In this document: positions 1-64,000 of the stretch, in pieces
How positions within the stretch are numbered: the stretch's first letter is position 1
How the letters are laid out: each line of letters starts with the position of its first letter
Assembly (NCBI GenBank): GCA_002840095.1
Contig: PGZL01000004.1
Location: 310,001 to 374,000, forward strand
Length of the DNA: 64,000 nucleotides
Direction of reading: 5' to 3'
Origin: Gammaproteobacteria bacterium HGW-Gammaproteobacteria-1
GTDB lineage: Bacteria; Pseudomonadota; Gammaproteobacteria; Thiohalomonadales; Thiohalomonadaceae
Position numbers and translations under genes: made by a program
The notes under the pieces: model-generated
Seen by the model: only the letters and a program-made list of their open reading frames with translations
Told to the model about the DNA's origin: nothing
Databases searched by the model: none

Positions 1-538
1 CTACTTCCACCGTCTTTCCGCCGACTGCCTGCCCTTGCCGGAGAGCGGTCCTGCGCTGGTGGTGGCCAACCACGTTTCCGGCCTCGATCCGCTGCTGCTC
101 ATTGCCGCCAGCCGCCGTCCCCTGCGCTTCATCATCGCCGCCGAGCAGTACCACCGCTTCGGTTTCCACTGGCTGTTCCGTGCCGCCGGCTGCATCCCGG
201 TGGACCGCCGCGGCCGGCCCGAGCGGGCCTTCCGCGAGGCCCTCAAGGCCCTGGCAGCCGGTGAGGTGGTGGCGCTGTTTCCCCACGGCACCATTCATCT
301 CGACTCCGAACCGCCCCGGCCGCTGAAGCGTGGCGTGGCGCGGCTGGCGCAGCTGGCCGACTGCCCGGTCTACCCGGTGCGGCTGGAGGGCATCAAGGGC
401 GAGGGCCAGGTAGTGCTGGCCGCCTTCCGCCGCGGCGCACCGCGCCTTACCAGTCATGCCCCCATCAACTGCCACCAGCTCAATGATGCGGACTGCCTGC
501 GCTACATTTCGGAATACATCGAGCCGCATCGCCACTGA
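1..538 (+). CDS. PlsC-like lysophospholipid acyltransferase, 5' truncated by window edge
   Basis: This is the C-terminal 178 residues of an acyltransferase of the PlsC/LPLAT family, which esterifies the sn-2 position of lysophosphatidate or related lysophospholipids at the inner membrane. The reading frame is open from base 2, so the true start lies outside the window. The catalytic NHxxxxD box appears as NHVSGLDP. Further on, FPHGTIH occupies the position of the family's FPEGTRS substrate box, with His in place of the usual Glu. Substrate specificity cannot be deduced. A nested hairpin repeat follows the stop codon. Confidence 0.8.
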   Translation, partial: YFHRLSADCLPLPESGPALVVANHVSGLDPLLLIAASRRPLRFIIAAEQYHRFGFHWLFRAAGCIPVDRRGRPERAFREALKALAAGEVVALFPHGTIHLDSEPPRPLKRGVARLAQLADCPVYPVRLEGIKGEGQVVLAAFRRGAPRLTSHAPINCHQLNDADCLRYISEYIEPHRH

Positions 539-543
539 GCCAG

Positions 544-693
544 GTAGGGTGCGCACCGCGCCCGGCAGGGAAAACCTGCGACAAGATGAACAAGATGTTT
601 CAGGATGTACAAGACAAAACCGTATCTTGTTGATCTTGAGAAATCTTGTTCATCTTGTCGCTGTTTTAGGGACTCCGTACCCGCGCACCCTAC
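544..693. repeat. Nested intergenic hairpin: GTAGGGTGCGC stem enclosing an ACAAGATGAAC stem
   Basis: An outer 11-bp inverted repeat (GTAGGGTGCGC at 544-554, its complement at 683-693) encloses an inner 19-bp perfect inverted repeat at 578-596 and 643-661 built on GCGACAAGATGAACAAGAT. The inner family recurs at 33771-33843 and the outer family at 46805-47002. The nesting suggests that one element inserted into another. It sits between the acyltransferase and clpB and could act as a terminator. Confidence 0.75.
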
Positions 694-780
694 GGGCGCC
701 GGGGCCGCGGCGGTGAAACCGGTTTGATACCCTCTTGAAGCGTGGGTGTACCGGCCCCATCTGGGAGACATCATTCCTTT

Positions 781-811
781 ATTTCGAAACTCGCAACCCG
801 AAACTCGAAAC
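781..811. repeat. TTTCGAG-family heptamer run upstream of clpB
   Basis: About four imperfect 7-bp units (AAACTCG, with CAACCCG and AAACTCG variants) lie directly before the clpB ribosome-binding site. The same heptamer family forms hairpins at 13188-13264 and 36557-36640. Only one arm is visible here. Confidence 0.65.
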
Positions 812-829
812 TGATTGAGAGGTTTCCCC

Positions 830-3406
830 ATGCGCATGGACAAACTGACCACCAAGTTCCAGACCGCCCTGCAGGACGCGCAGAGCCTGGCGGTGGGCCG
901 TGATCACCAGTTCATCGAACCGCTGCACCTGCTCACCGCCCTGCTCGACCAGCAGGGCGGCACGGTGCGCCAGCTGCTGGGCCAGGCCGGCGTCAACGTC
1001 AATCCCTTGCGCTCCGCCCTGGGCGAGGGTCTGGATCGCCTGCCTTCGGTGCAGGGCGCGGGCGGTGACGTGCAGGTGTCCAATGCGCTGGTGAAGCTGC
1101 TCAACCTCACCGACAAGCTGGCGCAGCAGCGCAAGGACGCCTACATCTCCTCGGAGCTGTTCGTGCTGGCGGCGGTGGAGGAACAGGGCGAACTGGGCAA
1201 CCTGCTGCGCAAGCACGGCGCCAGCAAGGGCGCGCTGGAGCAGGCCATCGACAAGATGCGCGGCGGCCAGAAGGTGGACGACCCCAATGCGGAGGAGCAG
1301 CGCCAGGCGCTGGAGAAGTACACCATCGACCTCACCGAGCGTGCCGAGCAGGGCAAGCTCGATCCGGTGATCGGCCGCGATGACGAAATCCGCCGCACCG
1401 TGCAGATACTGCAACGGCGCACCAAGAACAATCCGGTGCTCATCGGCGAGCCCGGCGTGGGCAAGACAGCCATCGTCGAGGGCCTCGCCCTGCGCATCGT
1501 CAACGGCGAGGTGCCGGAGGGCATCAAGGGCAAGCGCCTCTTGTCACTGGACATGGGCGCGCTCATCGCCGGCGCCAAGTTCCGCGGCGAATTCGAGGAG
1601 CGTCTCAAGGCGGTGTTGAACGATCTCGCCAAGCAGGAAGGGCAGATCATCCTGTTCATCGACGAACTGCACACCATGGTCGGCGCCGGCAAGGCGGAAG
1701 GCGCCATGGATGCCGGCAACATGCTCAAGCCCGCACTGGCGCGCGGCGAGCTGCACTGCATCGGCGCCACCACCCTGGACGAGTACCGCAAGTACCTGGA
1801 AAAGGATGCCGCGCTGGAGCGCCGCTTCCAGAAGGTGCTGGTGGACGAACCGTCCGTGGAGGACACCATCGCCATCCTGCGCGGCCTGAAGGAAAAGTAC
1901 GAAGTGCATCACGGCGTGGAGATCACCGATCCGGCCATCGTCGCCGCCGCCATGTTGTCGCACCGCTACATCACCGACCGCCAGCTGCCGGACAAGGCCA
2001 TCGATCTGGTGGACGAGGCGGCCTCGCGCATCCGCATGGAGATCGACTCCAAGCCGGAGGTGATGGACCGTATGGATCGCCGCCTGATCCAGCTCAAGAT
2101 CGAGTGCGAGGCACTGAAGAAGGAGAGCGACGAGGCATCGAAAAAGCGACTGTCCGATCTGGAGCACGAGATCGGCAAGCTGGAACGGGAATACGCCGAC
2201 CTGGACGAGGTATGGAAGTCGGAGAAGCTGGCGGTGCAGGGGGCGCAGCACATCAAGGAGGAGCTGGACCGCGCGCGCATGGAACTGGAGACCGCACGCC
2301 GCGCCGGCGACCTGGGCCGCATGTCCGAACTGCAATACGGCCGCATCCCCGATCTGGAGAAATCGTTGCTGATGGCCCAGCAGGCCGAGTTGCAGGAAAC
2401 CAAGCTGCTGCGCAATCGGGTCACCGACGAGGAGATCGCCGAGGTGGTGTCCAAATGGACCGGCATCCCGGTGAGCAAGATGCTGGAGGGCGAGCGCGAC
2501 AAACTGCTGCGCATGGAAGAGGCGCTGCACACCCGTGTCGTCGGCCAGGACGAGGCGGTGAAGGCGGTGTCCGACGCCATCCGCCGTTCACGTGCGGGCC
2601 TGTCCGATCCCAACCGCCCCAACGGCTCCTTCCTGTTCCTCGGCCCCACCGGCGTGGGCAAGACCGAGCTGTGCAAGGCGCTGGCCGCCTTCCTGTTTGA
2701 TACCGAAGAGGCGATGGTGCGCATCGACATGTCCGAGTTCATGGAGAAGCATTCCGTCGCGCGCCTGATCGGCGCCCCGCCGGGCTATGTCGGCTACGAG
2801 GAGGGCGGTTATCTCACCGAGCACGTGCGGCGCAAGCCCTACTCGGTGGTGCTGATGGACGAGGTGGAGAAGGCGCATCCGGACGTGTTCAACGTGTTGT
2901 TGCAGGTGCTCGACGACGGCCGTCTCACCGACGGCCAGGGCCGCACCGTGGACTTCCGCAACACGGTGATCGTGATGACCTCCAACCTCGGCTCGCAGCT
3001 GATTCAGGAGATGGCCGGCGACGAGCATTACCAGGAGATGAAGGCGTCGGTGATGGAAGTGGTGGGCAGGCATTTCCGCCCCGAGTTCATCAACCGCGTC
3101 GACGAGGTGGTGGTGTTCCACCCGCTGCTGCGCGAGCAGATCCACAGCATCGCCAACATCCAAATCGGCTATCTGCGCAAGCGTCTCGCCGAGCGCGACA
3201 TGCAGCTGGAACTTGCGGCGGCGGCGCTGGACAAGCTGTCCGCGGCTGGTTTCGACCCGGTCTACGGCGCGCGCCCGCTCAAGCGCGCCATCCAGCAGCA
3301 GATCGAAAATCCGCTGGCGCAGGCCATATTGTCCGGCCGTTTCATGCCCGGCGACACCATCAGGGTCGACGTGCAGGACGGGCAGATGGTTTTCGAAAAG
3401 GCGTAA
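830..3406 (+). CDS. clpB: ClpB disaggregase
   Basis: ClpB is the hexameric AAA+ disaggregase that works with DnaK to recover aggregated protein after heat stress. The 858-residue length matches the E. coli protein (857). In order, it has an N-terminal double Clp domain, a first AAA+ domain with GEPGVGKT near residue 205 and LFIDELHT, a long coiled-coil M domain near residues 410-525, and a second AAA+ domain with GPTGVGKT near 604 and [16 protein letters not shown]. The ATG at 830 is preferred over the upstream TTG at 815 because GAGAGG lies 7 bases ahead of it and the product then begins [11 protein letters not shown]. No heat-shock promoter was identified with confidence. Confidence 0.98.
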
Positions 3407-3419
3407 ACCCGAAAGGCTC

Positions 3420-3591
3420 ATCGCAGAGACGCGGAGGACGCAGAGAGACCAGTCGGGAAACCGCTGTTACTCTCGCCAAGACGCCAAGCACGCCAAGAAG
3501 AAACAGGCCGTTGTTTCCGCCACAGCTCCTGGGGCAACCGCAACGACGACCTTGTTTTATGTTTTCTTCGCGCCTTGGCGTCTTGGCGAGA
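3420..3591. repeat. Intergenic hairpin, CGCCAAGA family, with a CGCAGAGACG half-element
   Basis: The arms at 3471-3503 and 3562-3591 consist of repeated CGCCAAGA-type units on the left and their complement on the right. A one-armed CGCAGAGACGCGGAG run precedes it at 3420-3449. The same family forms a hairpin at 10326-10428. It lies between convergent clpB and the membrane protein gene, so a bidirectional terminator role is possible. Confidence 0.7.
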
Positions 3592-3616
3592 TTTCAACTG
3601 ATGTTTTCTTAACCAG

Positions 3617-4129
3617 TCACATCCCGAAGGCATTGATATGCCAGTTGCCGCCGTTGGTTCTCGCCTCCGGGTAGCGGCTGTAGATAAAATCCTTGACCGC
3701 GCGCACCCGCTTGTACGGCACGTCAACCAGCAGCAGGATTTCGCCGTGATCGAGGGCCGAGCGGAAGCGGTCAAGCTGGGCATTGGGGATGCGGTTGGTG
3801 AACAGGTAACCCGACATCTGTGCCGCCACCACGACGGCGGCGAACAGCAGTACCCACAGCCATGACGTCGCCAGCAGCGCGAGTACGAAGGCGATGAGGG
3901 CGATGGTGAACAGGCCGATGCTGAGATACCACAGAAAGCGTTCGAAACGCGCGGCGCCGGGCGACTTGCGCTGCACCGTGGCATCGGGCAACTGGGCGAA
4001 GCCGCCTTCACCATTCACCAGGGCGTGGATCTGGTAATCCTCCAGTCCGAGCTTCTGCTCCAGTTCGACAATGACGCGGCGGGTGATTTTTTCGTCGTGA
4101 AAAAGAAAATAGATACGCCGGAACAACAT
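3617..4129 (-). CDS. Two-TM membrane protein of unknown function
   Basis: The 170-residue product has a soluble N-terminal part (residues 1-65), two closely spaced hydrophobic segments near residues 68-90 and 90-112, and a C-terminal soluble segment. That last segment resembles a small ferredoxin-like fold (GEILLLVDVPYKRVRAV followed by a basic YSRYPEA stretch). GGAGGT lies five to six bases before the ATG, which supports the chosen start. The gene is convergent with clpB. No enzymatic motif is visible, and the function is unknown. Confidence 0.7.
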   Translation of the reverse strand: MLFRRIYFLFHDEKITRRVIVELEQKLGLEDYQIHALVNGEGGFAQLPDATVQRKSPGAARFERFLWYLSIGLFTIALIAFVLALLATSWLWVLLFAAVVVAAQMSGYLFTNRIPNAQLDRFRSALDHGEILLLVDVPYKRVRAVKDFIYSRYPEARTNGGNWHINAFGM

Positions 4130-4286
4130 GACACACCTCCGTGCTTAACGCGTTGCGGGCAAAACCATGCCGACGATAGGGTTTCGTCGTTGCGGTATCG
4201 GCCTGACTAAGGGTAGACCAAGCGGTGGAGGCCGTCGGGGGGCGGCAAGTCGCGTATGATGTGGGCGGTGACCGAGCGAGGTGCTT

Positions 4287-5108
4287 ATGGAGCGCATCAA
4301 ACCATGGTGGGGTGAGTTCGAGCTGGCCGAAGGGACGGCCGGATGCTGGAGCATCGGCCCGGCCCGGCTGTGGATCGAGCATCAGCCGCGCGAATGGCGT
4401 GTCGGATTGTTGCGGGGCGAGGCGCCCGACGAGGATACCAGCGCAGTGTCCCTGCCCTTGCCGGCGGCGCAGGTGCCTGCCGATCTCAGCCTGAATCGTT
4501 ACAGTTTCCAGACCGGCGTTACCGCGCTCAGCGTTCTGCCGCTGCTGGCGGACCGGCCGGTGATCTCCCGGCCCGACGTGCCGCTGTTCATTCCGCCGTC
4601 GCAATCGATCCAACTCTACGTCAGCACGCCCCTGTGGCTGCAGGTGCGTGGCGGCGAGCCGGCGCTGGTGCTGCAGGAATTCCCCATCGTGCGTCCCTCC
4701 GACACCTGGGCCGGTTCGCTGACGCGCAACGGCGGCCTGTCCTATGCCGCCTCCACCATGGCGCGCACCACGCTGGATGGGTTTCCGTTCAGTTCCTGGC
4801 GTGCCGTGACGCCGATCCGCATCACCAATCGCGGCAGAGACATCGCTGCCGTGGAGCGCCTGCATTTACCGGTGCCGTTTCTTTCCCTGTACCAGGGGCA
4901 GGACGGCACGTTGTGGACCCAGGCGGTGGCGCTGACCCGCGGCGGTGACGACGCCCTGGAGCTGGAACAGTTCGGCACCGACGCGCCGCCGGAGGCAGGG
5001 CAAAGCGGACTGCTGGCGGGGCCGCGGCGTCGTGCCGAGCGCAGCCTCTTGGGCAAGGCCTTCGGTACGCTGTTCGGACGCGGAGGGAGCGACGATGGAG
5101 TGGATTGA
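4287..5108 (+). CDS. DUF432 family protein, MscS partner
   Basis: A 273-residue soluble protein resembling the DUF432 family: it opens with PWWGEFEL and contains an aromatic-rich segment (RLWIEHQPREWRV). No signal peptide or membrane helix is evident. Its 3' end overlaps the mscS start by 14 bases, indicating translational coupling. DUF432 proteins are often encoded beside small mechanosensitive channels, so a cytoplasmic accessory role for the channel is plausible but unproven. The ATG at 4287 is preferred to the GTG at 4281 because GAGG lies just upstream of it. Confidence 0.75.
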   Translation: MERIKPWWGEFELAEGTAGCWSIGPARLWIEHQPREWRVGLLRGEAPDEDTSAVSLPLPAAQVPADLSLNRYSFQTGVTALSVLPLLADRPVISRPDVPLFIPPSQSIQLYVSTPLWLQVRGGEPALVLQEFPIVRPSDTWAGSLTRNGGLSYAASTMARTTLDGFPFSSWRAVTPIRITNRGRDIAAVERLHLPVPFLSLYQGQDGTLWTQAVALTRGGDDALELEQFGTDAPPEAGQSGLLAGPRRRAERSLLGKAFGTLFGRGGSDDGVD

Positions 5109-5937
5109 CGGATTCGACTGGGTCGCCTGGCTGCGTGCCGGCCTGATCCTGCTGCTGGGCTGGGGGCTGGCCAAGGTTGCGGGTCTGGCGGCGGGACGCG
5201 CGGCGCGGCGCTACACCGCGGCACAGGAGACCATGCTGGTGCAGCGCGTGGTGTTCTACGGCGTGCTGGCGCTCAGTGTGGTCACGGCCTTGCAGCAGAT
5301 GGGTTTCGATCTCGGCGTGCTGCTCGGCGCCGCGGGCATACTCACGGTGGCGGTGGGCTTCGCCTCGCAGACCTCGGCCTCCAACGTGATCAGCGGATTG
5401 TTTCTCATCGGCGAACGCGCCTTCGTGGTGGGCGACACCATCAAGCTGGGCAATACCGTCGGCGAGGTGCTGTCCATCGATTTGCTGTCGGTGAAACTGC
5501 GCACGCCGGATAACCTTTTTGTCCGTGTGCCCAATGAGACCCTGATCAAGGCGGAGATCGTCAATCTCACCCGCTTTCCCATCCGCCGGGTGGATTTGCT
5601 CATCGGGGTCAACTACAAGGAAGACATGGCCAAGGTGCAGCGGGTGTTGCAGGAGGTGGCGGAACGCAATCCTCTGTGCCTGACGGAACCGGAACCGCTG
5701 TTCATCTTCAGCGGCTTCGGCGACTCGGCGATGAATCTGCAATTTTCGGTGTGGGCGGTGCGGGAGAATTTTCTTGAGCTGCGCAACAGCATCCAGCGCG
5801 AGATCAAGCAGGCCTTCGATGCCGGCGGCATCGACATTCCCTACCCGCAGCGGGTGCTGCATCTGGCGGAGCCGCTGGCGGTGCGGCACGAGGCGCCACC
5901 GGCGGATGATAAAGGTATCGGCGACGCAAGGGAATGA
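5095..5937 (+). CDS. Small-conductance mechanosensitive channel, MscS family
   Basis: A 280-residue MscS-type channel, a homoheptamer that opens on hypo-osmotic shock. It has helices near residues 14-34 and 52-70, then the pore-lining TM3 near 75-105, rich in Gly and Ala (GAAGILTVAVGFASQ). This is followed by the beta domain (GDTIKLGNTVGEV) and the alpha/beta vestibule. The length is typical of the short MscS class. GGAGGG lies seven bases before ATG 5095, and the start lies inside the DUF432 gene. The two genes form a coupled pair. Confidence 0.93.
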   Translation: MEWIDGFDWVAWLRAGLILLLGWGLAKVAGLAAGRAARRYTAAQETMLVQRVVFYGVLALSVVTALQQMGFDLGVLLGAAGILTVAVGFASQTSASNVISGLFLIGERAFVVGDTIKLGNTVGEVLSIDLLSVKLRTPDNLFVRVPNETLIKAEIVNLTRFPIRRVDLLIGVNYKEDMAKVQRVLQEVAERNPLCLTEPEPLFIFSGFGDSAMNLQFSVWAVRENFLELRNSIQREIKQAFDAGGIDIPYPQRVLHLAEPLAVRHEAPPADDKGIGDARE

Positions 5938-6012
5938 TATCGGTCCTGGCGCCATCTCCTGGCAGAAGGGCACAATAAAAACCGTATCAACGGCACAGAC
6001 GAGGAGCACCAG

Positions 6013-6957
6013 GTGGCCATAGCAGAACCGACAGTAGAACAGTTTGCCAGCAATCCCGTGGCCAAATACATCGCCGCCACGCGGCCGCCCTTCCTGCTGG
6101 CGAGCCTGGTACCGGCGCTTATCGGCATTGCCTCGGCCTATCACGCCGGCGTGTCGATCCACTTGCTGGCGGCGTTGCTGACGGTGATCGGCGCGGTGGT
6201 GGTGCAGGCCGGCATCAATGTGCTCAACGATTACTACGACGCCCTCAACGGCACCGACGACGCCAATACCGGCCGCGTGTTTCCCTTCACCGGCGGCAGC
6301 CGTTTCATCCAGAACGGCATCCTGAGCCGGGAGCAGACCGCCCGCTTCGGCTTCGTCCTGTTCGGCGTCACGGCGCTGATCGGCTTCATCCTGCTGCCGC
6401 TGTCCGGTGCCGGGCTGATCGCCATCGGTCTCATCGGGCTGGTGATCGGCTGGGCCTACTCGGCGCCGCCGCTGGCGCTGAACAGCCACGGCCTGGGCGA
6501 GTTGTGCGTGGCGGTGGGCTTCGGCTCGATCATTCCGCTCGGCGCCGACTTCGTGCAGCGCGGAGCCTTCGATCTTCTGCCCCTGTATGCGGGCGCACCC
6601 TTCGCCCTGCTGGTGGCCAATCTGCTTTACATCAACCAGTTTCCCGATCGCATCGCCGATGCCGCGGCGGGCAAGCATCACTGGGTGGTACGGCTCGGCC
6701 CGCACCGCGCCCGCTGGGGCTATCTGCTGATGGTGCTGGCGGCCTACGGCGGCCTGGCCGGCATGGCGCTGGGCGGTCTGCTGCCGCTGTGGTGTCTGCT
6801 GGGTCTGCTGGCCCTGCCCCTGTCGTTGCGCGCTTCTTTTGAGCTGTTGCGCTATGCCGAGACGCCGCAGCGCCTGGCGCCTGCCATACAAAGCACCATC
6901 GGCGCCATGCTGGGCCACGGCCTGCTGGTGTCGGTCGGATTGTGGATCGCGGCGTAG
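6013..6957 (+). CDS. menA: MenA-like UbiA-superfamily prenyltransferase
   Basis: A 314-residue integral membrane prenyltransferase that joins a polyprenyl diphosphate to an aromatic acceptor. It is most like 1,4-dihydroxy-2-naphthoate polyprenyltransferase of menaquinone synthesis. The first Asp-rich motif is NDYYDALNGTDDAN (residues 72-85) and the second is NQFPDRIAD near 207. Eight to nine hydrophobic segments are visible. The start is GTG, with GAGGAG seven bases upstream. No other men gene is in the window, so ubiquinone or another quinone pathway cannot be excluded. Confidence 0.85.
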   Translation: MAIAEPTVEQFASNPVAKYIAATRPPFLLASLVPALIGIASAYHAGVSIHLLAALLTVIGAVVVQAGINVLNDYYDALNGTDDANTGRVFPFTGGSRFIQNGILSREQTARFGFVLFGVTALIGFILLPLSGAGLIAIGLIGLVIGWAYSAPPLALNSHGLGELCVAVGFGSIIPLGADFVQRGAFDLLPLYAGAPFALLVANLLYINQFPDRIADAAAGKHHWVVRLGPHRARWGYLLMVLAAYGGLAGMALGGLLPLWCLLGLLALPLSLRASFELLRYAETPQRLAPAIQSTIGAMLGHGLLVSVGLWIAA

Positions 6958-6963
6958 ACCAAT

Positions 6964-7013
6964 TTGCCGCAGAGGCGCAGAGCCGTCGGGCTGACTCCGC
7001 GCCTCTGCGACAG
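6964..7013. repeat. CGCAGAGGCG-family intergenic hairpin
   Basis: The arms at 6964-6982 (TTGCCGCAGAGGCGCAGAG) and 6995-7013 are complementary and separated by 12 bases. They lie between the convergent menA-like and HDOD genes. The family recurs at 18464, 31617, 37020, 54726, 58591 and 59597. Confidence 0.7.
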
Positions 7014-7018
7014 GTAAT

Positions 7019-8257
7019 TCAACCCAGCAGTTGCAATACGTCGGCGACGTCGGTGCGCGCCTCGCGCAGCACCTCGCCCACCAGCTCCCCGTCCAGCCGG
7101 CCGCGGGCCAGCTTGCGCCAGGCCGGCAGCTGCGCGATCGCGACCAGGCGTTCCGGATCAGCGTCCGCCGCCAGCAGTTGCTGGGCGATGACCACGGCAT
7201 CGCCGTACTCGGCCTGCTGCACCGGATCGCGTTGCCAGTCCTCCGCCTCCAGGGCGACGTTCACCATTTCGCCGCCGAACTTCCATTGCCGCAACACCAT
7301 GGCGCCCACCTGGGCGCGCAGGGCGCGTATCGCCTCGTCCAGCAGCGCGCCGTCGGCGCCCAGCTCCGGCACGCGGGCCGCGTAGTCGATCACCGGCAGC
7401 GCGCCGATGTCGTGCAGCAGGCCCGCCAGCAGGGCGCGGTCCTTGTCCAGTCCCGGCGTCATGCCGGCCAGCACGTAGCTCACCGCGCCCACCAGCACGC
7501 TGTGTTGCCACAGCGCATGCATGCGCTGGCGCAGCAGGGCGGAGTCCGTGCGGAACAGCTCGTGCAGGGTGTAGGTCACCACCAGGTCGCGCGTGGTGTT
7601 GAGGCCGAGAAACATCACCGCCGCCTTGCAGCTGTAGATGGGCGTCTGCACGCCGTAGAGCGGGCTGTTGGCCACCTGCACCATGCGGGCGGCCAGCACC
7701 GGGTCGGCCTGGATCAGCCGCGCCACTTCGGCGGCGTCGCACTCGGGCTGCTGCACCGCCTCGCGCACGCGCAGCGCCACGTCGGGCAGGTGGGGCAGCG
7801 TCAGGGCGTCGGCCAGGTAGTCGCGGAAGATGGCGTAGAACAGGCGCTGGCGCGGCTCATCGGCATCGGCGCCGATCTCCTCTAGGGCGTAGCTGTCGGG
7901 GCCGACAGCCCGTGACAGCACGTCCAGCAGCGTGGTGTCGAAACGAATGAACTGGACGCGGCCCACGGCGGTGGCCGTCGCCGTGCGCGGCTGGGCGTCG
8001 TTGAGGGGGCGACATGCGGCAGGCTCGCCGCCGCTGACGGTTTCGCTGCGCCCGTCGGACCACTCCAGCAGCAGTTTGCCGTCCAGCAGATAGAAGGTCC
8101 ACGGGTCGCGGTGGCCGCGCAGGAACAGGCGCCGGCCGGGATGGAGGCTCTCGATTTCGGTCTTGTGCGCCAGTTCATCCAGTTCGGCGGGTCCGAAGCC
8201 GGCGATGGGATGCAGGGTTTGCAGGAATCGGCGGATGGTGGGGGTTGTGGTCGTCAT
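7019..8257 (-). CDS. Cyclic-nucleotide-binding-like / HDOD signalling protein
   Basis: A 412-residue cytoplasmic protein. The N-terminal half (about 15-110) looks like a cNMP-binding beta-roll (GRRLFLRGHRDPWTFYLLDG). The C-terminal half (about 150-350) is an HDOD domain with LPHLPDVALRV, ADPVLAARMVQVANSPLYG and LLHDIGALPVID. HDOD proteins are regulatory relatives of HD phosphohydrolases and are usually not enzymes themselves. The output partner is unknown. The gene stands alone, divergent from nothing obvious and downstream of hypE on the same strand. Confidence 0.85.
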   Translation of the reverse strand: MTTTTPTIRRFLQTLHPIAGFGPAELDELAHKTEIESLHPGRRLFLRGHRDPWTFYLLDGKLLLEWSDGRSETVSGGEPAACRPLNDAQPRTATATAVGRVQFIRFDTTLLDVLSRAVGPDSYALEEIGADADEPRQRLFYAIFRDYLADALTLPHLPDVALRVREAVQQPECDAAEVARLIQADPVLAARMVQVANSPLYGVQTPIYSCKAAVMFLGLNTTRDLVVTYTLHELFRTDSALLRQRMHALWQHSVLVGAVSYVLAGMTPGLDKDRALLAGLLHDIGALPVIDYAARVPELGADGALLDEAIRALRAQVGAMVLRQWKFGGEMVNVALEAEDWQRDPVQQAEYGDAVVIAQQLLAADADPERLVAIAQLPAWRKLARGRLDGELVGEVLREARTDVADVLQLLG

Positions 8258-8342
8258 GGGACATTATCGCCGGAAACAGCCCGGGTCTGCGGGAGGGACG
8301 GCAATGATACGCCGCGGGGGTTACGGGACGGGCGCAGGTGCT

Positions 8343-9344
8343 TCAGCAGATGCGCGGCAAGGGATCGTCTTCCAGTTCTTCCAGCAGGCGCTCGCCCCCC
8401 AGCGGGGTTTCCAGCACCACGTGGCGATGGCTGTTTTCCACCGTGCCGATGCGCGCCGCCTCGCTTCCCGCCGCCAGGGCGTGCCAGCGCGCCAGGGCCT
8501 GGTCAGCCGCCATCGCATCCACCACGGCCACCACGCGGCCCTCACAGGCCAGGTAATAGGGGTCGTAGCCCAGCATCTCGCAAACCGCACGCACCGGGTC
8601 GCGTACCGGGATCATTGCTTCCTGCAGCCGCACGCCGAGACCGCTGGCGCGGACGATTTCGTGAGCGACGGTGGCCAGGCCGCCGCGGGTGGGGTCACGC
8701 ATGAAACGCAGGCCGGGCAGATCGAGCAGGGCGGCGGTGAGCGGATGGACGCAGGCGGCATCCGATTGCAGATCGCCGCGCAGGCCGAACTGTTCCCGGG
8801 CCAGCATCACCGCGGTGCCGTGATCGCCCACCGGACCGCTGACCAGCAGCACGTCGCCGGCCTTAATCTGATCGAGGCCCAGCCGCAGGCCGGGCCGGCG
8901 CACGCCGACGCCGGTGGTGGCCAGGTACAGGCCGCTGCCTTCGCCGCGCGGGACCACCTTGGTGTCGCCCGCCACCACGCGCACGTTGGCCTCGCGCGCT
9001 GCCTGCGCCAGGGCGGCCACCAGCCGCTCCAGGGTGGCGTAGGGCAATCCCTCCTCGATGAAGGCGTTGACGGTGAGATACAGCGGCGTGGCGCCGGAAA
9101 CGGACAGGTCGTTGACCGTGCCGTGCACCGCCAGCGCGCCGATATTGCCGCCGGGAAACTCCAGCGGCTTGACAGTGAAGCCGTCGGTGGTGATGAACAG
9201 ATCGCCGGGCGGCGGTGTGATGTGCGCCGCATCCACCTGCACGTCGAGCTGCGGATTGGCCAGGTGGCGCGCGAACAGGCCGTCGATCAGCTCGCGCATG
9301 TGGCGTCCGCCGTTGCCGTGGGCCAGGGTAATGTGCTCGCTCAT
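8343..9344 (-). CDS. hypE: HypE, hydrogenase Fe-CN ligand synthesis
   Basis: HypE dehydrates the carbamoyl group placed on its C-terminal cysteine by HypF to a thiocyanate, which supplies cyanide ligands to the NiFe active site. The 333-residue protein begins with ITLAHGNGG and has the PurM/AIRS fold signatures (FITTDGFTVKP, VAGDTKVV, FMRDPTRGGLA). It ends exactly in the diagnostic PRIC, so the acceptor Cys is the last residue. The ATG at 9344 places the start at the usual family position. It is separated from the other hyp genes by two small lipid/membrane genes. Confidence 0.96.
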   Translation of the reverse strand: MSEHITLAHGNGGRHMRELIDGLFARHLANPQLDVQVDAAHITPPPGDLFITTDGFTVKPLEFPGGNIGALAVHGTVNDLSVSGATPLYLTVNAFIEEGLPYATLERLVAALAQAAREANVRVVAGDTKVVPRGEGSGLYLATTGVGVRRPGLRLGLDQIKAGDVLLVSGPVGDHGTAVMLAREQFGLRGDLQSDAACVHPLTAALLDLPGLRFMRDPTRGGLATVAHEIVRASGLGVRLQEAMIPVRDPVRAVCEMLGYDPYYLACEGRVVAVVDAMAADQALARWHALAAGSEAARIGTVENSHRHVVLETPLGGERLLEELEDDPLPRIC

Positions 9345-9416
9345 CGTGTGCACTCGTCCGCTGCGGAAAATATCGTGTAGGCTAACCCGTAAGCATGCTT
9401 GGGGAAAGTACTGCCC

Positions 9417-9779
9417 ATGCCGTATTCCGTGCTTGCCGATCTGGTCCTGCTGCTGCACGCCGCGTTCATCCTGTTCGTGGTGTTCGGCGGCCTGTTGCTG
9501 TGGCGCTGGCCGCGCCTGATCTGGTTGCACCTGCCGGCGGCGCTGTGGGGCACGCTGATCGCGTTTTTCGGCTGGTACTGTCCACTGACGCCACTGGAAA
9601 ATCACTGGCGCGCGCTCGCGGGACAGCAGGGTTACGACTCCGGTTTCATCCAGCACTACATCCTGTCGTTCATCTATCCCGCCGGCCTGACGCGGCCGCT
9701 GCAAATCGCCATGGGTATCGGCGTCATCCTCATCACCGGCGTGGTGTATACCCTGCTGTGGCGGCGGAGGCGGGCATGA
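9417..9779 (+). CDS. DUF2784 family membrane protein
   Basis: A 120-residue protein with three to four hydrophobic helices. The pattern matches DUF2784: an N-terminal LLLHAAFILFVVFGGLL helix, then a loop with WYCPLTPLENHWR, and a C-terminal YPAGLTRPLQIAMG followed by a helix. The function is unknown. GGGGAAAG lies upstream of ATG 9417. Its TGA overlaps the ATG of the following phosphatidyltransferase gene (ATGA), so the two are translationally coupled. The gene is divergent from hypE. Confidence 0.75.
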   Translation: MPYSVLADLVLLLHAAFILFVVFGGLLLWRWPRLIWLHLPAALWGTLIAFFGWYCPLTPLENHWRALAGQQGYDSGFIQHYILSFIYPAGLTRPLQIAMGIGVILITGVVYTLLWRRRRA

Positions 9780-10312
9780 ACCTGCCCAACCTGTTGAGCG
9801 TGTTGCGCCTGCTGGCGACGCCGCTGATGCTGTGGCTCGCCTGGCAGGGCCGCACCGACGCCTTTCTGTTGCTGACGTTCGCCGCCTGGTTTACCGACGC
9901 CCTGGACGGCTGGCTGGCACGGCGTCTCAACCAGTGTACCGCCCTGGGCGCGCGGCTCGACAGCTGGGGCGATCTCGCCTTCTATACCGCGCTCAGCCTG
10001 GGGGCATGGTGGTTGTGGCCGGAGCGGTTGCGCGCCGAAGGCCTGGCCATCGTCCTCATCGTCACCAGCTATCTGCTGCCGGCGCTGGTCGGCGTGCTCA
10101 AGTTTCGCCGCCTGCCCAGCTATCACACCTGGGCGGTGAAGGGGGCGGCGGTGGTCACGGCCGGCGGCGTGATCGCCCTGCTGCTGTTCGACCTCGGCTG
10201 GCCGTTGCGCATCGCTGCCGTCGTATGCATCTATGCCGCGCTGGAGGAGATCGCCATCAGTCTCAAGCTGCGCGCGCTGCGTGACGACATCCGCAGCTAT
10301 TGGCGGGTTTAG
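9776..10312 (+). CDS. CDP-alcohol phosphatidyltransferase
   Basis: A 178-residue membrane enzyme that transfers a phosphatidyl group from CDP-diacylglycerol to an alcohol, as PgsA does in phospholipid synthesis. The complete signature D41-x2-DG-x2-AR-x8-G-x3-D62-x3-D66 is present. Five to six hydrophobic helices surround it. The acceptor alcohol cannot be told from sequence, and the length is near PgsA. The start overlaps the DUF2784 stop. Confidence 0.9.
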   Translation: MNLPNLLSVLRLLATPLMLWLAWQGRTDAFLLLTFAAWFTDALDGWLARRLNQCTALGARLDSWGDLAFYTALSLGAWWLWPERLRAEGLAIVLIVTSYLLPALVGVLKFRRLPSYHTWAVKGAAVVTAGGVIALLLFDLGWPLRIAAVVCIYAALEEIAISLKLRALRDDIRSYWRV

Positions 10313-10325
10313 GCAAAAAATCATT

Positions 10326-10428
10326 TCTCTCGCCAGGACGCCAAGAGCGCGCAGGACAAACCCAATCCGGCCATCCTTGTCCATGGCACTCAGCGCCGTT
10401 TCTTGGCGAACTTGGTGTCTTGGCGAGA
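10326..10428. repeat. CGCCAAGA-family intergenic hairpin
   Basis: The left arm (10326-10349) and right arm (about 10394-10428) are built from CGCCAAGA-like units in opposite orientation. They match the hairpin at 3471-3591 in sequence and layout. The hairpin lies between convergent genes. Confidence 0.7.
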
Positions 10429-10461
10429 GCAACCGCCGTTTTCAACCGGAGTGGCAGGGCG

Positions 10462-10932
10462 TCAGGGTTGGTTGCAGCCGCACTCGCCGATATCCTCGTT
10501 CCATATCTCCGGCGACTGCCGGATGAAGCGGCGCATCAGCTCGGTGCAGGCCGGATCGTTCAGCTCGACGACCCTGACCCCGGCCTCGCGCAGCCAGTCC
10601 AGGTGGCCGGCGAAGTTTTCCGATTCGCCCACCACCACGGTGCCGATGTTGAACTGGCGAATCAGGCCCGAGCAGTACCAGCATGGCGCCAGGGTGGTGA
10701 CCAGGATCTTGTCGCGATAGCTGCTCTGCCGTCCCGCCTTGCGGAAGGCGTCGGTCTCGCCGTGGACTGAGGGGTCGTCGTCCTGCACGCGGCGGTTGCG
10801 GCCGCGGCTGAGCAGCCTGCCCCGGGCATCGAACAGCGCCGCGCCGACGGGGACGCCGCCCTCTTCGAAGCCGAGGCGGGCCTCCTCGTAGGCAGGCTGG
10901 AGCAGGGCGGCGTAGTCGGGTTCAGTGCTCAT
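10462..10932 (-). CDS. Cytosine/guanine deaminase-like enzyme, yeast Fcy1 type
   Basis: A 156-residue zinc deaminase of the CDA/tRNA-adenosine deaminase superfamily. The zinc ligands and catalytic Glu are visible as H57-x-E59 (VHGETDAF) and PCWYC (C84, C87). The spacing and the C-terminal half resemble fungal cytosine deaminase more than bacterial TadA. The start lies only ten bases after the hypF stop, so the gene appears to be co-transcribed with hypF. Why a base deaminase follows hypF is unclear. Substrate is inferred only. Confidence 0.8.
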   Translation of the reverse strand: MSTEPDYAALLQPAYEEARLGFEEGGVPVGAALFDARGRLLSRGRNRRVQDDDPSVHGETDAFRKAGRQSSYRDKILVTTLAPCWYCSGLIRQFNIGTVVVGESENFAGHLDWLREAGVRVVELNDPACTELMRRFIRQSPEIWNEDIGECGCNQP

Positions 10933-10942
10933 GGCGTGGGTC

Positions 10943-13186
10943 TCACAGTTCATGGGGGGCGCAGGCCTCGATGACCTGGCCGTAACACAGGCCGCCGTCA
11001 TTGCAGGGGATCTGTGCGGCCAGTTGTACGTCAAACCCTGCCGCCTCCAGCCCCGCTGCCGCGAGTCCGGTCAGCAGCCGGTTCTGAAACACGCCGCCGC
11101 TCAGGGCGACGGTGGTGAACGGCTGCCGTGCATGCAGCGCCCTGGCCTGTGCCACCAGTGCTGCGGCGAGGCTGGCGTGGAAGCGGCCGGCGCGTTTGGC
11201 CACGGACAGCTGCGCATTTTGCAGCATGGGCAGCAGCGGTGCCCAGTCGAGGCGCAGCAGTCCGCCGTCGTCGTACAGCGGCAGTTCGGTGACCTCCGTC
11301 GTCGCAGCGGCCACGGCCTCCAGCAGCATCGGCCCCTGGCCTTCGAAGCTGGCGGCGGTGCAGAGGCCGGTGAGCGCGGCGGCGGCATCGAACAGGCGGC
11401 CGGCCGCCGAGCTTTGCGGCGTGTTCATGCGTTGCGACCAGGCCTGCTGCAACAGCGCCTGGTCCGGATGGAATTGCGGTGCGTCGGCCGAACACTCCCA
11501 CAGCAGGGCGAGGGCCGAGCGCCACGGTTCGCGGCCGGCCTTTTCGCCTCCCGGCAGATGGAACGGGCGCAGGCTGCCGGCGCGCTGCCAGCGGCCCGGC
11601 CGGCCGTAAAGGGTTTCGCCGCCCCACAGCGTGCCGTCGCCGCCCAGCCCGACGCCGTCCCAGGTGAACACCAGCCAGTGGCCGTCGCCGCGCCGTTCGC
11701 CGTACACGGCGCCGGCGTGGGCGTGATGATGCTGCACCGAGATCAGCGGCAGGCCGCTGCGCCGCGCCCACCGGGTGCTGGCGTAACCGTCGTGGGCGTC
11801 GCAAATCATGCGCCGTGCCGTGACGCCGTACAGTTTCTGCATATCGTCGATCACCTGCGCGAACACCTCGAGCGAGCGCGGCGCGTCGAGGTCGCCGATG
11901 TGGGGCGACAGCACGATGCGATCGTCCCAGGCCAGGGCGATGCTGTTCTTCATGTGGCCGCCGACGGCGAGCACGGGCTCGGCCAGGGTGAACGGCAATT
12001 TCAGCTCCAGCGGGGCGCTGCCGCGGCCGAGGCGCAGCGGGCGCAACACGCCGGCGCTGTCGCGCCACACCGGATCGTCGGCGGGACGGAGAATGGGGCG
12101 GTCGTGCAGCAGGAAGGCATCGGCAATGCCGGCCAGGCGTTGCTGCGCGGCATCATTGGCGGTGAGCACCGGCTCGCCGCTGATATTGCCCGAGGTGGCC
12201 ACCAGCGGCATGGCGCAGTCGTCGAGCAGCAGGTGATGGAGGGGCGAGTAGGGCAACAGGGCGCCGATTTCGTTCAGGCCCGGTGCAACCGCGGCGGCAA
12301 GGCCGCTGTCGCCGCGCCGCGCGCACAGCACGATGGGCCGCTGCGGGTCGCGCAGCAGTGCGGCTTCTCTGGCGTTCGGCCGCAAATGCCGCCGCACCGA
12401 CTCCAGGCCATCGCTGCCCTGTTGCGGAAACATGATCGCCAGCGGCTTGTGCGGCCGGTGCTTGCGCGCGCGCAGGCGCTGCACTACGGCCTCGTCGCCG
12501 GCGTCGCACAACAGGTGGAAGCCGCCCACGCCTTTTACCGCAACGACGGCTCCCGCACGCAGCGCTGCGACGGCAGCATGCAATGCGTCCCGGGTGTCGT
12601 CGATGCGTTGTGTGCCCTGCACGAAGGCCAGTTGCGGACCGCACACCGGGCAGGCGACCGGTTCGGCATGAAAGCGGCGATCGGCCGGGTTGTCGTATTC
12701 GCTGCGGCAGGCGGGGCAGAGTTCGAAGCCGGCCATGGCGGTGTTGGGGCGGTCGTAGGGCAGGCGCGCGATGAGGGTGTAGCGCGGGCCGCACTGGGTG
12801 CAGTTGATGAAGGGATAGCGATGGCGGCGATCGGCCGGGTCGCGCAGCTCGCGCAGGCAGTCGTCGCAGGCGAAAAAATCGGGCGGCACGTGGATCTGCG
12901 GGGTGTCGCTGCCGTCGCTGGCCAGGATGCGGAAGTCTGCGAGCCTTGCCTTCGCCTCATCCGTGCGGCCGATGAGCTGCGGTTGCGCCAGCGGCGGTGC
13001 CTGGTCGATCAGGCTGGCGGCGAATTGTTCCAGCGCCGCCGCGTCGCCCTGGGCCAGGATGTCCACCACGCCGCTGCGATTGCGCACCCAGCCGGTGACG
13101 CCGTGGCGCACCGCCTGGCGGTAGACAAAAGGCCGGTAGCCGACGCCCTGGACGCGGCCACCGATGGTCAGACGGAGGGTAAGCAT
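10943..13186 (-). CDS. hypF: HypF carbamoyltransferase
   Basis: HypF makes thiocarboxamide on the C-terminal Cys of HypE from carbamoyl phosphate and ATP. The 747 residues contain, in order, an acylphosphatase domain (GGRVQGVGYRPF), two Cys4 zinc fingers (CDDCLREL...CTQCGPRYT and CPACRSEY...CPVCGP), a YrdC-like domain, and a Kae1-like domain with HHHAHAGAVYGE and GVFQNRLL. The start MLTLRLTIGGRVQG at 13186 is chosen because codons further upstream would be encoded by the heptamer repeat. The length is normal for the family. Confidence 0.97.
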   Translation of the reverse strand: MLTLRLTIGGRVQGVGYRPFVYRQAVRHGVTGWVRNRSGVVDILAQGDAAALEQFAASLIDQAPPLAQPQLIGRTDEAKARLADFRILASDGSDTPQIHVPPDFFACDDCLRELRDPADRRHRYPFINCTQCGPRYTLIARLPYDRPNTAMAGFELCPACRSEYDNPADRRFHAEPVACPVCGPQLAFVQGTQRIDDTRDALHAAVAALRAGAVVAVKGVGGFHLLCDAGDEAVVQRLRARKHRPHKPLAIMFPQQGSDGLESVRRHLRPNAREAALLRDPQRPIVLCARRGDSGLAAAVAPGLNEIGALLPYSPLHHLLLDDCAMPLVATSGNISGEPVLTANDAAQQRLAGIADAFLLHDRPILRPADDPVWRDSAGVLRPLRLGRGSAPLELKLPFTLAEPVLAVGGHMKNSIALAWDDRIVLSPHIGDLDAPRSLEVFAQVIDDMQKLYGVTARRMICDAHDGYASTRWARRSGLPLISVQHHHAHAGAVYGERRGDGHWLVFTWDGVGLGGDGTLWGGETLYGRPGRWQRAGSLRPFHLPGGEKAGREPWRSALALLWECSADAPQFHPDQALLQQAWSQRMNTPQSSAAGRLFDAAAALTGLCTAASFEGQGPMLLEAVAAATTEVTELPLYDDGGLLRLDWAPLLPMLQNAQLSVAKRAGRFHASLAAALVAQARALHARQPFTTVALSGGVFQNRLLTGLAAAGLEAAGFDVQLAAQIPCNDGGLCYGQVIEACAPHEL

Positions 13187-13187
13187 G

Positions 13188-13264
13188 TTTCGAGTTTCGG
13201 GTTTCGGGTTTCGAGTTGCAAGCATTCGGCAACCATTTCGAAACTCGAAACTCGAAACTCGAAA
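13188..13264. repeat. TTTCGAG/CTCGAAA heptamer hairpin between trx and hypF
   Basis: Four TTTCGAG/TTTCGGG units (13188-13215) face about four AAACTCG units (13236-13264) across a 20-base spacer. The hairpin fills the whole gap between the thioredoxin stop and the hypF start. The same family is found at 781-811 and 36557-36640. Confidence 0.8.
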
Positions 13265-13615
13265 CTACGCCAGGTGGCGGTCGAGAAACTCCCGCACGAA
13301 CGGCGCCGGCCGGGCTGAGGAGAAGCGATCCACCTCCTCGCCGTCCTTGAACAGAATGACGGTGGGGAAGCCGCGTGCCTTGTAGTGGCCGGCAATCTTC
13401 ATGTTTTCGCCTTCGTCGGCGTCCAGCTTGGCCAGCAGCACCTTGCCTTCATAGTCGCGCAGCACCCGGTCCAGCACCGGCGCCAGGGCCAGGCAGGGGG
13501 AGCACCAGTCGGCCCAGATGTCGAGCAGGATGGGCTGGGTATGGGAGGCCTCCAGGACCTTTTCCTTGAACTCTTCCTGCATCACGTCAAATATGTACGG
13601 ATTATGTCCAGTCAT
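13265..13615 (-). CDS. Thioredoxin-like protein with WCSPC active site
   Basis: A 116-residue cytoplasmic thioredoxin fold without a signal peptide. The redox motif is WCSPC (residues 37-41), with Ser in place of the Gly of standard WCGPC. It is followed by LDADEGENMKIAGHYKARGFPTVILF, which includes the cis-Pro of thioredoxins. It is likely a thiol-disulfide oxidoreductase or a CnoX-like holdase-linked thioredoxin. It lies upstream of hypF on the same strand, separated by a heptamer hairpin. Confidence 0.88.
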   Translation of the reverse strand: MTGHNPYIFDVMQEEFKEKVLEASHTQPILLDIWADWCSPCLALAPVLDRVLRDYEGKVLLAKLDADEGENMKIAGHYKARGFPTVILFKDGEEVDRFSSARPAPFVREFLDRHLA

Positions 13616-13695
13616 GATTCGCTTTCAGTTACCGGGGAATATGTGCCGCGCGCCATTCTGCGCATCCCCCGGCGGCTTTGCAACCGGCGCCGGTC

Positions 13696-14367
13696 ATGGG
13701 CCTGACACCGCTGCTCAATCACGACTGGGACGTGACGCCGGCCGCGGCGCGCGCTCTGCAGGACGCGTTGCGGGGACGGGTGGTGTTGCGCGACCAGCTG
13801 GGCGAGGTGCGCTGCGTGGCCGGCGTCGACGTCGGCTTCGAGCAGGACTACGCCATCACCCGCGCCGCAGTGGTCCTGTTGTCCTTCCCCGGACTGGAAC
13901 TGCTGGAATACGCCATTGCGCGCCGCCCCACCAGTTTTCCCTACGTGCCCGGTCTGCTGTCGTTTCGCGAGATTCCCACCGTGCTGGATGCCCTGGCGCA
14001 ATTGCAGGGGCGGCCGGATTTGCTGTTGTGCGACGGCCAGGGCATTGCCCATCCGCGCCGCTTCGGCATCGCCTCCCACCTCGGCGTACTGTGCGACATT
14101 CCCGCCATCGGCGTGGCCAAGAGCCGCCTCGTCGGCAGTCACGGCAACCTGCCCGACCAGCGCGGCGCCTGGATACCGCTGCGTGACGGCGGGGAGGTCA
14201 TCGGCGCCGTGCTGCGCAGCCGACGCGGCGTCAACCCGCTGTTCATCTCCCCCGGTCACCGCATCAGCCTGCCCACCGCGGTCCATTTTGCCCTGGCGTG
14301 CACCACCCGCTATCGGCTGCCGGAAACGACGCGCCAGGCACACCGCCTGGCCTCGGGGTTGGACTAA
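13696..14367 (+). CDS. nfi: Endonuclease V (deoxyinosine-specific)
   Basis: Endonuclease V nicks DNA at the second phosphodiester 3' of deoxyinosine and starts repair of deaminated adenine. The 223-residue product has the expected motifs: [11 protein letters not shown] with the metal-binding Asp, [35 protein letters not shown], and VAKSRLVG. The ATG at 13696 gives the normal family length. It is divergent from the thioredoxin gene and is followed by a long heptamer array. Confidence 0.95.
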
Positions 14368-14368
14368 C

Positions 14369-14515
14369 GAGTTCAAAGTTACAGGTTCAAGGTTCAAAGT
14401 TGAAAGAATTCGATGCACCCTCCTGTTGAACCTTGAACCTTGAACCTTGAACCTTGAACCTTGAACCTTGAACCTTGAACCTTGAACCTTGAACCTTGAA
14501 CCTTGAACCTTGAAG
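14369..14515. repeat. TTGAACC heptamer hairpin with a 12-unit perfect right arm
   Basis: A short left arm of TTCAAGG/TTCAAAG units (14370-14400) faces a right arm of twelve perfect TTGAACC repeats (14426-14509) plus TTGAAG. The 25-base spacer contains ATGCACCCTCCTG, which resembles the edges of the four-helix-bundle gene element at 44148-44697. The size suggests a variable-number tandem repeat. Confidence 0.85.
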
Positions 14516-14584
14516 CCACGCCGATTGTCCCCACCGGTTATTCGTGCCTACAATCGCAGCAGGACTAACGGGAGAGAATAATCC

Positions 14585-14968
14585 ATGAACCTGGAAAAGG
14601 TCGTCTTCGGTTTTTTCATCATTCTGGCGCTGACCCTGAACTTCGGCTTTTTCATCGGCGAGTTCGATAACCCGGAACACCACAACGTCTACGAGCTGTT
14701 TGCGGTGATCGTGGTCAACCTGATCGCCACCGTGCTCAAGTTCGGTGATCGCACCCAGATGGGCGCGCTGCTGCTGGCCACCTCCCTGGTGGCGGATCTG
14801 CAATTGCTGGTGGCGGCGGTGGTGTGGGGCTACGTGCTGCACATCAGCGGTACCGGCCTGGATTCCATGGCCATGGGCAGTATCGTCTCCCTGGCCGGCG
14901 GCGCCATGCTGGCCAACATCGTTTCGGTGGTGCTGTTGATCATCGAAACGGCCAACCTGCGCCGCTGA
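14585..14968 (+). CDS. DUF6394-like membrane protein, K+ channel partner
   Basis: A 127-residue protein with four predicted membrane helices (residues about 5-25, 38-57, 60-82, 95-122) and a short acidic loop (EFDNPEHHNVYEL). It resembles small membrane proteins classed as DUF6394; this identification is from memory of the family pattern. Its TGA overlaps the ATG of the K+ channel gene by one base, so an accessory or regulatory role with that channel is likely. No catalytic motif is seen. Confidence 0.65.
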   Translation: MNLEKVVFGFFIILALTLNFGFFIGEFDNPEHHNVYELFAVIVVNLIATVLKFGDRTQMGALLLATSLVADLQLLVAAVVWGYVLHISGTGLDSMAMGSIVSLAGGAMLANIVSVVLLIIETANLRR

Positions 14969-16656
14969 TGGACAAGGTCATCTTTCTGTTCCTGCGGCGC
15001 ATGCGTGCGCCGCTGCTGGTGCTGATTGCCGCCTACAGCATCGCGGTGCTCGGCATGGTGCTGATCCCCGGCGTGGACGCCGAGGGCCGTCCCTGGCACA
15101 TGGGCTTCTTTCATGCCTTCTATTTTGTCAGCTACATGGCGACCACCATCGGCTTCGGCGAGATCCCCTATGCCTTCACCGACGCCCAGCGCGGCTGGAC
15201 CTTGGTTTCCATCTACCTGTCGGTCATCGCCTGGCTGTACGCCATCGGCAAGATCCTCACCCTGTTGCAGGAGCCGGCCTTCAAGCGGGCGGTGGTCGAG
15301 CAGGCCTTCGCCCGCAGCATCCGCCGCCTGCATGAGCCGTTCTATATCGTCTGCGGTTTTGGCGATACCGGTAGCCTGCTGGTGCGTGCCCTGTCGCGGC
15401 GCGGCATCCGCGCGGTGGTGATTGATCGCAATCCGGACCGCATCAACGATCTGGAACTGGAGGATCTCGATGTCTACGTGCCGGGCCTGTGCGCCGACGC
15501 CAGCGTGTCGGCCTACCTGACCATGGCGGGGCTGTCGAGCGCGCGCTGCCGCGGCGTGGTGGCCCTGACCGACGACGATGAGGCCAATCTCAAGATCGCC
15601 ATCACCAGCAAGCTGCTCAATCGCCCGCTGCCGGTGATCTGCCGCGCCGAAACCCGCGATGTGCAGGACAACATGGCCTCCTTCGGCACCGATCACATCA
15701 TCAATCCCTTCGACACCTTCGGTGATCGCCTGGGCCTGGCGCTGCATTCGCCCGGCACCCACCTGCTGTTCCAGTGGCTGACCTCGGTGCCGCACACCCC
15801 ATTGTCGGAACCGCTCTATCCGCCCCACGGCAAATGGGTACTGTGCGGCTACGGCCGTTTCGGCAAGGCGGTGCAGAAGAGCCTGTCCAGCGAAGGGGTG
15901 GAGGCGGTGATCATCGAGGCGGACCCGCAGCGCACCGGTTGTGTCGGCTACTGTGTCGTCGGGCGCGGCACCGAGGCGGAGACCCTGCTGGCGGCAGGCA
16001 TCGCCGACGCGGTGGGCATCGTCGCGGGTACCGACAACGACGCCAACAATCTTTCCATCGTGATGACGGCGAAGGAACTCAATCCCGGCCTGTTCATGGT
16101 GGCGCGGCAGAACCGCCACGACAACGATTCCATCTTCCGCGCGGCAGGGCTCAATCTGGTGATGCACCGCAGCGAAATCATTGCCGAGGACATCCTGGCG
16201 CAGTTGACCGCACCCCTGCTGCCGATGTTCCTGCAGCAGGCGCGCGCGCAGAGCAACCAGTGGGCCAATGAGTTGGTGAGCCGCATCAGCGCCGTCACCG
16301 GCGATATGGTGCCCGAGGTATGGACTCTGACGCTGAACGAGTATGAGGCACCGGCGCTGCTGCACACGCTGGCGGAGGACGATGTCTACCTGGGGCAGGT
16401 GATGCGCGATTTGCGCGAACGCGATCATCTGCTGCCGTGCCTGCCGCTGATGCTGCAGCGCGGCAACGAGACACGGCTGATTCCGGCCGAAGACGTCGCC
16501 CTGCGCAGCGGCGACCGCCTGCTGTTCTGCGGCAAGGCCGGCGCCATGCAGCGTATGCAGCGCGCCCTGTACAACGGCAACGTACTGCGCTACCTCCTCA
16601 CCGGCGAGGAGCGCCCCGACGGCTGGGTCTGGCGCGCCCTGAAGGCGCGTCAATAA
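14968..16656 (+). CDS. RCK-gated potassium channel, TrkA-N type
   Basis: A 562-residue channel protein. Two transmembrane helices (about 12-34 and 78-100) flank a pore loop whose filter reads TTIGFGE (residues 59-65), a variant of TVGYGD. Two RCK/TrkA-N nucleotide-binding domains follow (IVCGFGDTGSLLVRAL near 127 and VLCGYGRFGKAVQKSL near 291), then a TrkA-C-like domain. This is the plan of a ligand-gated K+ channel with both RCK domains on one chain. K+ selectivity with Phe and Glu in the filter is inferred. Confidence 0.9.
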   Translation: MDKVIFLFLRRMRAPLLVLIAAYSIAVLGMVLIPGVDAEGRPWHMGFFHAFYFVSYMATTIGFGEIPYAFTDAQRGWTLVSIYLSVIAWLYAIGKILTLLQEPAFKRAVVEQAFARSIRRLHEPFYIVCGFGDTGSLLVRALSRRGIRAVVIDRNPDRINDLELEDLDVYVPGLCADASVSAYLTMAGLSSARCRGVVALTDDDEANLKIAITSKLLNRPLPVICRAETRDVQDNMASFGTDHIINPFDTFGDRLGLALHSPGTHLLFQWLTSVPHTPLSEPLYPPHGKWVLCGYGRFGKAVQKSLSSEGVEAVIIEADPQRTGCVGYCVVGRGTEAETLLAAGIADAVGIVAGTDNDANNLSIVMTAKELNPGLFMVARQNRHDNDSIFRAAGLNLVMHRSEIIAEDILAQLTAPLLPMFLQQARAQSNQWANELVSRISAVTGDMVPEVWTLTLNEYEAPALLHTLAEDDVYLGQVMRDLRERDHLLPCLPLMLQRGNETRLIPAEDVALRSGDRLLFCGKAGAMQRMQRALYNGNVLRYLLTGEERPDGWVWRALKARQ

Positions 16657-16705
16657 TACGCGGCATCAGCAACGGCGAGTCCCATCCATCAGCCGCTGCC
16701 TGTTT

Positions 16706-16733
16706 TTACTTGTAACTTGCAACTTGTATCTGC
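16706..16733. repeat. ACTTGTA heptamer run
   Basis: Three to four ACTTGTA/ACTTGCA units end in TCTGCC just after the hemerythrin stop. The same heptamer, also abutting GGCAGAT or TCTGCC, occurs at 19420-19444 and in the large hairpin at 26172-26346. Confidence 0.65.
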
Positions 16734-16735
16734 CG

Positions 16736-17248
16736 TCAATACTGCGGCATATACAACGGATACAGCACCTGCTCCTCCTTCTGGATGCGCTCGCCCAGTA
16801 CCTGGCCGATGGTGGCGAAGTCCTTGGCGAAGGCACCGGCCAGCTCCTTGTCGACCCCGATGGCTTCATATTTTTTCAGGAAGTTCATCGCCACCTTGCC
16901 GATGCCGTCCATCTCGCGGCGGAAACCACGGATCAGTTCGGAGTTGGTCTCGTCCCCGGCGAGGCAACGGTCCAGGTAGATGTACAGGCGCACGTTCTCG
17001 GTCAGCAGATGGCCTTGCAGGCCGCCGCGAAACTCATCGAGCTTGTCTGAGACCCGGGCGTAGTCGCCTGCCGCGAAGGCCTCCTCGATCTCGCCGTAGA
17101 TGCCGAGCAGCTTTTGGTGATCGGACACCAACTGGTCGATGAGTTCCGGGTGATAGCGTATTTCGGTGCCGGGGGCGGTGTTGTACTGCGGCGCCGCGGG
17201 CGCGGCGGCGGGCTGGACGCCGCCTTTTTTCCTGAAAAAGTCGAACAT
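16736..17248 (-). CDS. Hemerythrin HHE domain protein
   Basis: A 170-residue soluble protein with a proline/alanine-rich linker (residues 8-28) followed by a four-helix hemerythrin-like domain. Candidate iron ligands are in SDHQKLLGIYGE, GHLLTENVRLYIYLD and the C-terminal KEEQVLYPLY. Such proteins bind O2 or NO, or protect Fe-S enzymes. An FNR-type box lies about 70-80 bases upstream, so expression under low oxygen or nitrosative conditions is likely. This would suit protection of the oxygen-sensitive hydrogenases encoded nearby, though that link is inference. Confidence 0.85.
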   Translation of the reverse strand: MFDFFRKKGGVQPAAAPAAPQYNTAPGTEIRYHPELIDQLVSDHQKLLGIYGEIEEAFAAGDYARVSDKLDEFRGGLQGHLLTENVRLYIYLDRCLAGDETNSELIRGFRREMDGIGKVAMNFLKKYEAIGVDKELAGAFAKDFATIGQVLGERIQKEEQVLYPLYMPQY

Positions 17249-17316
17249 GGCAGGTCTCCTCCTGAGTATGGTTTTATTCAGGGGAAGATATAAACCCGTT
17301 CCGGCTATGGGTGTAT

Positions 17317-17330
17317 TTGACCTTGATCAA
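17317..17330 (-). promoter_or_regulatory. FNR/DNR-type operator upstream of hemerythrin gene
   Basis: On the minus strand the site reads TTGATCAAGGTCAA, one base from the consensus TTGATnnnnATCAA. Its centre is 41-42 bases before an expected start point that would follow an AT-rich -10 (TTTATATC near 17286-17294). That is the spacing of a class II FNR promoter. An FNR-family regulator is encoded at 30078-30809. Confidence 0.55.
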
Positions 17331-17352
17331 GGGTGAGCCCGGCCGGCCGGCC

Positions 17353-18447
17353 CTAGGAGGCCTTGCGCGTGCCGGCGCTCCACCAGATGCGGCAGGCCCC
17401 CTCGTCGGACACCATGCACGGGCCGATGGGGCTGCGCGGGGTGCAGGGCTGGCCGTACAGCTTGCAGGCGGTGGGATAGATCTTGCCCAGCACCACGCGG
17501 GCGCAGTCGCAGCCGGGCGGCATCTCGCCGGCGCGACGGCGCTGCTCGGCGCCGTGGTCGGGAAAGTGTTCACGGACGTCGTGGCGGCGCAGCTCGCCCT
17601 TGAGGTGGTAGCCGGAGGCGGGAATGGAACCGACCCCGCGCCAGGGGGCATCGTCCACCGCGAAGCTGGCCGCAAGCATGCGCCGCGCCGCGGGATTGCC
17701 TTCCGGCCGGACCACTTCCGGATAGCAGTTGTCGAGAAAGGCCTGGCCTTCCAGTTTCTGGCGGATCACCGAGTAGAAGGCTGCCAGCAGGCTTTCCGGG
17801 CCGAAGCCGGCCACTGCCGCCGGCAGCTTGTGTTTTTCCGGCACGAACAGCCATTCGTCCGCGCCCATGACCGCGGACACGTGACCGGGGGCGATGAGCG
17901 CATCGAAGCCCGGCGTCTCCGCATCCAGCAGCATGGCCACCGCCGGCCAGGTGAGGCGGCCGGCCATGACCAGCAGCAGGTTGTCGGGGGCGCCTTCCTG
18001 CAACAAGGCCGCCAGGGGCGCGGTGGTGGTTTCAAAACCGGCGGCGAGAAACACCACCGGGCGGTCCGGGTTGTCACGGGCGATTGCTGCCGCCTCCAGC
18101 GGCGAGGCGACGGGACGGATGTCGGCGCCCAGGGCGCGTGCCTCTTCCAGCGTGCGCACCTCGTCCTTGGGCACGTTCACCGGGACCCGCAGCATGTCGC
18201 CATAGGCCACGACGATGGCCTCGTCGCGCAGGCCGTGCTGGATGGCGGCGTATATGGCTTCCTCCGGGCAGATGCACACCGGGCAGCCGGGGCCGGGTAT
18301 GAGTTCCACCTGCGGCGGCAGCACGCCGCGCAGGCCCGCTGTGGTGATGGAGCGCTCGTGGCCGCCGCACACGTTCATGATGCGCACCGGGCCGTTCAGG
18401 GGCAGGGCGTGGATACGGTCGAGCCAGTCGCGGGCGCTACGCTGCAT
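17353..18447 (-). CDS. hypD: HypD hydrogenase maturation protein
   Basis: HypD is the Fe-S scaffold on which, with HypC, the Fe(CN)2CO group of NiFe hydrogenases is assembled. The 364 residues include MNVCGGHE with the essential Cys27, PGPGCPVCICP, FLAAGFETTTAP and the C-terminal cysteines that hold the [4Fe-4S] cluster (PPGCDCARVVLG, CKLYGQPCTPRSPIGPCMVS). It is the last gene of the hypCABD order, separated from hypB by a CGCAGAGACG hairpin. Confidence 0.97.
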   Translation of the reverse strand: MQRSARDWLDRIHALPLNGPVRIMNVCGGHERSITTAGLRGVLPPQVELIPGPGCPVCICPEEAIYAAIQHGLRDEAIVVAYGDMLRVPVNVPKDEVRTLEEARALGADIRPVASPLEAAAIARDNPDRPVVFLAAGFETTTAPLAALLQEGAPDNLLLVMAGRLTWPAVAMLLDAETPGFDALIAPGHVSAVMGADEWLFVPEKHKLPAAVAGFGPESLLAAFYSVIRQKLEGQAFLDNCYPEVVRPEGNPAARRMLAASFAVDDAPWRGVGSIPASGYHLKGELRRHDVREHFPDHGAEQRRRAGEMPPGCDCARVVLGKIYPTACKLYGQPCTPRSPIGPCMVSDEGACRIWWSAGTRKAS

Positions 18448-18463
18448 GGGAGAAATTCCAGAA

Positions 18464-18612
18464 CCTGGCGCAGAGACGCGGAGGCGCGGAGGAAATGAGA
18501 TGAATAATCGGCTCTATCCTGCGGCGGCGCACGATGGTGATCCTTGGTGCAGGGACAGCATGAACAGAATGCCTCCAATCCTCAGCGTCTCTGCGTCTCT
18601 GCGGCAAAAAGG
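18464..18612. repeat. CGCAGAGACG-family hairpin between hypB and hypD
   Basis: The left arm at 18464-18492 (GGCGCAGAGACGCGGAGG) pairs with the right arm at 18578-18612 (CAGCGTCTCTGCGTCTCTGC). The spacer is about 85 bases. It fills the only large gap in the hyp operon and may lower hypD expression or define an mRNA end. Confidence 0.7.
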
Positions 18613-18618
18613 TTTGCT

Positions 18619-19416
18619 TCATTTCAACACGCCGCTCAGTTTGGGGGCAGCACGGAATTTCTGTCGTGCCTCGCGCCGTGCCGCGATTTCCGCGCGCAGC
18701 CAGTCCAGCCAGTCCTGGAGGCCGGCGCCCTTGCGGGCGGACAGTTGCAGTACCGGGGCGGCGTTGGCCAGCCGGCGCAGGTGCTGTTCGGCGCGGGCCG
18801 GGACGAAGTCGTCCAGTACCGCGAGCAGGTCGGACTTGGTGAGCAGCAGCAGATCGGCGGCGCGGAACATCACCGGGTACTTGGCCGGTTTGTCGTCGCC
18901 CTCGGTGGTGGAGAGCAGCACCACGTTGCGGTGGTGGCCGAGATCGAAGCTGGCGGGGCAGACCAGGTTGCCGACGTTTTCGATGAACAGCAGATCAATC
19001 TGTGACAGATCCAGGTGGTGCAGCGCGTCGTGCACCATGTGGGCATCGAGATGACAGGCGCTGCCGGTGGTGATCTGGATGGCCGGCACGCCATGGGCGC
19101 GGATGCGTTCGGCGTCGTTCTCCGTTTCCAGGTCGCCCTCGATGACGGCGATGCGCAGCTCGTCCTTCAGCGCCGCGATGGTGGCCTCCAGCAGCGCGGT
19201 CTTGCCCGCGCCCGGAGAGGACATCAGGTTCACCGCCAGCACGCCGTGCTTGTCCAGATGGTCACGGTTATGCGCCGCCTGCCTGTCGTTTTCCGACAGC
19301 AGGCCGTGCAATACGTCCACCGCCGCCTTGCCGTCGGCGCTGTGGGCCAGTTTGCCGCCGGCCTCGACGAGGTGCTTGTTGCCGGGGGTGATGTTACAGC
19401 CGCAGGTGTCGCACAT
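18619..19416 (-). CDS. hypB: HypB nickel-insertion GTPase
   Basis: HypB is the GTPase that, with HypA, delivers nickel to the hydrogenase large-subunit precursor. The 265 residues begin with MCDTCGCN, the high-affinity N-terminal nickel motif. There is no long His-rich stretch after it, so storage capacity is probably low. The G domain has SSPGAGKT (66-73), EGDLETENDAERI, NVGNLVCPASFDLG with the metal-site Cys, and LLTKSDLL. It lies between hypA and hypD. Confidence 0.97.
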   Translation of the reverse strand: MCDTCGCNITPGNKHLVEAGGKLAHSADGKAAVDVLHGLLSENDRQAAHNRDHLDKHGVLAVNLMSSPGAGKTALLEATIAALKDELRIAVIEGDLETENDAERIRAHGVPAIQITTGSACHLDAHMVHDALHHLDLSQIDLLFIENVGNLVCPASFDLGHHRNVVLLSTTEGDDKPAKYPVMFRAADLLLLTKSDLLAVLDDFVPARAEQHLRRLANAAPVLQLSARKGAGLQDWLDWLRAEIAARREARQKFRAAPKLSGVLK

Positions 19417-19419
19417 AGA

Positions 19420-19444
19420 GGCAGATCCAAGTTACAAGTTAAAA
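19420..19444. repeat. ACTTGTA-family heptamer remnant between hypA and hypB
   Basis: GGCAGATCCAAGTTACAAGTTA contains about three AAGTTAC-type units of the same family as 26172-26346. It occupies the short hypA-hypB gap. Confidence 0.55.
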
Positions 19445-19446
19445 AA

Positions 19447-19794
19447 TCAAGACTTTGTCAACTCGACGCTTGCCAATAACAATTCATCGCCGCTGACCAA
19501 TTGCGTGTGCCAGTCGCCGCAGACGCCGCAGATGAGGCGATTGGGTGCGGCGGCGGTTTCGGCGCCGCAGTTCTTGCAGCGCACCACCAGCGGCAATTCC
19601 TCGATCACCAGTTCCGCGCCGGCGGCGACGGTGCCGGCGCAGGCGATGGGGAAGGCGTCCTGCAACAGCCTCGACTCAATCCCGGCCAGGGGGCCGATGC
19701 GCAGTATCACCCTATCCACGCGCTGCGCATTGTTGTCCCGCGCCACGTTTTCCACCTGTGCCAGCAGGGCCTGGCACACGGACAGTTCATGCAT
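19447..19794 (-). CDS. hypA: HypA nickel/zinc metallochaperone
   Basis: A 115-residue metallochaperone that begins MHELSVCQALL, with the nickel-binding His2. It carries a Cys4 zinc site (CKNC and CGVC). With HypB it inserts nickel into the hydrogenase large subunits. The ATG lies 8 bases inside the hypC gene, so translation is coupled. The size and both metal sites are complete. Confidence 0.97.
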   Translation of the reverse strand: MHELSVCQALLAQVENVARDNNAQRVDRVILRIGPLAGIESRLLQDAFPIACAGTVAAGAELVIEELPLVVRCKNCGAETAAAPNRLICGVCGDWHTQLVSGDELLLASVELTKS

Positions 19795-20017
19795 CCGATT
19801 CCGCCAGTATCTGGTCGAACAATTCCCAGGAACTGCGCGCGTCTTCCTCGCTGACCTTCTGAATGGCATAGCCGACATGGACGATGACGTAGTCGCCGAT
19901 GGCCGGCGTGTCGTCCTGCAGCATGAACAGGCTGATGTCGCGTTCCACACCCTTGGCGGCGGCCCGGGCGGTATAGCCGTCGATACCGAGTATTTGCATG
20001 GGAATGCCGAGGCACAT
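19787..20017 (-). CDS. hypC: HypC chaperone
   Basis: A 76-residue HypC/HybG-family chaperone that carries the Fe(CN)2CO unit with HypD and binds the large-subunit precursor. It starts MCLGIPMQI, whose Cys2 after Met removal is the essential residue. GDYVIVHVGYAIQKVSEEDA is the typical core. It is the first gene of hypCABD. A sigma-70-like promoter lies 30-58 bases upstream. Confidence 0.96.
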   Translation of the reverse strand: MCLGIPMQILGIDGYTARAAAKGVERDISLFMLQDDTPAIGDYVIVHVGYAIQKVSEEDARSSWELFDQILAESDA

Positions 20018-20046
20018 GGTGAACGTTCCGTGACGGATGTCGCTGG

Positions 20047-20075
20047 AGTATAGCCACATCATCCCGCCAACCCAA
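20047..20075 (-). promoter_or_regulatory. Putative sigma-70 promoter of hypCABD
   Basis: On the minus strand TTGGGT (20070-20075) and TATACT (20047-20052) are 17 bases apart. The predicted transcript would start about 25 bases before the hypC ATG. Confidence 0.4.
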
Positions 20076-20168
20076 ATACCGTGTTTACACCCTCGCCAAA
20101 TGGTAGTAGTTGTGCCTATAGTTAGGCGTCAAACACAACAACCATAATGACACCACACGGGGCATTAC

Positions 20169-20636
20169 ATGACCACAGTCGTGCTGGGCGTAGGGAATAC
20201 CCTGCTTACCGATGAGGGGGTAGGGGTGCATGTGGTGGAGCGTCTGCGCCTCCACCATGCCGGTGTTGAGGACGTCGAATACCTGGACGGCGGCACCCTC
20301 AGCTTCACCCTGGCCGGTCCCATGGCGGAAGCCGATCAACTCATCGTCATCGATGCCGCCGAGCTCAAGGCGGCCCCCGGCACCGTCACCCTGTTCGAAA
20401 ATGAAGCGATGGACGACTACCTCGGGCGCGGCAAGCGCCGCAGCGTGCACGAAGTCAGTCTGCTCGACCTGCTGGCCGTCGCCCATCTCACCGATTCACT
20501 GCCGCCGCGCCGGGCCCTGATCGGCATCCAGCCGCAGGAGCTGGGCTGGGGGGATGCGCCCAGCGCCGCCGTGGCGGCCGCCATTCCCGCCGCCTGTGAA
20601 CTGACTCTCGATCTGATACGGAAGTGGCGGCAATGA
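20169..20636 (+). CDS. hupD: Hydrogenase maturation endopeptidase (HupD/HybD family)
   Basis: A 155-residue nickel-dependent protease that removes the C-terminal tail of the large subunit after nickel insertion. GVGNTLLTDEGVGVHVVE holds the conserved Glu/Asp metal ligand. DAAELKAAPGTV and GIQPQELGWG are family hallmarks. It is divergent from hypC and is the first gene of the group 1e hydrogenase cluster. Its TGA overlaps the next ATG. Its substrate is probably the large subunit encoded at 24405-26171. Confidence 0.94.
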   Translation: MTTVVLGVGNTLLTDEGVGVHVVERLRLHHAGVEDVEYLDGGTLSFTLAGPMAEADQLIVIDAAELKAAPGTVTLFENEAMDDYLGRGKRRSVHEVSLLDLLAVAHLTDSLPPRRALIGIQPQELGWGDAPSAAVAAAIPAACELTLDLIRKWRQ

Positions 20637-21079
20637 ACGGTTTGAACGGTATCGGCGTCAAGGTGGTCCACGTCGGAGGCAATGGCAATGCCCATGCGGT
20701 GCTGCGCGAAATCGAGGCACGGCTGCAGCTGCTGGTGGAGAAAGGCGAGGAAGGCAGCATCGACCTGTCCGGTCTGCCGCTGATGCCCGAGGACTACGAT
20801 CTGCTCGAAGAGACCCTGGGCGAAGGTGAGGTGGTGGCGGAAGTGCACAGCCTGGGGCCGACCCGGATCCATGAAACAGGTATTCCCGGTGTTTGGTGGG
20901 TGACCCACTACAACAGCGATGACGAAGTGCTGGCGGAGTTCATCGAGGTGGCCTGGTGCCCCGAGATACTGCTGACGCCGGAGGATGACGTGAAGGACGG
21001 GCTGGAGGCCTTGCGGGCCCGCCTGTTCGAGTTAAACCCGAAAAGTCCATTGGGGGGCGCGCCCTCGCTTGATCTTTGA
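20633..21079 (+). CDS. HupH/HyaF-like hydrogenase expression protein
   Basis: A 148-residue accessory protein with the C-terminal HupH domain signature (GPTRIHETGIPGVWWVTHY, EFIEVAWCPEIL). It is the short single-domain type, whereas rhizobial HupH is nearly twice as long. The family assists maturation or cofactor loading of uptake hydrogenase small subunits. The last 14-15 residues (LNPKSPLGGAPSLDL) are encoded by the left arm of the inverted repeat at 21032-21199, so the native C terminus may have been replaced by the insertion. Confidence 0.85.
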   Translation: MNGLNGIGVKVVHVGGNGNAHAVLREIEARLQLLVEKGEEGSIDLSGLPLMPEDYDLLEETLGEGEVVAEVHSLGPTRIHETGIPGVWWVTHYNSDDEVLAEFIEVAWCPEILLTPEDDVKDGLEALRARLFELNPKSPLGGAPSLDL

Positions 21080-21199
21080 ATCCACAAGGGGTTTTCTTCG
21101 GTCGGCAATACGGCCCAGTATTGCGCTCCCTCAGAAAAACCCTTGTGAATCCAAATTTCGGCGCGATCATCGCGCCCCCCAATGGACTTTCCGGATTAA
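21032..21199. repeat. 168-bp imperfect inverted repeat between hupH-like gene and hupS
   Basis: The arms of about 75 bases pair along most of their length: GTCCATTGGGGGGCGCG at 21044-21060 with its complement at 21172-21188, AATCCACAAGGG with CCCTTGTGAATCC, and GCAATAC with GTATTGC at the tip. The outer ends are TTAAACCCG and CGGATTAAA. The left arm overlaps the 3' coding end of the previous gene. It resembles a MITE or a processing hairpin, and no second copy is in the window. Confidence 0.8.
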
Positions 21200-21214
21200 A
21201 ACAGGAGGGTGGCC

Positions 21215-22300
21215 ATGCGTGATGAAACTCTGCTCGATACCCTGAAGCGCCGCGGCATCAGCCGGCGCGGTTTCCTCAAATTCTGCGCCACCACTGCCTC
21301 GATGCTGGCGCTGCCGCCGGCCATGGCGGCGGAAGTGGCCGCGGCCCTGGGCAAGGTGCGGCGCCCCGCCGTCATCTGGCTTTCCTTCCAGGAATGTACC
21401 GGCTGCACCGAGTCGCTCACCCGGGCCCACTCGCCCAGTATCGAAAGCCTGATCTTCGACGCCATTTCTCTCGATTATCACCATACGCTGCAGGCGGCCT
21501 CCGGTCACGCGGCGGAGGAGGCGCGCGAGCATTCGATGAAGCAGGACTGGGGCAACTACCTGCTCCTGGTCGACGGCTCCATTCCGCTCAAGGACGACGG
21601 CGTCTATTCAACCATTGCCGGCATCAGCAATCTGCAGATGCTGAAGGATGCCGCCGCCGGCGCCGCCGCGATCGTGTCGGTGGGCACCTGCGCCGCCTAC
21701 GGCGGGCTGCCCCATGCCAATCCCAATCCCACCGGCGCCGTGTCGGTGAGCGAAATCATCAAGGACAAGCCGATCATCAACGTGCCGGGCTGCCCGCCGA
21801 TTCCGGCGGTGCTCACCGGCGTCCTGGCGCACTACCTGACGTTCGGCGCGATCCCCGATCTGGACGATCTGGGCCGGCCCAAGGCCTTCTTCGGCGAGTC
21901 CATCCACGATCGCTGCTATCGCCGTCCGTTCTACGATCAGGGCAAGTTCGCCAAGACCTTCGACGACGAAGGGGCGCGCAACGGCTGGTGCCTGTTCGAA
22001 CTGGGCTGCAAGGGACCGACCACCCACAACGCCTGCGCCACCACCAAGTGGAACGGCGGCACCAGCTGGCCGGTGCAGTCAGGCCACGGTTGCCTGGGCT
22101 GTTCCGAGCCGGACTTCTGGGACGGCGGCAGTTTCTACAAGGCGCTGTCCACTCCCATCAGCCCGGTGACGGGCGCCGCAGCCGCGGCGGTTGCAATCGG
22201 TGCGGCGGCCGGCGTCGCCATCGGCCTGGCCAACCGCCAGACCAAGGCGGCGGCCAAAGCGGCACACCAGAAAGCCACCATAGCCGATCTGGAGAAATGA
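21215..22300 (+). CDS. hupS: Group 1 NiFe hydrogenase small subunit, Tat-exported
   Basis: This is the Fe-S electron-transfer subunit of a periplasm-facing uptake hydrogenase (HynS/HydS/HupS type). The 361 residues start with a Tat signal (SRRGFLK at 16-22, then a hydrophobic stretch ending AMAA). Proximal-cluster cysteines are in ECTGCTES and GTCAAYGG. Medial and distal cluster residues are in HDRCYRRPFYDQGKF, CLFELGCKGP and GHGCLGCSEPDFWDG. A C-terminal hydrophobic anchor lies near 310-335. AGGAGG is six bases before ATG 21215. It is followed one base later by isp1. Confidence 0.96.
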   Translation: MRDETLLDTLKRRGISRRGFLKFCATTASMLALPPAMAAEVAAALGKVRRPAVIWLSFQECTGCTESLTRAHSPSIESLIFDAISLDYHHTLQAASGHAAEEAREHSMKQDWGNYLLLVDGSIPLKDDGVYSTIAGISNLQMLKDAAAGAAAIVSVGTCAAYGGLPHANPNPTGAVSVSEIIKDKPIINVPGCPPIPAVLTGVLAHYLTFGAIPDLDDLGRPKAFFGESIHDRCYRRPFYDQGKFAKTFDDEGARNGWCLFELGCKGPTTHNACATTKWNGGTSWPVQSGHGCLGCSEPDFWDGGSFYKALSTPISPVTGAAAAAVAIGAAAGVAIGLANRQTKAAAKAAHQKATIADLEK

Positions 22301-22301
22301 C

Positions 22302-22961
22302 ATGAACGCGATGGATTTGTTGTTGTGGTCCAGGGGCCCCGGCCTGGGGATAGCCATCGGCATCTTTCTGTTCGGCATGGTGCTGCGCCTGTTCGAGATC
22401 TACAGTCTCGGCCGCAAGCGCGACCTGGCCCCGGCGCGCACGGGCGGGGAAGGTTCGGGCTGGCGCACCATGTTCACGCGCTCCGTTCCCGACCGCGCCC
22501 AGTTCAAGCGATCGCCCGTGGTGTTCACCACCGGCTACATCTTTCACATCGGCTTTTTTATCGTGTTGCTGTTCCTGTTGCCGCACATCGAGCTGATCCG
22601 TTCGATCAGCGGCCTCAGCTGGCCGGCGCTGCCGACGCCGGTGGTGGACCTCATCGCCGTCATCACCCTGATCGCCCTGATCGTGACGCTGATCTACCGC
22701 ATCATGGATCCGGTGCGGCGCCTGCTGTCCACCTTCGGTGATTATCTTGCCTGGACAGTGACCTTCCTGCCGGTGCTTACCGGCTATATGGCCTATCACC
22801 ACCTGCTGTTCGACTACACCCTGATGCTGGCGCTGCACATCCTGTCGGTGGAGCTGCTGTTGGTGGTGTTCCCGTTCACCAAGCTCACCCACATGGTGAC
22901 GCTGTTCATCTCGCGCTGGTACAACGGCGAGTGGTTCGCCCGCAAGGGCGTTGCATCTTAA
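22302..22961 (+). CDS. isp1: Isp1, cytochrome b-type hydrogenase membrane subunit
   Basis: A 219-residue integral membrane protein with five hydrophobic helices, related to NarI/DsrM-type cytochrome b. Candidate haem-ligating histidines are in FHIGFF, YMAYHHLLFDY and LALHILSVELL. It should pass electrons from the periplasmic hydrogenase across the membrane to Isp2 or the quinone pool. The order hupS-isp1-isp2-hupL is diagnostic of Isp-type (group 1e) hydrogenases of purple sulfur bacteria. That assignment is established knowledge; the electron path here is inferred. Confidence 0.9.
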   Translation: MNAMDLLLWSRGPGLGIAIGIFLFGMVLRLFEIYSLGRKRDLAPARTGGEGSGWRTMFTRSVPDRAQFKRSPVVFTTGYIFHIGFFIVLLFLLPHIELIRSISGLSWPALPTPVVDLIAVITLIALIVTLIYRIMDPVRRLLSTFGDYLAWTVTFLPVLTGYMAYHHLLFDYTLMLALHILSVELLLVVFPFTKLTHMVTLFISRWYNGEWFARKGVAS

Positions 22962-22975
22962 ATAGGGGGCCCACG

Positions 22976-24247
22976 ATGACTGCATCCCTGCAAAAAGGTA
23001 TCAACGCCCTGCGCGAAGTGCTCGACGCTCCCATCGCCAGCTATTTCTCCAGCTGCGTGCGCTGCGGCATGTGCGCCGAGGCCTGTCTGTTCTACACCGA
23101 AACCAAGGATCCCAAGTACACGCCGATCCACAAGGTGGAGCCGCTGCGCCGCCTGTGGGAACAGGAATACACGCTCACCGGCCGGGTGAAGAAGATGTTC
23201 GGCCTGTCCAAGCCGGTGACCGACGAGGAACTGGAGGAGTGGAGCCCGCTGGTGTACGACAGCTGCTCCCAGTGCGGCCGCTGCTCCATGGTCTGCCCGG
23301 TGGGCAACGACATCACCTACATGATCCGCAAGATGCGCGAGGGCATGGCCATCTCCGGCCACGCGCCGGAAGGGGTCATCGGGGCCACCAAGCGTACCAT
23401 CGAGTTGGGTAGCCCCATGGGCATCAAGCTGCCGGCGCTGCAGACGCAGATCAGCAAGCAGGAGGCCGAGACCGGCCTGACCATCCCCATCGACGTGCAG
23501 GGCGCCGATTACATGGCGCTGTTGTCGTCCATGGAGATCATCAACTTCCCCGAGTACCTCGGTGCCCTGGCCAAGATATTCCACAATGCAGGCGTGAGCT
23601 GGACGTTGTCGTCGGAGGCCTTCGAGGCCACCAACTCCGGCATCCAGATCGGCGTGGCCGATCTGGCAAGAGACATCGTGATGCGTATCGTCACCGCGGC
23701 GGAAAAGCTCAAGGTGAAAAGCGTCATCAGTCCCGAGTGCGGCCATGCCTTCACCGCACTGCGCTGGGAGGGGCCGAACCTCATCGGCCGTCCCTACGGC
23801 TTCAAGGTGGTGCACATCCTGGAACTGCTCGACGAGCTGCGCAGCGCCGGCAAGTTGAAGACCACCGGCAAGGAGAGCGAGGCGCTGACCTATCACGACC
23901 CCTGCCAGATTGCTCGGCGCGGCGGTGTGGTGGAACAGCCGCGGCGCCTGCTGGGTGACGTGGCGGCGGATTTCCGCGAGATGTCCGATCCCGGGGTGTG
24001 GAACTGGTGTTGCGGCGGCGGCGGCGGCGTCAGCGCCAACGATCGGGCCGAGCACCTGCGCCTGACCGCCTTCAAGCGCAAGAAGGCGCAGCTGGATGCG
24101 CTGGGGGTGGAAACCATGGTCACCGCCTGCGCCAACTGCCGCATCGTGCTGGAAGAAGGTCTCGAACACTACAACATGAACGTCAAAGTGGTCGGCCTCA
24201 CCGAACTGGTGGCTGAGCATCTGGTTGAACAGGAGGCCGGTAAATGA
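22976..24247 (+). CDS. isp2: Isp2, HdrD-like Fe-S / CCG domain subunit
   Basis: A 423-residue cytoplasmic Fe-S protein resembling heterodisulfide reductase HdrD. Two [4Fe-4S] motifs, CVRCGMCAEAC (C27, C30, C33, C37) and CSQCGRCSMVC, are followed by two CCG-type segments (CGHAF through HDPCQIARRGG to CCGGGG, and CANCRI). It is the electron acceptor partner of Isp1. The ATG at 22976 is preferred because the product starts MTASLQKGIN, as expected, and an in-frame GTG further upstream lies inside isp1. Confidence 0.92.
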   Translation: MTASLQKGINALREVLDAPIASYFSSCVRCGMCAEACLFYTETKDPKYTPIHKVEPLRRLWEQEYTLTGRVKKMFGLSKPVTDEELEEWSPLVYDSCSQCGRCSMVCPVGNDITYMIRKMREGMAISGHAPEGVIGATKRTIELGSPMGIKLPALQTQISKQEAETGLTIPIDVQGADYMALLSSMEIINFPEYLGALAKIFHNAGVSWTLSSEAFEATNSGIQIGVADLARDIVMRIVTAAEKLKVKSVISPECGHAFTALRWEGPNLIGRPYGFKVVHILELLDELRSAGKLKTTGKESEALTYHDPCQIARRGGVVEQPRRLLGDVAADFREMSDPGVWNWCCGGGGGVSANDRAEHLRLTAFKRKKAQLDALGVETMVTACANCRIVLEEGLEHYNMNVKVVGLTELVAEHLVEQEAGK

Positions 24248-24266
24248 ACCTCAAATATCTTATCGG

Positions 24267-24387
24267 GTCCGCAAATGAACGCGAATGTACGCGAATCAGG
24301 GAAAAGGTTCAGGTTGCGGTGCAGCGGCGTTGCCACGTGGTGTTTGATTTAGTGAATATTCGCGTTTATTTGCGTTCATTCGCGGAC
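24267..24387. repeat. CGCGAATGAA-family hairpin between isp2 and hupL
   Basis: The arm at 24267-24298 (GTCCGCAAATGAACGCGAAT onward) pairs with 24353-24387 (ATTCGCG...TTGCGTTCATTCGCGGAC) across a 54-base spacer. The arms consist of roughly ten-base units CGCGAATGAA/CGCAAATAAA. The hairpin lies inside an operon whose products are needed in equal amounts. Confidence 0.75.
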
Positions 24388-24404
24388 TGATTGAGGGTTT
24401 TAAT

Positions 24405-26171
<1,767 letters not shown>

Positions 26172-26346
26172 GGCAGATACAAGTTGCAAGTTACAAGATA
26201 CAAGTGGATGAACTCGCTGCGCTCGTGCTGTATTTGAATTCAAATAGCCGTGCGCGCAGCGCACACTTCGCAACTTGTCACTTGTATCTGCCTTTCACTT
26301 GTAACTTGTAACTTGTAACTTGTAACTTGTAACTTGTAACTTGTAA
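26172..26346. repeat. ACTTGTA heptamer hairpin between hupL and hupE
   Basis: The left arm GGCAGATACAAGTTGCAAG plus further units (26173-26206) pairs with CTTGTATCTGCC (26281-26292). It is followed by seven perfect ACTTGTA units at 26297-26345. The spacer has a TTTGAATTCAAA palindrome and an alternating GCGCGCAGCGC stretch. The array ends in TCTGCC/CTGCC like its relatives at 16706 and 19420. Confidence 0.8.
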
Positions 26347-26371
26347 CTGCCGTCAAAAGGAGGACAGTCCA

Positions 26372-26944
26372 GTGAAGATCCACCACATCATTACCGCCAT
26401 CGCGCTCATCGCCTTGCCCGGCATTGCCGCGGCCCATACCGGTCACGGCACCGGGGGCTTCGGTGCCGGTCTGTTCCATCCCTTCGGCGGCGTCGATCAC
26501 CTGCTCGCCATGTTGACGGTGGGCCTGTGGGCAGCCACGCTGGGCGGCAACGCCGCGTGGAAGGTGCCGACGGCCTTTGTCGCCATGCTGGTGACCGGTG
26601 CGGTGCTGGGACTTAACGGGATGCAGCTGCCCCTGGTGGAATCGTTCATCGCCGCTTCGGTGCTGGTGCTCGGCCTGGCCGTGACCCTGGCCTGGCGCGT
26701 ACCGGCCACGGCGGGCATCGCACTGGTCGGGCTGTTCGCCCTGTTCCATGGCCATGCCCACGGTGCGGAGGTGCCGGAGGCCGCCGCCGGCGCCCTGTAC
26801 GTGCTAGGCATGACGCTGGCCAGCATCGCCCTGCACCTCAGCGGCTTCGGCCTCGGCCACGCCCTCAGGCAGCGTCCCTGGCTGCTGCGCAGCGGCGGTG
26901 CGCTGGTGGCCGGCGCCGGCGCCTGGCTGGTGGTCGCGCTCTGA
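26372..26944 (+). CDS. hupE: HupE/UreJ nickel permease
   Basis: A 190-residue membrane protein with a cleavable signal (ending GIAAAHTGHG) and six hydrophobic helices. HPFGGVDHLLAM and HGHAHG are the histidine signatures of HupE/UreJ, a secondary nickel transporter family that feeds hydrogenase or urease maturation. GTG is the start, with AGGAGG about nine bases upstream. As the last gene of the uptake hydrogenase cluster, it most likely supplies Ni for both hydrogenases. Confidence 0.92.
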   Translation: MKIHHIITAIALIALPGIAAAHTGHGTGGFGAGLFHPFGGVDHLLAMLTVGLWAATLGGNAAWKVPTAFVAMLVTGAVLGLNGMQLPLVESFIAASVLVLGLAVTLAWRVPATAGIALVGLFALFHGHAHGAEVPEAAAGALYVLGMTLASIALHLSGFGLGHALRQRPWLLRSGGALVAGAGAWLVVAL

Positions 26945-26956
26945 CGCGCAGGGGGC

Positions 26957-27038
26957 GTAGGATGGGTAGAGTGAAACGAAACCCATCATGTGGCCAGACC
27001 GAAACGCGATGGGTTTCGTTGCGCTCTACCCATCCTAC
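26957..27038. repeat. GTAGGATGGGTAGAG-family hairpin
   Basis: GTAGGATGGGTAGAGTGAAA onward (26957-26988) pairs with 27006-27038 over nearly its whole length, with CGAAACCCATC matching GATGGGTTTCG. It closes the hydrogenase cluster and could be a strong terminator. This sequence type is common between genes in many proteobacteria. Confidence 0.8.
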
Positions 27039-27081
27039 GAGATGACGGGACTGAACATTTTTTACCGGTCAGGGAATTGAC

Positions 27082-28410
27082 GTGTCGTTTAAAAAACAAC
27101 TGGAACAACGCCTGCCGCACTGGATCGAGCAGGGCTGGCTGAGCTTCGACGGCGCCGCGCACATTCTTGATGACGTCGCCGGCGGCGAGCACCACGGACC
27201 GCGCTACCTGACCCTGGCCTTCAGCCTGCTCGGCGTCATCCTCTTCGGCGCCGGCATCATCACCTTCTTTGCCGCCAACTGGGCGGCCATGCCCAAGCTG
27301 CTCAAACTCGCCGTGCTGTTCTCCGCACTGTGGGGCAGCTACGCGCTGGCGGGCGTGTTCGAACGGCGCGACTTGCCCCTGCTGGCCGGTGCCATGCTGC
27401 TGCTCGGCGTCATCCTGTTCGGCAGCAACATCATGCTCATCGCGCAGATTTACCACATCAGCGCCCACTATCCCGACGGCGTCATGGTGTGGGCGCTGGG
27501 CGGCGTGCTGGTGGCCTGGCTGATGCGCTCGCAACCGGCCATGGTGGCGGCACTGGGTCTGGGCGTACTGTGGACCGGACTGGAATCGCAGGGCTTCGGT
27601 CGGGCGGTGCACTGGCCGTTTCTGCTGTTTCTCGCCGTGTCGGTTCCGGCGGTGCTGCGCTACCGCTGGCGCATCGCGCTGCACGTGGCGCTGGCCAGCC
27701 TGCTGCTGTGGAGCTGGTTCGCCTTCATGGCCATGAGCAGCTGGGGCCGCGGCAGCAGTGCCGCCATCTATCTGGTGCAGGTCTATTTCCTCGCCTATCT
27801 GGCCCTGTTCATCGGCGGCATGCTGCTGCACATACGTGACGGCTGGCAGGCGCTGGCCCATACGGTGCAGCGGTATGCCGCCTTCGCCGCACTGGGCTGT
27901 TTGTATCTGCTCACTTTCCCGCAACTGCTGCGCGTCACCCGCGACGGCGCCGAGTTCTGGTGGCTGGCCACGGCGGCGGCATTGCTGCTGGTGGTGGCGC
28001 TGGCCGGCTGGCATTACCGCAGCCATGCCGCCTCGGCCCGGCCCCGCTTCCTCAACTGGGGCCTGGGATTGCTGGGCGCGGTGATCGTGCTGCTGCTGGC
28101 CAACCTGGCGGCGGAACGGCAGAGCGCCGGCGTGCTCGCCCTGCTGTTCAACGTGGTGTATTTCCTCGGCCTGCTCTGGCTGTTGCAGGCGGCGGTGCAC
28201 CTGGAGAACCGCGTACTGGTCAACATGGCGTTCTTCTACTTCGCCGTCACCCTGCTGACGCGTTATTTCGACACCTTCTGGAGCCTGATGGACCGCTCGT
28301 TGTTCTTCATGGGCGGCGGCCTGCTGCTGCTCGGCGGCGGCTACTGGCTGGAGCGGCAGCGGCGCCGCCTGACGCGGCAGATCGCCGTGCACGGGGACGG
28401 AGCCGCATGA
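27082..28410 (+). CDS. DUF2157 polytopic membrane protein
   Basis: A 442-residue protein with a short soluble N terminus (LPHWIEQGWLSFDGAAHIL, typical of DUF2157) and about eleven to twelve hydrophobic helices. It ends in a basic tail. Function is unknown. Its TGA overlaps the ATG of the GDYXXLXY gene, a pairing common for these families, so the two probably act together at the membrane. The start is GTG 27082. Confidence 0.82.
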   Translation: MSFKKQLEQRLPHWIEQGWLSFDGAAHILDDVAGGEHHGPRYLTLAFSLLGVILFGAGIITFFAANWAAMPKLLKLAVLFSALWGSYALAGVFERRDLPLLAGAMLLLGVILFGSNIMLIAQIYHISAHYPDGVMVWALGGVLVAWLMRSQPAMVAALGLGVLWTGLESQGFGRAVHWPFLLFLAVSVPAVLRYRWRIALHVALASLLLWSWFAFMAMSSWGRGSSAAIYLVQVYFLAYLALFIGGMLLHIRDGWQALAHTVQRYAAFAALGCLYLLTFPQLLRVTRDGAEFWWLATAAALLLVVALAGWHYRSHAASARPRFLNWGLGLLGAVIVLLLANLAAERQSAGVLALLFNVVYFLGLLWLLQAAVHLENRVLVNMAFFYFAVTLLTRYFDTFWSLMDRSLFFMGGGLLLLGGGYWLERQRRRLTRQIAVHGDGAA

Positions 28411-28976
28411 AGCTGTCCTACCGCCTGCTCATCATCGTCGTGATCCAGACCCTGGTGCTGGCCGGGATGGTCGCCAAGCGCCAGTGGACCCTGGCCACCG
28501 GCACGCCGGTGGTGCTGGAGACCCGGCCGGTGGATCCCCGCTCACTGTTCCGTGGTGACTACGTCACCTTCAATTACGATATTTCCCGCCTGAACCTGCA
28601 GGCGCTGGACGGCGACGACGATTTCAGCCGCCATGACGTCGTATATGTGGTGCTGGAGCCCGGCGAACCCTACTGGCGGCCGCGCGCGGTGTATCACGCG
28701 CCGCCGGCCGGACAGGTCACGCTGCGCGGCACGGTGCAATACGCCGGTGAGCATTGGTGGAATCCGGAAACCGGCAACAACGAAGCGGTGCGCCACGTCA
28801 CCGTGCGTTACGGCATCGAGGACTATTTCGTGCCCGAAGGGGAGGGGCGGGCGCTGGAACGGCCCGTGGCGGACGAGACGATTTCCTTGCGCGTTGCTGT
28901 GGATCGTTTCGGCAACGGTGCAATTCAGGCTTTGCTAATAAACGGTGTGGAACGTTACCGTGAAACGCTGTTTTGA
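28407..28976 (+). CDS. GDYXXLXY domain protein
   Basis: A 189-residue protein with an N-terminal membrane anchor (LLIIVVIQTLVLAGMVA) and an extracytoplasmic domain containing SLFRGDYVTFNYDIS, a form of the GDYxxLxY motif. FGNGAIQALLINGVERY near the end is also typical. The family is named for this motif and has no known biochemical function. It is translationally coupled to the DUF2157 protein. Confidence 0.85.
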   Translation: MKLSYRLLIIVVIQTLVLAGMVAKRQWTLATGTPVVLETRPVDPRSLFRGDYVTFNYDISRLNLQALDGDDDFSRHDVVYVVLEPGEPYWRPRAVYHAPPAGQVTLRGTVQYAGEHWWNPETGNNEAVRHVTVRYGIEDYFVPEGEGRALERPVADETISLRVAVDRFGNGAIQALLINGVERYRETLF

Positions 28977-29146
28977 TGACGGCCGTCACACTGTATTTCC
29001 GACGATGGCTTGCGTCAAAAAACATGGCTATACTTGCCCTCGCTGCAGGTTGAATCATGTCTTTCTGCTTATCCGCCGGAGAACAGGCAGTTCATCTTCA
29101 ACAGCTGTGGTTGGAACACTTTGGTAATTTATTTGAGGTGATTTGC

Positions 29147-29350
29147 ATGGCTACAGGTACCGTGAAGTGGTTTAACGAATCCAAAGGTTTTGGTTTCATT
29201 GCGCCGGCTGACGGCAGCGAAGATGTGTTTGTGCACTTCTCCGCCATTCAGGGAGGCGGTTTCCGCACCCTGCGTGAAGGTCAGTCCGTAACCTTCGAGA
29301 CGGAAAAGGGACAGAAAGGCCTGCAGGCCCGGAACGTTGTTCCCGCCTAA
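29147..29350 (+). CDS. cspA: Cold-shock domain RNA chaperone
   Basis: A 67-residue single CSD protein that binds single-stranded [14 protein letters not shown] (RNP1) and VFVHFSAI (RNP2) are intact. A leader of over 100 bases precedes the ATG, and a TATACT at 29029-29034 may be its -10 element. A canonical Rho-independent terminator follows. Whether it is cold-induced or constitutive cannot be told. Confidence 0.97.
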
Positions 29351-29379
29351 GTAAACTTGCAGCGGCAACGCTGAATTGA

Positions 29380-29409
29380 GAAACCCGCCGAAAGGCGGGT
29401 TTCTTTTTT
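29380..29409 (+). terminator. Rho-independent terminator of cspA
   Basis: A 10-bp perfect stem (GAAACCCGCC / GGCGGGTTTC) with a GAAA loop is followed by a T-rich tract TTTTTTG. Confidence 0.9.
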
Positions 29410-29447
29410 GTGGTGTGGATAGGCGGAGTGGGCCACAAGTCAGGATA

Positions 29448-29768
29448 TGTGCGCTGCGCGCGCTGATTTTGGCGGGGGATTCCGTCCCCCTACTCCGGAT
29501 TACTTTCTTTTGCGCGGCCAAAAGAAACTAACGAAAGAAAAGGCCGCCCCGATGTCTCGCCGCTATCGCGGTTCCCTGCGCTACTCGCCCGGGGCGGGTT
29601 TCTCCGACGGCACGTCCGTGTGCCGACGGAGAAATGCGCGCCATCCATGGCGCGCCCCCTGCGGGCTGTTCCGCCCCGGGCTGCGTTGCTCGGCGAGACA
29701 AAGGGGTTTGAAAGTCAAAGGCAGCTCGCCTGGCGGCATCGCGGTGTAGGTGTGCGCTGCGCGCACAC
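29448..29768 (+). repeat. Large dispersed repeat, copy A (about 320 bp)
   Basis: Bounded by GTGCGCTGCGCGC on the left and GTGTGCGCTGCGCGCACAC on the right. Internal landmarks are TACTTTCTTTTGCGCGGCCA, GAAACTAACGAAAGAAAAGG and AAAGTCAAAGGCAGCTCGCC. Copies C (50628) and D (52717) share all of these. Small open frames inside vary between copies and are not genes. It is non-coding and resembles a MITE-like dispersed element. Confidence 0.8.
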
Positions 29769-30040
29769 GGGTTTTGGATTTTGATTTTGACTCTTTGCCT
29801 TACCCCCCGTCTGCCGCGCCGAGCATCGCAGCCCGAATCGGGAGAAGCCCGAAGGGGACATGCCAGGGATGGCATGTCCTCGCCTTCGCGCCAGGACGGC
29901 GCGTAGGCGAGCGCCGATTCGGGCGAGAAGCGCAGGGGACCCGCAGGGCGCGGCAATCGGGCGGCCTTTCTTTTCGTTAGTTTTCTTTGGCCGTAGAGGG
30001 ACGGAATCCCCGCCTAAATACACCACACAGCGCACAAAAC
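29752..30040 (-). repeat. Large dispersed repeat, divergent copy B, inverted to copy A
   Basis: Read on the minus strand, it shows the same landmarks in degenerate form (CAAAGAAAACTAACGAAAAG, GGCCGCCC, a CGCGCC-rich centre with a CATGCCATCCCTGGCATG-like palindrome). It abuts copy A tail to tail, so 29448-30040 is one giant inverted repeat. Copy B contains a different central segment from copy A. Confidence 0.7.
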
Positions 30041-30077
30041 GAAGGCATCTCCGCCCACGAGGATCAACGCTCCGCCA

Positions 30078-30809
30078 TCAAGCCCTAACCGCCCGCGGCC
30101 AAAGCTCCTGCGCCGCATCCCCGCTCAGATTGGTCAGCCGCGCCGCATCGACGATGCGCAGCAGGCGCCCGCCGGGCTGCATCCAGATGATCTTGTCGCG
30201 GGTCATGCGCGACAACACCCGGCTCACGGTCTCCAGGGTCAGGCCGAGCATCTCGGCCATGTCAGTGCGGGACAGGGGCAGGGGGATTTCATGCACGTCG
30301 TCGGCCTCCGCCCGCAGTATCGACAGCAGGAAGGAGGCGACGCGCTCGGTGGAGCTCATCAGCCCCAGGTTGCGGATCATGGCGTTGGAGTGCTGCAGCT
30401 GGTGGTTGAGCGCGCTGATCACGCGCAGTGATAGCTGCGGGTTGTACTCCAGCAGCTGCAGCATGTCCTTGTAGCGTACGGCGCAGACCTCGATGGGGGT
30501 GACCGCCTCCGCGGTGTAGGGATAGCGCTCGTCGCTCAGCGCCTCCAGGCCGATGAACTGCCAGGCGGCGCCGAGGCGCAGGCCCTGGTTGCGGCCGTCG
30601 GGCAGGGCGGTGGTGAGTTTGACGTAGCCGGACTTGAGCAGGAACAGGTGGGTGGTCGGCGTGCCTTCGCGGAACAGTACGGCCTTGGGGTCGTAGGATT
30701 TCTTGTGGATCACGCCGTGCATGCGGCAGACCTGGGTGCCGGTCAGGCCGGAGAACAGCAGGGATTCACACAGCAGGCATTCGTCTTTGCGGCAGGGGCA
30801 GGCACTCAT
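30078..30809 (-). CDS. CRP/FNR family regulator with N-terminal cysteine cluster
   Basis: A 243-residue transcription factor: an N-terminal cysteine-rich segment (C4, C6, C11, C14, with C28 and C109 further on), a cNMP-binding-like beta-roll (30-140), and a winged HTH with RTDMAEMLGLTLETVSRVL. The recognition helix E-x-x-SR matches FNR, so TTGAT half-sites are expected. The Cys layout suggests an oxygen- or NO-sensitive [4Fe-4S] cluster, although the spacing differs from E. coli FNR. A 16-bp palindrome lies 65-80 bases upstream. A likely target is the hemerythrin box at 17317. Confidence 0.9.
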   Translation of the reverse strand: MSACPCRKDECLLCESLLFSGLTGTQVCRMHGVIHKKSYDPKAVLFREGTPTTHLFLLKSGYVKLTTALPDGRNQGLRLGAAWQFIGLEALSDERYPYTAEAVTPIEVCAVRYKDMLQLLEYNPQLSLRVISALNHQLQHSNAMIRNLGLMSSTERVASFLLSILRAEADDVHEIPLPLSRTDMAEMLGLTLETVSRVLSRMTRDKIIWMQPGGRLLRIVDAARLTNLSGDAAQELWPRAVRA

Positions 30810-30873
30810 GGGGCGTGGTCACTCTGGGTTCGGCGTCGTCTGGGGCAAGCTGGCTGGCGACTCCCTTCAGAAC

Positions 30874-30889
30874 TACCTCCTAGGAGGTA
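30874..30889. promoter_or_regulatory. 16-bp perfect palindrome upstream of the FNR-like gene
   Basis: TACCTCCTAGGAGGTA is a perfect palindrome in the divergent region between the FNR-like regulator and the SemiSWEET gene. It is suitable as an operator for a dimeric regulator; the binding protein is unknown. The rest of 30890-31073 is AT-rich and holds no gene. Confidence 0.4.
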
Positions 30890-31073
30890 TCAACCCTCAG
30901 CAAGCGGCTTAATGATAAGCAGCATATGCCGTAAATGCACCCGTTATTTAATAAAAAATCCAATAAAAACCGATACTTATTGATATATCGCAAAATTGTG
31001 CATGGCTTTGTGGGCGACACTGCCGGACACTATGGTCTCCGTCGTCCGACCGAGGTTTCCGGGAGTAGCAAAG

Positions 31074-31328
31074 ATGGATGCAGCCAACCTGCTCGGCCTG
31101 CTGGCCGGCACGCTGACCACGGCGGCATTCCTGCCGCAGGTGATCAAGACCTGGCGCAGCCGTTCCGCCGGCGACATATCGCTGGTGATGTTTGCGCTGT
31201 TCAGTCTGGGCGTATTGCTGTGGATCGTTTATGGTTTCAGCGTCGGCGCGGTGCCGGTGATCGTGGCCAACGTGATTACCCTGCTGTTGTCGATAACCAT
31301 TCTGGTGTTCAAGATCCGCTATAAATAA
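31074..31328 (+). CDS. SemiSWEET-type sugar transporter
   Basis: An 84-residue protein with three transmembrane helices. It carries the PQ-loop motif (LPQVIKTWRSRSAGDIS) of SemiSWEETs, which dimerise to form a facilitative sugar transporter. The length and three-helix plan match the family. It is followed 14 bases later by the TIGR02647 gene. The substrate is unknown. Confidence 0.88.
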   Translation: MDAANLLGLLAGTLTTAAFLPQVIKTWRSRSAGDISLVMFALFSLGVLLWIVYGFSVGAVPVIVANVITLLLSITILVFKIRYK

Positions 31329-31342
31329 GCGCGAGGAAAATC

Positions 31343-31588
31343 ATGCCGCAGAACAATGCAGTGAATGAAGAACGAATCGCAGAAATGAAGTTGCTGGCGT
31401 TGTTCAACCTGGCGTCGATGCAGGAAGGCCTGAAGGTGCACAACAATGCCGGTGCGGCGGCGGTGGCCGCGGCGCAGCGGCTGCACCACAAGGGGCTGGC
31501 GACCCAGCCCGACGGCGGCTATCTCACCGACCTGGGCGTGGAGGCCGCGGAGCATCTGCAGGCCGCGCTGACCATCCTGGAAGGCTGA
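31343..31588 (+). CDS. TIGR02647-like small conserved protein
   Basis: An 81-residue soluble protein with MKLLALFNLASMQEGLKVH and GLATQPDGGYLTDLGVEAAEH, the pattern of the TIGR02647 family of proteobacteria. It is predicted to be mostly helical, and its function is unknown. It lies just after SemiSWEET on the same strand. Confidence 0.75.
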   Translation: MPQNNAVNEERIAEMKLLALFNLASMQEGLKVHNNAGAAAVAAAQRLHHKGLATQPDGGYLTDLGVEAAEHLQAALTILEG

Positions 31589-31616
31589 CCAGGCAGAAGT
31601 CGGAAGCATCAAAGAC

Positions 31617-31692
31617 AAAACCTTTTGCCGCAGAGACGCGGAGACGCAGAGGATCACCGGCTAATTCCCCTCTGCGCCTCCGCGACAGGTGT
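31617..31692. repeat. CGCAGAGACG-family hairpin
   Basis: TTTTGCCGCAGAGACGCGGA onward (31623-31652) pairs with CTCTGCGCCTCCGCGACAGG (31669-31688). It lies between the convergent TIGR02647 and atpD genes and is a possible bidirectional terminator. Confidence 0.7.
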
Positions 31693-31742
31693 TGGCCTGT
31701 GACATTTTTGGGGTTGCGTTGCGCCCTTGCATTGAATGAGTC

Positions 31743-32360
31743 TTATCGTTGCCGGCCGTAGTCGAGCCGCACGCGCACGGCCTCTTCCTGATCCATCTCC
31801 TCCAGCCTGACCACGATCTCGGTCAGCGACTTTTCCAGTTCCGGCAGTAGCACGTCTTCCAGGGCGCGAGCGCGCCGTTCGGTGCGGCGGTATTCGTGCA
31901 GCAGGCGCTCCAGATTGCCGCTGTAGCAGGCGAGTACCGCGCTGCGCTGCACCAGCTCGCGGAACAGGTGAGCGCAGTGCCGTGCCTCGGGCGAAGGATC
32001 GACCGCGGCGGCCGGTTCGTGTTCGTGCAGTTCCAGGCGGCACTCCGTCAGGCGCACGCCGAGGAAGCGGCGCGGCTGCTGCCGCAGCACGGCATCCTCC
32101 AGTTCCAGCGGCGGGTGCACCTGCAATCCCTGCAGGCCGTGCCGCGCCACGGCGTCGGCCAACGCCGCGGCCGCCGTGCGGTGCAGTTGCAGGTAGTCGC
32201 GCTGCAGCTGCTCGTATTCGTCCAGCTGGCGCAGGATTTCGGCGGCCAGCAGCAGGCACTTCTCGTCGAGAAAGCGATAGCCGTCGCGAATCACCTGGCG
32301 CTCCTCGCGCAGTTCCATCAGCACGGAAGGCGTGGCGATGAGCTGGCGGCCGTCAGCCAT
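31743..32360 (-). CDS. atpD: V/A-type ATPase subunit D
   Basis: The 205-residue central-stalk subunit D transmits rotation between A3B3 and the membrane ring. N-terminal ATPSVLMELREERQVIRDGYRFLDEKCLLL and a C-terminal coiled coil are typical of the family. Its ATG overlaps the subunit B stop by 8 bases. It is the last gene of the nine-gene operon. Confidence 0.92.
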   Translation of the reverse strand: MADGRQLIATPSVLMELREERQVIRDGYRFLDEKCLLLAAEILRQLDEYEQLQRDYLQLHRTAAAALADAVARHGLQGLQVHPPLELEDAVLRQQPRRFLGVRLTECRLELHEHEPAAAVDPSPEARHCAHLFRELVQRSAVLACYSGNLERLLHEYRRTERRARALEDVLLPELEKSLTEIVVRLEEMDQEEAVRVRLDYGRQR

Positions 32361-33738
32361 TGCCGTTCTCGATGTGCGCGGCGATCTGGGCGTCGGACAG
32401 CCGGTGCAGTTCGTTGCGCGGCAGGCGGCGCAGCAGCTTCCAGCCCAGCTGCATGCTCTCCTCCAGGGTACGCGCCTCCTCCTGCTGCACCAGTTCCTGC
32501 TCGAAGGCGTCGCCGAATTCCAGATACCGGCGATCCAGTTCCGGCAGGCCGTCGATGCCCACCACGCTGGCCAGCACGCGCACCTGCACCGCGCGGGCAT
32601 AGGCGGCGTAGAGCTGGTTGGACAGGGCGGGATGATCGGGGTCGGTAAAGCCCTCGCCGATGCCGTCCTTCATCAGGCGCGACAGCGACGGCAGCACCTT
32701 GACCGGCGGATAGACGCCGCGCCGGTCCAGCTCGCGGTCCAGCACGATCTGGCCCTCGGTGATGTAGCCGGTGAGATCGGGGATCGGATGGCTGATGTCG
32801 TCCGAGGGCATGGTGAGGATGGGCAGCTGGGTGAGCGAGCCGCTGCGGCCCTTGATGCAGCCGGCGCGTTCGTACAGCGCGGCGAGATCCGAATACATGT
32901 AGCCGGGATAGCCCTTGCGGCTCGGCACCTCGCCGTGGCTGGCGGAGACCTCGCGCAGCGCCTCGCAGTAATTGGTCATGTCGGTGAGGATCACCAGGAC
33001 GTGGCGGCCCTCGACGAAGGCCAGGTACTCGGCGGCGGTGAGGGCGTAGCGCGGCGTCAGCAGGCGCTGGGTGCTGGAGTCGGAGGCGAGGTTGAGGAAC
33101 ATCACCGTGTGCGCCAGGGCACCGCTGTTTTCCATGGCGCGGCGGAAATTCTCCGCGGTGTGGTAGGGCGTACCGATGCCGACGAAGACGATGGCGAAGT
33201 CGCCGCTGCTGCCGCCGCGCAGGCGCGCGCGCCGCGCGATCTGGACGGCGAGGCGCTCATGCGGCATGCCGCCGCCGGAGAAGATGGGCAGCTTCTGGCC
33301 GCGCACCAGGCTGTTCATCAGGTCGATGGTGGAGACGCCGGTTTCGATGAAATCCTGCGGCTGGGCGCGCTGCGCCGGGTTGATGGCCAGGCCGTCGATG
33401 CGCAGGCTGTTCTGCGCCGCGATGGGCGGGCCGCCGTCGATGACCTTGCCGACGCCGTTGAAGATGCGCCCCAGGATGTCCGGTCCCACGGCAAAGTGCA
33501 GCGGCTCGCCGAGAAAGCGCACCCGCGTTTCGCTCAGGGACAGCCCGTCGGTGCTCTCCAGCACCTCCACCGTCATGACCTCGTCGTCCAGCGCGGCGAC
33601 ACGTCCCTGCCGCGCCTTGCCGTCGCGACCGTACACCTCCACCGCCTCGTTGAGGCCGACGTTGACCGTGCGGCGCAGGAACAGCAGCGGTCCCTGGATG
33701 CCGGTGATGTTGCCGCTGGTGTAGAGATTCGGGCGCAT
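32353..33738 (-). CDS. atpB: V/A-type ATPase subunit B (non-catalytic)
   Basis: The 461-residue non-catalytic nucleotide-binding subunit alternates with A in the head. It lacks a true P-loop: the equivalent is FSGGGMPHERLA, as expected for B. The region GYPGYMYSDLAALYERAG and the SLTQLPILTMPSDDISHPIPDLTGYI segments are strongly conserved. The start MRPNLYTS at 33738 excludes codons encoded within the intergenic hairpin. Confidence 0.95.
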   Translation of the reverse strand: MRPNLYTSGNITGIQGPLLFLRRTVNVGLNEAVEVYGRDGKARQGRVAALDDEVMTVEVLESTDGLSLSETRVRFLGEPLHFAVGPDILGRIFNGVGKVIDGGPPIAAQNSLRIDGLAINPAQRAQPQDFIETGVSTIDLMNSLVRGQKLPIFSGGGMPHERLAVQIARRARLRGGSSGDFAIVFVGIGTPYHTAENFRRAMENSGALAHTVMFLNLASDSSTQRLLTPRYALTAAEYLAFVEGRHVLVILTDMTNYCEALREVSASHGEVPSRKGYPGYMYSDLAALYERAGCIKGRSGSLTQLPILTMPSDDISHPIPDLTGYITEGQIVLDRELDRRGVYPPVKVLPSLSRLMKDGIGEGFTDPDHPALSNQLYAAYARAVQVRVLASVVGIDGLPELDRRYLEFGDAFEQELVQQEEARTLEESMQLGWKLLRRLPRNELHRLSDAQIAAHIENGNG

Positions 33739-33770
33739 GGGCTTAGAGGCCGGATTGGAGATACAGGCCC

Positions 33771-33843
33771 GGACAAGATGAACAGGATGTTTCAGGATGA
33801 ACAAGAAGAGTCCTGCCCATCTTGCGACATCCTGTTAGTCCTG
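33771..33843. repeat. ACAAGATGAAC-family hairpin between ATPase A and B genes
   Basis: GGACAAGATGAACAGGATG onward (33771-33805) faces CATCTTGCGACATCCTGTT (33818 onward). It is imperfect but the same family as 578-661. It lies in the only gap between the A and B genes. Confidence 0.65.
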
Positions 33844-33860
33844 TAGGCGATGTTGGTGGT

Positions 33861-35605
<1,745 letters not shown>

Positions 35606-35609
<4 letters not shown>

Positions 35610-36262
35610 GGCGTCACCTCGGTGCGCGACTGATCGGCATTGAGCAGCCGGTGCAGCTGGGCTAGCAGCTGCGCCTCGATGGCGTCGCGGTCGGCCAGCA
35701 GTCCTTCCAGCGTGCCGTCGAGGCAGGCGCCGTCGGCGCAGACGCGCAGCCCGGCGTGCAGCTGGTCGTCGGTGCGCAGCTGCGGCTCCACGCCGCAGTG
35801 CCGGCGTATCACCTCCAGTTGTTCACTGCATTCGGCGCTGTCCCAGCCGGGCGGGTGCTCGATCACCCAGGCGCAGCGCGGCAGCCGCTGCAGCGCCTGA
35901 TGCAGCAGGTTGCAGACCCACAGCCGCCGCTGCGCCGCCGTCTTCCAGCGTTGCAACACGCTCTGCCCCAGCAGCTCCCAGCCCTGCTGCAACAGCAACA
36001 ATGCAGTGCGGTGCTGCTGCTGGCGGGCGCGGGTCTGCAACTGGGCGCGGGTGGCGTCGAGTTTCTCATTGCCGCGCCGCCGCTCGGTGACGATGGCCTC
36101 GTGCATGCGCGTGCGCGCCTCGCCATAGGTCTGCGCCAGCAGGGTGTGGCGCCGTTCCTGCGCCTGCTCCAGCAACTGGGTACAGCGTTCCGACCGGTGC
36201 CGCTCCACCAGTTCCAGCAGCGTTTCCACCTGGGCATCGAGCACACTGTGCACTTCGCTCAT
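35606..36262 (-). CDS. atpE: V/A-type ATPase peripheral stalk subunit E
   Basis: A 218-residue protein with a long N-terminal helix rich in Arg, Gln and Glu (residues 1-110) and a C-terminal globular part ending in a helix. This is the plan of subunit E of the peripheral stator. Sequence conservation is low, so the assignment rests on position between F and A and on architecture. It overlaps both neighbours by four bases. Confidence 0.8.
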
Positions 36263-36552
36263 ACGCGCATCCCCAGTTGCGTGCGGATACGCGTGGTCAG
36301 ATCGCGCATCGGCACCTGTTGCTGGATGTCCGGCACGATCAACACCCGCGGCCGGGTGGCGGCCAGTACCTGCGCCAGCTCGCCGGCCGGCAGCTGGCGC
36401 GCCTGCTCCACCCCGAGCAGCAGCAGTTCGGTTTCGGCGCAGGCCCAGCGAAACGTCTCCAATAGATCGGCGGCGGCCGGACTGCGCGTGCGCATCCCGG
36501 CGAGGCGGTAGCCTGCCGCGCTGGTTTCGTCGCCTATGAAAATCGGAATCAT
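36259..36552 (-). CDS. atpF: V/A-type ATPase subunit F
   Basis: A 97-residue protein with the subunit F pattern: MIPIFIGDETSAAGYRLAG at the N terminus, then a Rossmann-like alternation and VLIVPDIQQQV. Subunit F binds D in the central rotor. The codons upstream of the chosen ATG are encoded by a heptamer repeat, so the shorter start is used. Confidence 0.88.
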   Translation of the reverse strand: MIPIFIGDETSAAGYRLAGMRTRSPAAADLLETFRWACAETELLLLGVEQARQLPAGELAQVLAATRPRVLIVPDIQQQVPMRDLTTRIRTQLGMRV

Positions 36553-36556
36553 GGAT

Positions 36557-36640
36557 TCAGTTTCGAGTTTCGAAAACAAAGCCCAGCCGCGAAGTCCGGA
36601 AAGATTTCTCGAAACCCGAAACTCGCAACTCGAAACATTG
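36557..36640. repeat. TTTCGAG-family heptamer hairpin between ATPase K and F genes
   Basis: A left run of TTTCGAGTTTCGAAAAC (36560-36576) faces CTCGAAACCCGAAACTCG plus two more units (36608-36637). It separates the proteolipid gene from the downstream stalk genes. Confidence 0.75.
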
Positions 36641-36642
36641 TT

Positions 36643-36996
36643 TCAAACCAGCCGGTTCAAAATCAGTATCGAAATGATCAGGCCGTAGATGGCGATGCCC
36701 TCGGCCAGGCCGACCAGGATCAGCACCCGGCCGAGCAGTTCCGGCTTTTCCGCCAGGGCGCCGATGGCGGCGCTGCCGACCATGGCCACGGCGTAGCCGG
36801 CGGCCAGCGACGACATGCCGGTGGCGAGGGCGGCGGCAAGAAAGCCCCATTGCAGCACGCCCGGCGGCAGGCTGGCCGCGGCAGCGGCCGTTTCGGCGGC
36901 GCGCGCCGGTGCTATGCCCAGCAGCGCCGTGGCGCCGAGGGCGATGACGGCGGCCAGGGCAACCATGAAGGCGGCGATCTTGGTGCGCGGGTTCAT
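36643..36996 (-). CDS. atpK: V/A-type ATPase proteolipid subunit K
   Basis: The 117-residue c-ring subunit. It has an N-terminal hydrophobic helix that could be a signal or extra TM, then a helical hairpin with GLAEGIAIYGLIISILIL carrying the ion-binding Glu. It is a single-hairpin form, shorter than the duplicated eukaryotic type. Hairpin repeats lie on both sides of the gene. The subunit is needed in multiple copies per complex. Confidence 0.88.
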   Translation of the reverse strand: MNPRTKIAAFMVALAAVIALGATALLGIAPARAAETAAAAASLPPGVLQWGFLAAALATGMSSLAAGYAVAMVGSAAIGALAEKPELLGRVLILVGLAEGIAIYGLIISILILNRLV

Positions 36997-37019
36997 ATGG
37001 CTCTCCTCAAAACTTCCAA

Positions 37020-37087
37020 GATTTGGCGCAGAGGCGCAGAGACGCAGAGTTCCAAAAGCATTGCCTTCCCTCTGTGGCTCCGCGCCT
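37020..37087. repeat. CGCAGAGGCG-family hairpin upstream of atpK
   Basis: GGCGCAGAGGCGCAGAGACG onward (37025-37050) faces CCCTCTGTGGCTCCGCGCC (37069-37087). It is imperfectly paired. It is the distal part of the gap between subunits I and K. Confidence 0.6.
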
Positions 37088-37137
37088 GGGAAATATATTC
37101 CCGACATTTCCAACCGGCTACATCCATGTAGCCGTCT
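37088..37137 (-). repeat. Two-hairpin element, copy 1 (ATGGAT and GTCGGGAATAT loops)
   Basis: On the minus strand a first stem CGGCTAC/GTAGCCG with loop ATGGAT is followed by GTT and a second stem GGAAAT/ATTTCC with loop GTCGGGAATAT. It begins about 43 bases after the stop of the subunit I gene. A second copy at 53070-53124 has the same loops but compensatory stem changes. Confidence 0.75.
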
Positions 37138-37179
37138 GCGGCGGGGGTGTTTTTTGCGCTTTTGCGGTGAAACATCTGT

Positions 37180-39012
37180 TCATCGCTTTGCTCGTTGCGG
37201 CGGCGCCGGCAACGGCCGGAAGCGGCGTCCCTCTCCGCGCAGGAAACGGATGAAGAACTCGAACAGCACCAGGCGGGTGACCTGGATCGACACCACCAGT
37301 CCTTCCAGAATAATGATCACCACGTTGCCCAACAACAGAATGATGGCATACAGCAGCGGATGGCCGCCGGCCTCGGCCAGTCCCACCACCGCCACCGACA
37401 GGCCGGAATGGGCCAGGGCAAAGGCACCGACGCGGGTGAAGGACAGGGTATTGACGATGAGCTGCATGGTGTATTCCAGCAGCCGGCCGAGGGCGCTGCC
37501 CAGGGCGCGCAGATCGCCGCGGGCCTGGTGCAGGCGGCCGCCCAGATACCAGGCGAGACCGAACAGGGCGCCGAGGGCGGCATAGGGCGTGAGCAGCAGC
37601 CCCAGCAGGCTTAGGTAGGTGAGCAGCAAGGCGGCGTCCAGCTCGAACCACCAGCGCAGTTGGCCGCGCCACCAGGCCTCGACACCGTTGAGCAGCAGTC
37701 CCAGCAGCAGCAGCAGCACGCCGCCGATGAGGGGGATGCCGAGGATCAGCAGCGGTTCGGCCAGGGGATGCTGCCACAGCGCCGGGATGATGTCCTCGCG
37801 GCTGAACACGCTGCCGAACAGCAGTCCGAACACCATGGACGAGAACCCGCCGGGGATCAGCAGGCGCAGGGTGGGAACCCGGCGCGCCAGCAGCAGCCCG
37901 GCGACAAATAGTACGAATCCCTGGCCCACGTCGCCGAACATGTAGCCGAACAGCAGCGGCACGATGAGCACCAGCAGCCGGCTCGGGTCCGCTTCGTTCT
38001 GCGCCGGGGTGCCGAGCAGGCGTGCGAACAGTTCGAAGGGCTGGGCCCAGCGCGGGTTGTTGAACACCATGGGCGGGGCCTTGTCGCGCGGCGGATCGGG
38101 AAAGCGCAGCAGGGCGCGGGCACTGGCGCGGTCGAGCGCCTGTTGCAGCGAGGACCCGTTCAGGTCGGAGGTCCAGCCGGTGACCCAGGCGAAGGTCTCG
38201 CTCACCGGCAGTGCCTCGACATGGGTGAGAAACCACTCCAGCCGGGCGATGTCTCCCAGGGCCTCGGCCAGTTCATGTTCCTCTTCCAGTCCCGCCAGCC
38301 TTTCCTCCAGTTGCCGTTGTTCCGTGGCGATGGCGTCGGTGCGCCGGTTCAGCGCCTGCAGCGAGGCGGCGGTGCTGCGCTCCAGCCAGGGCGGGATGTG
38401 CATGGGCCGTCCCTTGAGCAGGGTCAGCTCCTGCTCCAGCACATCGACTGCCGCCGGCGGCCCCACCACCAGCAGGAAATCGTGCACCTTGCCGTGCACC
38501 ATGCTGCTGAGCACGGCGGCGGGCAGCTGGGCGATGCGGGTGCGCGGCGGCAGCACGAACAGCCGCGCCGCCAGCGCCGGGCCGCTGCCCGGCAGCAGGC
38601 CCAGATCGAGCCGGGTCTCGCCCTGCGCCAGCAGCATCTCCCGCAGCATCTCCAGTTCGTACAGCTCACCGTGCAGCATCTCGCTGCGGCGCACCGTGGC
38701 ATCGGCGGAGTCGCGCCAGGCGTTCAGGTGGCGCAGAGCGGAGTTCAGGGTATCCACCGGGCGGCCGGGCAGATCGGACGGGTGCAGCTGGTCCTGCGGC
38801 CAGTAGTGGTGATAGCGCTGGGCGAGGCGGTTGTACTCCTCCAGCCGGCCGCGCAGATCGGGGAGGATGACCGGCGTGGCGGTCTCGCTGTGGGTTTCCA
38901 GCTCCACCGCGCCGGTGCGGGCCAGGGTCTCCACCGCCAGGGTCAGATCCTCGCGCGCGGTGAGCAGCTCGAACCAGCGTGCCGGCGCCGGCCGCAGGCT
39001 GAAGGCGGTCAT
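37180..39012 (-). CDS. atpI: V/A-type ATPase subunit I (a-subunit)
   Basis: The 610-residue stator a-subunit has an N-terminal cytoplasmic half with coiled coils (residues 1-310) and a C-terminal half with seven to eight membrane helices. PLLFGYMFGDVGQG is the family hallmark and FTRVGAFALAHSGLS contains the essential Arg region. Its ATG overlaps the subunit C stop (ATGA). The basic C-terminal tail is followed by the two-hairpin element. Confidence 0.93.
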   Translation of the reverse strand: MTAFSLRPAPARWFELLTAREDLTLAVETLARTGAVELETHSETATPVILPDLRGRLEEYNRLAQRYHHYWPQDQLHPSDLPGRPVDTLNSALRHLNAWRDSADATVRRSEMLHGELYELEMLREMLLAQGETRLDLGLLPGSGPALAARLFVLPPRTRIAQLPAAVLSSMVHGKVHDFLLVVGPPAAVDVLEQELTLLKGRPMHIPPWLERSTAASLQALNRRTDAIATEQRQLEERLAGLEEEHELAEALGDIARLEWFLTHVEALPVSETFAWVTGWTSDLNGSSLQQALDRASARALLRFPDPPRDKAPPMVFNNPRWAQPFELFARLLGTPAQNEADPSRLLVLIVPLLFGYMFGDVGQGFVLFVAGLLLARRVPTLRLLIPGGFSSMVFGLLFGSVFSREDIIPALWQHPLAEPLLILGIPLIGGVLLLLLGLLLNGVEAWWRGQLRWWFELDAALLLTYLSLLGLLLTPYAALGALFGLAWYLGGRLHQARGDLRALGSALGRLLEYTMQLIVNTLSFTRVGAFALAHSGLSVAVVGLAEAGGHPLLYAIILLLGNVVIIILEGLVVSIQVTRLVLFEFFIRFLRGEGRRFRPLPAPPQRAKR

Positions 39013-39779
39013 GAGGCGTGCTCCAGGGGAAACAGCATCAGGCGGGCGAGCAGGCCGCGCAGCCGCTCCAGGCTGATCCCGGCCAGGGTCAGGTAGTAGA
39101 AGGCGGCGGCGGCCTGGCGCGGATGGCGGCGGAAACCGAGGCGCAGCCGCTGCTCCAGCCAGTCGCGGGTGCGGGCGCTGTCCTTGGTGATATCCGCGCC
39201 CAGGGTGGCGAAATAGCGGTCGAGGAGGCGGGACAGCCGTTCCAGGGCGGCGCGGTCGGCGGCCGTGGTCTCCGCCGGCCACAGCCGGCGCCAGTGAGTG
39301 GCCCAGGCGGCGGCCAGGGAGGGGCCTGCCGCAGTGCCGTTCAGCAGCGGGGCATAGGGCGAGTCGCGCAGGGCCTGCAGACGCAGGGCCTGCAGATCAT
39401 GGCCGTAGGGTCTGAGGTGTTCGTCGGCCAGCAGCCAGGCCGGGGTGGCGGCCCCGCCGAGGAGGTGTTGCAGGGCCGGCAGGTCCGGCAGCACGCCGCA
39501 CCAGGCCACGGCCGGGCGCCAGGGCGGCGGCAGCCAGCGCGCCACCTCGTCGATAAGCTGGCGCAATTGCTGGCGCAGGGCCTTTTCCATGGCGTGGCTG
39601 TCGCCTTGGGCGGCGATGTTGAGCAGCCAGGGGCGCAGCCCTGTGGTGCGCGCCGTCTGCAACAGGTGCGGCAGCGAGGTGATGCCTTCCAGCCGGCGCC
39701 AGGCCGCCGCCTCGGGCAGCTGGCCGTAGCGGGCCTGCAAGCGGGTCTGGACGTAGGCGAACTGGCTCAGTTCAGTCAT
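39009..39779 (-). CDS. atpC: V/A-type ATPase subunit C-like protein
   Basis: A 256-residue soluble, mostly helical protein, placed between subunits G and I. It resembles the C/AC39 subunit that links the rotor to the ring: ELSQFAYVQTRLQARYG at the start and LEGITSLPHLLQTART. It is shorter and more divergent than Thermus subunit C (about 320 residues). The assignment is from context and weak pattern. Confidence 0.7.
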   Translation of the reverse strand: MTELSQFAYVQTRLQARYGQLPEAAAWRRLEGITSLPHLLQTARTTGLRPWLLNIAAQGDSHAMEKALRQQLRQLIDEVARWLPPPWRPAVAWCGVLPDLPALQHLLGGAATPAWLLADEHLRPYGHDLQALRLQALRDSPYAPLLNGTAAGPSLAAAWATHWRRLWPAETTAADRAALERLSRLLDRYFATLGADITKDSARTRDWLEQRLRLGFRRHPRQAAAAFYYLTLAGISLERLRGLLARLMLFPLEHAS

Positions 39780-40110
39780 CGGTGTCGGCGGCGTCCGTCA
39801 GGGACTCGGCCAGCCGCGCCACCGCCGCCGCGAGGATCTCCCGCATTTCATCGCTGAGGGGCCCCTCTTCCCCGGTGGCTTCCTGTGCCAGCAGGGCGTC
39901 CACCTGGCGGCCGAGGGCCAGGCTGCAACGGGCATGCACCTGGCTGATGCGGGCGTCGGTGCGGGTGTGGACGCGGTGGGCCTGCCGCTGGGCCGCATCG
40001 AGCAGGTCGGCGGCCTGCCGTTCGCACTCGGCGACGGCGTCATGGGCTGCGCGCTCGGTCTCCAGCACCCGGTTCATTGCCTCTTCGACGGAATTCTGCG
40101 GCTGGGCCAT
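39772..40110 (-). CDS. V/A-type ATPase subunit G/H-like stalk protein
   Basis: A 112-residue almost entirely helical protein with an N-terminal coiled coil rich in Ala, Glu and Arg (residues 8-70). It is the first gene of the operon, where archaeal and bacterial V/A clusters usually encode the peripheral stalk G/H subunit. It overlaps subunit C by 8 bases. Identification rests on position and architecture. Confidence 0.7.
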   Translation of the reverse strand: MAQPQNSVEEAMNRVLETERAAHDAVAECERQAADLLDAAQRQAHRVHTRTDARISQVHARCSLALGRQVDALLAQEATGEEGPLSDEMREILAAAVARLAESLTDAADTDD

Positions 40111-40185
40111 ATAGGGGTTCCATTGCAGGTTGATGACCGCTGTGGGGTGAATCCGGTACGTCGCGCACCGGCGCGCCGCCATGCC

Positions 40186-40239
40186 TGTCATTCGGCAAAT
40201 ATACGGGTTAAGCTTAACCCGGAAATTTGGTGAATGACA
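40186..40239. promoter_or_regulatory. 54-bp imperfect palindrome in the divergent ATPase/hydrogenase region
   Basis: Two 27-base halves match at 23 positions. The core CGGGTTAAGCTTAACCCG (40204-40221) is a perfect 18-bp palindrome and the ends TGTCATTC/GAATGACA are also perfect. It lies 76-129 bases before the ATPase operon start and 43-96 bases before hydB. It may be a shared operator or a leader hairpin. Confidence 0.5.
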
Positions 40240-40281
40240 TGCGCCCCGGTCATTCTCGGCGAATTGAATAGGAACGAGTCG

Positions 40282-41367
40282 ATGGCTGAATACCAGTTTC
40301 TTCCGCGCCAGGAATTACAGCGTCTGTTCGACAAACTATGTGCAGCCGGTTTCCAGTGCATCGGCCCCCAGGTTCAGGAGGGCGCCATCGTCTATGGTCC
40401 GCTGGATGCGGTCACCGCGCTGCCGCGCGGGCTGCATGACCGGCAGGCGCCGGGCAGCTATCGTCTGGAGCAGGACGACGACGAGCGTTGTTTTGCCTGG
40501 GCCAACGGGCCGCAGGCGCTCAAGCCGCTGACCTTCGCGCCGCGCGAAAGCATGTGGCAGGCGCAGCAGGGGCCGTCCGGCATCAATTTCACCAGTGCCG
40601 CGCCGCAGCACCAGCCCACCGCCGTGATCGGCGTGCGCGCCTGCGATCTGGCCGCGCTGCGCATCCATGACCAGCATTTCCTGAACAATGACCCCCACTA
40701 TGCCGCCCGCCGCGAACGCATGTTCCTGGTGGCGGTGAACTGCACCCATCCTGCCGCCACCTGCTTCTGCGCCTCCACCGGCGACGGTCCCGAGGCGCAG
40801 AGCGGTTTCGATCTGGTGCTGGACGAATTGGACGACGGCTATATCGTGCGCAGCGGCACGCCCGCCGGCGGCATCATCCTGCGCGAACTGTTTCTCGAAC
40901 CCGCGGCCGACGCGCAGCGGGCCGTGGCGCAACGCCAAAATGCCGCGGCCGCCGCGCAGCAGACCCGGCAGCTGCCCGGGCGCAACCTGCGCGATACCCT
41001 GTTCGCCAACCTGGAGCACGCGCGCTGGGACGACGTGGCCGCGCGCTGCCTGTCGTGCGGCAACTGCACCTCGGTCTGCCCCACCTGTTTCTGCCACAGC
41101 GAGCGCGATGAGCCGGCGCTGGACGGCCAGAGCAGCACGCATTACCGGCAGTGGGATTCCTGCTTCACCGAAGGGCATAGCTACATCCACGGCATCGTCA
41201 TCCGTGCCGAAACAAAATTCCGCTATCGTCAGTGGCTGACCCACAAACTGGGCAGCTGGCACGAGCAGTTCGGCCGGTCCGGCTGCGTCGGCTGCGGCCG
41301 TTGCATCAGCTGGTGCCCTGCGGCCATCGATATCACCGAAGAAGCGGGAGCGATTTGCGGTCAGTAG
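40282..41367 (+). CDS. hydB: Group 3b hydrogenase beta subunit (Fe-S)
   Basis: The 361-residue electron-transfer subunit of a cytoplasmic bidirectional sulfhydrogenase-type enzyme (HydB/HyhB). The C-terminal half has two clusters: [16 protein letters not shown] and [12 protein letters not shown]. The N-terminal part includes [15 protein letters not shown], typical of this family. It passes electrons between the hydrogenase core and the flavin subunit. The ATG at 40282 is preferred, giving [13 protein letters not shown] chemoreceptor gene follows after 42 bases. Confidence 0.93.
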
Positions 41368-41409
41368 CGGCAGTGACTGGGGTATAAAAATTATAAAGAG
41401 GAGCATGAA

Positions 41410-43268
41410 ATGAGACAGTTGATAGCGCATCTGATCCAGCAGGCATTGCGTGCCATCGGCATCCGTACCCTGGACCGGCAGTATCTGATGTCGTATTCCC
41501 TGATTTTCATCTTCGCGGCCATCGTCGCCGCCTCGCTCTATTTCAGTATCAGCACCGACGCCACCAGCATCAACGTCGCCGGCGCGCAGCGCATGCTGAG
41601 TCAGAAGGTGGCCAAGGAGGCGCTGCTCGCCGGGCAGGGCGTCGAGAGCAGGGACACCGTGCTGGCCACCATCAGGCAATTCGAAGGCGCCCACCGCGCC
41701 TTGCTGGAGGGCGATGCCCAGCGCGGTATGCGCGCGGTCAAGGACGCGGCAGTGCGTACCCAGCTGCAAAAGGTGGAGCAGCTGTGGCAGGCCTACAAGC
41801 AGGACATCCTGGCCTATATCGAACAGCCCGACGCGGAGCACCTGCGCGCCATCCAGCAGCGCTCTCCGGTGGTGCTGAAGGAAATGAACGCCGGCGTCAC
41901 GATGATGGAAGACATTGCCAAAAAGGATGTGGAAAGCCAGCGCATGCTGGCCCTGGTGATGACCGGCGGCATCCTGCTGCTGGTCACCTTCGGCCGCATG
42001 TTCGGCATGACCGTGTTGATGCAGCAGATCTACCGCCTGCGCGAACACCTGAAGTCCGTGGGCCAGGGTGACTTCTCCCACTCGCTGGAAGTGGAAAACA
42101 CGGAAAACGAAATCGGCCAGATGTTCGCCGCCTACAACGACATGGTGGTGCACATGGGCCAGATCGTCGGCGGCGTGACCCAGGGCACGGCGCAGGTGAG
42201 TGGCACCATCGACAGCGTCGCGCAGCGCCTGGAGGAGACCATGCGCGGCGTGCAGCGCCAGCATTCGGAGATCGACCAGGTCGCCACGGCCATGAACGAA
42301 ATGGCCGCCACGGTGCAGGAAGTGGCACGCAACACCTCGCTCACCGCCGAGGCGGCGGGCCAGGCCAAGGAAGAGGCGGAGAACGGCCGCCGCGTGGTGG
42401 CGCAGACCATCGACAGCATCGACAGTCTGGCGCAGCAGGTGGAACAGGGCGCCGGGGTGATGGCGCAGCTGGAAGAGGACAGCCGCGAGGTGGGGCAGGT
42501 GCTGGAGGTGATCAACGGCATCGCCGCACCCTGGCGCAGCGCACGCAGAAATCCACCGAGGAGATCCGCTCCATAATCGAACGCCTGCAGACCCAGTCGC
42601 GCAAGGCGGCAGAAATGATGGGCCATAGCCGGGAGCAGGCGCAGACGACGGTGCAGCGCACCGGCGAGGCCGGCAGCGTGCTGGATCGCATAGTGAAATC
42701 GGTGGCTACCATCACCGACATGAGCAACCAGATCGCCACCGCCGCCGAGGAGCAAAGCCACGTTGCCGAGGAGATGGATCGTTCCATCACCAGCATCGCC
42801 GGCGTCGCCGAGCAGACCACCCGCGTCGCCGGTGAGACCATGGAGGCGACGCAGGACATCCACGAACACATGGACCAGCTGCGCGCCCTGGTGGCCCGCT
42901 TCCGCACCAGCGTAAAGGGGGCCGACCTGTCCGCCGCCAAGACCGCGCACCTGGCCTGGAAGGGGAAGCTGCGCTCCTACCTCGACGGCAAGGGCAGCCT
43001 GACCCGTGAGCAGGCCGTCTCGCACAAGGACTGCGTGCTGGGCAAGTGGTATTACAGCGAAGGCATGCAGAAGTACGGCAACATGGCGGAGATGCGCCAG
43101 CTGGAGCAACCGCATGCGGAGCTGCACAAGCTGATCCGCAGCATCATAGAACTGCGCGAGGGCGGCAAGCGAGCCGAGGCCGAGCAGGAATACCTCAAGA
43201 TCGAGCCGCTGTCGCGCCAGATCGTGCAGATGCTCGGCATCATCGAGCAGAAGAGCACGGCCTCCTGA
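41410..43268 (+). pseudogene. Methyl-accepting chemoreceptor with PilJ-type and CZB domains, tip deleted and frameshifted
   Basis: The first part (residues 1-372) has a TM helix near 26-46, a PilJ-like sensor (NVAGAQRMLSQKVAKEALL), a second TM near 178-203, HAMP, and the first half of the coiled-coil signalling domain up to VLEVINGIA (ends 42525). The frame then shifts. From 42528 a second open frame resumes at TLAQRTQKSTEEI and runs to a C-terminal CZB zinc-binding domain (HLAWKGKL, SHKDCVLGKWYY, PHAELHKL). The missing piece is the conserved hairpin tip, about 32 codons, and 94 bases fit the shift. It may be a genuine null allele or an assembly error. It sits between hydB and hydG. Confidence 0.85.
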
Positions 43269-43288
43269 ACCCAGAGCAGGGAGTTGTC

Positions 43289-44140
43289 ATGAACGGACCG
43301 CTATCCACGTCGCTTGCCGTGCTGCCGCACGAGGCGGAAATCGTCGAGCGTATCGACGAGTCGCCGACCATCTTCACCCTGCGCCTGCGCTTCACCGATC
43401 CGGATGTGCACGCGGCCTACAGCTTCACGCCGGGGCAGTTCAACATGCTGTACCTGCACGGCGTCGGCGAAGTACCCATCTCCATCGTCTCCGACCCGGA
43501 AGACGAACACATGTACGACCATACCATCCGCATTGTCGGCCGCGTCACCCGCGGCCTCGCCGCGCTCAAAGTGGGCGATCGCCTCGGCGTACGAGGTGCC
43601 TTCGGTCGCGGCTGGCCGGTAAAGGAAGCCGAGGGGCGCGACGTAATCATCGCTACCGGCGGCCTGGGTTGCGCCCCCGTGGTCTCGGTGATCAACTACG
43701 TGCTGCGCCGCCGCGACCGCTACCGGCGCCTGGTGATCATGCAGGGCGTCAAGCACGCCTCCGACCTCATCTGGCGCAAGCGCTACGAGGAGTGGGCCGC
43801 CCTGCCCGATACCCAGGTACTGCTCACAGCCGATCAGGGCGGCAAGGGCTGGCCGTTCCGTGTCGGCCATATCCCGATCCTGTTCGATGAGGCCAATATC
43901 GACGCGCAGAACAGCACCGTGATGATGTGCGGCCCGGAAGGCATGATGCGCGCCGTCATCGCCGACATGGTGAAGCGCGGCGTGCCGGAGGGAGATCTCT
44001 GGCTGTCCATGGAGCGCAACATGCAATGCGGCGCCGGCCGCTGCGGCCACTGCCAGCACGGCGGCAACTTCGTCTGCAAGGACGGCCCGGTGTTCAGTTA
44101 TCCGGAAGTCAAAGAACTGCTGGGCGTTAAGGGATTCTAG
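43289..44140 (+). CDS. hydG: Group 3b hydrogenase gamma subunit, FAD/NAD(P) oxidoreductase
   Basis: The 283-residue flavin subunit (HydG/HyhG) links the enzyme to NAD(P)H. It has a ferredoxin-reductase-like FAD domain (GQFNMLYLHGVGEVPISI), an NAD(P) domain with IIATGGLGCAPVVSVINYV, and a C-terminal [2Fe-2S] motif CGAGRCGHC followed by a distant Cys. GCAGGGAG lies upstream of ATG 43289, 20 bases after the chemoreceptor stop, so both are in one transcript. Confidence 0.94.
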   Translation: MNGPLSTSLAVLPHEAEIVERIDESPTIFTLRLRFTDPDVHAAYSFTPGQFNMLYLHGVGEVPISIVSDPEDEHMYDHTIRIVGRVTRGLAALKVGDRLGVRGAFGRGWPVKEAEGRDVIIATGGLGCAPVVSVINYVLRRRDRYRRLVIMQGVKHASDLIWRKRYEEWAALPDTQVLLTADQGGKGWPFRVGHIPILFDEANIDAQNSTVMMCGPEGMMRAVIADMVKRGVPEGDLWLSMERNMQCGAGRCGHCQHGGNFVCKDGPVFSYPEVKELLGVKGF

Positions 44141-44147
44141 AAGAGAA

Positions 44148-44182
44148 TTCAAGGTTCAAGGTTCAAGGTTCAAGGTTCAAGG
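44148..44182 (+). repeat. Five TTCAAGG heptamers, left flank of the four-helix-bundle gene
   Basis: Five perfect TTCAAGG units. The last one runs into AGGAG, so AAGGAGG (44179-44185) forms an ideal Shine-Dalgarno sequence five bases before the GTG at 44191. The array on the other side of the gene (44656-44697) is the reverse complement. Confidence 0.9.
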
Positions 44183-44190
44183 AGGAGCCG

Positions 44191-44661
44191 GTGGCGCAGA
44201 TTGAACGTTTTGAGCAATTGGAGGTTTGGAAGTTAGCGCGGGAAATGGCGCAGTATATTTATGCTCTCACCGAATGCAGAAAGATTGCGCAGGACTATGC
44301 TTTGCGGGATCAGATGCGCAGGGCTGCTATTTCGGTCTTGTCAAATATAGCGGAAGGTTTTGAGCGTGGTGGGAACAAGGAGTTTGTGCAATTCTTGTAT
44401 ATCGCGAAGGGTTCAGCAGGGGAACTGCGCGCCCAGACCTACGTTGCGCAGGACATGAAATATTGGAGCTCGCAGGAATGCCAAGAACTGCGTGTGAGAC
44501 TCGAGAGAATTAGCAGACTGCTAAGTGGGCTAATTTGTTATCTGCGTGGTTCGGGAATGAAGGGAGAGCGTTTTCATGTTTCCGATATCAATGGGAATTA
44601 TGAGCCTGGAGAAGGTGATGTAGCAGATTCCTGGATTTCAAATACATGCACGCACCCTTGA
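44191..44661 (+). CDS. Four-helix-bundle protein of the 23S rRNA intervening-sequence family
   Basis: A 156-residue protein with the IVS/S23 signatures FEQLEVWKLAREMA, RRAAISVLSNIAEGFERGG and EFVQFLYIAKGSAGELRAQ. The family forms pentameric four-helix bundles of uncertain function and is related to Avd of diversity-generating retroelements. The coding sequence is clearly less GC-rich than its neighbours. The start is GTG, with the Shine-Dalgarno provided by a heptamer array. The stop TGA lies inside the first CCTTGAA unit of the opposite array. It interrupts hydG-hydD and was probably acquired with its flanks. The last 35 residues exceed the normal domain. Confidence 0.85.
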   Translation: MAQIERFEQLEVWKLAREMAQYIYALTECRKIAQDYALRDQMRRAAISVLSNIAEGFERGGNKEFVQFLYIAKGSAGELRAQTYVAQDMKYWSSQECQELRVRLERISRLLSGLICYLRGSGMKGERFHVSDINGNYEPGEGDVADSWISNTCTHP

Positions 44662-44697
44662 ACCTTGAACCTTGAACCTTGAACCTTGAACCTTGAA
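44656..44697 (+). repeat. Six CCTTGAA heptamers, right flank of the four-helix-bundle gene
   Basis: Six perfect CCTTGAA units, the inverse of the left array. The first unit contains the stop codon of the gene. Together the two arrays make a 550-bp unit with inverted repeat ends. Confidence 0.9.
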
Positions 44698-44732
44698 CTT
44701 CAACGAGCCTGAATACGGGGATGCGCGGTGCG

Positions 44733-45512
44733 ATGAAACCGAAAGTGGCGGTGCATAAATTCAGTTCCTGCGACGGCTGCCAACTCGCCTTTCTCAATCT
44801 GGGCGAGGGACTGCTGCAGCTCAACGAGCTGGTGGACATCGTCCATTTCGCGGAGGCCGGTTATCTGGACGAGGACGCCAAGGTGGACCTCGCCTTCGTC
44901 GAGGGCAGCATCTCCACGCCGCATGAGCTGGAGCGCATCAAGCGCGTGCGCGCCAACAGCAAGTACCTGGTGACCATCGGCGCCTGCGCCACGGCCGGCG
45001 GCTTGCAGGCGCTGCGCAACATGGCCGACGGCAACGCCTGGCTGGCCGGCGTCTATGCCGGGCCGGAGCATGTTCCCTTCCTGCCCACCTCCACGGCGGT
45101 GGCGCAGAACGTGCGCGTCGATCTGGAGCTGTGGGGCTGCCCGGTGAACAGCCGTCAGGTGGTGCTGGCGGTGCGCGATCTGCTGTTCGGCGTGGCGCCG
45201 CGCGACGAGACGGAAAAGGTCTGCCTGGAGTGCAAGCGCAAGGGCAACGTGTGCGTGATGGTGACGAAGAACGTGCCCTGCATGGGGCCGGTGACGCGTA
45301 CCGGCTGCGGTGCGCTGTGCCCCAGCTTCGGCCGCGACTGCTACGCCTGTTTCGGCCCGGCGGAGGCGCCCGAAACCGCGGCCCTGGCGCGTCGCTTCGA
45401 GGGCTTCGGCCTGTTGCCCGAGGCCATCGCCCACCGCTTCCTGTTCATCAACAACGGAGCGCCGGCTTTCCATGCGGAAGGTGTGCGCTGGCAGGAGAAG
45501 AATCATGAGTGA
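44733..45512 (+). CDS. hydD: Group 3b hydrogenase delta (small) subunit
   Basis: The small Fe-S subunit of the cytoplasmic hydrogenase, 259 residues from ATG 44733 (an ATG at 44721 would add four residues). The start MKPKVAVHKFSSCDGCQLAF matches the family and has no signal peptide. Cluster cysteines are in CDGC, GACATAGG, CPVNSRQV, VCLECKRKGNVC and CGALCPSFGRDCYACFGP. It overlaps hydA by 8 bases. Confidence 0.93.
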   Translation: MKPKVAVHKFSSCDGCQLAFLNLGEGLLQLNELVDIVHFAEAGYLDEDAKVDLAFVEGSISTPHELERIKRVRANSKYLVTIGACATAGGLQALRNMADGNAWLAGVYAGPEHVPFLPTSTAVAQNVRVDLELWGCPVNSRQVVLAVRDLLFGVAPRDETEKVCLECKRKGNVCVMVTKNVPCMGPVTRTGCGALCPSFGRDCYACFGPAEAPETAALARRFEGFGLLPEAIAHRFLFINNGAPAFHAEGVRWQEKNHE

Positions 45513-46803
45513 ACGGCGCGACATCAGCATCAACGTGCCGGTGCTGGCCCGGGTCGAAGGCGAGGGCGCCATGGAACTGGAGGTGCGCGACGGCCACATC
45601 ACCGATCTCAAGCTGCGCATCTTCGAGCCGCCGCGCCTGTTCGAGAAATTTCTCGAAGGCCGCAGCTACACCGAAGTGCCGGACATCGTGGCGCGCATTT
45701 GCGGCATCTGCCCGGTGGCCTACCAGATGAGCGCGGCCCATGCCATCGAGATGGTGTTCGGTGCCAAAACCACCCCTTGGGTGCGCGAGATGCGCCGCCT
45801 GTTCTATTGCGGCGAGTGGATCGAGAGCCACGCCCTGCACATCCACCTGCTGGCCCTGCCCGACTTCCTCGGCTACGAGTCGGCCATCGCCATGGCGGCG
45901 GACCATCCGGAAGAAGTGAAGCGCGGCCTGCGCCTGCAGGAGCTGGGCAACAGCCTGGTGCGCCTGCTCGGCGCCCGTTCGGTCCATCCCATCGGCGTGC
46001 GCGCCGGCGGCTTCTTCCACGCGCCGCGGGCGGAACAGATGCGGGCCAAGCTGGAGGAGTGTCGTGCCGCCCTGCCCGAGGTGGAGGCGCTGGTGCGCTG
46101 GGTCGCCGCGCTGGACCTGCCCGACGATCCGCAGACCTTCACCTCCGTTGCCCTGCGCCACCCGGAGGAATACGCCTTCAACGAGGGCCGTATCGTCTCC
46201 GATGACGGCCTCGACATCGACATCAGCGAATTCCACCAGCACTTCCAGGAAAGCCATATCCCGCACGCCAACGCGCTGCACTGCCATCTGCACGGCAAGC
46301 CCTACCTGGTCGGGCCGCTGGCGCGCGTCAATCTCAACTACGCCCAGCTGCCCGAGGCGGTGCGCGTCAACCTGGAACAGACCCCGGCCCACTTCCCCAG
46401 CAACAACATGTTCCACAGTGCCCTGGCCCGCGCGGTGGAACTGCACTTCGCGCTGCTGGAGGCGATCCGCATCCTGGAAGGCTATGCCGTGCCCGACACG
46501 CCCTACGTGGAAGTCACACCGCGCGCCGGTGTCGGCTACGGCTGCACCGAAGCGCCGCGCGGCATCCTCTGGCACCGTTACGAACTGGATGACCAGGGTC
46601 GCGTGATGCAGGCCACCATCGTGCCGCCCACCAGCCAGAACCAGGCGCGCATCGAGGAGGACCTGCGCCGCTCGCTGGAAGCCATGGGCCTGGACAAGCC
46701 GGACGATGAAATCCGCCTGCGCGGCGAGACGGTGATCCGCAACTACGATCCGTGCATCTCCTGCGCCACGCACTTTCTCAAGGTGAGCATCAAGCGGGAG
46801 TAA
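45505..46803 (+). CDS. hydA: Group 3b hydrogenase alpha (large) subunit
   Basis: The 432-residue catalytic subunit. Nickel ligands are in RICGIC (C66, C69) and DPCISCATH (415-423). The 9-residue tail FLKVSIKRE should be removed during maturation. ARVEGEGAMEL and PRGILWHRYELD are typical of bidirectional NAD(P)-linked hydrogenases. With the B, G and D subunits it can oxidise H2 with NAD(P)+ or run in reverse, and may reduce polysulfide as in Pyrococcus sulfhydrogenase (inference). Confidence 0.95.
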   Translation: MSERRDISINVPVLARVEGEGAMELEVRDGHITDLKLRIFEPPRLFEKFLEGRSYTEVPDIVARICGICPVAYQMSAAHAIEMVFGAKTTPWVREMRRLFYCGEWIESHALHIHLLALPDFLGYESAIAMAADHPEEVKRGLRLQELGNSLVRLLGARSVHPIGVRAGGFFHAPRAEQMRAKLEECRAALPEVEALVRWVAALDLPDDPQTFTSVALRHPEEYAFNEGRIVSDDGLDIDISEFHQHFQESHIPHANALHCHLHGKPYLVGPLARVNLNYAQLPEAVRVNLEQTPAHFPSNNMFHSALARAVELHFALLEAIRILEGYAVPDTPYVEVTPRAGVGYGCTEAPRGILWHRYELDDQGRVMQATIVPPTSQNQARIEEDLRRSLEAMGLDKPDDEIRLRGETVIRNYDPCISCATHFLKVSIKRE

Positions 46804-46804
46804 G

Positions 46805-47002
46805 GTAGGGGGCGCATCGCGCACCGAATCCCACGGCAGCACCAACGACGGACCAGCAGGAGCCCACTCCGTGGGCGAAAACGGTGCCGGATTCCGGCAC
46901 CATTCGCCGAGAGGACTCGGCTCCTACAATTTCTGTTGGTGCGCACCGCGCACCACAACGGCCAGCGGAACAACCCCTGATGGTGCGCAGTGCGCACCCT
47001 AC
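46805..47002. repeat. Nested hairpins: GTAGGGTGCGC family enclosing a GTAGGAGCCCACTCCGTGGG family
   Basis: The outer arms are GTAGGGGGCGCATCGCGCACC (46805 onward) and GGTGCGCAGTGCGCACCCTA (46982 onward). Inside, 46857-46927 is a second element beginning AGGAGCCCACTCCGTGGGCG and ending CTCGGCTCCTAC. The inner family recurs at 61336-61424 in the opposite orientation. A further GGTGCGCACCGCGCACC copy lies at 46938-46954. Confidence 0.75.
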
Positions 47003-47006
47003 ACCG

Positions 47007-47456
47007 ATGTCACACAAATCTATCCTCATTCTCGGCGTCGGCTCCCCCTTCGGCGCCGACCGCCTCGGCTGGCAGGCCGTCGCCGCCCTCGAACGGCAAT
47101 CGCTTGCCGCACAGTTTCCCGATCTCGATATCCGGTTTGAACAAAGCGATCGACCCGGCAGCCGATTGCTCACCCTGCTGGGCCAGGCCGATGCCGCGAT
47201 CATCATCGATGCCATGCGTGCGGGCCTGCCTGCGGGCAGCGTGCGGCGGTTTGCCGTTGACGAACTGGATGCCGAGTCAGGTTTGATGTCGACGCACGGC
47301 TTTGGCGTTGCCGATGCGCTGGCGTTGGGGCAGGCCCTGGGAGGACTGCCGGGGGAGATGGTTGTGGTGGGGATAGAGATGGGGGAGGGTGAACTGGCGG
47401 TGGAGTCGCAGGCGGCGTTGCTTGAGTTGGTGCAGGGAGAGTTGGGGCGGATGTAG
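47007..47456 (+). CDS. Hydrogenase maturation endopeptidase of the group 3b enzyme
   Basis: A 149-residue HycI/HoxW/FrxA-like protease. ILILGVGSPFGADRLGWQAV gives the conserved Asp metal ligand and DAMRAGLPAGSV the second site. STHGFGVADALALG is characteristic of proteases for cytoplasmic NAD-linked hydrogenases. It is separated from hydA by nested repeats but has the same orientation. Its likely substrate is the HydA tail. Confidence 0.88.
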   Translation: MSHKSILILGVGSPFGADRLGWQAVAALERQSLAAQFPDLDIRFEQSDRPGSRLLTLLGQADAAIIIDAMRAGLPAGSVRRFAVDELDAESGLMSTHGFGVADALALGQALGGLPGEMVVVGIEMGEGELAVESQAALLELVQGELGRM

Positions 47457-47765
47457 GGGCGGCTATGCCGTGATGGGTGGGTGGTGCACTGCCCGCGCTG
47501 GCTTGGGCGGGGGATTCATTTATCTGACTGGTGGTTGATTGGGGGATCGTGTCGGCCTGCAGCGTGCCGGCCGTGACCTGGTCATCCTGCTGATCGTCGT
47601 CATCGTCCTGACCACCGTCATGTCCTGGTCGCATATCCGCCGCTGCCCTGTCCGGCAGCCGGCCGTTTGCATGGGCCACCCAAACGAAAGGGCTCCGCGG
47701 GGCCCGTGGCCCCAGCCCGGACCGAGGTCTGTGCCACTGCGCCGGCGGACGAAAGGGAGCGCCGT
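47457..47765. other. Gene-free stretch between the hydrogenase protease and the Rieske gene
   Basis: About 309 bases without a convincing reading frame, promoter or repeat family. In the first part, GTGGGTGGTGCACTGCCCGC and GGCGGGGGATTCATTT weakly resemble pieces of the large dispersed repeats. No petB or petC sequence follows the Rieske gene here. Confidence 0.5.
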
Positions 47766-48380
47766 TCAGGTGGTGGTCGCGTCCTCGCCAATCAACAGGC
47801 GGCTTCCGCCCAGGAAGCGGTACGGTGGTACCACCAGGTTCGACGGCGCCGGCACGCCCTTGTAGACGCGGCCGGCGAGATCGAAGCGGGAGCCGTGGCA
47901 CGGGCAATAGAAACCGCCTTTCCAGTCTGCACCGAGGTCCGGCGGGGAGACATCCGGGCGGTAGCTGGGGGCACAGCCGAGGTGGGTACAGATGCCGATC
48001 AGGACCACCACATCCGGGCGGATGGAACGCAGCGGGTTGTGGGCGTATTCCGGCTGCTGTTTGGTATTGGTGGAGTCGGGGTCGAGCAACAGATCGTTCA
48101 GGCTGGGCAGGTCGCGCAGATTGCGTTCGGTGCGCCGCAGGATCCATACGGGTTGGCCGCGCCATTCGACGGTCAGAAGCTGACCCGGCTCGAGTTTGCT
48201 GAAGTCGGCTTCTACGGGGGCACCGGCGGACTGCGCGCGGGCGCTCGGCTTCATCGACAGCAGCAGCGGTGTCGCCACGGCGACGGCGCCGATGGCGCCG
48301 ACGACGGTAGTCATGGCAGTCAGCAGCCGCCGTCGGCCCATATCCGGATTCGTAGCCATATCCAGTTCACTGATGCTCAT
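47766..48380 (-). CDS. petA: Rieske iron-sulfur subunit of cytochrome bc1 complex
   Basis: A 204-residue Rieske protein with a twin-arginine-like N terminus ([11 protein letters not shown]) and one membrane anchor (about 20-42). The cluster motifs are CTHLGC and CPCHGS, both complete. Normally petA is followed by petB and petC, but neither is present downstream. The gene is therefore isolated, and may supplement a bc1 complex encoded elsewhere or be a duplicate. Its own promoter was not identified. Confidence 0.92.
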
Positions 48381-48885
48381 TGTTTACCTCGTTCGCCGGC
48401 AGGGTGGTTGTGGCACGAATACCTGGTATCAAAGCAAAGGATGTGCCGCAAATGACATACAAATGGAATGGTTTGGGATCCCGGCTGGGGACGGCTTCGG
48501 CCAAGGAAAACCAAAGGGCGGGACGGCTTGGCGCGCGGCATGATGTCGCGTCGCGTGTGCCATAGATGACGTAGGCGATGTTTAAAGCGCTATAAATGGC
48601 GTGCTAGACGCAGCATGACGGAGGGCGGCACCATGGCTGTGGATTGAACCGGGATGGCGTTGATGTGCGCTGTTGCGCGGATTGATTTAGATGCGGGGAG
48701 CCGCCCAGCGCGCTCGCGGTGTGGGGTGAATAAATCTGTACCGATTTTCCAAACAAGCTCGCCTGAGGTATCGCGCAGGTGGCGTGTGCAAACGCACGCT
48801 GTAGCCCTTGGTTGGTTTCCCCCACCGGTAAATACGGTATATTTTGGCGGGTCCGCCACGGTAGGCGGTTGCCATTGGAGGGTTT
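48381..48885. other. 505-base gene-free region
   Basis: This region lies between the divergent petA and the phage-lysis-like pair. No reading frame with plausible coding character was seen. An AT-rich GGTATATTTTGG (48837-48848) before the membrane gene may be part of a promoter, but the -35 spacing is poor. No member of the repeat families is recognisable. Confidence 0.45.
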
Positions 48886-49368
48886 ATGAAAGAATGGATT
48901 AAGTCCAATCGCGGTGCTCTGTTTTTCCTCTTCTGTGTCGTCCTTGCCATTGCCGCTTTTGCCCATTGGGGTTCGAACCACGCGGATTCGATGAACGCCG
49001 ACCAGGCAAAAGGCACGGTGGCCGCCGGTACGTTGACGTACATTCTCTACGCCATCGGCGTGCTCTACCTGTTTATGTACGTCACCTGGCTGCATTTCCT
49101 GGCCGTCATGAACCTGGATCGCAAGAAGGACGAGTTGACGACTCCCGCCAAAGTTTTTGCCTGGCCGATGCTGATCGTCGGATACGCGCTCGATGTCAGT
49201 TTCAATCTCACCGTCGGTACCGTAAGTTTCCTGGAGCTGCCCCATGAGCTGACCTTCTCGGAACGCTGCAGCAGGCATATCAACGAAGGTGGCTGGCGCG
49301 GCGATGTGGCGCGGTGGTGGTGCGATAACTACCTGAACCCGTTTGACAAGAGCGGCAAGCATTGCTGA
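48886..49368 (+). CDS. Phage-like membrane protein, possible lysis-module gene
   Basis: A 160-residue protein with an N-terminal TM helix (about 10-28), a second near 50-72, and a third near 90-110. The soluble tail (LTFSERCSRHI, GGWRGDVARWWCDNYLNPFD, SGKHC) has the look of hypothetical proteins encoded near phage lysis genes. It ends 12 bases before a murein endopeptidase-like gene. No other phage gene is present, so it may be a remnant or a domesticated pair. Function is not established. Confidence 0.6.
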   Translation: MKEWIKSNRGALFFLFCVVLAIAAFAHWGSNHADSMNADQAKGTVAAGTLTYILYAIGVLYLFMYVTWLHFLAVMNLDRKKDELTTPAKVFAWPMLIVGYALDVSFNLTVGTVSFLELPHELTFSERCSRHINEGGWRGDVARWWCDNYLNPFDKSGKHC

Positions 49369-49380
49369 GCGTAAGTCAGC

Positions 49381-50100
49381 ATGACGCGCTGCCGGTTCAT
49401 CAATGGGAAAACGCGCCTCCCGGTACCGGTCGCGGCGCTGGTCCTGAATCTGTTGCTCATGGGCCATGGCCTCGCCGCAGAAAGTGTGTGCTACGGCACC
49501 ACCAAGAACGGGCGGTTGGAGAACGGGGTGCAATTGCCCTCCGCGGGCGGGAACTTCGTGTCCTACGGCTTCCTTCCCGAAGTCACGGGCCGTACCTACG
49601 TCCACAGCAAAGTCCGGGACGTCATTGTCGAGGCCTACCGCAGCCTGGAACAGGAGCATCCGGACAAGGTCTACAAATTCGCCGAGACCGGTTTCAAACA
49701 CGGCGGCCGCTTCAAGCCGCACAAGACCCACCAGAACGGCCTGTCCGTGGACTTCATGGTTCCCGTGACGGACAAGAGCGGCAAGTCGGTCCACCTGCCG
49801 ACCACCGCGTTCAATCGCTACGGCTACGACATCGAGTTCGATGGCAAAGGCCGATTCGAGGAATACGCCATCGACTACGAGGCACTGGGTGCCCATGTCG
49901 TGGCCTTGCATAGGGCAGCCGCGCAGCACGGAATAGGGATATGGCGCGTGATCTTCGACCCGAAGCTGACGCCAAATCTCTATGCCACGAAGTATGGCGC
50001 GTACATAAAGCAGAATATCGAAATACCAACCAAGGCATCATGGGTGCGCCATGATGAGCATTATCATGTTGATTTCGAGGTTGGATGTCAGGGCATGTAG
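49381..50100 (+). CDS. Murein endopeptidase-like zinc peptidase (MepA/LAS type)
   Basis: A 239-residue secreted protein with a signal peptide ending GLAAES. The zinc site of the LAS superfamily is visible as HQNGLSVDF and the C-terminal HDEHYHVDF (H-x-H). This arrangement fits penicillin-insensitive murein endopeptidases or phage D,D-peptidases that cut peptidoglycan cross-links in the periplasm. It follows the small membrane protein on the same strand. A perfect 14-bp inverted repeat begins at its stop codon. Confidence 0.8.
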   Translation: MTRCRFINGKTRLPVPVAALVLNLLLMGHGLAAESVCYGTTKNGRLENGVQLPSAGGNFVSYGFLPEVTGRTYVHSKVRDVIVEAYRSLEQEHPDKVYKFAETGFKHGGRFKPHKTHQNGLSVDFMVPVTDKSGKSVHLPTTAFNRYGYDIEFDGKGRFEEYAIDYEALGAHVVALHRAAAQHGIGIWRVIFDPKLTPNLYATKYGAYIKQNIEIPTKASWVRHDEHYHVDFEVGCQGM

Positions 50101-50143
50101 GGTCAGATTCTACAGGGAACGGTAGAGGATAGAATCTGACCCT
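50099..50143. repeat. AGGGTCAGATTCTA inverted repeat
   Basis: A 14-bp perfect stem, AGGGTCAGATTCTA and TAGAATCTGACCCT, separated by 17 bases. The left arm contains the last bases of the peptidase stop codon. The sequence is reminiscent of REP-like palindromes linked to RAYT transposases, but no transposase is present. Confidence 0.7.
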
Positions 50144-50169
50144 GATGACGCTCACTTATCACCTGATCA

Positions 50170-50466
50170 CTACGGGCGACATTTCTTCGAGCAGGACTGA
50201 TATTCACGGTTGCACTGCGTCAAGCCTTGTGAATAGTTGGTGTCGCACTGTGCAACGCATGCGGCCTTGCATCCCGCCAGATTTTGAATGAAGTTGCATT
50301 CGGCATCGCACGAGTTCTTGCATGGACCCACTGCGCCTGAAACAAGCGACGAGCAGAAGCGCAACTCAGCCTCGCAGTCGTTTATGCACTCGGAATGGGA
50401 GCCGGCAGCAGATACTGAAACAGAAAACATTAGCATTGCCAGAAGGAAGATATATCGAGCAAACAT
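50170..50466 (-). CDS. Small exported cysteine-rich protein with six CX3C motifs
   Basis: A 98-residue protein with a signal peptide (MFARYIFLLAMLMFSVSVSA). The mature part of about 77 residues has twelve cysteines. They are grouped C-x3-C-x6-C, C-x3-C-x3-C, C-x3-C-x3-C and C-x6-C-x3-C, a mirror-symmetric layout. GGAGGT lies six bases before the ATG. It is likely disulfide-rich in the periplasm or secreted; a metal-binding, toxin or adhesion role cannot be chosen. Base composition is more AT-rich than the flanks. Confidence 0.7.
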   Translation of the reverse strand: MFARYIFLLAMLMFSVSVSAAGSHSECINDCEAELRFCSSLVSGAVGPCKNSCDAECNFIQNLAGCKAACVAQCDTNYSQGLTQCNREYQSCSKKCRP

Positions 50467-50627
50467 TGAACACCTCCGATGTGTTGTCATAACTCGACCG
50501 AGTCGATGGAGTAAACGGCGTCAGGATACAGGTTGTAGTGAGATTGTCGATACTGTGTTTTGTCGGGGTTCCTGGTTATGCTTGTCGTTTAGACTTATGA
50601 CTCTAAACAGTCTGCTCATGGGATTTG

Positions 50628-51006
50628 GTGCGCTACGCGCGGTTGTATTGGGTCGGGGTTCCGCCCCCGTACGACGTGTTACTTTCTTTTGCGCGGCCAA
50701 AAGAAACTAACGAAAGAAAAGGCCGCCCCGATGTGACGGCACATCCCTGTGCCGACGGAAGAATGCGCGCCATCCATGGCGCGCCCCCTACGGGCTATTC
50801 CGCTCCGGGCTGCGATGTTCATGATGGACATCCATGTCCATCACCCTTCGGGCAGCCTCCGGCTGTGCGATTCGGCTATCCTGCCGAATCGTCGGCGAGA
50901 TAAAGGGGGGTTGAAAGTCAAAGGAAGCTCGCCTGACGGCATCGCGGGGGAGGCGTGCGCTGCGCGCACGCGGGATATCTGAAAACCGTGGTCTGTCCCG
51001 GGTTGT
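50628..51006 (+). repeat. Large dispersed repeat, copy C, with a GACAGACCACG inner extension
   Basis: It shares the landmarks of copy A (TACTTTCTTTTGCGCGGCCA, GAAACTAACGAAAGAAAAGG, AAAGTCAAAGGAAGCTCGCC, GCGTGCGCTGCGCGCACGC). It continues with CTGAAAACCGTGGTCTGTCC, which is also found in inverse orientation at copy D but not at A or B. It faces copy D across a 1.7-kb segment. Confidence 0.8.
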
Positions 51007-51034
51007 TCCTTTAAGCGTTTGTTGGAGCGTCGTG

Positions 51035-51673
51035 TTAAATACGGCCTGTCTTAATTAGTTGGGAGCATTGTTTCTCTTCGGTTGTCGGAAAAAACTTGCT
51101 CTTGATTTTGTGCCAAGCCGGGAACGAACCTAGCACAAACTTCGAAAGCATAACTTCGGCACACGATGCGTGCCTCCCCGCCAACTGAAACCCACTTGCA
51201 ATTAGTCTTGCGTCGGATTCCATTTCTTGCGAGGAGCGCGGCAGTGTCTTTGTGTCTAGCTGTCTTAGAAGCTCGAAATCGTGCTCTAAACGAGCAGTAT
51301 GGGTTTCTATGTTGTCATAGATTGTTTTCAGCAAACTCAAGTGTGCGGCAATAGTTACGTGGATCGGCATAACGCGAATCATTGATGCTTCAAATAAACT
51401 AGAAAGCGTTGGGCGCTTCCAAATCAAATGTTGGGAAAGCCACATTGAGTATTCGTCTTCTGGAATGTTTTGTTCTGCGGCAAGTCGTCTAAGATTTTCT
51501 CCGGCAGCTCGGAACTCAGCGAGGTTGCCGATTATGAGCATGGCTGCTGAAGATTCTTCTCGCCGCCGTGCATCACGAGCTACAACGAGAGCTGCGCCAA
51601 GAGCAAAGAACCCGCCCGCTACAGCGCCGAGGAGGGTTTGCCATTGGTCTAAGAAGCAGATGAAGTCTTGCAT
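51035..51673 (-). CDS. Unknown membrane-anchored protein, integron-cassette-like
   Basis: A 212-residue protein with one N-terminal TM helix (WQTLLGAVAGGFFALGAALV) followed by a basic stretch and a helical cytoplasmic domain. No known domain is recognised. The coding sequence is markedly AT-richer than the core genome. Its start lies 21-26 bases after an attC-like core site, and its TAA stop falls inside a possible R'' box (ATTTAAC). Both are features of integron gene cassettes. Confidence 0.65.
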   Translation of the reverse strand: MQDFICFLDQWQTLLGAVAGGFFALGAALVVARDARRREESSAAMLIIGNLAEFRAAGENLRRLAAEQNIPEDEYSMWLSQHLIWKRPTLSSLFEASMIRVMPIHVTIAAHLSLLKTIYDNIETHTARLEHDFELLRQLDTKTLPRSSQEMESDARLIASGFQLAGRHASCAEVMLSKFVLGSFPAWHKIKSKFFPTTEEKQCSQLIKTGRI

Positions 51674-51693
51674 GGGGCGTTATCGTTCAGATG

Positions 51694-51785
51694 CATCTAA
51701 CGTCAGATGTAACCGGCTACCGGAGCGCGAAGGGTACCGGCAAGCGCAGATTGCCGGGCGTTCGGTTGACGGAGTGGTTAGGGCT
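51694..51785 (-). other. Candidate integron attC site
   Basis: On the minus strand: CCCTAAC (R'', overlapping the upstream gene's TAA), spacer, GTCAACCG (L''), a variable loop with CCGGCAA/TTGCCGG pairing, CGGTTAC (L'), spacer, then CGTTAGATGC, whose GTTAGAT fits the GTTRRRY cleavage consensus. Order, orientation and size (about 92 bases) agree with an attC. Confidence 0.6.
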
Positions 51786-52515
51786 TGGCGGCACGGCGTT
51801 CATTCAATTCGAATGGAAGTACGTAAATGTACTTCGCCAGCTCGCGTATGAAGTCAATAAGTTGCCTTGCGTCATTAGGCGATACATCGTTAATTGGATC
51901 AAAATGTGCGCCAGTGTTCCCGATCAACCGAACCTCTCTAGACCAGTCGGAGAGGGTTGGATGAAGTAACCCCTTTGTGGACATATTGGCTAGGCGTTGG
52001 GCTAATGTCCCGGTTGTTTCGCCTCTATCGACGGCGATTGCCTCGAGGGTTCGTCTTGCCATTGCCGCGGCAGCCCTTGGACAGTTTGCGGAGAGCGCAA
52101 GAGCCGCCTCATGATAGGCACTAGCCACAGTCACGGGCACGGCCTTATGGAGAGTGGCGCCGACTAAGGGCCACCAATGAAAACCCTTCCATGAGCTTAT
52201 TCCGCCTCCCTTGCGCTCTATGGACCGATGCTCTCCGGTCCATTGTTCTTCGATGATCGCAATGCCTTGGTGGCAGTTGCGGCAAAGCATAACCGTTGCT
52301 TGTTCGTGGAATGTTGGAACATTGGGTCCGTCACGACTGACGATGTACCCGCCATCAAACGTCAATGGCAGCGACCCAACAAAATCGAAACTGGACTGCT
52401 TTTCACACCTCGGACAAAGCCCAGAGGGGTTAGCGGAATCTGGCGGTCCATCATGGCTTTCTGGTAGGGGTTCACCGCGCTTTCCAACGGTCTTCTTTCT
52501 TCCAAAGCCAAACAT
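51778..52515 (-). CDS. DUF4145-like protein with zinc ribbon, integron-cassette-like
   Basis: A 245-residue cytoplasmic protein. Residues about 33-80 contain CPRC and CRNC pairs of a zinc ribbon. The C-terminal part (AYHEAALALSANCPRAAAAM, LIGNTGAHFDPI) matches the HEPN-like DUF4145 domain found in many defence and mobile islands. The TAA stop overlaps the attC-like R'' box. A GTTAGGG motif precedes the gene near 52540-52550, where the previous cassette junction would be. No toxin activity can be claimed. Confidence 0.75.
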   Translation of the reverse strand: MFGFGRKKTVGKRGEPLPESHDGPPDSANPSGLCPRCEKQSSFDFVGSLPLTFDGGYIVSRDGPNVPTFHEQATVMLCRNCHQGIAIIEEQWTGEHRSIERKGGGISSWKGFHWWPLVGATLHKAVPVTVASAYHEAALALSANCPRAAAAMARRTLEAIAVDRGETTGTLAQRLANMSTKGLLHPTLSDWSREVRLIGNTGAHFDPINDVSPNDARQLIDFIRELAKYIYVLPFELNERRAAKP

Positions 52516-52716
52516 AGAATTCTCCGAGTAGGGGAAAACCCTAACGATGATTAGATGGCCATATGATTGATATCGCAGACTGTGAATTGTTCCATTTCAT
52601 AGTTTTCTTTCTCTTTCGGGCAGTTGCGTCCTGTATTGGCGGGAGCCCGTGGGCGAATATACCGCAAAATGACTGTATATCAACATATCGGTCGATTGAC
52701 TGATATCGGTTGATAT
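52516..52716. other. AT-rich gene-free region upstream of the DUF4145 gene
   Basis: This region contains CATCGTTAGGGTTTTCC on the minus strand (a possible cassette junction). It also contains an inverted repeat, TATATCAACATATC (52676-52689) with TGATATCGGTTGATATA (52701-52717), that could be an operator. No coding frame is convincing. Confidence 0.45.
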
Positions 52717-53045
52717 AACAACCAGGGACAGACCACGGTTTTCAGTTCTGACGCGTGCGCACAGCGCACGCCTCCCCCGCGATGCCGTCAGGCGAGCTGT
52801 CTTTGACTTTGAAACCCCTTTGGCTCGCCGAGCAACGCAGCCCGGGGCGGAATAGCCCGAAGGGGGCGCGCCATGGATGGCGCGCATTTCTCCGTCGGCA
52901 CAAGGACGTGCCGTCGGAGAAACCCGTCCCGGGCGAGTAGCGCAGGGAACCCGCAGGGCGAGACATCGGGGCGGCCTTTTCTTTCGTTAGTTTCTTTTGG
53001 CCGAGCAAAAGAAAGTAACACGTCGTACCAGCGCGCAGCGCACTA
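52717..53045 (-). repeat. Large dispersed repeat, copy D, inverted relative to copy C
   Basis: Starting with GGGACAGACCACGGTTTTCAG, it reads through GCGTGCGCACAGCGCACGC and GACGGCATCGCGGGGGAGG on the minus strand. It ends with TTAGTTTCTTTTGGCC and AAAAGAAAGTAACACGTCG on plus. It closely matches copy C, so the pair brackets the two cassette-like genes. Confidence 0.8.
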
Positions 53046-53069
53046 TTGAACACCCCTCATCCTGTCCTT

Positions 53070-53124
53070 GGGTAGTATGTTCCCGACACTACCAACCGAC
53101 TACATCCGTGTAGTCGTCTCCCTG
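53070..53124 (-). repeat. Two-hairpin element, copy 2 (ACGGAT and GTCGGGAACAT loops)
   Basis: On the minus strand, stem CGACTAC/GTAGTCG with loop ACGGAT, linker GTT, then stem GGTAGT/ACTACC with loop GTCGGGAACAT. It lies about 26 bases after the stop of the methyltransferase gene. Compared with copy 1 (37088-37137), three stem pairs differ by compensatory changes while the loops are conserved. Confidence 0.75.
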
Positions 53125-53149
53125 AGGGAGAAGGGACCCTTCGTTGATG

Positions 53150-54703
53150 TCAGGTTAATAGTCCCTGTCTAACAAACACCCCCAACAACCTCCGCACATT
53201 CGCCTCAACTGTCGCGGCCATTTTCTTCACATCCGCCTTCTTGCCGTCACCCTCCACCACAACCTCCTCCCGTTCCATCGCCGCCACCATCTCCTGCACC
53301 AACTCCTCCACCGTGCGTGCCCCGTCGAGCAGGCGCGCGAGATGAGCGGCGAAGGCGTCCAGCTGCACGGTGGTATGCCGCACGGTGGCGAGGTGGCCGA
53401 GGTTCAGCGCCGCCTGGGCCTGGGCCAGGGCGTGCAGGCGCGGGCGTTCGCAGATCTCCTTGTCGAAATGCTGCGGCCGCGGGCTGATGCGGATCGCCTG
53501 ATGGGCGAACAGGCTGAACAATTCGCCGAACAGGTGATCGGTCTGCTCGGCGTACTGGCGGCCGCCGTTGGCGGCGGCGATCTGCTGTGCTGCGCCGACC
53601 AGTTCGGCGAAGGGGACGGCGTCGGGATGCACGGCGGCGAGGTGCAGCAGGGCGGCCTTGGTGAGCGGGTGACCGACGTCGTAGTCGTGGTTGTCGGCGG
53701 AGGTGAACTTCTGTTCGCGCGGGCGGCTCAGCTCCACCTTCTTCGGCGGGGTAAGCAGGGCGCTGAAGGCGAAGTTTTCGAACTGCTCCAGCGCCAGGTC
53801 GCGGGTGATGGTGCGATCGCTGCGGCAGAGCAGGGAGCGGCGGAAGTTGCGGTTACGTACGAAGTCCATGTACTGCTCCAGCTCCAGCACGTCGCCGGCG
53901 AATTCCAGCGCCTGTTCGGCAGCCTGGCCCAGAGTGGAGGGGAAGGCGGTGCCCAGTTCCACGTCGCACAGGTATTGCAGGCCGTGTTTGCCGGCGTCGG
54001 CGGCGAACTGGCTGAACAGGAAGGGCTGGTTAATCTCTTCCATGTACTCGTGATAGATGTAGCTGGGGTGCGCCTTGCGCACGGCGGCGATCTCGCTGCG
54101 CAGGTATTTGGCGCTGAGGGCATCGAGGCCTTTGGTGGCACCGTCCATCAGGTCGAACAGCTCATAGGCCTTGTCCAGGCGCGCGCGCGGCGTCCTGGCG
54201 TCGCGGGCGTGGTAGAGCAGCATGTCGCGCAGCATGCCGCGCATGCGCCAGCCGGGCAGGGTGTTGTAGCTGATGTAGGCGATGCCGTTGTCGCTGAGGA
54301 GTTCCCGGCACAGGGCCAGCATCTTTTCGCGCACGACGTCCGGCACCCAGGAATACACGCCGTGGGCGATGATGTAGTCGAACTTCCCCAGTTCGGCGCC
54401 CAGTTCCATGATGTCGCCCTGGCGCACCTCGATGTTGCTCAGACCCAGCGTGCCGATGAGCTTCTGGGCCATGGCCACCTGGCCTGCGGACAGTTCGATG
54501 CCGGTGATCCGCGCCCCGGGCAGGTGGAAGGCCAGGGGAATGATGTTGCCGCCGGTGGCGCAGCCCAGCTCCAGGATGCGCGCCGTTGCCGGCTCCGGGG
54601 CGTCGAGGCCGAACAGGCGGCCCAGCACACACAGGTGATCGGGATGGGTTTCGGCAAAGGGCGTGCTGTCGTAGGGGATGTCGTCGTAGCTGTCTGCGGT
54701 CAT
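53150..54703 (-). CDS. Protein-lysine methyltransferase-like SAM enzyme with regulatory domain
   Basis: A 517-residue class I methyltransferase. The start (TADSYDDIPYDSTPFAETHP) and SAM motif ILELGCATGGN are followed by a large C-terminal regulatory domain. This architecture is that of rickettsial-type PKMTs that methylate outer-membrane proteins. The acceptor here is unknown. LSRPREQKFTSADNHDYDVG is another conserved block. The gene stands alone and is followed by the two-hairpin element. Confidence 0.85.
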   Translation of the reverse strand: MTADSYDDIPYDSTPFAETHPDHLCVLGRLFGLDAPEPATARILELGCATGGNIIPLAFHLPGARITGIELSAGQVAMAQKLIGTLGLSNIEVRQGDIMELGAELGKFDYIIAHGVYSWVPDVVREKMLALCRELLSDNGIAYISYNTLPGWRMRGMLRDMLLYHARDARTPRARLDKAYELFDLMDGATKGLDALSAKYLRSEIAAVRKAHPSYIYHEYMEEINQPFLFSQFAADAGKHGLQYLCDVELGTAFPSTLGQAAEQALEFAGDVLELEQYMDFVRNRNFRRSLLCRSDRTITRDLALEQFENFAFSALLTPPKKVELSRPREQKFTSADNHDYDVGHPLTKAALLHLAAVHPDAVPFAELVGAAQQIAAANGGRQYAEQTDHLFGELFSLFAHQAIRISPRPQHFDKEICERPRLHALAQAQAALNLGHLATVRHTTVQLDAFAAHLARLLDGARTVEELVQEMVAAMEREEVVVEGDGKKADVKKMAATVEANVRRLLGVFVRQGLLT

Positions 54704-54725
54704 TTAGGTATCTCAATAAAGGCGT

Positions 54726-54866
54726 TAAACGCAGAGACGCAAAGTACGCGAAGGACGCAAAGCATGTAAGGCAAAACCCGATCAACGCCGAGTCGCAGAG
54801 ACGCGGAGGACGCAGAGATGGCTATGGCGTTTCTGAATACTCTCCGCGCCTCTGCGTCTCTGCGTT
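54726..54866. repeat. CGCAGAGACG-family hairpin, double left arm
   Basis: There are two left-type runs, TAAACGCAGAGACGCAAAG onward (54726-54762) and GTCGCAGAGACGCGGAGGAC (54792-54811). Both are complementary to the single right arm CTCCGCGCCTCTGCGTCTCT at 54842-54861. It could form alternative structures. Confidence 0.7.
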
Positions 54867-54926
54867 AGGTTTTTATCATATATGAACTTTGCGGCCCTTT
54901 GCGTTGAAGGCTTTTGATTTTTATTG

Positions 54927-55694
54927 TCAGTCCTTTACCCAGCGGATCTCGCGTGCGGTCTGTTCGCCCACCACCACACCGAGCAGGTGGCGCGGGATTT
55001 CCGCTTCGCTCGGCGAGAGCGGGATGCGGCCGCCCATGATCTCGGCGAACTGCTGCGGATACAGCGGTTGCCTGTCCGGTTCGGCATAGCCGGCGGGATG
55101 GATCGGCTGGTTGGTGGCGAGGTCGTATTTGTCGCCGGCGCCGAACAGGTGCAGCAGTTCGTGGGCGATGATGACGTTGTTCTGCTCGGCCATGCGTTCG
55201 GAGGCGAAGGCCTGCACCACGCCCACCAGTCCCTTTTGCAGGCCGAGGGAATGATCGAGCCGGTCGCGCTGCGCCGGGTCGTGGTAGACCACGAACATCT
55301 TCATGTTGCCGGGGCCGTCGTAGCTGTCGTTGCGCCACGCCCACCAGCGCAGGTGCAGGCTCCACAGCGCCACTTCCAGCGGCTGGCGCGACGGCGGCGG
55401 GGCCGGCGGCAGGGCATGCACCTGCGGCGCGAGCTGCACTTCCACCGGCTGGGCCACGGCGATACCGTAGTGCCCGCCTTCGCGGGCGAGAAACTCGGCG
55501 ATGCTGGCGTAGGAGTCTTCACTGAGGCTGCGGATATAGGTATCGGTCGCGGCGCTGCCGTCGCCGTTGACGGGATAGACCACCAGCCACTGGCTGCGGC
55601 TCCAGTCGGTGCTGCGCAACTGGGTCAGCCAGGTGGTGGTGCCCACCATGAACAGGATGAACAGCAGGATGGCGATGCGGATTTTGCGGAACAT
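54927..55694 (-). CDS. Membrane-anchored putative zinc metalloprotease (HExxH)
   Basis: A 255-residue protein with an N-terminal membrane anchor (IAILLFILFMVGTTTWLTQL) and an extracytoplasmic domain. IIAHELLHLFGAGDKYD contains an HExxH zinc motif with a downstream Asp/Tyr, as in some metzincin-like proteins. RWVKD ends the protein. A proteolytic role is inferred from the motif only. It is directly downstream of the SDR gene with a 7-base gap, so the two are likely co-transcribed. Confidence 0.72.
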   Translation of the reverse strand: MFRKIRIAILLFILFMVGTTTWLTQLRSTDWSRSQWLVVYPVNGDGSAATDTYIRSLSEDSYASIAEFLAREGGHYGIAVAQPVEVQLAPQVHALPPAPPPSRQPLEVALWSLHLRWWAWRNDSYDGPGNMKMFVVYHDPAQRDRLDHSLGLQKGLVGVVQAFASERMAEQNNVIIAHELLHLFGAGDKYDLATNQPIHPAGYAEPDRQPLYPQQFAEIMGGRIPLSPSEAEIPRHLLGVVVGEQTAREIRWVKD

Positions 55695-55701
55695 GAATGG
55701 G

Positions 55702-56565
55702 CTACTTGTTTTCTCCGCGTGAGACGCGGCGCAACACCCAGTCCAGTCCGCCGACCGGCAGCAGGCGCCGGAGCACGGCGAACATCCAGGTGGGGAAGGT
55801 GACGAAGTAGCGCGCCTTGGGGCGCGGCGACTCCAGCGCGTGGATCACTTTGGCCAGCACCGCTTCCGGCGGCAGGGTGAAGGGCGCGGCGGGGCCGACC
55901 TTGGTGAGGCGGTTTTCCATGCGTCGGTAGGTGTCGCGAAAGAAGCTGCTGTCGGCGTCGATGTTCTGCTTGTACTTGGCCATGGCGTTGGCGCGGAAGC
56001 GACTGAGGATCGGGCCGGGTTCCACCAGGGCGACGTGGATGCCGCTGCCGTGCAGCTCCAGGCGCAGGGTGTCGGTGAGTCCTTCCAGGGCGTACTTGCT
56101 GGCGTTGTAGGCGCCGCGGAAGGGCAGGGCCACCAGGCCTAGCAGGGAGCTGTTGTGCACGATGCGGCCGTGGCCCTGGCGACGCATCACCTCGATGGCG
56201 CGGCAGGTGAGCTCATGGGTGCCGAACAGGTTGGTCTCGAACTGCTCGCGCAACACGGCACGGCCCAGGTCTTCCACCGCGCCCGGCTGGCCGTAGGCGC
56301 CGTTGTTGAACAGGGCGTCCAGGGTGCCGCCGCTGCGGCGCAGCACTTCGTCCATGGCGGCGTGGATCGAGGCGGAGTCGGCCAGATCCAGAAGCAGGGA
56401 TTCCAGGCCCAACTGCGTCAGCCGTTCCACGTCCGCCGTCTTGCGGGCGGTGGCGAACACGCGCCAGCCGCGGGCCTGCAAACCCTGCGCGACGCACAGG
56501 CCGATGCCGCTGGAGCAGCCGGTGATGAGGATGGTCTTGCCGGAGGCGGGTGCGTTCTTGGACAT
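55702..56565 (-). CDS. Short-chain dehydrogenase/reductase
   Basis: A 287-residue classical SDR. The nucleotide motif is TGCSSGIG (near residues 15-22), NNGAYG replaces the usual NNAG, and the catalytic Ser and YNASK are present (NSSLLGLVALPFRGAYNASK). It probably uses NADP(H) with a lipid-like or carbonyl substrate; the specific reaction is unknown. It has the same orientation and close spacing as the metalloprotease-like gene. Confidence 0.9.
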   Translation of the reverse strand: MSKNAPASGKTILITGCSSGIGLCVAQGLQARGWRVFATARKTADVERLTQLGLESLLLDLADSASIHAAMDEVLRRSGGTLDALFNNGAYGQPGAVEDLGRAVLREQFETNLFGTHELTCRAIEVMRRQGHGRIVHNSSLLGLVALPFRGAYNASKYALEGLTDTLRLELHGSGIHVALVEPGPILSRFRANAMAKYKQNIDADSSFFRDTYRRMENRLTKVGPAAPFTLPPEAVLAKVIHALESPRPKARYFVTFPTWMFAVLRRLLPVGGLDWVLRRVSRGENK

Positions 56566-56579
56566 GGCGCCAGTTTACC

Positions 56580-57719
56580 TCAGCCGAGGGTGTCTTCCTT
56601 GAATTCGGCCTGGATCCGTTCCACCTGCCCGAGGTTGCGGGCCAGGGCGTCGACGCAGTCGCTGTCCAGGATGTGGCCGCTCATGCATTGCAGCGCCTCC
56701 AGGGCGTCGGCGTTGTTCCACGCCTCCTTGTATGGGCGGCGGCTGGTCAGGGCGTCGAAAATGTCGGCGACGGCGACGATACGCGCCTCGATGGGAATGT
56801 CTTCACCCTTGAGCCCGCGCGGGTAGCCGCTGCCGTTCAGCGCCTCGTGGTGCAGCTCGGTGATGTTGCGCAGCATGCCGCCGTGTTCCAGATCGTGCAG
56901 CTTGAAGTTTTCCAGCATGGTTTCGATAAGCTCCAGCCCCTTGCTGGTGTGGGTTTTCATCACGTCGAACTCGTCGGCGCTGAGCTTGGCCTGCTTGAGC
57001 AGGATGTTGTCGGGGATGGCAATCTTGCCGATGTCGTGCAGCGGGGCAAACATGAAGATATGTTCGATGAAGCTGTCGTCCAGGCCGTATTTGTCGGCCA
57101 GATGCACGGCGATGATGCGGGTGTAGCGCGACATCCGATCGAGATGGCTGCCGGTTTCGTTGTCGCGGTGGCGGGTGATGTCGCGCGCGGTGACGATGGC
57201 GTCGGCCAGGTTCTGCATCTTTTGCAGTTCGTGGATCACGGTCAGCGATAGCAGGTGGCCGAACAGGTCGAGCTGGTGCAGGACATCTTCCGTCAGCACG
57301 CCGCGTTCATGGGAATTGAAAAAGACGAATCCGCGGAAAACGCCGCTCTGATACATCGGCATGGTGTAGCTGGCGCCGAAGCCGTGAGCCAGCAGGCGCC
57401 GGCTGTGCTCGTGCGGGCTGTCGGCGAAGATGGCCAGGTCGTTGACCACGCGCGGTTTGCCCTGCTCCACGATCTGGCGCAGGGTGGCGCTGTCCGCCAG
57501 CTGTGCCGAGTAATGACGCAAAGGCGTGTCGCCTTCGCTGCTGTAGATGAAGGTTCGCAGCAAATCGGTCTTGTCGTCGTACAGGGCGACGGCAATGCGG
57601 TGGATCGACTGGCAGTGGGCGGCCACAGCCTGGTGCAGTGCCGCGAGCTTGTCGGCCAGGGGTTTGTTCTCGTTGAGGAAGCCCAACGAGTCGTCGCGTA
57701 GGTAGATGGCGTTTTGCAC
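56580..57719 (-). CDS. GAF and HD-GYP domain c-di-GMP phosphodiesterase
   Basis: A 379-residue cytoplasmic protein. Residues about 30-165 form a GAF-like sensor. The HD-GYP domain follows with HRDNETGSHLDRMSRY, HDIGKIAIPD and HHEALNGSGYPRGL. These residues are complete, so it should hydrolyse c-di-GMP. The ligand of the sensor domain is unknown. It ends 14 bases before the SDR gene. Confidence 0.92.
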   Translation of the reverse strand: MQNAIYLRDDSLGFLNENKPLADKLAALHQAVAAHCQSIHRIAVALYDDKTDLLRTFIYSSEGDTPLRHYSAQLADSATLRQIVEQGKPRVVNDLAIFADSPHEHSRRLLAHGFGASYTMPMYQSGVFRGFVFFNSHERGVLTEDVLHQLDLFGHLLSLTVIHELQKMQNLADAIVTARDITRHRDNETGSHLDRMSRYTRIIAVHLADKYGLDDSFIEHIFMFAPLHDIGKIAIPDNILLKQAKLSADEFDVMKTHTSKGLELIETMLENFKLHDLEHGGMLRNITELHHEALNGSGYPRGLKGEDIPIEARIVAVADIFDALTSRRPYKEAWNNADALEALQCMSGHILDSDCVDALARNLGQVERIQAEFKEDTLG

Positions 57720-57885
57720 AGTGTCGTCCGCACGTGTATCGCCGGTCCATTCCCTGGCGCGTTCCCGGTGGGCGGGAACGGGGCATGTTTTCCTGGGGTA
57801 ACCCCGGCGTTGTTGTTATGTGTATCCTCTGGGGTTTTATACCAGTTGTGGTGCCGCCAGAGCCAGCGGCTTTTGCGCTCGGGGG

Positions 57886-58545
57886 TCAGGCCAGCAGGAC
57901 CGCGACGATGCCGGTGATGAAGATGCCGTCGAAGGTACCTGCGCCGCCGATGGAGGCTACCGGTGCGCCGATGTGGCGGATGTCCTTCAGGCGCAGCAGG
58001 TCGGCGCCGATCAGCACGCCGAGAGTGCCGCTGATGTAGGCCAGCGGCGCGCTCTGTTCCGGATTGAGCAGGATGGCCACCAGGGCCGCGCTGATCGGGG
58101 CGATGAACACCGGCATGCCGATGCCGAGGCCGGCGATGGGACGGCTCATGTAATAGCTGACGGTGGCGATGGCGGCGATGCCGAAGAGGGCGTCGAACAG
58201 GGGCAACGGGTTGTTGAGCAGCAGGTAGAGGGAAAAGGTGAGCGGGATCAGGCAGCCGCCGGCATTGACCGCGATCAGGGTGCGGCCGGTGAAGGGCGGC
58301 AGCTGGACCGGCCAGAAGGTGGGCAGGGGCGGCGGCTCCGGCGGCTGTTCGGCACGCACCGAGAACAGCGGCAGGTTGATCATGCTGCCGGCCAGGGAGC
58401 TGAACAGCAGAAGAAAGGCCGCCTGCTGCGACAGGCCCAGCTTGTCGAAGGCGATACTCACCAGACCCACCTGCAGCACGCCGAGCAGGAAGGCGACGGC
58501 GACGATGAACAGCAGCAGTTTGTGGGGCGAGCGGAACGGGGACAT
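57886..58545 (-). CDS. DUF1614 membrane protein
   Basis: A 219-residue protein with six to seven hydrophobic helices and a Pro-rich loop (EQPPEPPPLPTFWP). GRTLIAVNAGGCLIPL, SYYMSRPIAGLGIGMPVF and GGAGTFDGIFITGI fit the DUF1614 family. Function is unknown. It is followed by the prs gene upstream on the same strand, separated by a CGCAGAGGCG hairpin. Confidence 0.8.
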   Translation of the reverse strand: MSPFRSPHKLLLFIVAVAFLLGVLQVGLVSIAFDKLGLSQQAAFLLLFSSLAGSMINLPLFSVRAEQPPEPPPLPTFWPVQLPPFTGRTLIAVNAGGCLIPLTFSLYLLLNNPLPLFDALFGIAAIATVSYYMSRPIAGLGIGMPVFIAPISAALVAILLNPEQSAPLAYISGTLGVLIGADLLRLKDIRHIGAPVASIGGAGTFDGIFITGIVAVLLA

Positions 58546-58590
58546 GGCGGCCTGTGTTCAGTGTACCGGCGCCAAGCACTTCCAATACTC

Positions 58591-58662
58591 GACGCAGAGG
58601 CGCAGAGGCGCAGAGATCATGAATGCTATTTCTCTGCGACCTTCGCGCCTCTGCGTCTCGGC
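58591..58662. repeat. CGCAGAGGCG-family hairpin
   Basis: GACGCAGAGGCGCAGAGGCG onward (58591-58615) faces TCTCTGCGACCTTCGCGCCT and CTGCGTC (58630-58660). It lies between prs and the DUF1614 gene. Confidence 0.7.
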
Positions 58663-58700
58663 GTTGGATGTTTTCAATTGGGCGTCTCTGCGGCAGGTGT

Positions 58701-59594
58701 TCAGGATTTCAGGCCGCGCACCGCCGCGGCGAGCAGCGGCGCCAGGTGGATGACGTTGCTGGGATGGCTGATGCTGTCGGCGCTCCAGATCTGTTCGATG
58801 CCGGCCTCCTGCAACTGGCGCGTGGCGTCGTCGGCGAATAGGGCGTGGGTGACCAGGCAGTGGATGGCGCCGGCGCCGCGGAACTTGAGCTGGCTGGCCA
58901 CGGCGATGAGGGTGCGGCCGGTGCTGGCCATGTCGTCCACCAGCACGATGGTGCGGTCCTGATAGCTCACATCCGGCAACTTGGTGCGCACGCTGCGATC
59001 GCCCAGCCGCTCCTTGGTGGCGACGGCGTATTCGAGCCCGGCCGGTTCGGCCATGGCGCGCACCCATTGTTCCGATTCGGCGTCGGGGCCGATGAGCATG
59101 GGGTTCTGCACGTGCTGGGCCAGGAATTCGATCATCGCCGGGGCGGCGGTGAGGGCGACGGCGTCGCCGCGCGGAATCGCCTGCTCCAGGCGTTCGATGC
59201 GATGCAGGTGCGGGTCGACGGTGATGACGGCGTCGAATAGCTCGGCGAGAAAGGCGCCGATGATTTTCTGGCTCACCGCCTCGCCGGCATGAAAGGCGAT
59301 GTCCTGGCGCATGTAGCACAGATAGGGCGCCACCAGGATGACGCGGCGGACGCCCATTTCGCGCGCGGTGCGCGCGATGAGCAGCAGCTCCACCAGCTTG
59401 TCGTTGGGGCGATCGAGGCTGCGGCAGACGACGATCTGTTCCGGCAGCGGCGACGGCAGGGTGACCTTGCTTTCGCCGTCGGGGAAGCGGTGGATTTCCA
59501 CCAGCGCGAAGGGCAGGCCGAGGGCGTCGGCCAGGCGCCGCCCCTGCGTCTCGTAGTCGTGAAAGCCAAGTAGCAACATTTCGTTTAAAACCAT
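58701..59594 (-). CDS. prs: Ribose-phosphate pyrophosphokinase-like protein
   Basis: A 297-residue PRPP synthetase-family protein. HRFPDGESKVTLP, APYLCYMRQDIAF and the PRPP loop VLVDDMASTGRTL are present. It is shorter (about 297 against 315) and more divergent than housekeeping Prs, and resembles archaeal-type enzymes. An alternative start is at 59579. Adjacent to an AMP/thymidine phosphorylase gene, it may act in a nucleotide-to-pentose-phosphate route. Confidence 0.85.
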   Translation of the reverse strand: MVLNEMLLLGFHDYETQGRRLADALGLPFALVEIHRFPDGESKVTLPSPLPEQIVVCRSLDRPNDKLVELLLIARTAREMGVRRVILVAPYLCYMRQDIAFHAGEAVSQKIIGAFLAELFDAVITVDPHLHRIERLEQAIPRGDAVALTAAPAMIEFLAQHVQNPMLIGPDAESEQWVRAMAEPAGLEYAVATKERLGDRSVRTKLPDVSYQDRTIVLVDDMASTGRTLIAVASQLKFRGAGAIHCLVTHALFADDATRQLQEAGIEQIWSADSISHPSNVIHLAPLLAAAVRGLKS

Positions 59595-59596
59595 AC

Positions 59597-59731
59597 TGCC
59601 GCGGAGGCGCAGCGGCGCGGAGTGTTCAAGGCGATGATCGGCGACGACTCGGGGTGCGGCGATTCGGAATCATCTCGATGCGAAATCGTTTTGGTCACAC
59701 TGAACATGTTTTCTCCGTGTCTCTGCGGCAA
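59597..59731. repeat. CGCAGAGGCG-family hairpin between phosphorylase and prs
   Basis: CTGCCGCGGAGGCGCAGCGG onward (59597-59621) pairs with TTCTCCGTGTCTCTGCGGCA (59711-59730). The spacer is about 88 bases. Pairing is imperfect. Confidence 0.6.
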
Positions 59732-59743
59732 ACCGGTTTCCGC

Positions 59744-61300
59744 TCACAGTTCCATGTAGGACTTGGCCACTTCGTCGGGGTTGCCGATGAGGTAGCCGCT
59801 GTTCTGATCGGTGAGGGCGCGGGCGAAGGCGTAGTCGGATTTGTATTCCGCGTAGACGCGGTACAGCGGCTCGCCCCTGGTCACTGCGTCACCCAGCTTC
59901 TTCAGCATGTCGACCCCGGCGCCCTTGTCGATGGGCGCGCCGGCCAGCCGCGCCACCTTGGCCACCACATAATTGTCGATGCTGGTGACCACGCCGTCCT
60001 GCGGCGCGCATACGTCGTAGGTGAGCTGGCCGGGCAGGCACTGCACGGTCTGCCGGCCCTGGGCCTCGATGATCTCTTCCATCTTCTTCAGGGCGCGTCC
60101 CGAATCGAGGATGTCGCGGGCGATGGCGTAGCCGTAGCCGCCGCGCACGTCCGGATCGAATTCCAGCAGGCGACCGGCCAGGCGCAGCGCCTTCTGCCGC
60201 AGGTCGGACGGCGCCTCCGGATCGTTGTTCAACACCTGCATCACGTCGCGCGCCTCCAGCACCGGGCCGATGCCGCGGCCCACCGGCTGGCTGCCGTCGG
60301 TGATGATCACTTCCAGGTGGATGCCCATGCGGTCACCGGTGTATTCGAACAGCTTGCGCAGTTGCAGCGCTTCACGCATGTGGCGCACCTTGGCGGTGGG
60401 GCCGACCGGGATGTCGATGAGCAGGTGGGTGGAACCGGCGGCCAGTTTCTTCGACAGGATGGAGGCGATCATCTGGCCTTGCGAGTCGATGCCCAGCGGT
60501 CGCTCAACGGAGATCAAAATGTCGTCCGCCGGCGCCAGCCGCGCGGTGCCGCCCCAGGCCAGGCAGGCGCGGTGGGCATGCACGATTTCACGCAGTTGCT
60601 TCGGTGACAGATCGACGCGGGCCAGCACCTCCATGGTGTCCGAGGTGCCGGCCGGCGAGGTGATGGCGCGGCTGGAGGTCTTGGGCATCAGCATGCCGTG
60701 GGCGGCGACGATGGGCACCACCAGCATGGAGGTGCGGTTGCCGGGCAGGCCGCCGATGCAGTGCTTGTCGGCCACCACGGCCTCGTGCCAGTCGATGCGT
60801 TCGCCCGACTCGGTCATGGCGCGGGTCAGGTGCAGGATCTCCTCGCGGTCCAGGTTGTTCTGGCCGGAGGCCACCAGGAAGGCCGCCATCTCCATCTTGG
60901 AATAGCGGTTGTTGACGATGTCCTGGGTGATGGCCTGGAATTCGTTCAGGCGCAGGCGGCTGCCGGCGATTTTGCGCCGCACCGCGTCCATGGACGGCGG
61001 CGGCTCGGCCTGCGCCACCGTGGCGCTGTGGCCGGCGGACAGGTCGAGCTGGTCGAAGGCCTGCTCCGACAGGCCCAGCTCGCAGGGGTCGACGATATTG
61101 GTGTCGTCCACCACGTTGAGCACGGCGAAGATCTTTTTGCCGTTGGCGCTGATCTCCACCTTGGTCAGGGCCTGGAAACCCTCGGCCCGGTAGATCTCGC
61201 ACTCGCGGTGCATATAGGCCACGTTTTCGCGGTAGGTGTCGATGGCGACGCGGCGCAGTTTGAGGGTATCAGGGGCGGGGGCGGATTTCTTTTTGGTCAT
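59744..61300 (-). CDS. Thymidine phosphorylase family, AMP phosphorylase-like
   Basis: A 518-residue enzyme of the DeoA/AMP phosphorylase family. It has an extra N-terminal domain of about 90 residues, as archaeal AMP phosphorylases do, which bacterial DeoA (about 440 residues) lacks. [20 protein letters not shown] and [14 protein letters not shown] are the substrate loops. The archaeal enzyme releases ribose-1,5-bisphosphate from AMP. Whether this bacterial form does so is unproven. It lies upstream of prs on the same strand. Confidence 0.88.
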
Positions 61301-61335
61301 GGCCGAACGATATCACAAGGTTTCGGAAATTGGTG

Positions 61336-61424
61336 CAGGAGCCGGGTCCTCTCGGCGAATGACGTGCCGCGGGCGAAACGTTGCCGGGGATAGCGGTCGT
61401 TTCGCCCACGGAGTGGGCTCCTAC
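61336..61424. repeat. GTAGGAGCCCACTCCGTGGG-family hairpin
   Basis: CAGGAGCCGGGTCCTCTCGG at the left faces GCCCACGGAGTGGGCTCCTA at the right. It is the inverse of the element at 46857-46927. Its edge overlaps the TAG stop codon of the ABC transporter. Confidence 0.75.
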
Positions 61425-63226
61425 ACCGCCCGGGGCAGGGCTTCGCGGGCGCGTTCCTCCTGTTGCAGCGCCCATAGGTGCGCGTAGCGGCCGTTGTGTT
61501 CCAGCAGGGCGCGGTGGGTGCCGCGCTCGGCGATGCGGCCGGCTTCCAGCACCAGGATTTCGTCGGCGTCGACGATGGTGGACAGCCGGTGGGCGATGAC
61601 CAGGGTGGTGTGGTCCTGTGCCACCCGTTCCAGCGCCTCGAGGATGGCCTGTTCCGACTGCGAGTCGAGAGAGGAGGTGGCCTCGTCGAACACCAGGATG
61701 CGCGGTTTTTTCAGCATGGCGCGGGCGATGGCGACGCGTTGCTTTTCCCCGCCCGACAGTTTGAGGCCGCGTTCGCCCACCAGGGTGTCGTAGCCCTGCG
61801 GCAGGGACTGGATGAAGTCGTGGATCTGCGCCACGCGCGCCGCCGCGAAAATCTCCTCGCGGCCGGCGTCGGGACGGCCGTAGGCGATGTTGTAGTACAG
61901 GGTGTCGTTGAACAGCACGGTGTCCTGCGGCACGATGCCGATGGCTTCGCGCAGGCTGTGCTGGGTGACGTCACGCACGTCCTGACCGTTGATCAGGACG
62001 CGTCCGCCGCTGACGTCGTAGAAGCGGAACAGCAGCCGCGCCAGGGTGGACTTGCCGCTGCCGCTGGCGCCGACCACCGCCACCTTGCGCCCCGCCGGAA
62101 TGGCGAAGTCGACGTCGAACAGGATCGGCCGGTCGGCGTTGTAGGCGAAGCTGACCCGCTCGAAGCGGATGGCGCCGTCGCCCACTGCCAGGGGATGCGC
62201 GTCGGGACGGTCGGTGATCTCGGGCGGGCGGTGCAACAGGTCGAACATCTGCGCCATGTCCGACAGCGCGTGCTTGAGCTGGCTGTACACCACGCCGAGG
62301 AAGTTGAGCGGGATGAACATCTGCAGCATGAAGGCGTTGACCAGCACCAGGTCGCCGAGGGACATACTGCCGTCGATGACGCCGCGCGCCGCCAGCGCCA
62401 TGATCAGAGTGACGCCCACGGCGATGATGGCGCCCTGGCCGATGTTGAGGCTGGAGAGCGAGGTCTGGGTCTTGACCGCGGCGTCTTCCCAGCCGGTGAG
62501 CGAGGCATCGTAGCGATGGTATTCGTAGGCCTCGTTGTTGAAGTATTTCACCGTCTCGAAGTTGAGCAGGCTGTCCACCGCCTGGGAGTTGGCCTGGGAA
62601 TCGAGCGCGTTCATCTGGTGGCGGTACTGCATGCGCCAGTCGGTGATGGCGAAGGTGAAGGCGACGTAGATCACCACGGTGACGAAGGTGATGATGGCGA
62701 ACCAGGGGTCGTACTTCACCAGCAGGACCGAGGCGATGAGCGTCACCTCCACCAGGGTCGGCAGGATGTTGAACAGCATGTAGTTGAGCAGCGAGGAGGC
62801 GGAGCGGGTGCCGCGTTCCAGGTCGCGGGTGATGGCGCCGGTCTTGCGCTCCAGGTGGAAGCGCAGGGACAGGGCGTGCAGGTGTTCGAGAAACTTGAGC
62901 GACAGGCGGCGCATGATGCCGTGGCGCACACGGGCGAACACCACGTCGCGCAGCTCGTTGAAGGCGGAGCTGCCCAGGCGCAGCACGCCGTAGGCCAGCA
63001 GCAGCACCATGGGCAGGGCCAGTTCGCGCAGGCCGGGGGCATCGAGGAAATCGACGATCTCCTTCAGCGCCAGGGGCACGCCGACGTTGGCCAGCTTGGC
63101 CAGGATCAGGAAGGCCAGCGCCAGCGCGGCACGGCCGCGATAGGCCCACAGATAGGGCAGCAGGAAGCGGATGGTCTGCCAGTCGCGGCGGGTCTGGGCG
63201 GGGGCTTCGGTATGGCGGATATGCAT
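61421..63226 (-). CDS. ATM1-type ABC exporter (half transporter)
   Basis: A 601-residue fused permease-ATPase. An N-terminal six-helix domain is followed by the ABC domain with GASGSGKST (Walker A), LSGGEKQRVAIARA (signature), and ILVFDEATSSLD (Walker B). FHLERKTGAITRDLERGTR and YFNNEAYE are typical of the ATM1/HMT1 subfamily that exports glutathione-linked metals or Fe-S precursors. MHIRHTEAP at 63226 is taken as the start. The stop codon lies within a repeat. Confidence 0.93.
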   Translation of the reverse strand: MHIRHTEAPAQTRRDWQTIRFLLPYLWAYRGRAALALAFLILAKLANVGVPLALKEIVDFLDAPGLRELALPMVLLLAYGVLRLGSSAFNELRDVVFARVRHGIMRRLSLKFLEHLHALSLRFHLERKTGAITRDLERGTRSASSLLNYMLFNILPTLVEVTLIASVLLVKYDPWFAIITFVTVVIYVAFTFAITDWRMQYRHQMNALDSQANSQAVDSLLNFETVKYFNNEAYEYHRYDASLTGWEDAAVKTQTSLSSLNIGQGAIIAVGVTLIMALAARGVIDGSMSLGDLVLVNAFMLQMFIPLNFLGVVYSQLKHALSDMAQMFDLLHRPPEITDRPDAHPLAVGDGAIRFERVSFAYNADRPILFDVDFAIPAGRKVAVVGASGSGKSTLARLLFRFYDVSGGRVLINGQDVRDVTQHSLREAIGIVPQDTVLFNDTLYYNIAYGRPDAGREEIFAAARVAQIHDFIQSLPQGYDTLVGERGLKLSGGEKQRVAIARAMLKKPRILVFDEATSSLDSQSEQAILEALERVAQDHTTLVIAHRLSTIVDADEILVLEAGRIAERGTHRALLEHNGRYAHLWALQQEERAREALPRAV

Positions 63227-63367
63227 CGGCGTCGGTCGCAGGTTTTTGACATTATACGGGCTTATCGGGGCGGCGCGTGCGGCGGGCTGCGTGCCCCATC
63301 CCGTCACTTGCGCCGGCCGTCTTCAGGTATACTGCCGCAAATCAGTCGTTTAGCCGGAGAAGCCGCC

Positions 63368-63643
63368 ATGGGCATGCCCACCGAGCAGGAAATGAAGGAC
63401 GCGCTGGCCGAGGCCGGCCGCATGCGTGAGCAGGGCGACGACCCGCACCACGTGGCCAAGGCCCTGCTCAACCTGAATTACCGGGTCAAGGGGCTGGAGA
63501 AGGTGCTGGAGGCCGCCGAGCTGTTCTACCGCTCCGGCCAGTCGGTCACCGAGCACCAGAAACTGAAGAAGGCTATCGCCGAGGCGCGCGCCGCCATGGA
63601 GCGTTCCGGCGCCGTCGAACGCGAGCACTTCGGCCTGGAATGA
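63368..63643 (+). CDS. Small helical protein of unknown function
   Basis: A 91-residue soluble, charged, helical protein (MPTEQEMKDALAEAGRMRE, LNYRVKGLEKVLEAAELF). Similar short proteins of unknown role occur in sulfur-oxidising gammaproteobacteria (recollection, not checked). GGAGAA precedes the ATG. It is divergent from the ABC gene and precedes the fmdB-like gene. Confidence 0.7.
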   Translation: MGMPTEQEMKDALAEAGRMREQGDDPHHVAKALLNLNYRVKGLEKVLEAAELFYRSGQSVTEHQKLKKAIAEARAAMERSGAVEREHFGLE

Positions 63644-63717
63644 CCCCGGCTTGAAATAATCCCCTTTGTCCCTATTTATCAGGCGGAATATCGCCTGTGT
63701 TTTTACGAGGTAATCCC

Positions 63718-63990
63718 ATGCCCATTTACGAATATGCCTGCAAGGCCTGCGGCCACCAGCTGGAAGCCATGCAGAAGATGAGCGACGCCCCGCTCAGCGA
63801 TTGCCCCGCCTGCGGCAAGCCGGAGCTGGCCAAGCAGATCTCCGCCGCCGGTTTCCGCCTCAAGGGCGGCGGCTGGTACGAGACCGACTTCAAGTCCGGC
63901 AGCAAGAAGAACGTGGCCGAGTCCAGTTCGGCGTCCGCCCCGTCCCATGGCTGTGGCGCCGGCGCCTGCGGCTGCGCGTCCTCCAAGTAA
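63718..63990 (+). CDS. FmdB family zinc-ribbon protein
   Basis: A 90-residue protein with the FmdB start MPIYEYACKACGHQLE and a second CPACGK pair forming a zinc ribbon. The tail is Ser-rich and ends in a Cys/Gly cluster (HGCGAGACGCASS). The family is named after a putative regulatory protein of amide metabolism, but its true role is unclear. It is often followed by aspS, which would be just outside the window. Confidence 0.9.
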   Translation: MPIYEYACKACGHQLEAMQKMSDAPLSDCPACGKPELAKQISAAGFRLKGGGWYETDFKSGSKKNVAESSSASAPSHGCGAGACGCASSK

Positions 63991-64000
63991 GGCGGCCGCT

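Follow-up and report, generated by a model that had tools for sequence, protein, structure and literature searches.

The closest described relative of the element reported here is the intervening sequence (IVS) of the 23S rRNA gene of Coxiella burnetii, which is 428 nt long and carries GACAGAT heptamers 5' of the S23p ORF, in two or three copies depending on the strain (PMC4990558). Related proteins are found in other settings as well. Avd, the accessory protein of diversity-generating retroelements, resembles PF05635 (the IVP or S23 family) in sequence and structure (PMC10053308), 23S_rRNA_IVP genes were reported in cas loci (PMC3936711), and the domain list of a CRISPR survey includes 23S_rRNA_IVP (PMC10910872). 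Such CRISPR links may arise in part because tandem heptamer arrays near IVP genes are taken for CRISPR arrays.

Tandem heptamers are also known as dispersed repeats. Xanthomonas campestris ATCC 33913 has 186 GGGAATC arrays, with 70 cases in inverted pairs (PMC4692102), Beggiatoaceae carry TAACTGA heptamers and the heptamers of other bacteria have been reviewed (PMC4679880), and Geobacter metallireducens has eight inverted pairs of tandem heptamer or octamer arrays, one of them between proB and proA, which were guessed to be IHF/HU sites (PMC2700814). In the open-access literature, i.e. with subscription papers outside the search, we found no link between such repeats and IVP genes.

Results

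The element between hydG and hydD

The window, i.e. the whole stretch of 64,000 nt analysed here, contains a 550-bp element with a single gene, the IVP gene, between two inverted heptamer arrays (Table 1). The two arrays of five and six units, the ORF, the AAGGAGG motif and the stop codon given in the first-pass annotation of this DNA were all confirmed to the base. The AAGGAGG lies five bases 5' of the GTG at 44191, and the TGA stop (44659-44661) is inside the first right unit (44656-44662). The idea that the arrays supply the ribosome-binding site and the stop codon holds for this element and fails as a general feature: among 57 loci the left arm ends at a median of 20 nt from the start codon, and the stop codon is within the right arm in 13.

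The 156-residue product matches PF05635 (E 1.4e-34, 119 bits against a curated cut-off of 33.8) and TIGR02436 (E 5.7e-33, 113 bits against a cut-off of 24). The gene has 49% GC as compared to 65% in the window and 65-67% in the flanking genes, in agreement with the GC-poor IVS-family gene that had been described. The best models of the neighbours are of the sulfhydrogenase HydG (gamma) and HydD (delta) type, with scores under the strict cut-offs of those models. TTCAAGG occurs 29 times in the window, as opposed to 4.8 expected, and no shuffled sequence reached this number. The element locus (L039) had no match in Rfam, nor did PADLOC give a match, so a defence role is not supported. The genome of the window (G000; 4.2 Mb in 70 contigs) has three PF05635 genes.

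Table 1. Positions of the IVP element, a gene-less element and the host genes in the window.
Feature	Position	Strand	Remarks
Whole IVP element (left array, gene, right array)	44148..44697	+	Between hydG and hydD; empty in three congeners, outgroups without gap
Left arm, five exact TTCAAGG heptamers	44148..44182	+	
Shine-Dalgarno-like AAGGAGG, end of last left heptamer plus AGG	44179..44185	+	
IVP / S23 / four-helix-bundle gene, 156 aa, GTG start	44191..44661	+	PF05635, TIGR02436; solved relatives 2gsc, 2rld
Right arm, six exact CCTTGAA heptamers, TGA stop in the first	44656..44697	-	
Gene-less solo element	14372..14514	+	Left arm degenerate, 14372-14406; core about 14407-14430, GAATTCGATGCACCCTCCTG
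Right arm of the solo element, twelve CCTTGAA units	14431-14514		ssDNA fold z -4.4 (solo element)
Upstream host gene, hydG-like (sulfhydrogenase gamma subunit)	43280..44140	+	Best model match
Downstream host gene, hydD-like (delta subunit)	44721..45512	+	Orthologue starts at ATG equivalent to 44733

Inverted arms are general around IVP genes

To score the complementarity of the arms, the 170 bp before each gene were aligned locally with the reverse-complemented 200 bp after it, and a score of at least 15 was taken as the threshold. In a first set of 80 PF05635 loci from many phyla, 67% of 78 IVP genes reached this threshold, as compared to 1.1% of 438 other ORFs of the same loci and 4.5% of small ORFs flanked by intergenic DNA. 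Among the few "other" ORFs with high scores, two (L110, L093) are second IVP genes by sequence. A second set was chosen by HMM from the class of the window; only the scoring rules were carried over, and a few genomes give more than one locus. Here 45 of 65 genes reached the threshold, against 2.2% of swapped pairs, and the period was 7 in 40 out of 42. The association that the first-pass annotation had expected for IVP genes in general is thus real and general.

The same tendency is seen in the score distributions. Arms of the same locus had a mean score of 18.8, and swapped pairs one of 8.5; among 107 loci, 89 were above the 95th percentile of the swapped pairs and 54 above the 99th, a level exceeded by none of 90 control windows taken 1 kb away. 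Exact period-7 arrays are concentrated next to the gene: the 55 kb that lie no more than 350 bp from it contain 23, and the roughly 670 kb farther out contain 22. Within the first 150 bp on each side the lag-7 identity is 0.35-0.36; it is about 0.26 at distances above 300 bp (0.289 in the far intergenic sequence of the same loci). Echoes appear at lags 14 and 21, and lags 8 and 9 give a weaker signal; the autocorrelation at 7, 14 and 21 lies mainly within 150 bp per side. Overall, 93 of 114 arm pairs have a repeat period of 7. The family of the window, covered by 20 genomes, includes several PF05635 genes that stand between period-7 arrays with the units CTAGGGG, TAGTGGG, AGTGCTA and TGAAAAC, and other repeat periods are nearly absent there.

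About one third of the IVP genes have no detectable arms. Plasmid copies have arms in five out of six cases. Fourteen IVP loci are on viral contigs; the annotated phage collection gave no IVP loci, so that phage cargo is not supported.

Copy number

The number of repeats per arm has its maximum at five. In the first set exactly five copies were found in 45 of 106 arms and four to six in 81, and in the second set five was the mode on both sides (15 of 40 left arms, 18 of 40 right arms). The standard deviation of the log copy number was 0.31 in IVP arms versus 0.59 in the gene-less TTCAAGG arrays, which have 3 to 19 copies. The few loci with units of 8 or 9 bases mostly have four or five copies, i.e. 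copy number rather than unit length seems to be kept. The solved homologues 2gsc and 2rld have five chains each, and the title of the 2gsc paper, as cited in PMC3936711, speaks of five four-helix bundles. The correspondence of one heptamer to one subunit is our own suggestion.

Repeat unit and protein lineage

The sequence of the unit varies between loci and is identical in both arms of one locus. The left-arm units follow a loose grammar, R-A-G-T/G-N-N-C, with 4.38 bits as compared to 3.44 for shuffled units (maximum 3.67). Unit similarity increases with protein identity (Mantel r 0.35, and 0.25 for proteins less than 70% identical); none of 2000 permutations was as high (p<1/2000), a value that overstates the certainty since the loci are not phylogenetically independent. 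An example is the unit GAGTGCT, which accompanies proteins 64-67% identical to each other in three different lineages (G011 (L072), L101 and L119). Linked inheritance alone could be sufficient for this correlation. At the site between rpsI and tRNA-Gln, the arms generally match best within their own genome, with units that differ between species; the exceptions are genomes that have GATACAAG in common.

Filled and empty sites

In three congeners (G014, G015 and G017) the element is absent and 2 nt separate the HydG stop from the HydD start, as the first-pass annotation had anticipated for close relatives, and there is no gap at this site in G007, G010, G012, G018 and G019. The empty sites are most simply explained if the window element was gained in the lineage of G000. 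Two outcomes that would have spoken against the original reading, i.e. IVS-family genes with no association to heptamers, and a gene at all hydG-hydD orthologues with unrelated flanks, were looked for and neither was found. In G016 the site is occupied by an insert of about 175 bp that is unrelated to the element (L179). Another unrelated insert, which includes GGCGCAGA repeats, is seen in G011 (L181). With these unrelated inserts, the hydG-hydD intergenic site is possibly an insertion hot spot.

A second comparison comes from plasmids. In plasmid pNe_5 of Nostoc edaphicum the nrdB and nrdA genes are separated by an IVP element, and a Calothrix NIES-4105 plasmid has the same gene pair without the element, about 87% identical up to the element edges. 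The edges coincide with the outer edges of the arrays, barring about 13 bp that are unaligned in the empty allele. Gene and arrays are in this sense one unit, as proposed, and filled and empty alleles at orthologous sites with edges at terminal repeats are what is expected of a transposable element. No clear target-site duplication was seen at hydG-hydD or nrdB-nrdA.

The rpsI-tRNA-Gln site carries an IVP gene in seven genomes, with several units, and is empty in G011, G012, G013 and G016; the gene looks largely vertically inherited here. In one genome (L192, G018:C6) the IVP gene at this site is disrupted and the arms still match.

Arrays without a gene

Pattern searches of the whole genome gave 125 matches to the doubled TTCAAGG in G000, versus one for the reversed control; the element aside, they form some two dozen dispersed arrays. 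Such doublets number 56 in G009 and 0-4 elsewhere. CTAGGGG doublets are found in G011 (119), G014 (82), G017 (39) and G000 (26), and in none of the other 16 genomes; IVP elements with CTAGGGG arms occur in G011 and G017 (L062, L065). In the broad set, the contigs carried 16 arrays of a gene's own unit at more than 1 kb from it, whereas swapped units gave an expectation of 1.6 and never more than 7 in 5000 permutations.

The TTCAAGG solos of G000 have the core GAATCCCGGGCACCCTCTTG in common between the arms, and the CTAGGGG solos of G014 a different common core, with GTGCGCTGCGCGCAC and CGAGCGAAGCGAG hairpins. The solos are copied elements, neither independent microsatellites nor remnants of IVP genes. 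The suggestion that they derive from the gene-bearing element was correct in that the unit is common to resident IVP elements; their origin is not one of simple deletion from the cassette, however, as the solos contain their own non-coding cores, which are conserved. The solo site at 14372-14514 is empty in G015, and in G014 and G017 it holds hairpins with another unit and matching arms. TTCAAGG arrays abound in G009, which lacks IVP genes, and CTAGGGG solos abound in G014, whose sole IVP gene has other arms; a resident matching IVP gene is therefore not required at present.

We also note some observations on the surroundings of the solos. In the nearly complete genome G009, which has no PF05635 gene, the many TTCAAGG arrays (L221-L224) are accompanied by matches to the reversed unit GGAACTT. 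Palindromes of the GTAGGGTGCGCACCGCGCACC type adjoin solo heptamer arrays in G000 (L058 and L059, G000:C66), and they are a second family of dispersed repeats, which may have insertion sites in common with the heptamer arrays. Solo arrays of IVP units also flank a kdpC-like gene (L096) and an RsmE-like gene (L098) on the same contigs.

Discussion

What the computations gave directly is the architecture, its generality, the matching of units between arms, the five-copy peak, the correlation of unit and protein, and the filled and empty sites. We read the 550-bp unit as a mobile DNA element that ends in heptamer arrays, and its own pentameric protein as the factor that recognises them; we consider this reading somewhat better than an even bet. 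The cargo would be a single gene, for a four-helix-bundle protein; the relatives with solved structures form pentameric rings. The ends would be two inverted arrays of about five seven-base units each. The IVP protein itself probably reads the arrays, in such a way that each subunit would take one heptamer and each end one ring. Such a ring would account for several traits of the ends: their tandem and inverted layout, their match to each other and to the lineage of the protein, and their length of about five units. Placed around short non-coding cores, with no gene, these ends would make up the dispersed solo elements, which were probably moved in trans or are relics of past activity. No transposase or other mobilising enzyme was found within the element, i.e. 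the IVP gene is its only gene, and the PF05635 family has, to our knowledge, no known catalytic function; cutting and joining would consequently fall to host or other enzymes. That the element has been mobile is well supported by the comparison of alleles. We infer in addition that rings bind the arrays, one per arm, that this binding has a role in mobility and that the elements are actively mobilised. Several results speak against the reading: target-site duplications were not evident, a third of the IVP genes lack visible arms, solos are abundant in genomes with no matching IVP gene, inheritance at the rpsI site looks largely vertical, and the loci are related to one another.

The main alternative acts at the RNA level. 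Here the element would resemble the 23S rRNA IVS, i.e. the arms would form an RNA stem cut by RNase III, so that insertion within an operon is tolerated. The Coxiella IVS, with its S23p ORF, the heptamers 5' of it and a 28-bp terminal stem, is indeed cut by RNase III in vitro (PMC4990558), many IVP copies lie between genes of a single operon, and the RNA of the window element folds far better than shuffled sequences (z -6.5), with the arms fully paired. The mismatches between arms tell against it, however: those that keep a G-U pair number 54 as compared to 80 of the A-C type, which is the reverse of the expectation if anything, and a more lenient alignment gave 271 and 301. Moreover, a stem alone requires neither a period of 7, nor a count of about five, nor a unit common with distant solos. 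In the DNA sense the element is symmetric, with an RAG-type array at the 5' end of each strand, like terminal inverted repeats, and this symmetry together with the lack of a G-U-preserving excess favours recognition of DNA ends. The first-pass annotation had proposed a mobile or an RNA-level element; the strong fold keeps the latter conceivable, the DNA level is favoured, and we regard the RNase III reading as unlikely.

Another alternative is autoregulation. By analogy with TRAP, which wraps repeated (G/U)AG triplets in RNA, the pentamer would wrap the left array of its own mRNA and block the adjacent ribosome-binding site, the element being otherwise a passive selfish gene. The left-arm grammar, the ribosome-binding site that abuts the left array in the window element and the equality of five repeats and five subunits are all consistent with this. 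Yet the equally long right array, which in RNA is the complement and lacks the motif, would be left unexplained, as would the gene-less solos, and we find this proposal very improbable.

We are just as sceptical of a passive microsatellite, in which slippage would expand heptamers near IVP genes and template switching from one inverted copy to the other (quasipalindrome correction) would homogenise the arms, with no function involved. In many bacterial genomes no other long simple repeat is as common as the heptamer, and the polymerase contact length was proposed as a reason (review, PMC4679880). The hairpins at the solo site in G014 and G017, with their different unit and matching arms, are as arm homogenisation predicts. 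But other ORFs with intergenic flanks almost never have arms, slippage should give a broad spread of lengths, as in the solos, instead of a five-copy peak, the unit correlates with the protein, and the cassette is wholly present or absent at orthologous sites. Least credible of all is a REPIN-like hitchhiker moved, together with the solos, by a Y1/RAYT transposase encoded elsewhere: of 20 genomes of the order, 18 have Y1_Tnp genes, among them G000 and the array-rich G009 that lacks IVP genes, and the solo layout of inverted ends and a short core resembles REPINs (PMC3116915), but none of 20 Y1_Tnp loci has period-7 arrays, several have inverted repeats of their own that are not heptamers, and Y1 genes also occur in genomes without a match to either heptamer unit tested.

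Taken as a whole, the earlier interpretation is partly supported. Returning to the mobile DNA element, arms that usually have about five repeats each flank about two-thirds of IVP genes across many bacterial phyla, which points to a mobile element that is widespread and has gone unrecognised. More tentatively, and with somewhat less than an even chance in our estimate, there may be a widespread class of mobile DNA whose tandem-array ends are counted by a ring protein (one heptamer per subunit, five per end), drift together with the protein and have seeded many dispersed heptamers. IVP elements are thereby a possible source of the unexplained heptamer repeats scattered in bacterial genomes. PF05635/S23 is a common family with solved structures and no known function, and the excess of seven-base repeats in bacteria is unexplained; a link between the two makes both testable. 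It also offers a simple rule for the annotation of thousands of genes labelled "four helix bundle protein" and of the repeats beside them.

Comparison with known systems

Diversity-generating retroelements, which combine a reverse transcriptase with Avd and with template and variable repeats, also involve a protein that resembles PF05635. The window element encodes only the IVP protein and no reverse transcriptase, and the Avd-like copies that adjoin reverse transcriptase genes (L078, L080), or an apparent one (L328), have no heptamer arms. L078 and L080 (G001:C1:3984790 and 2493254) are weak PF05635 matches beside RVT_1 genes and are probably Avd. In a 1.5-Mb genome (L328 and L329, G342:C1) there are about ten near-identical PF05635-like genes of the Avd type; the copies that were read show a C-type-lectin-like repeat end, then the Avd-type gene, then an apparent reverse transcriptase. 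They are apparently many copies of one diversity-generating retroelement cassette, and as such were left out of the analysis. A reverse transcriptase as a partner, by analogy to Avd, was also considered for the window element and rejected, as there was no PF00078 (RVT_1) match in G000 or its genus.

REPIN/RAYT systems have the same general plan, i.e. a gene between inverted short repeats and dispersed gene-less inverted-repeat elements of the same type (PMC3116915). In contrast to these, the window element neither encodes nor flanks a Y1/HUH transposase, its ends are about five heptamers and not REP hairpins, and its protein belongs to a four-helix-bundle pentamer family with no known catalysis.

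The dispersed heptamers of Xanthomonas, Beggiatoaceae and Geobacter are similar in being tandem, intergenic and often in inverted pairs; the difference is that the reports read them as G-quadruplexes, translational signals or IHF/HU sites. A relative of XCC0516 (L286) has GGGAATA/GTGAATA arms, and as XCC0516 is from the same strain as the Xanthomonas GGGAATC arrays, a link to these is suggestive only.

The Coxiella 23S IVS remains the nearest system, with a homologous protein family, terminal inverted repeats, a similar size and tandem heptamers (PMC4990558). The window element shares the S23p-type ORF and the terminal inverted repeats, but it lies outside rRNA, between hydG-like and hydD-like genes, both of its arms consist of matched heptamers, it has dispersed gene-less relatives and it bears no sign of an RNA-pairing constraint. 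The word "undescribed" in the first-pass annotation therefore applies to the general association of IVP genes with heptamer arrays and not to the heptamers 5' of the S23p ORF in the IVS, which were reported in 2016 (PMC4990558). The link between IVP genes and heptamer arrays also gives the 23S rRNA intervening sequences a place in a wider family of elements.
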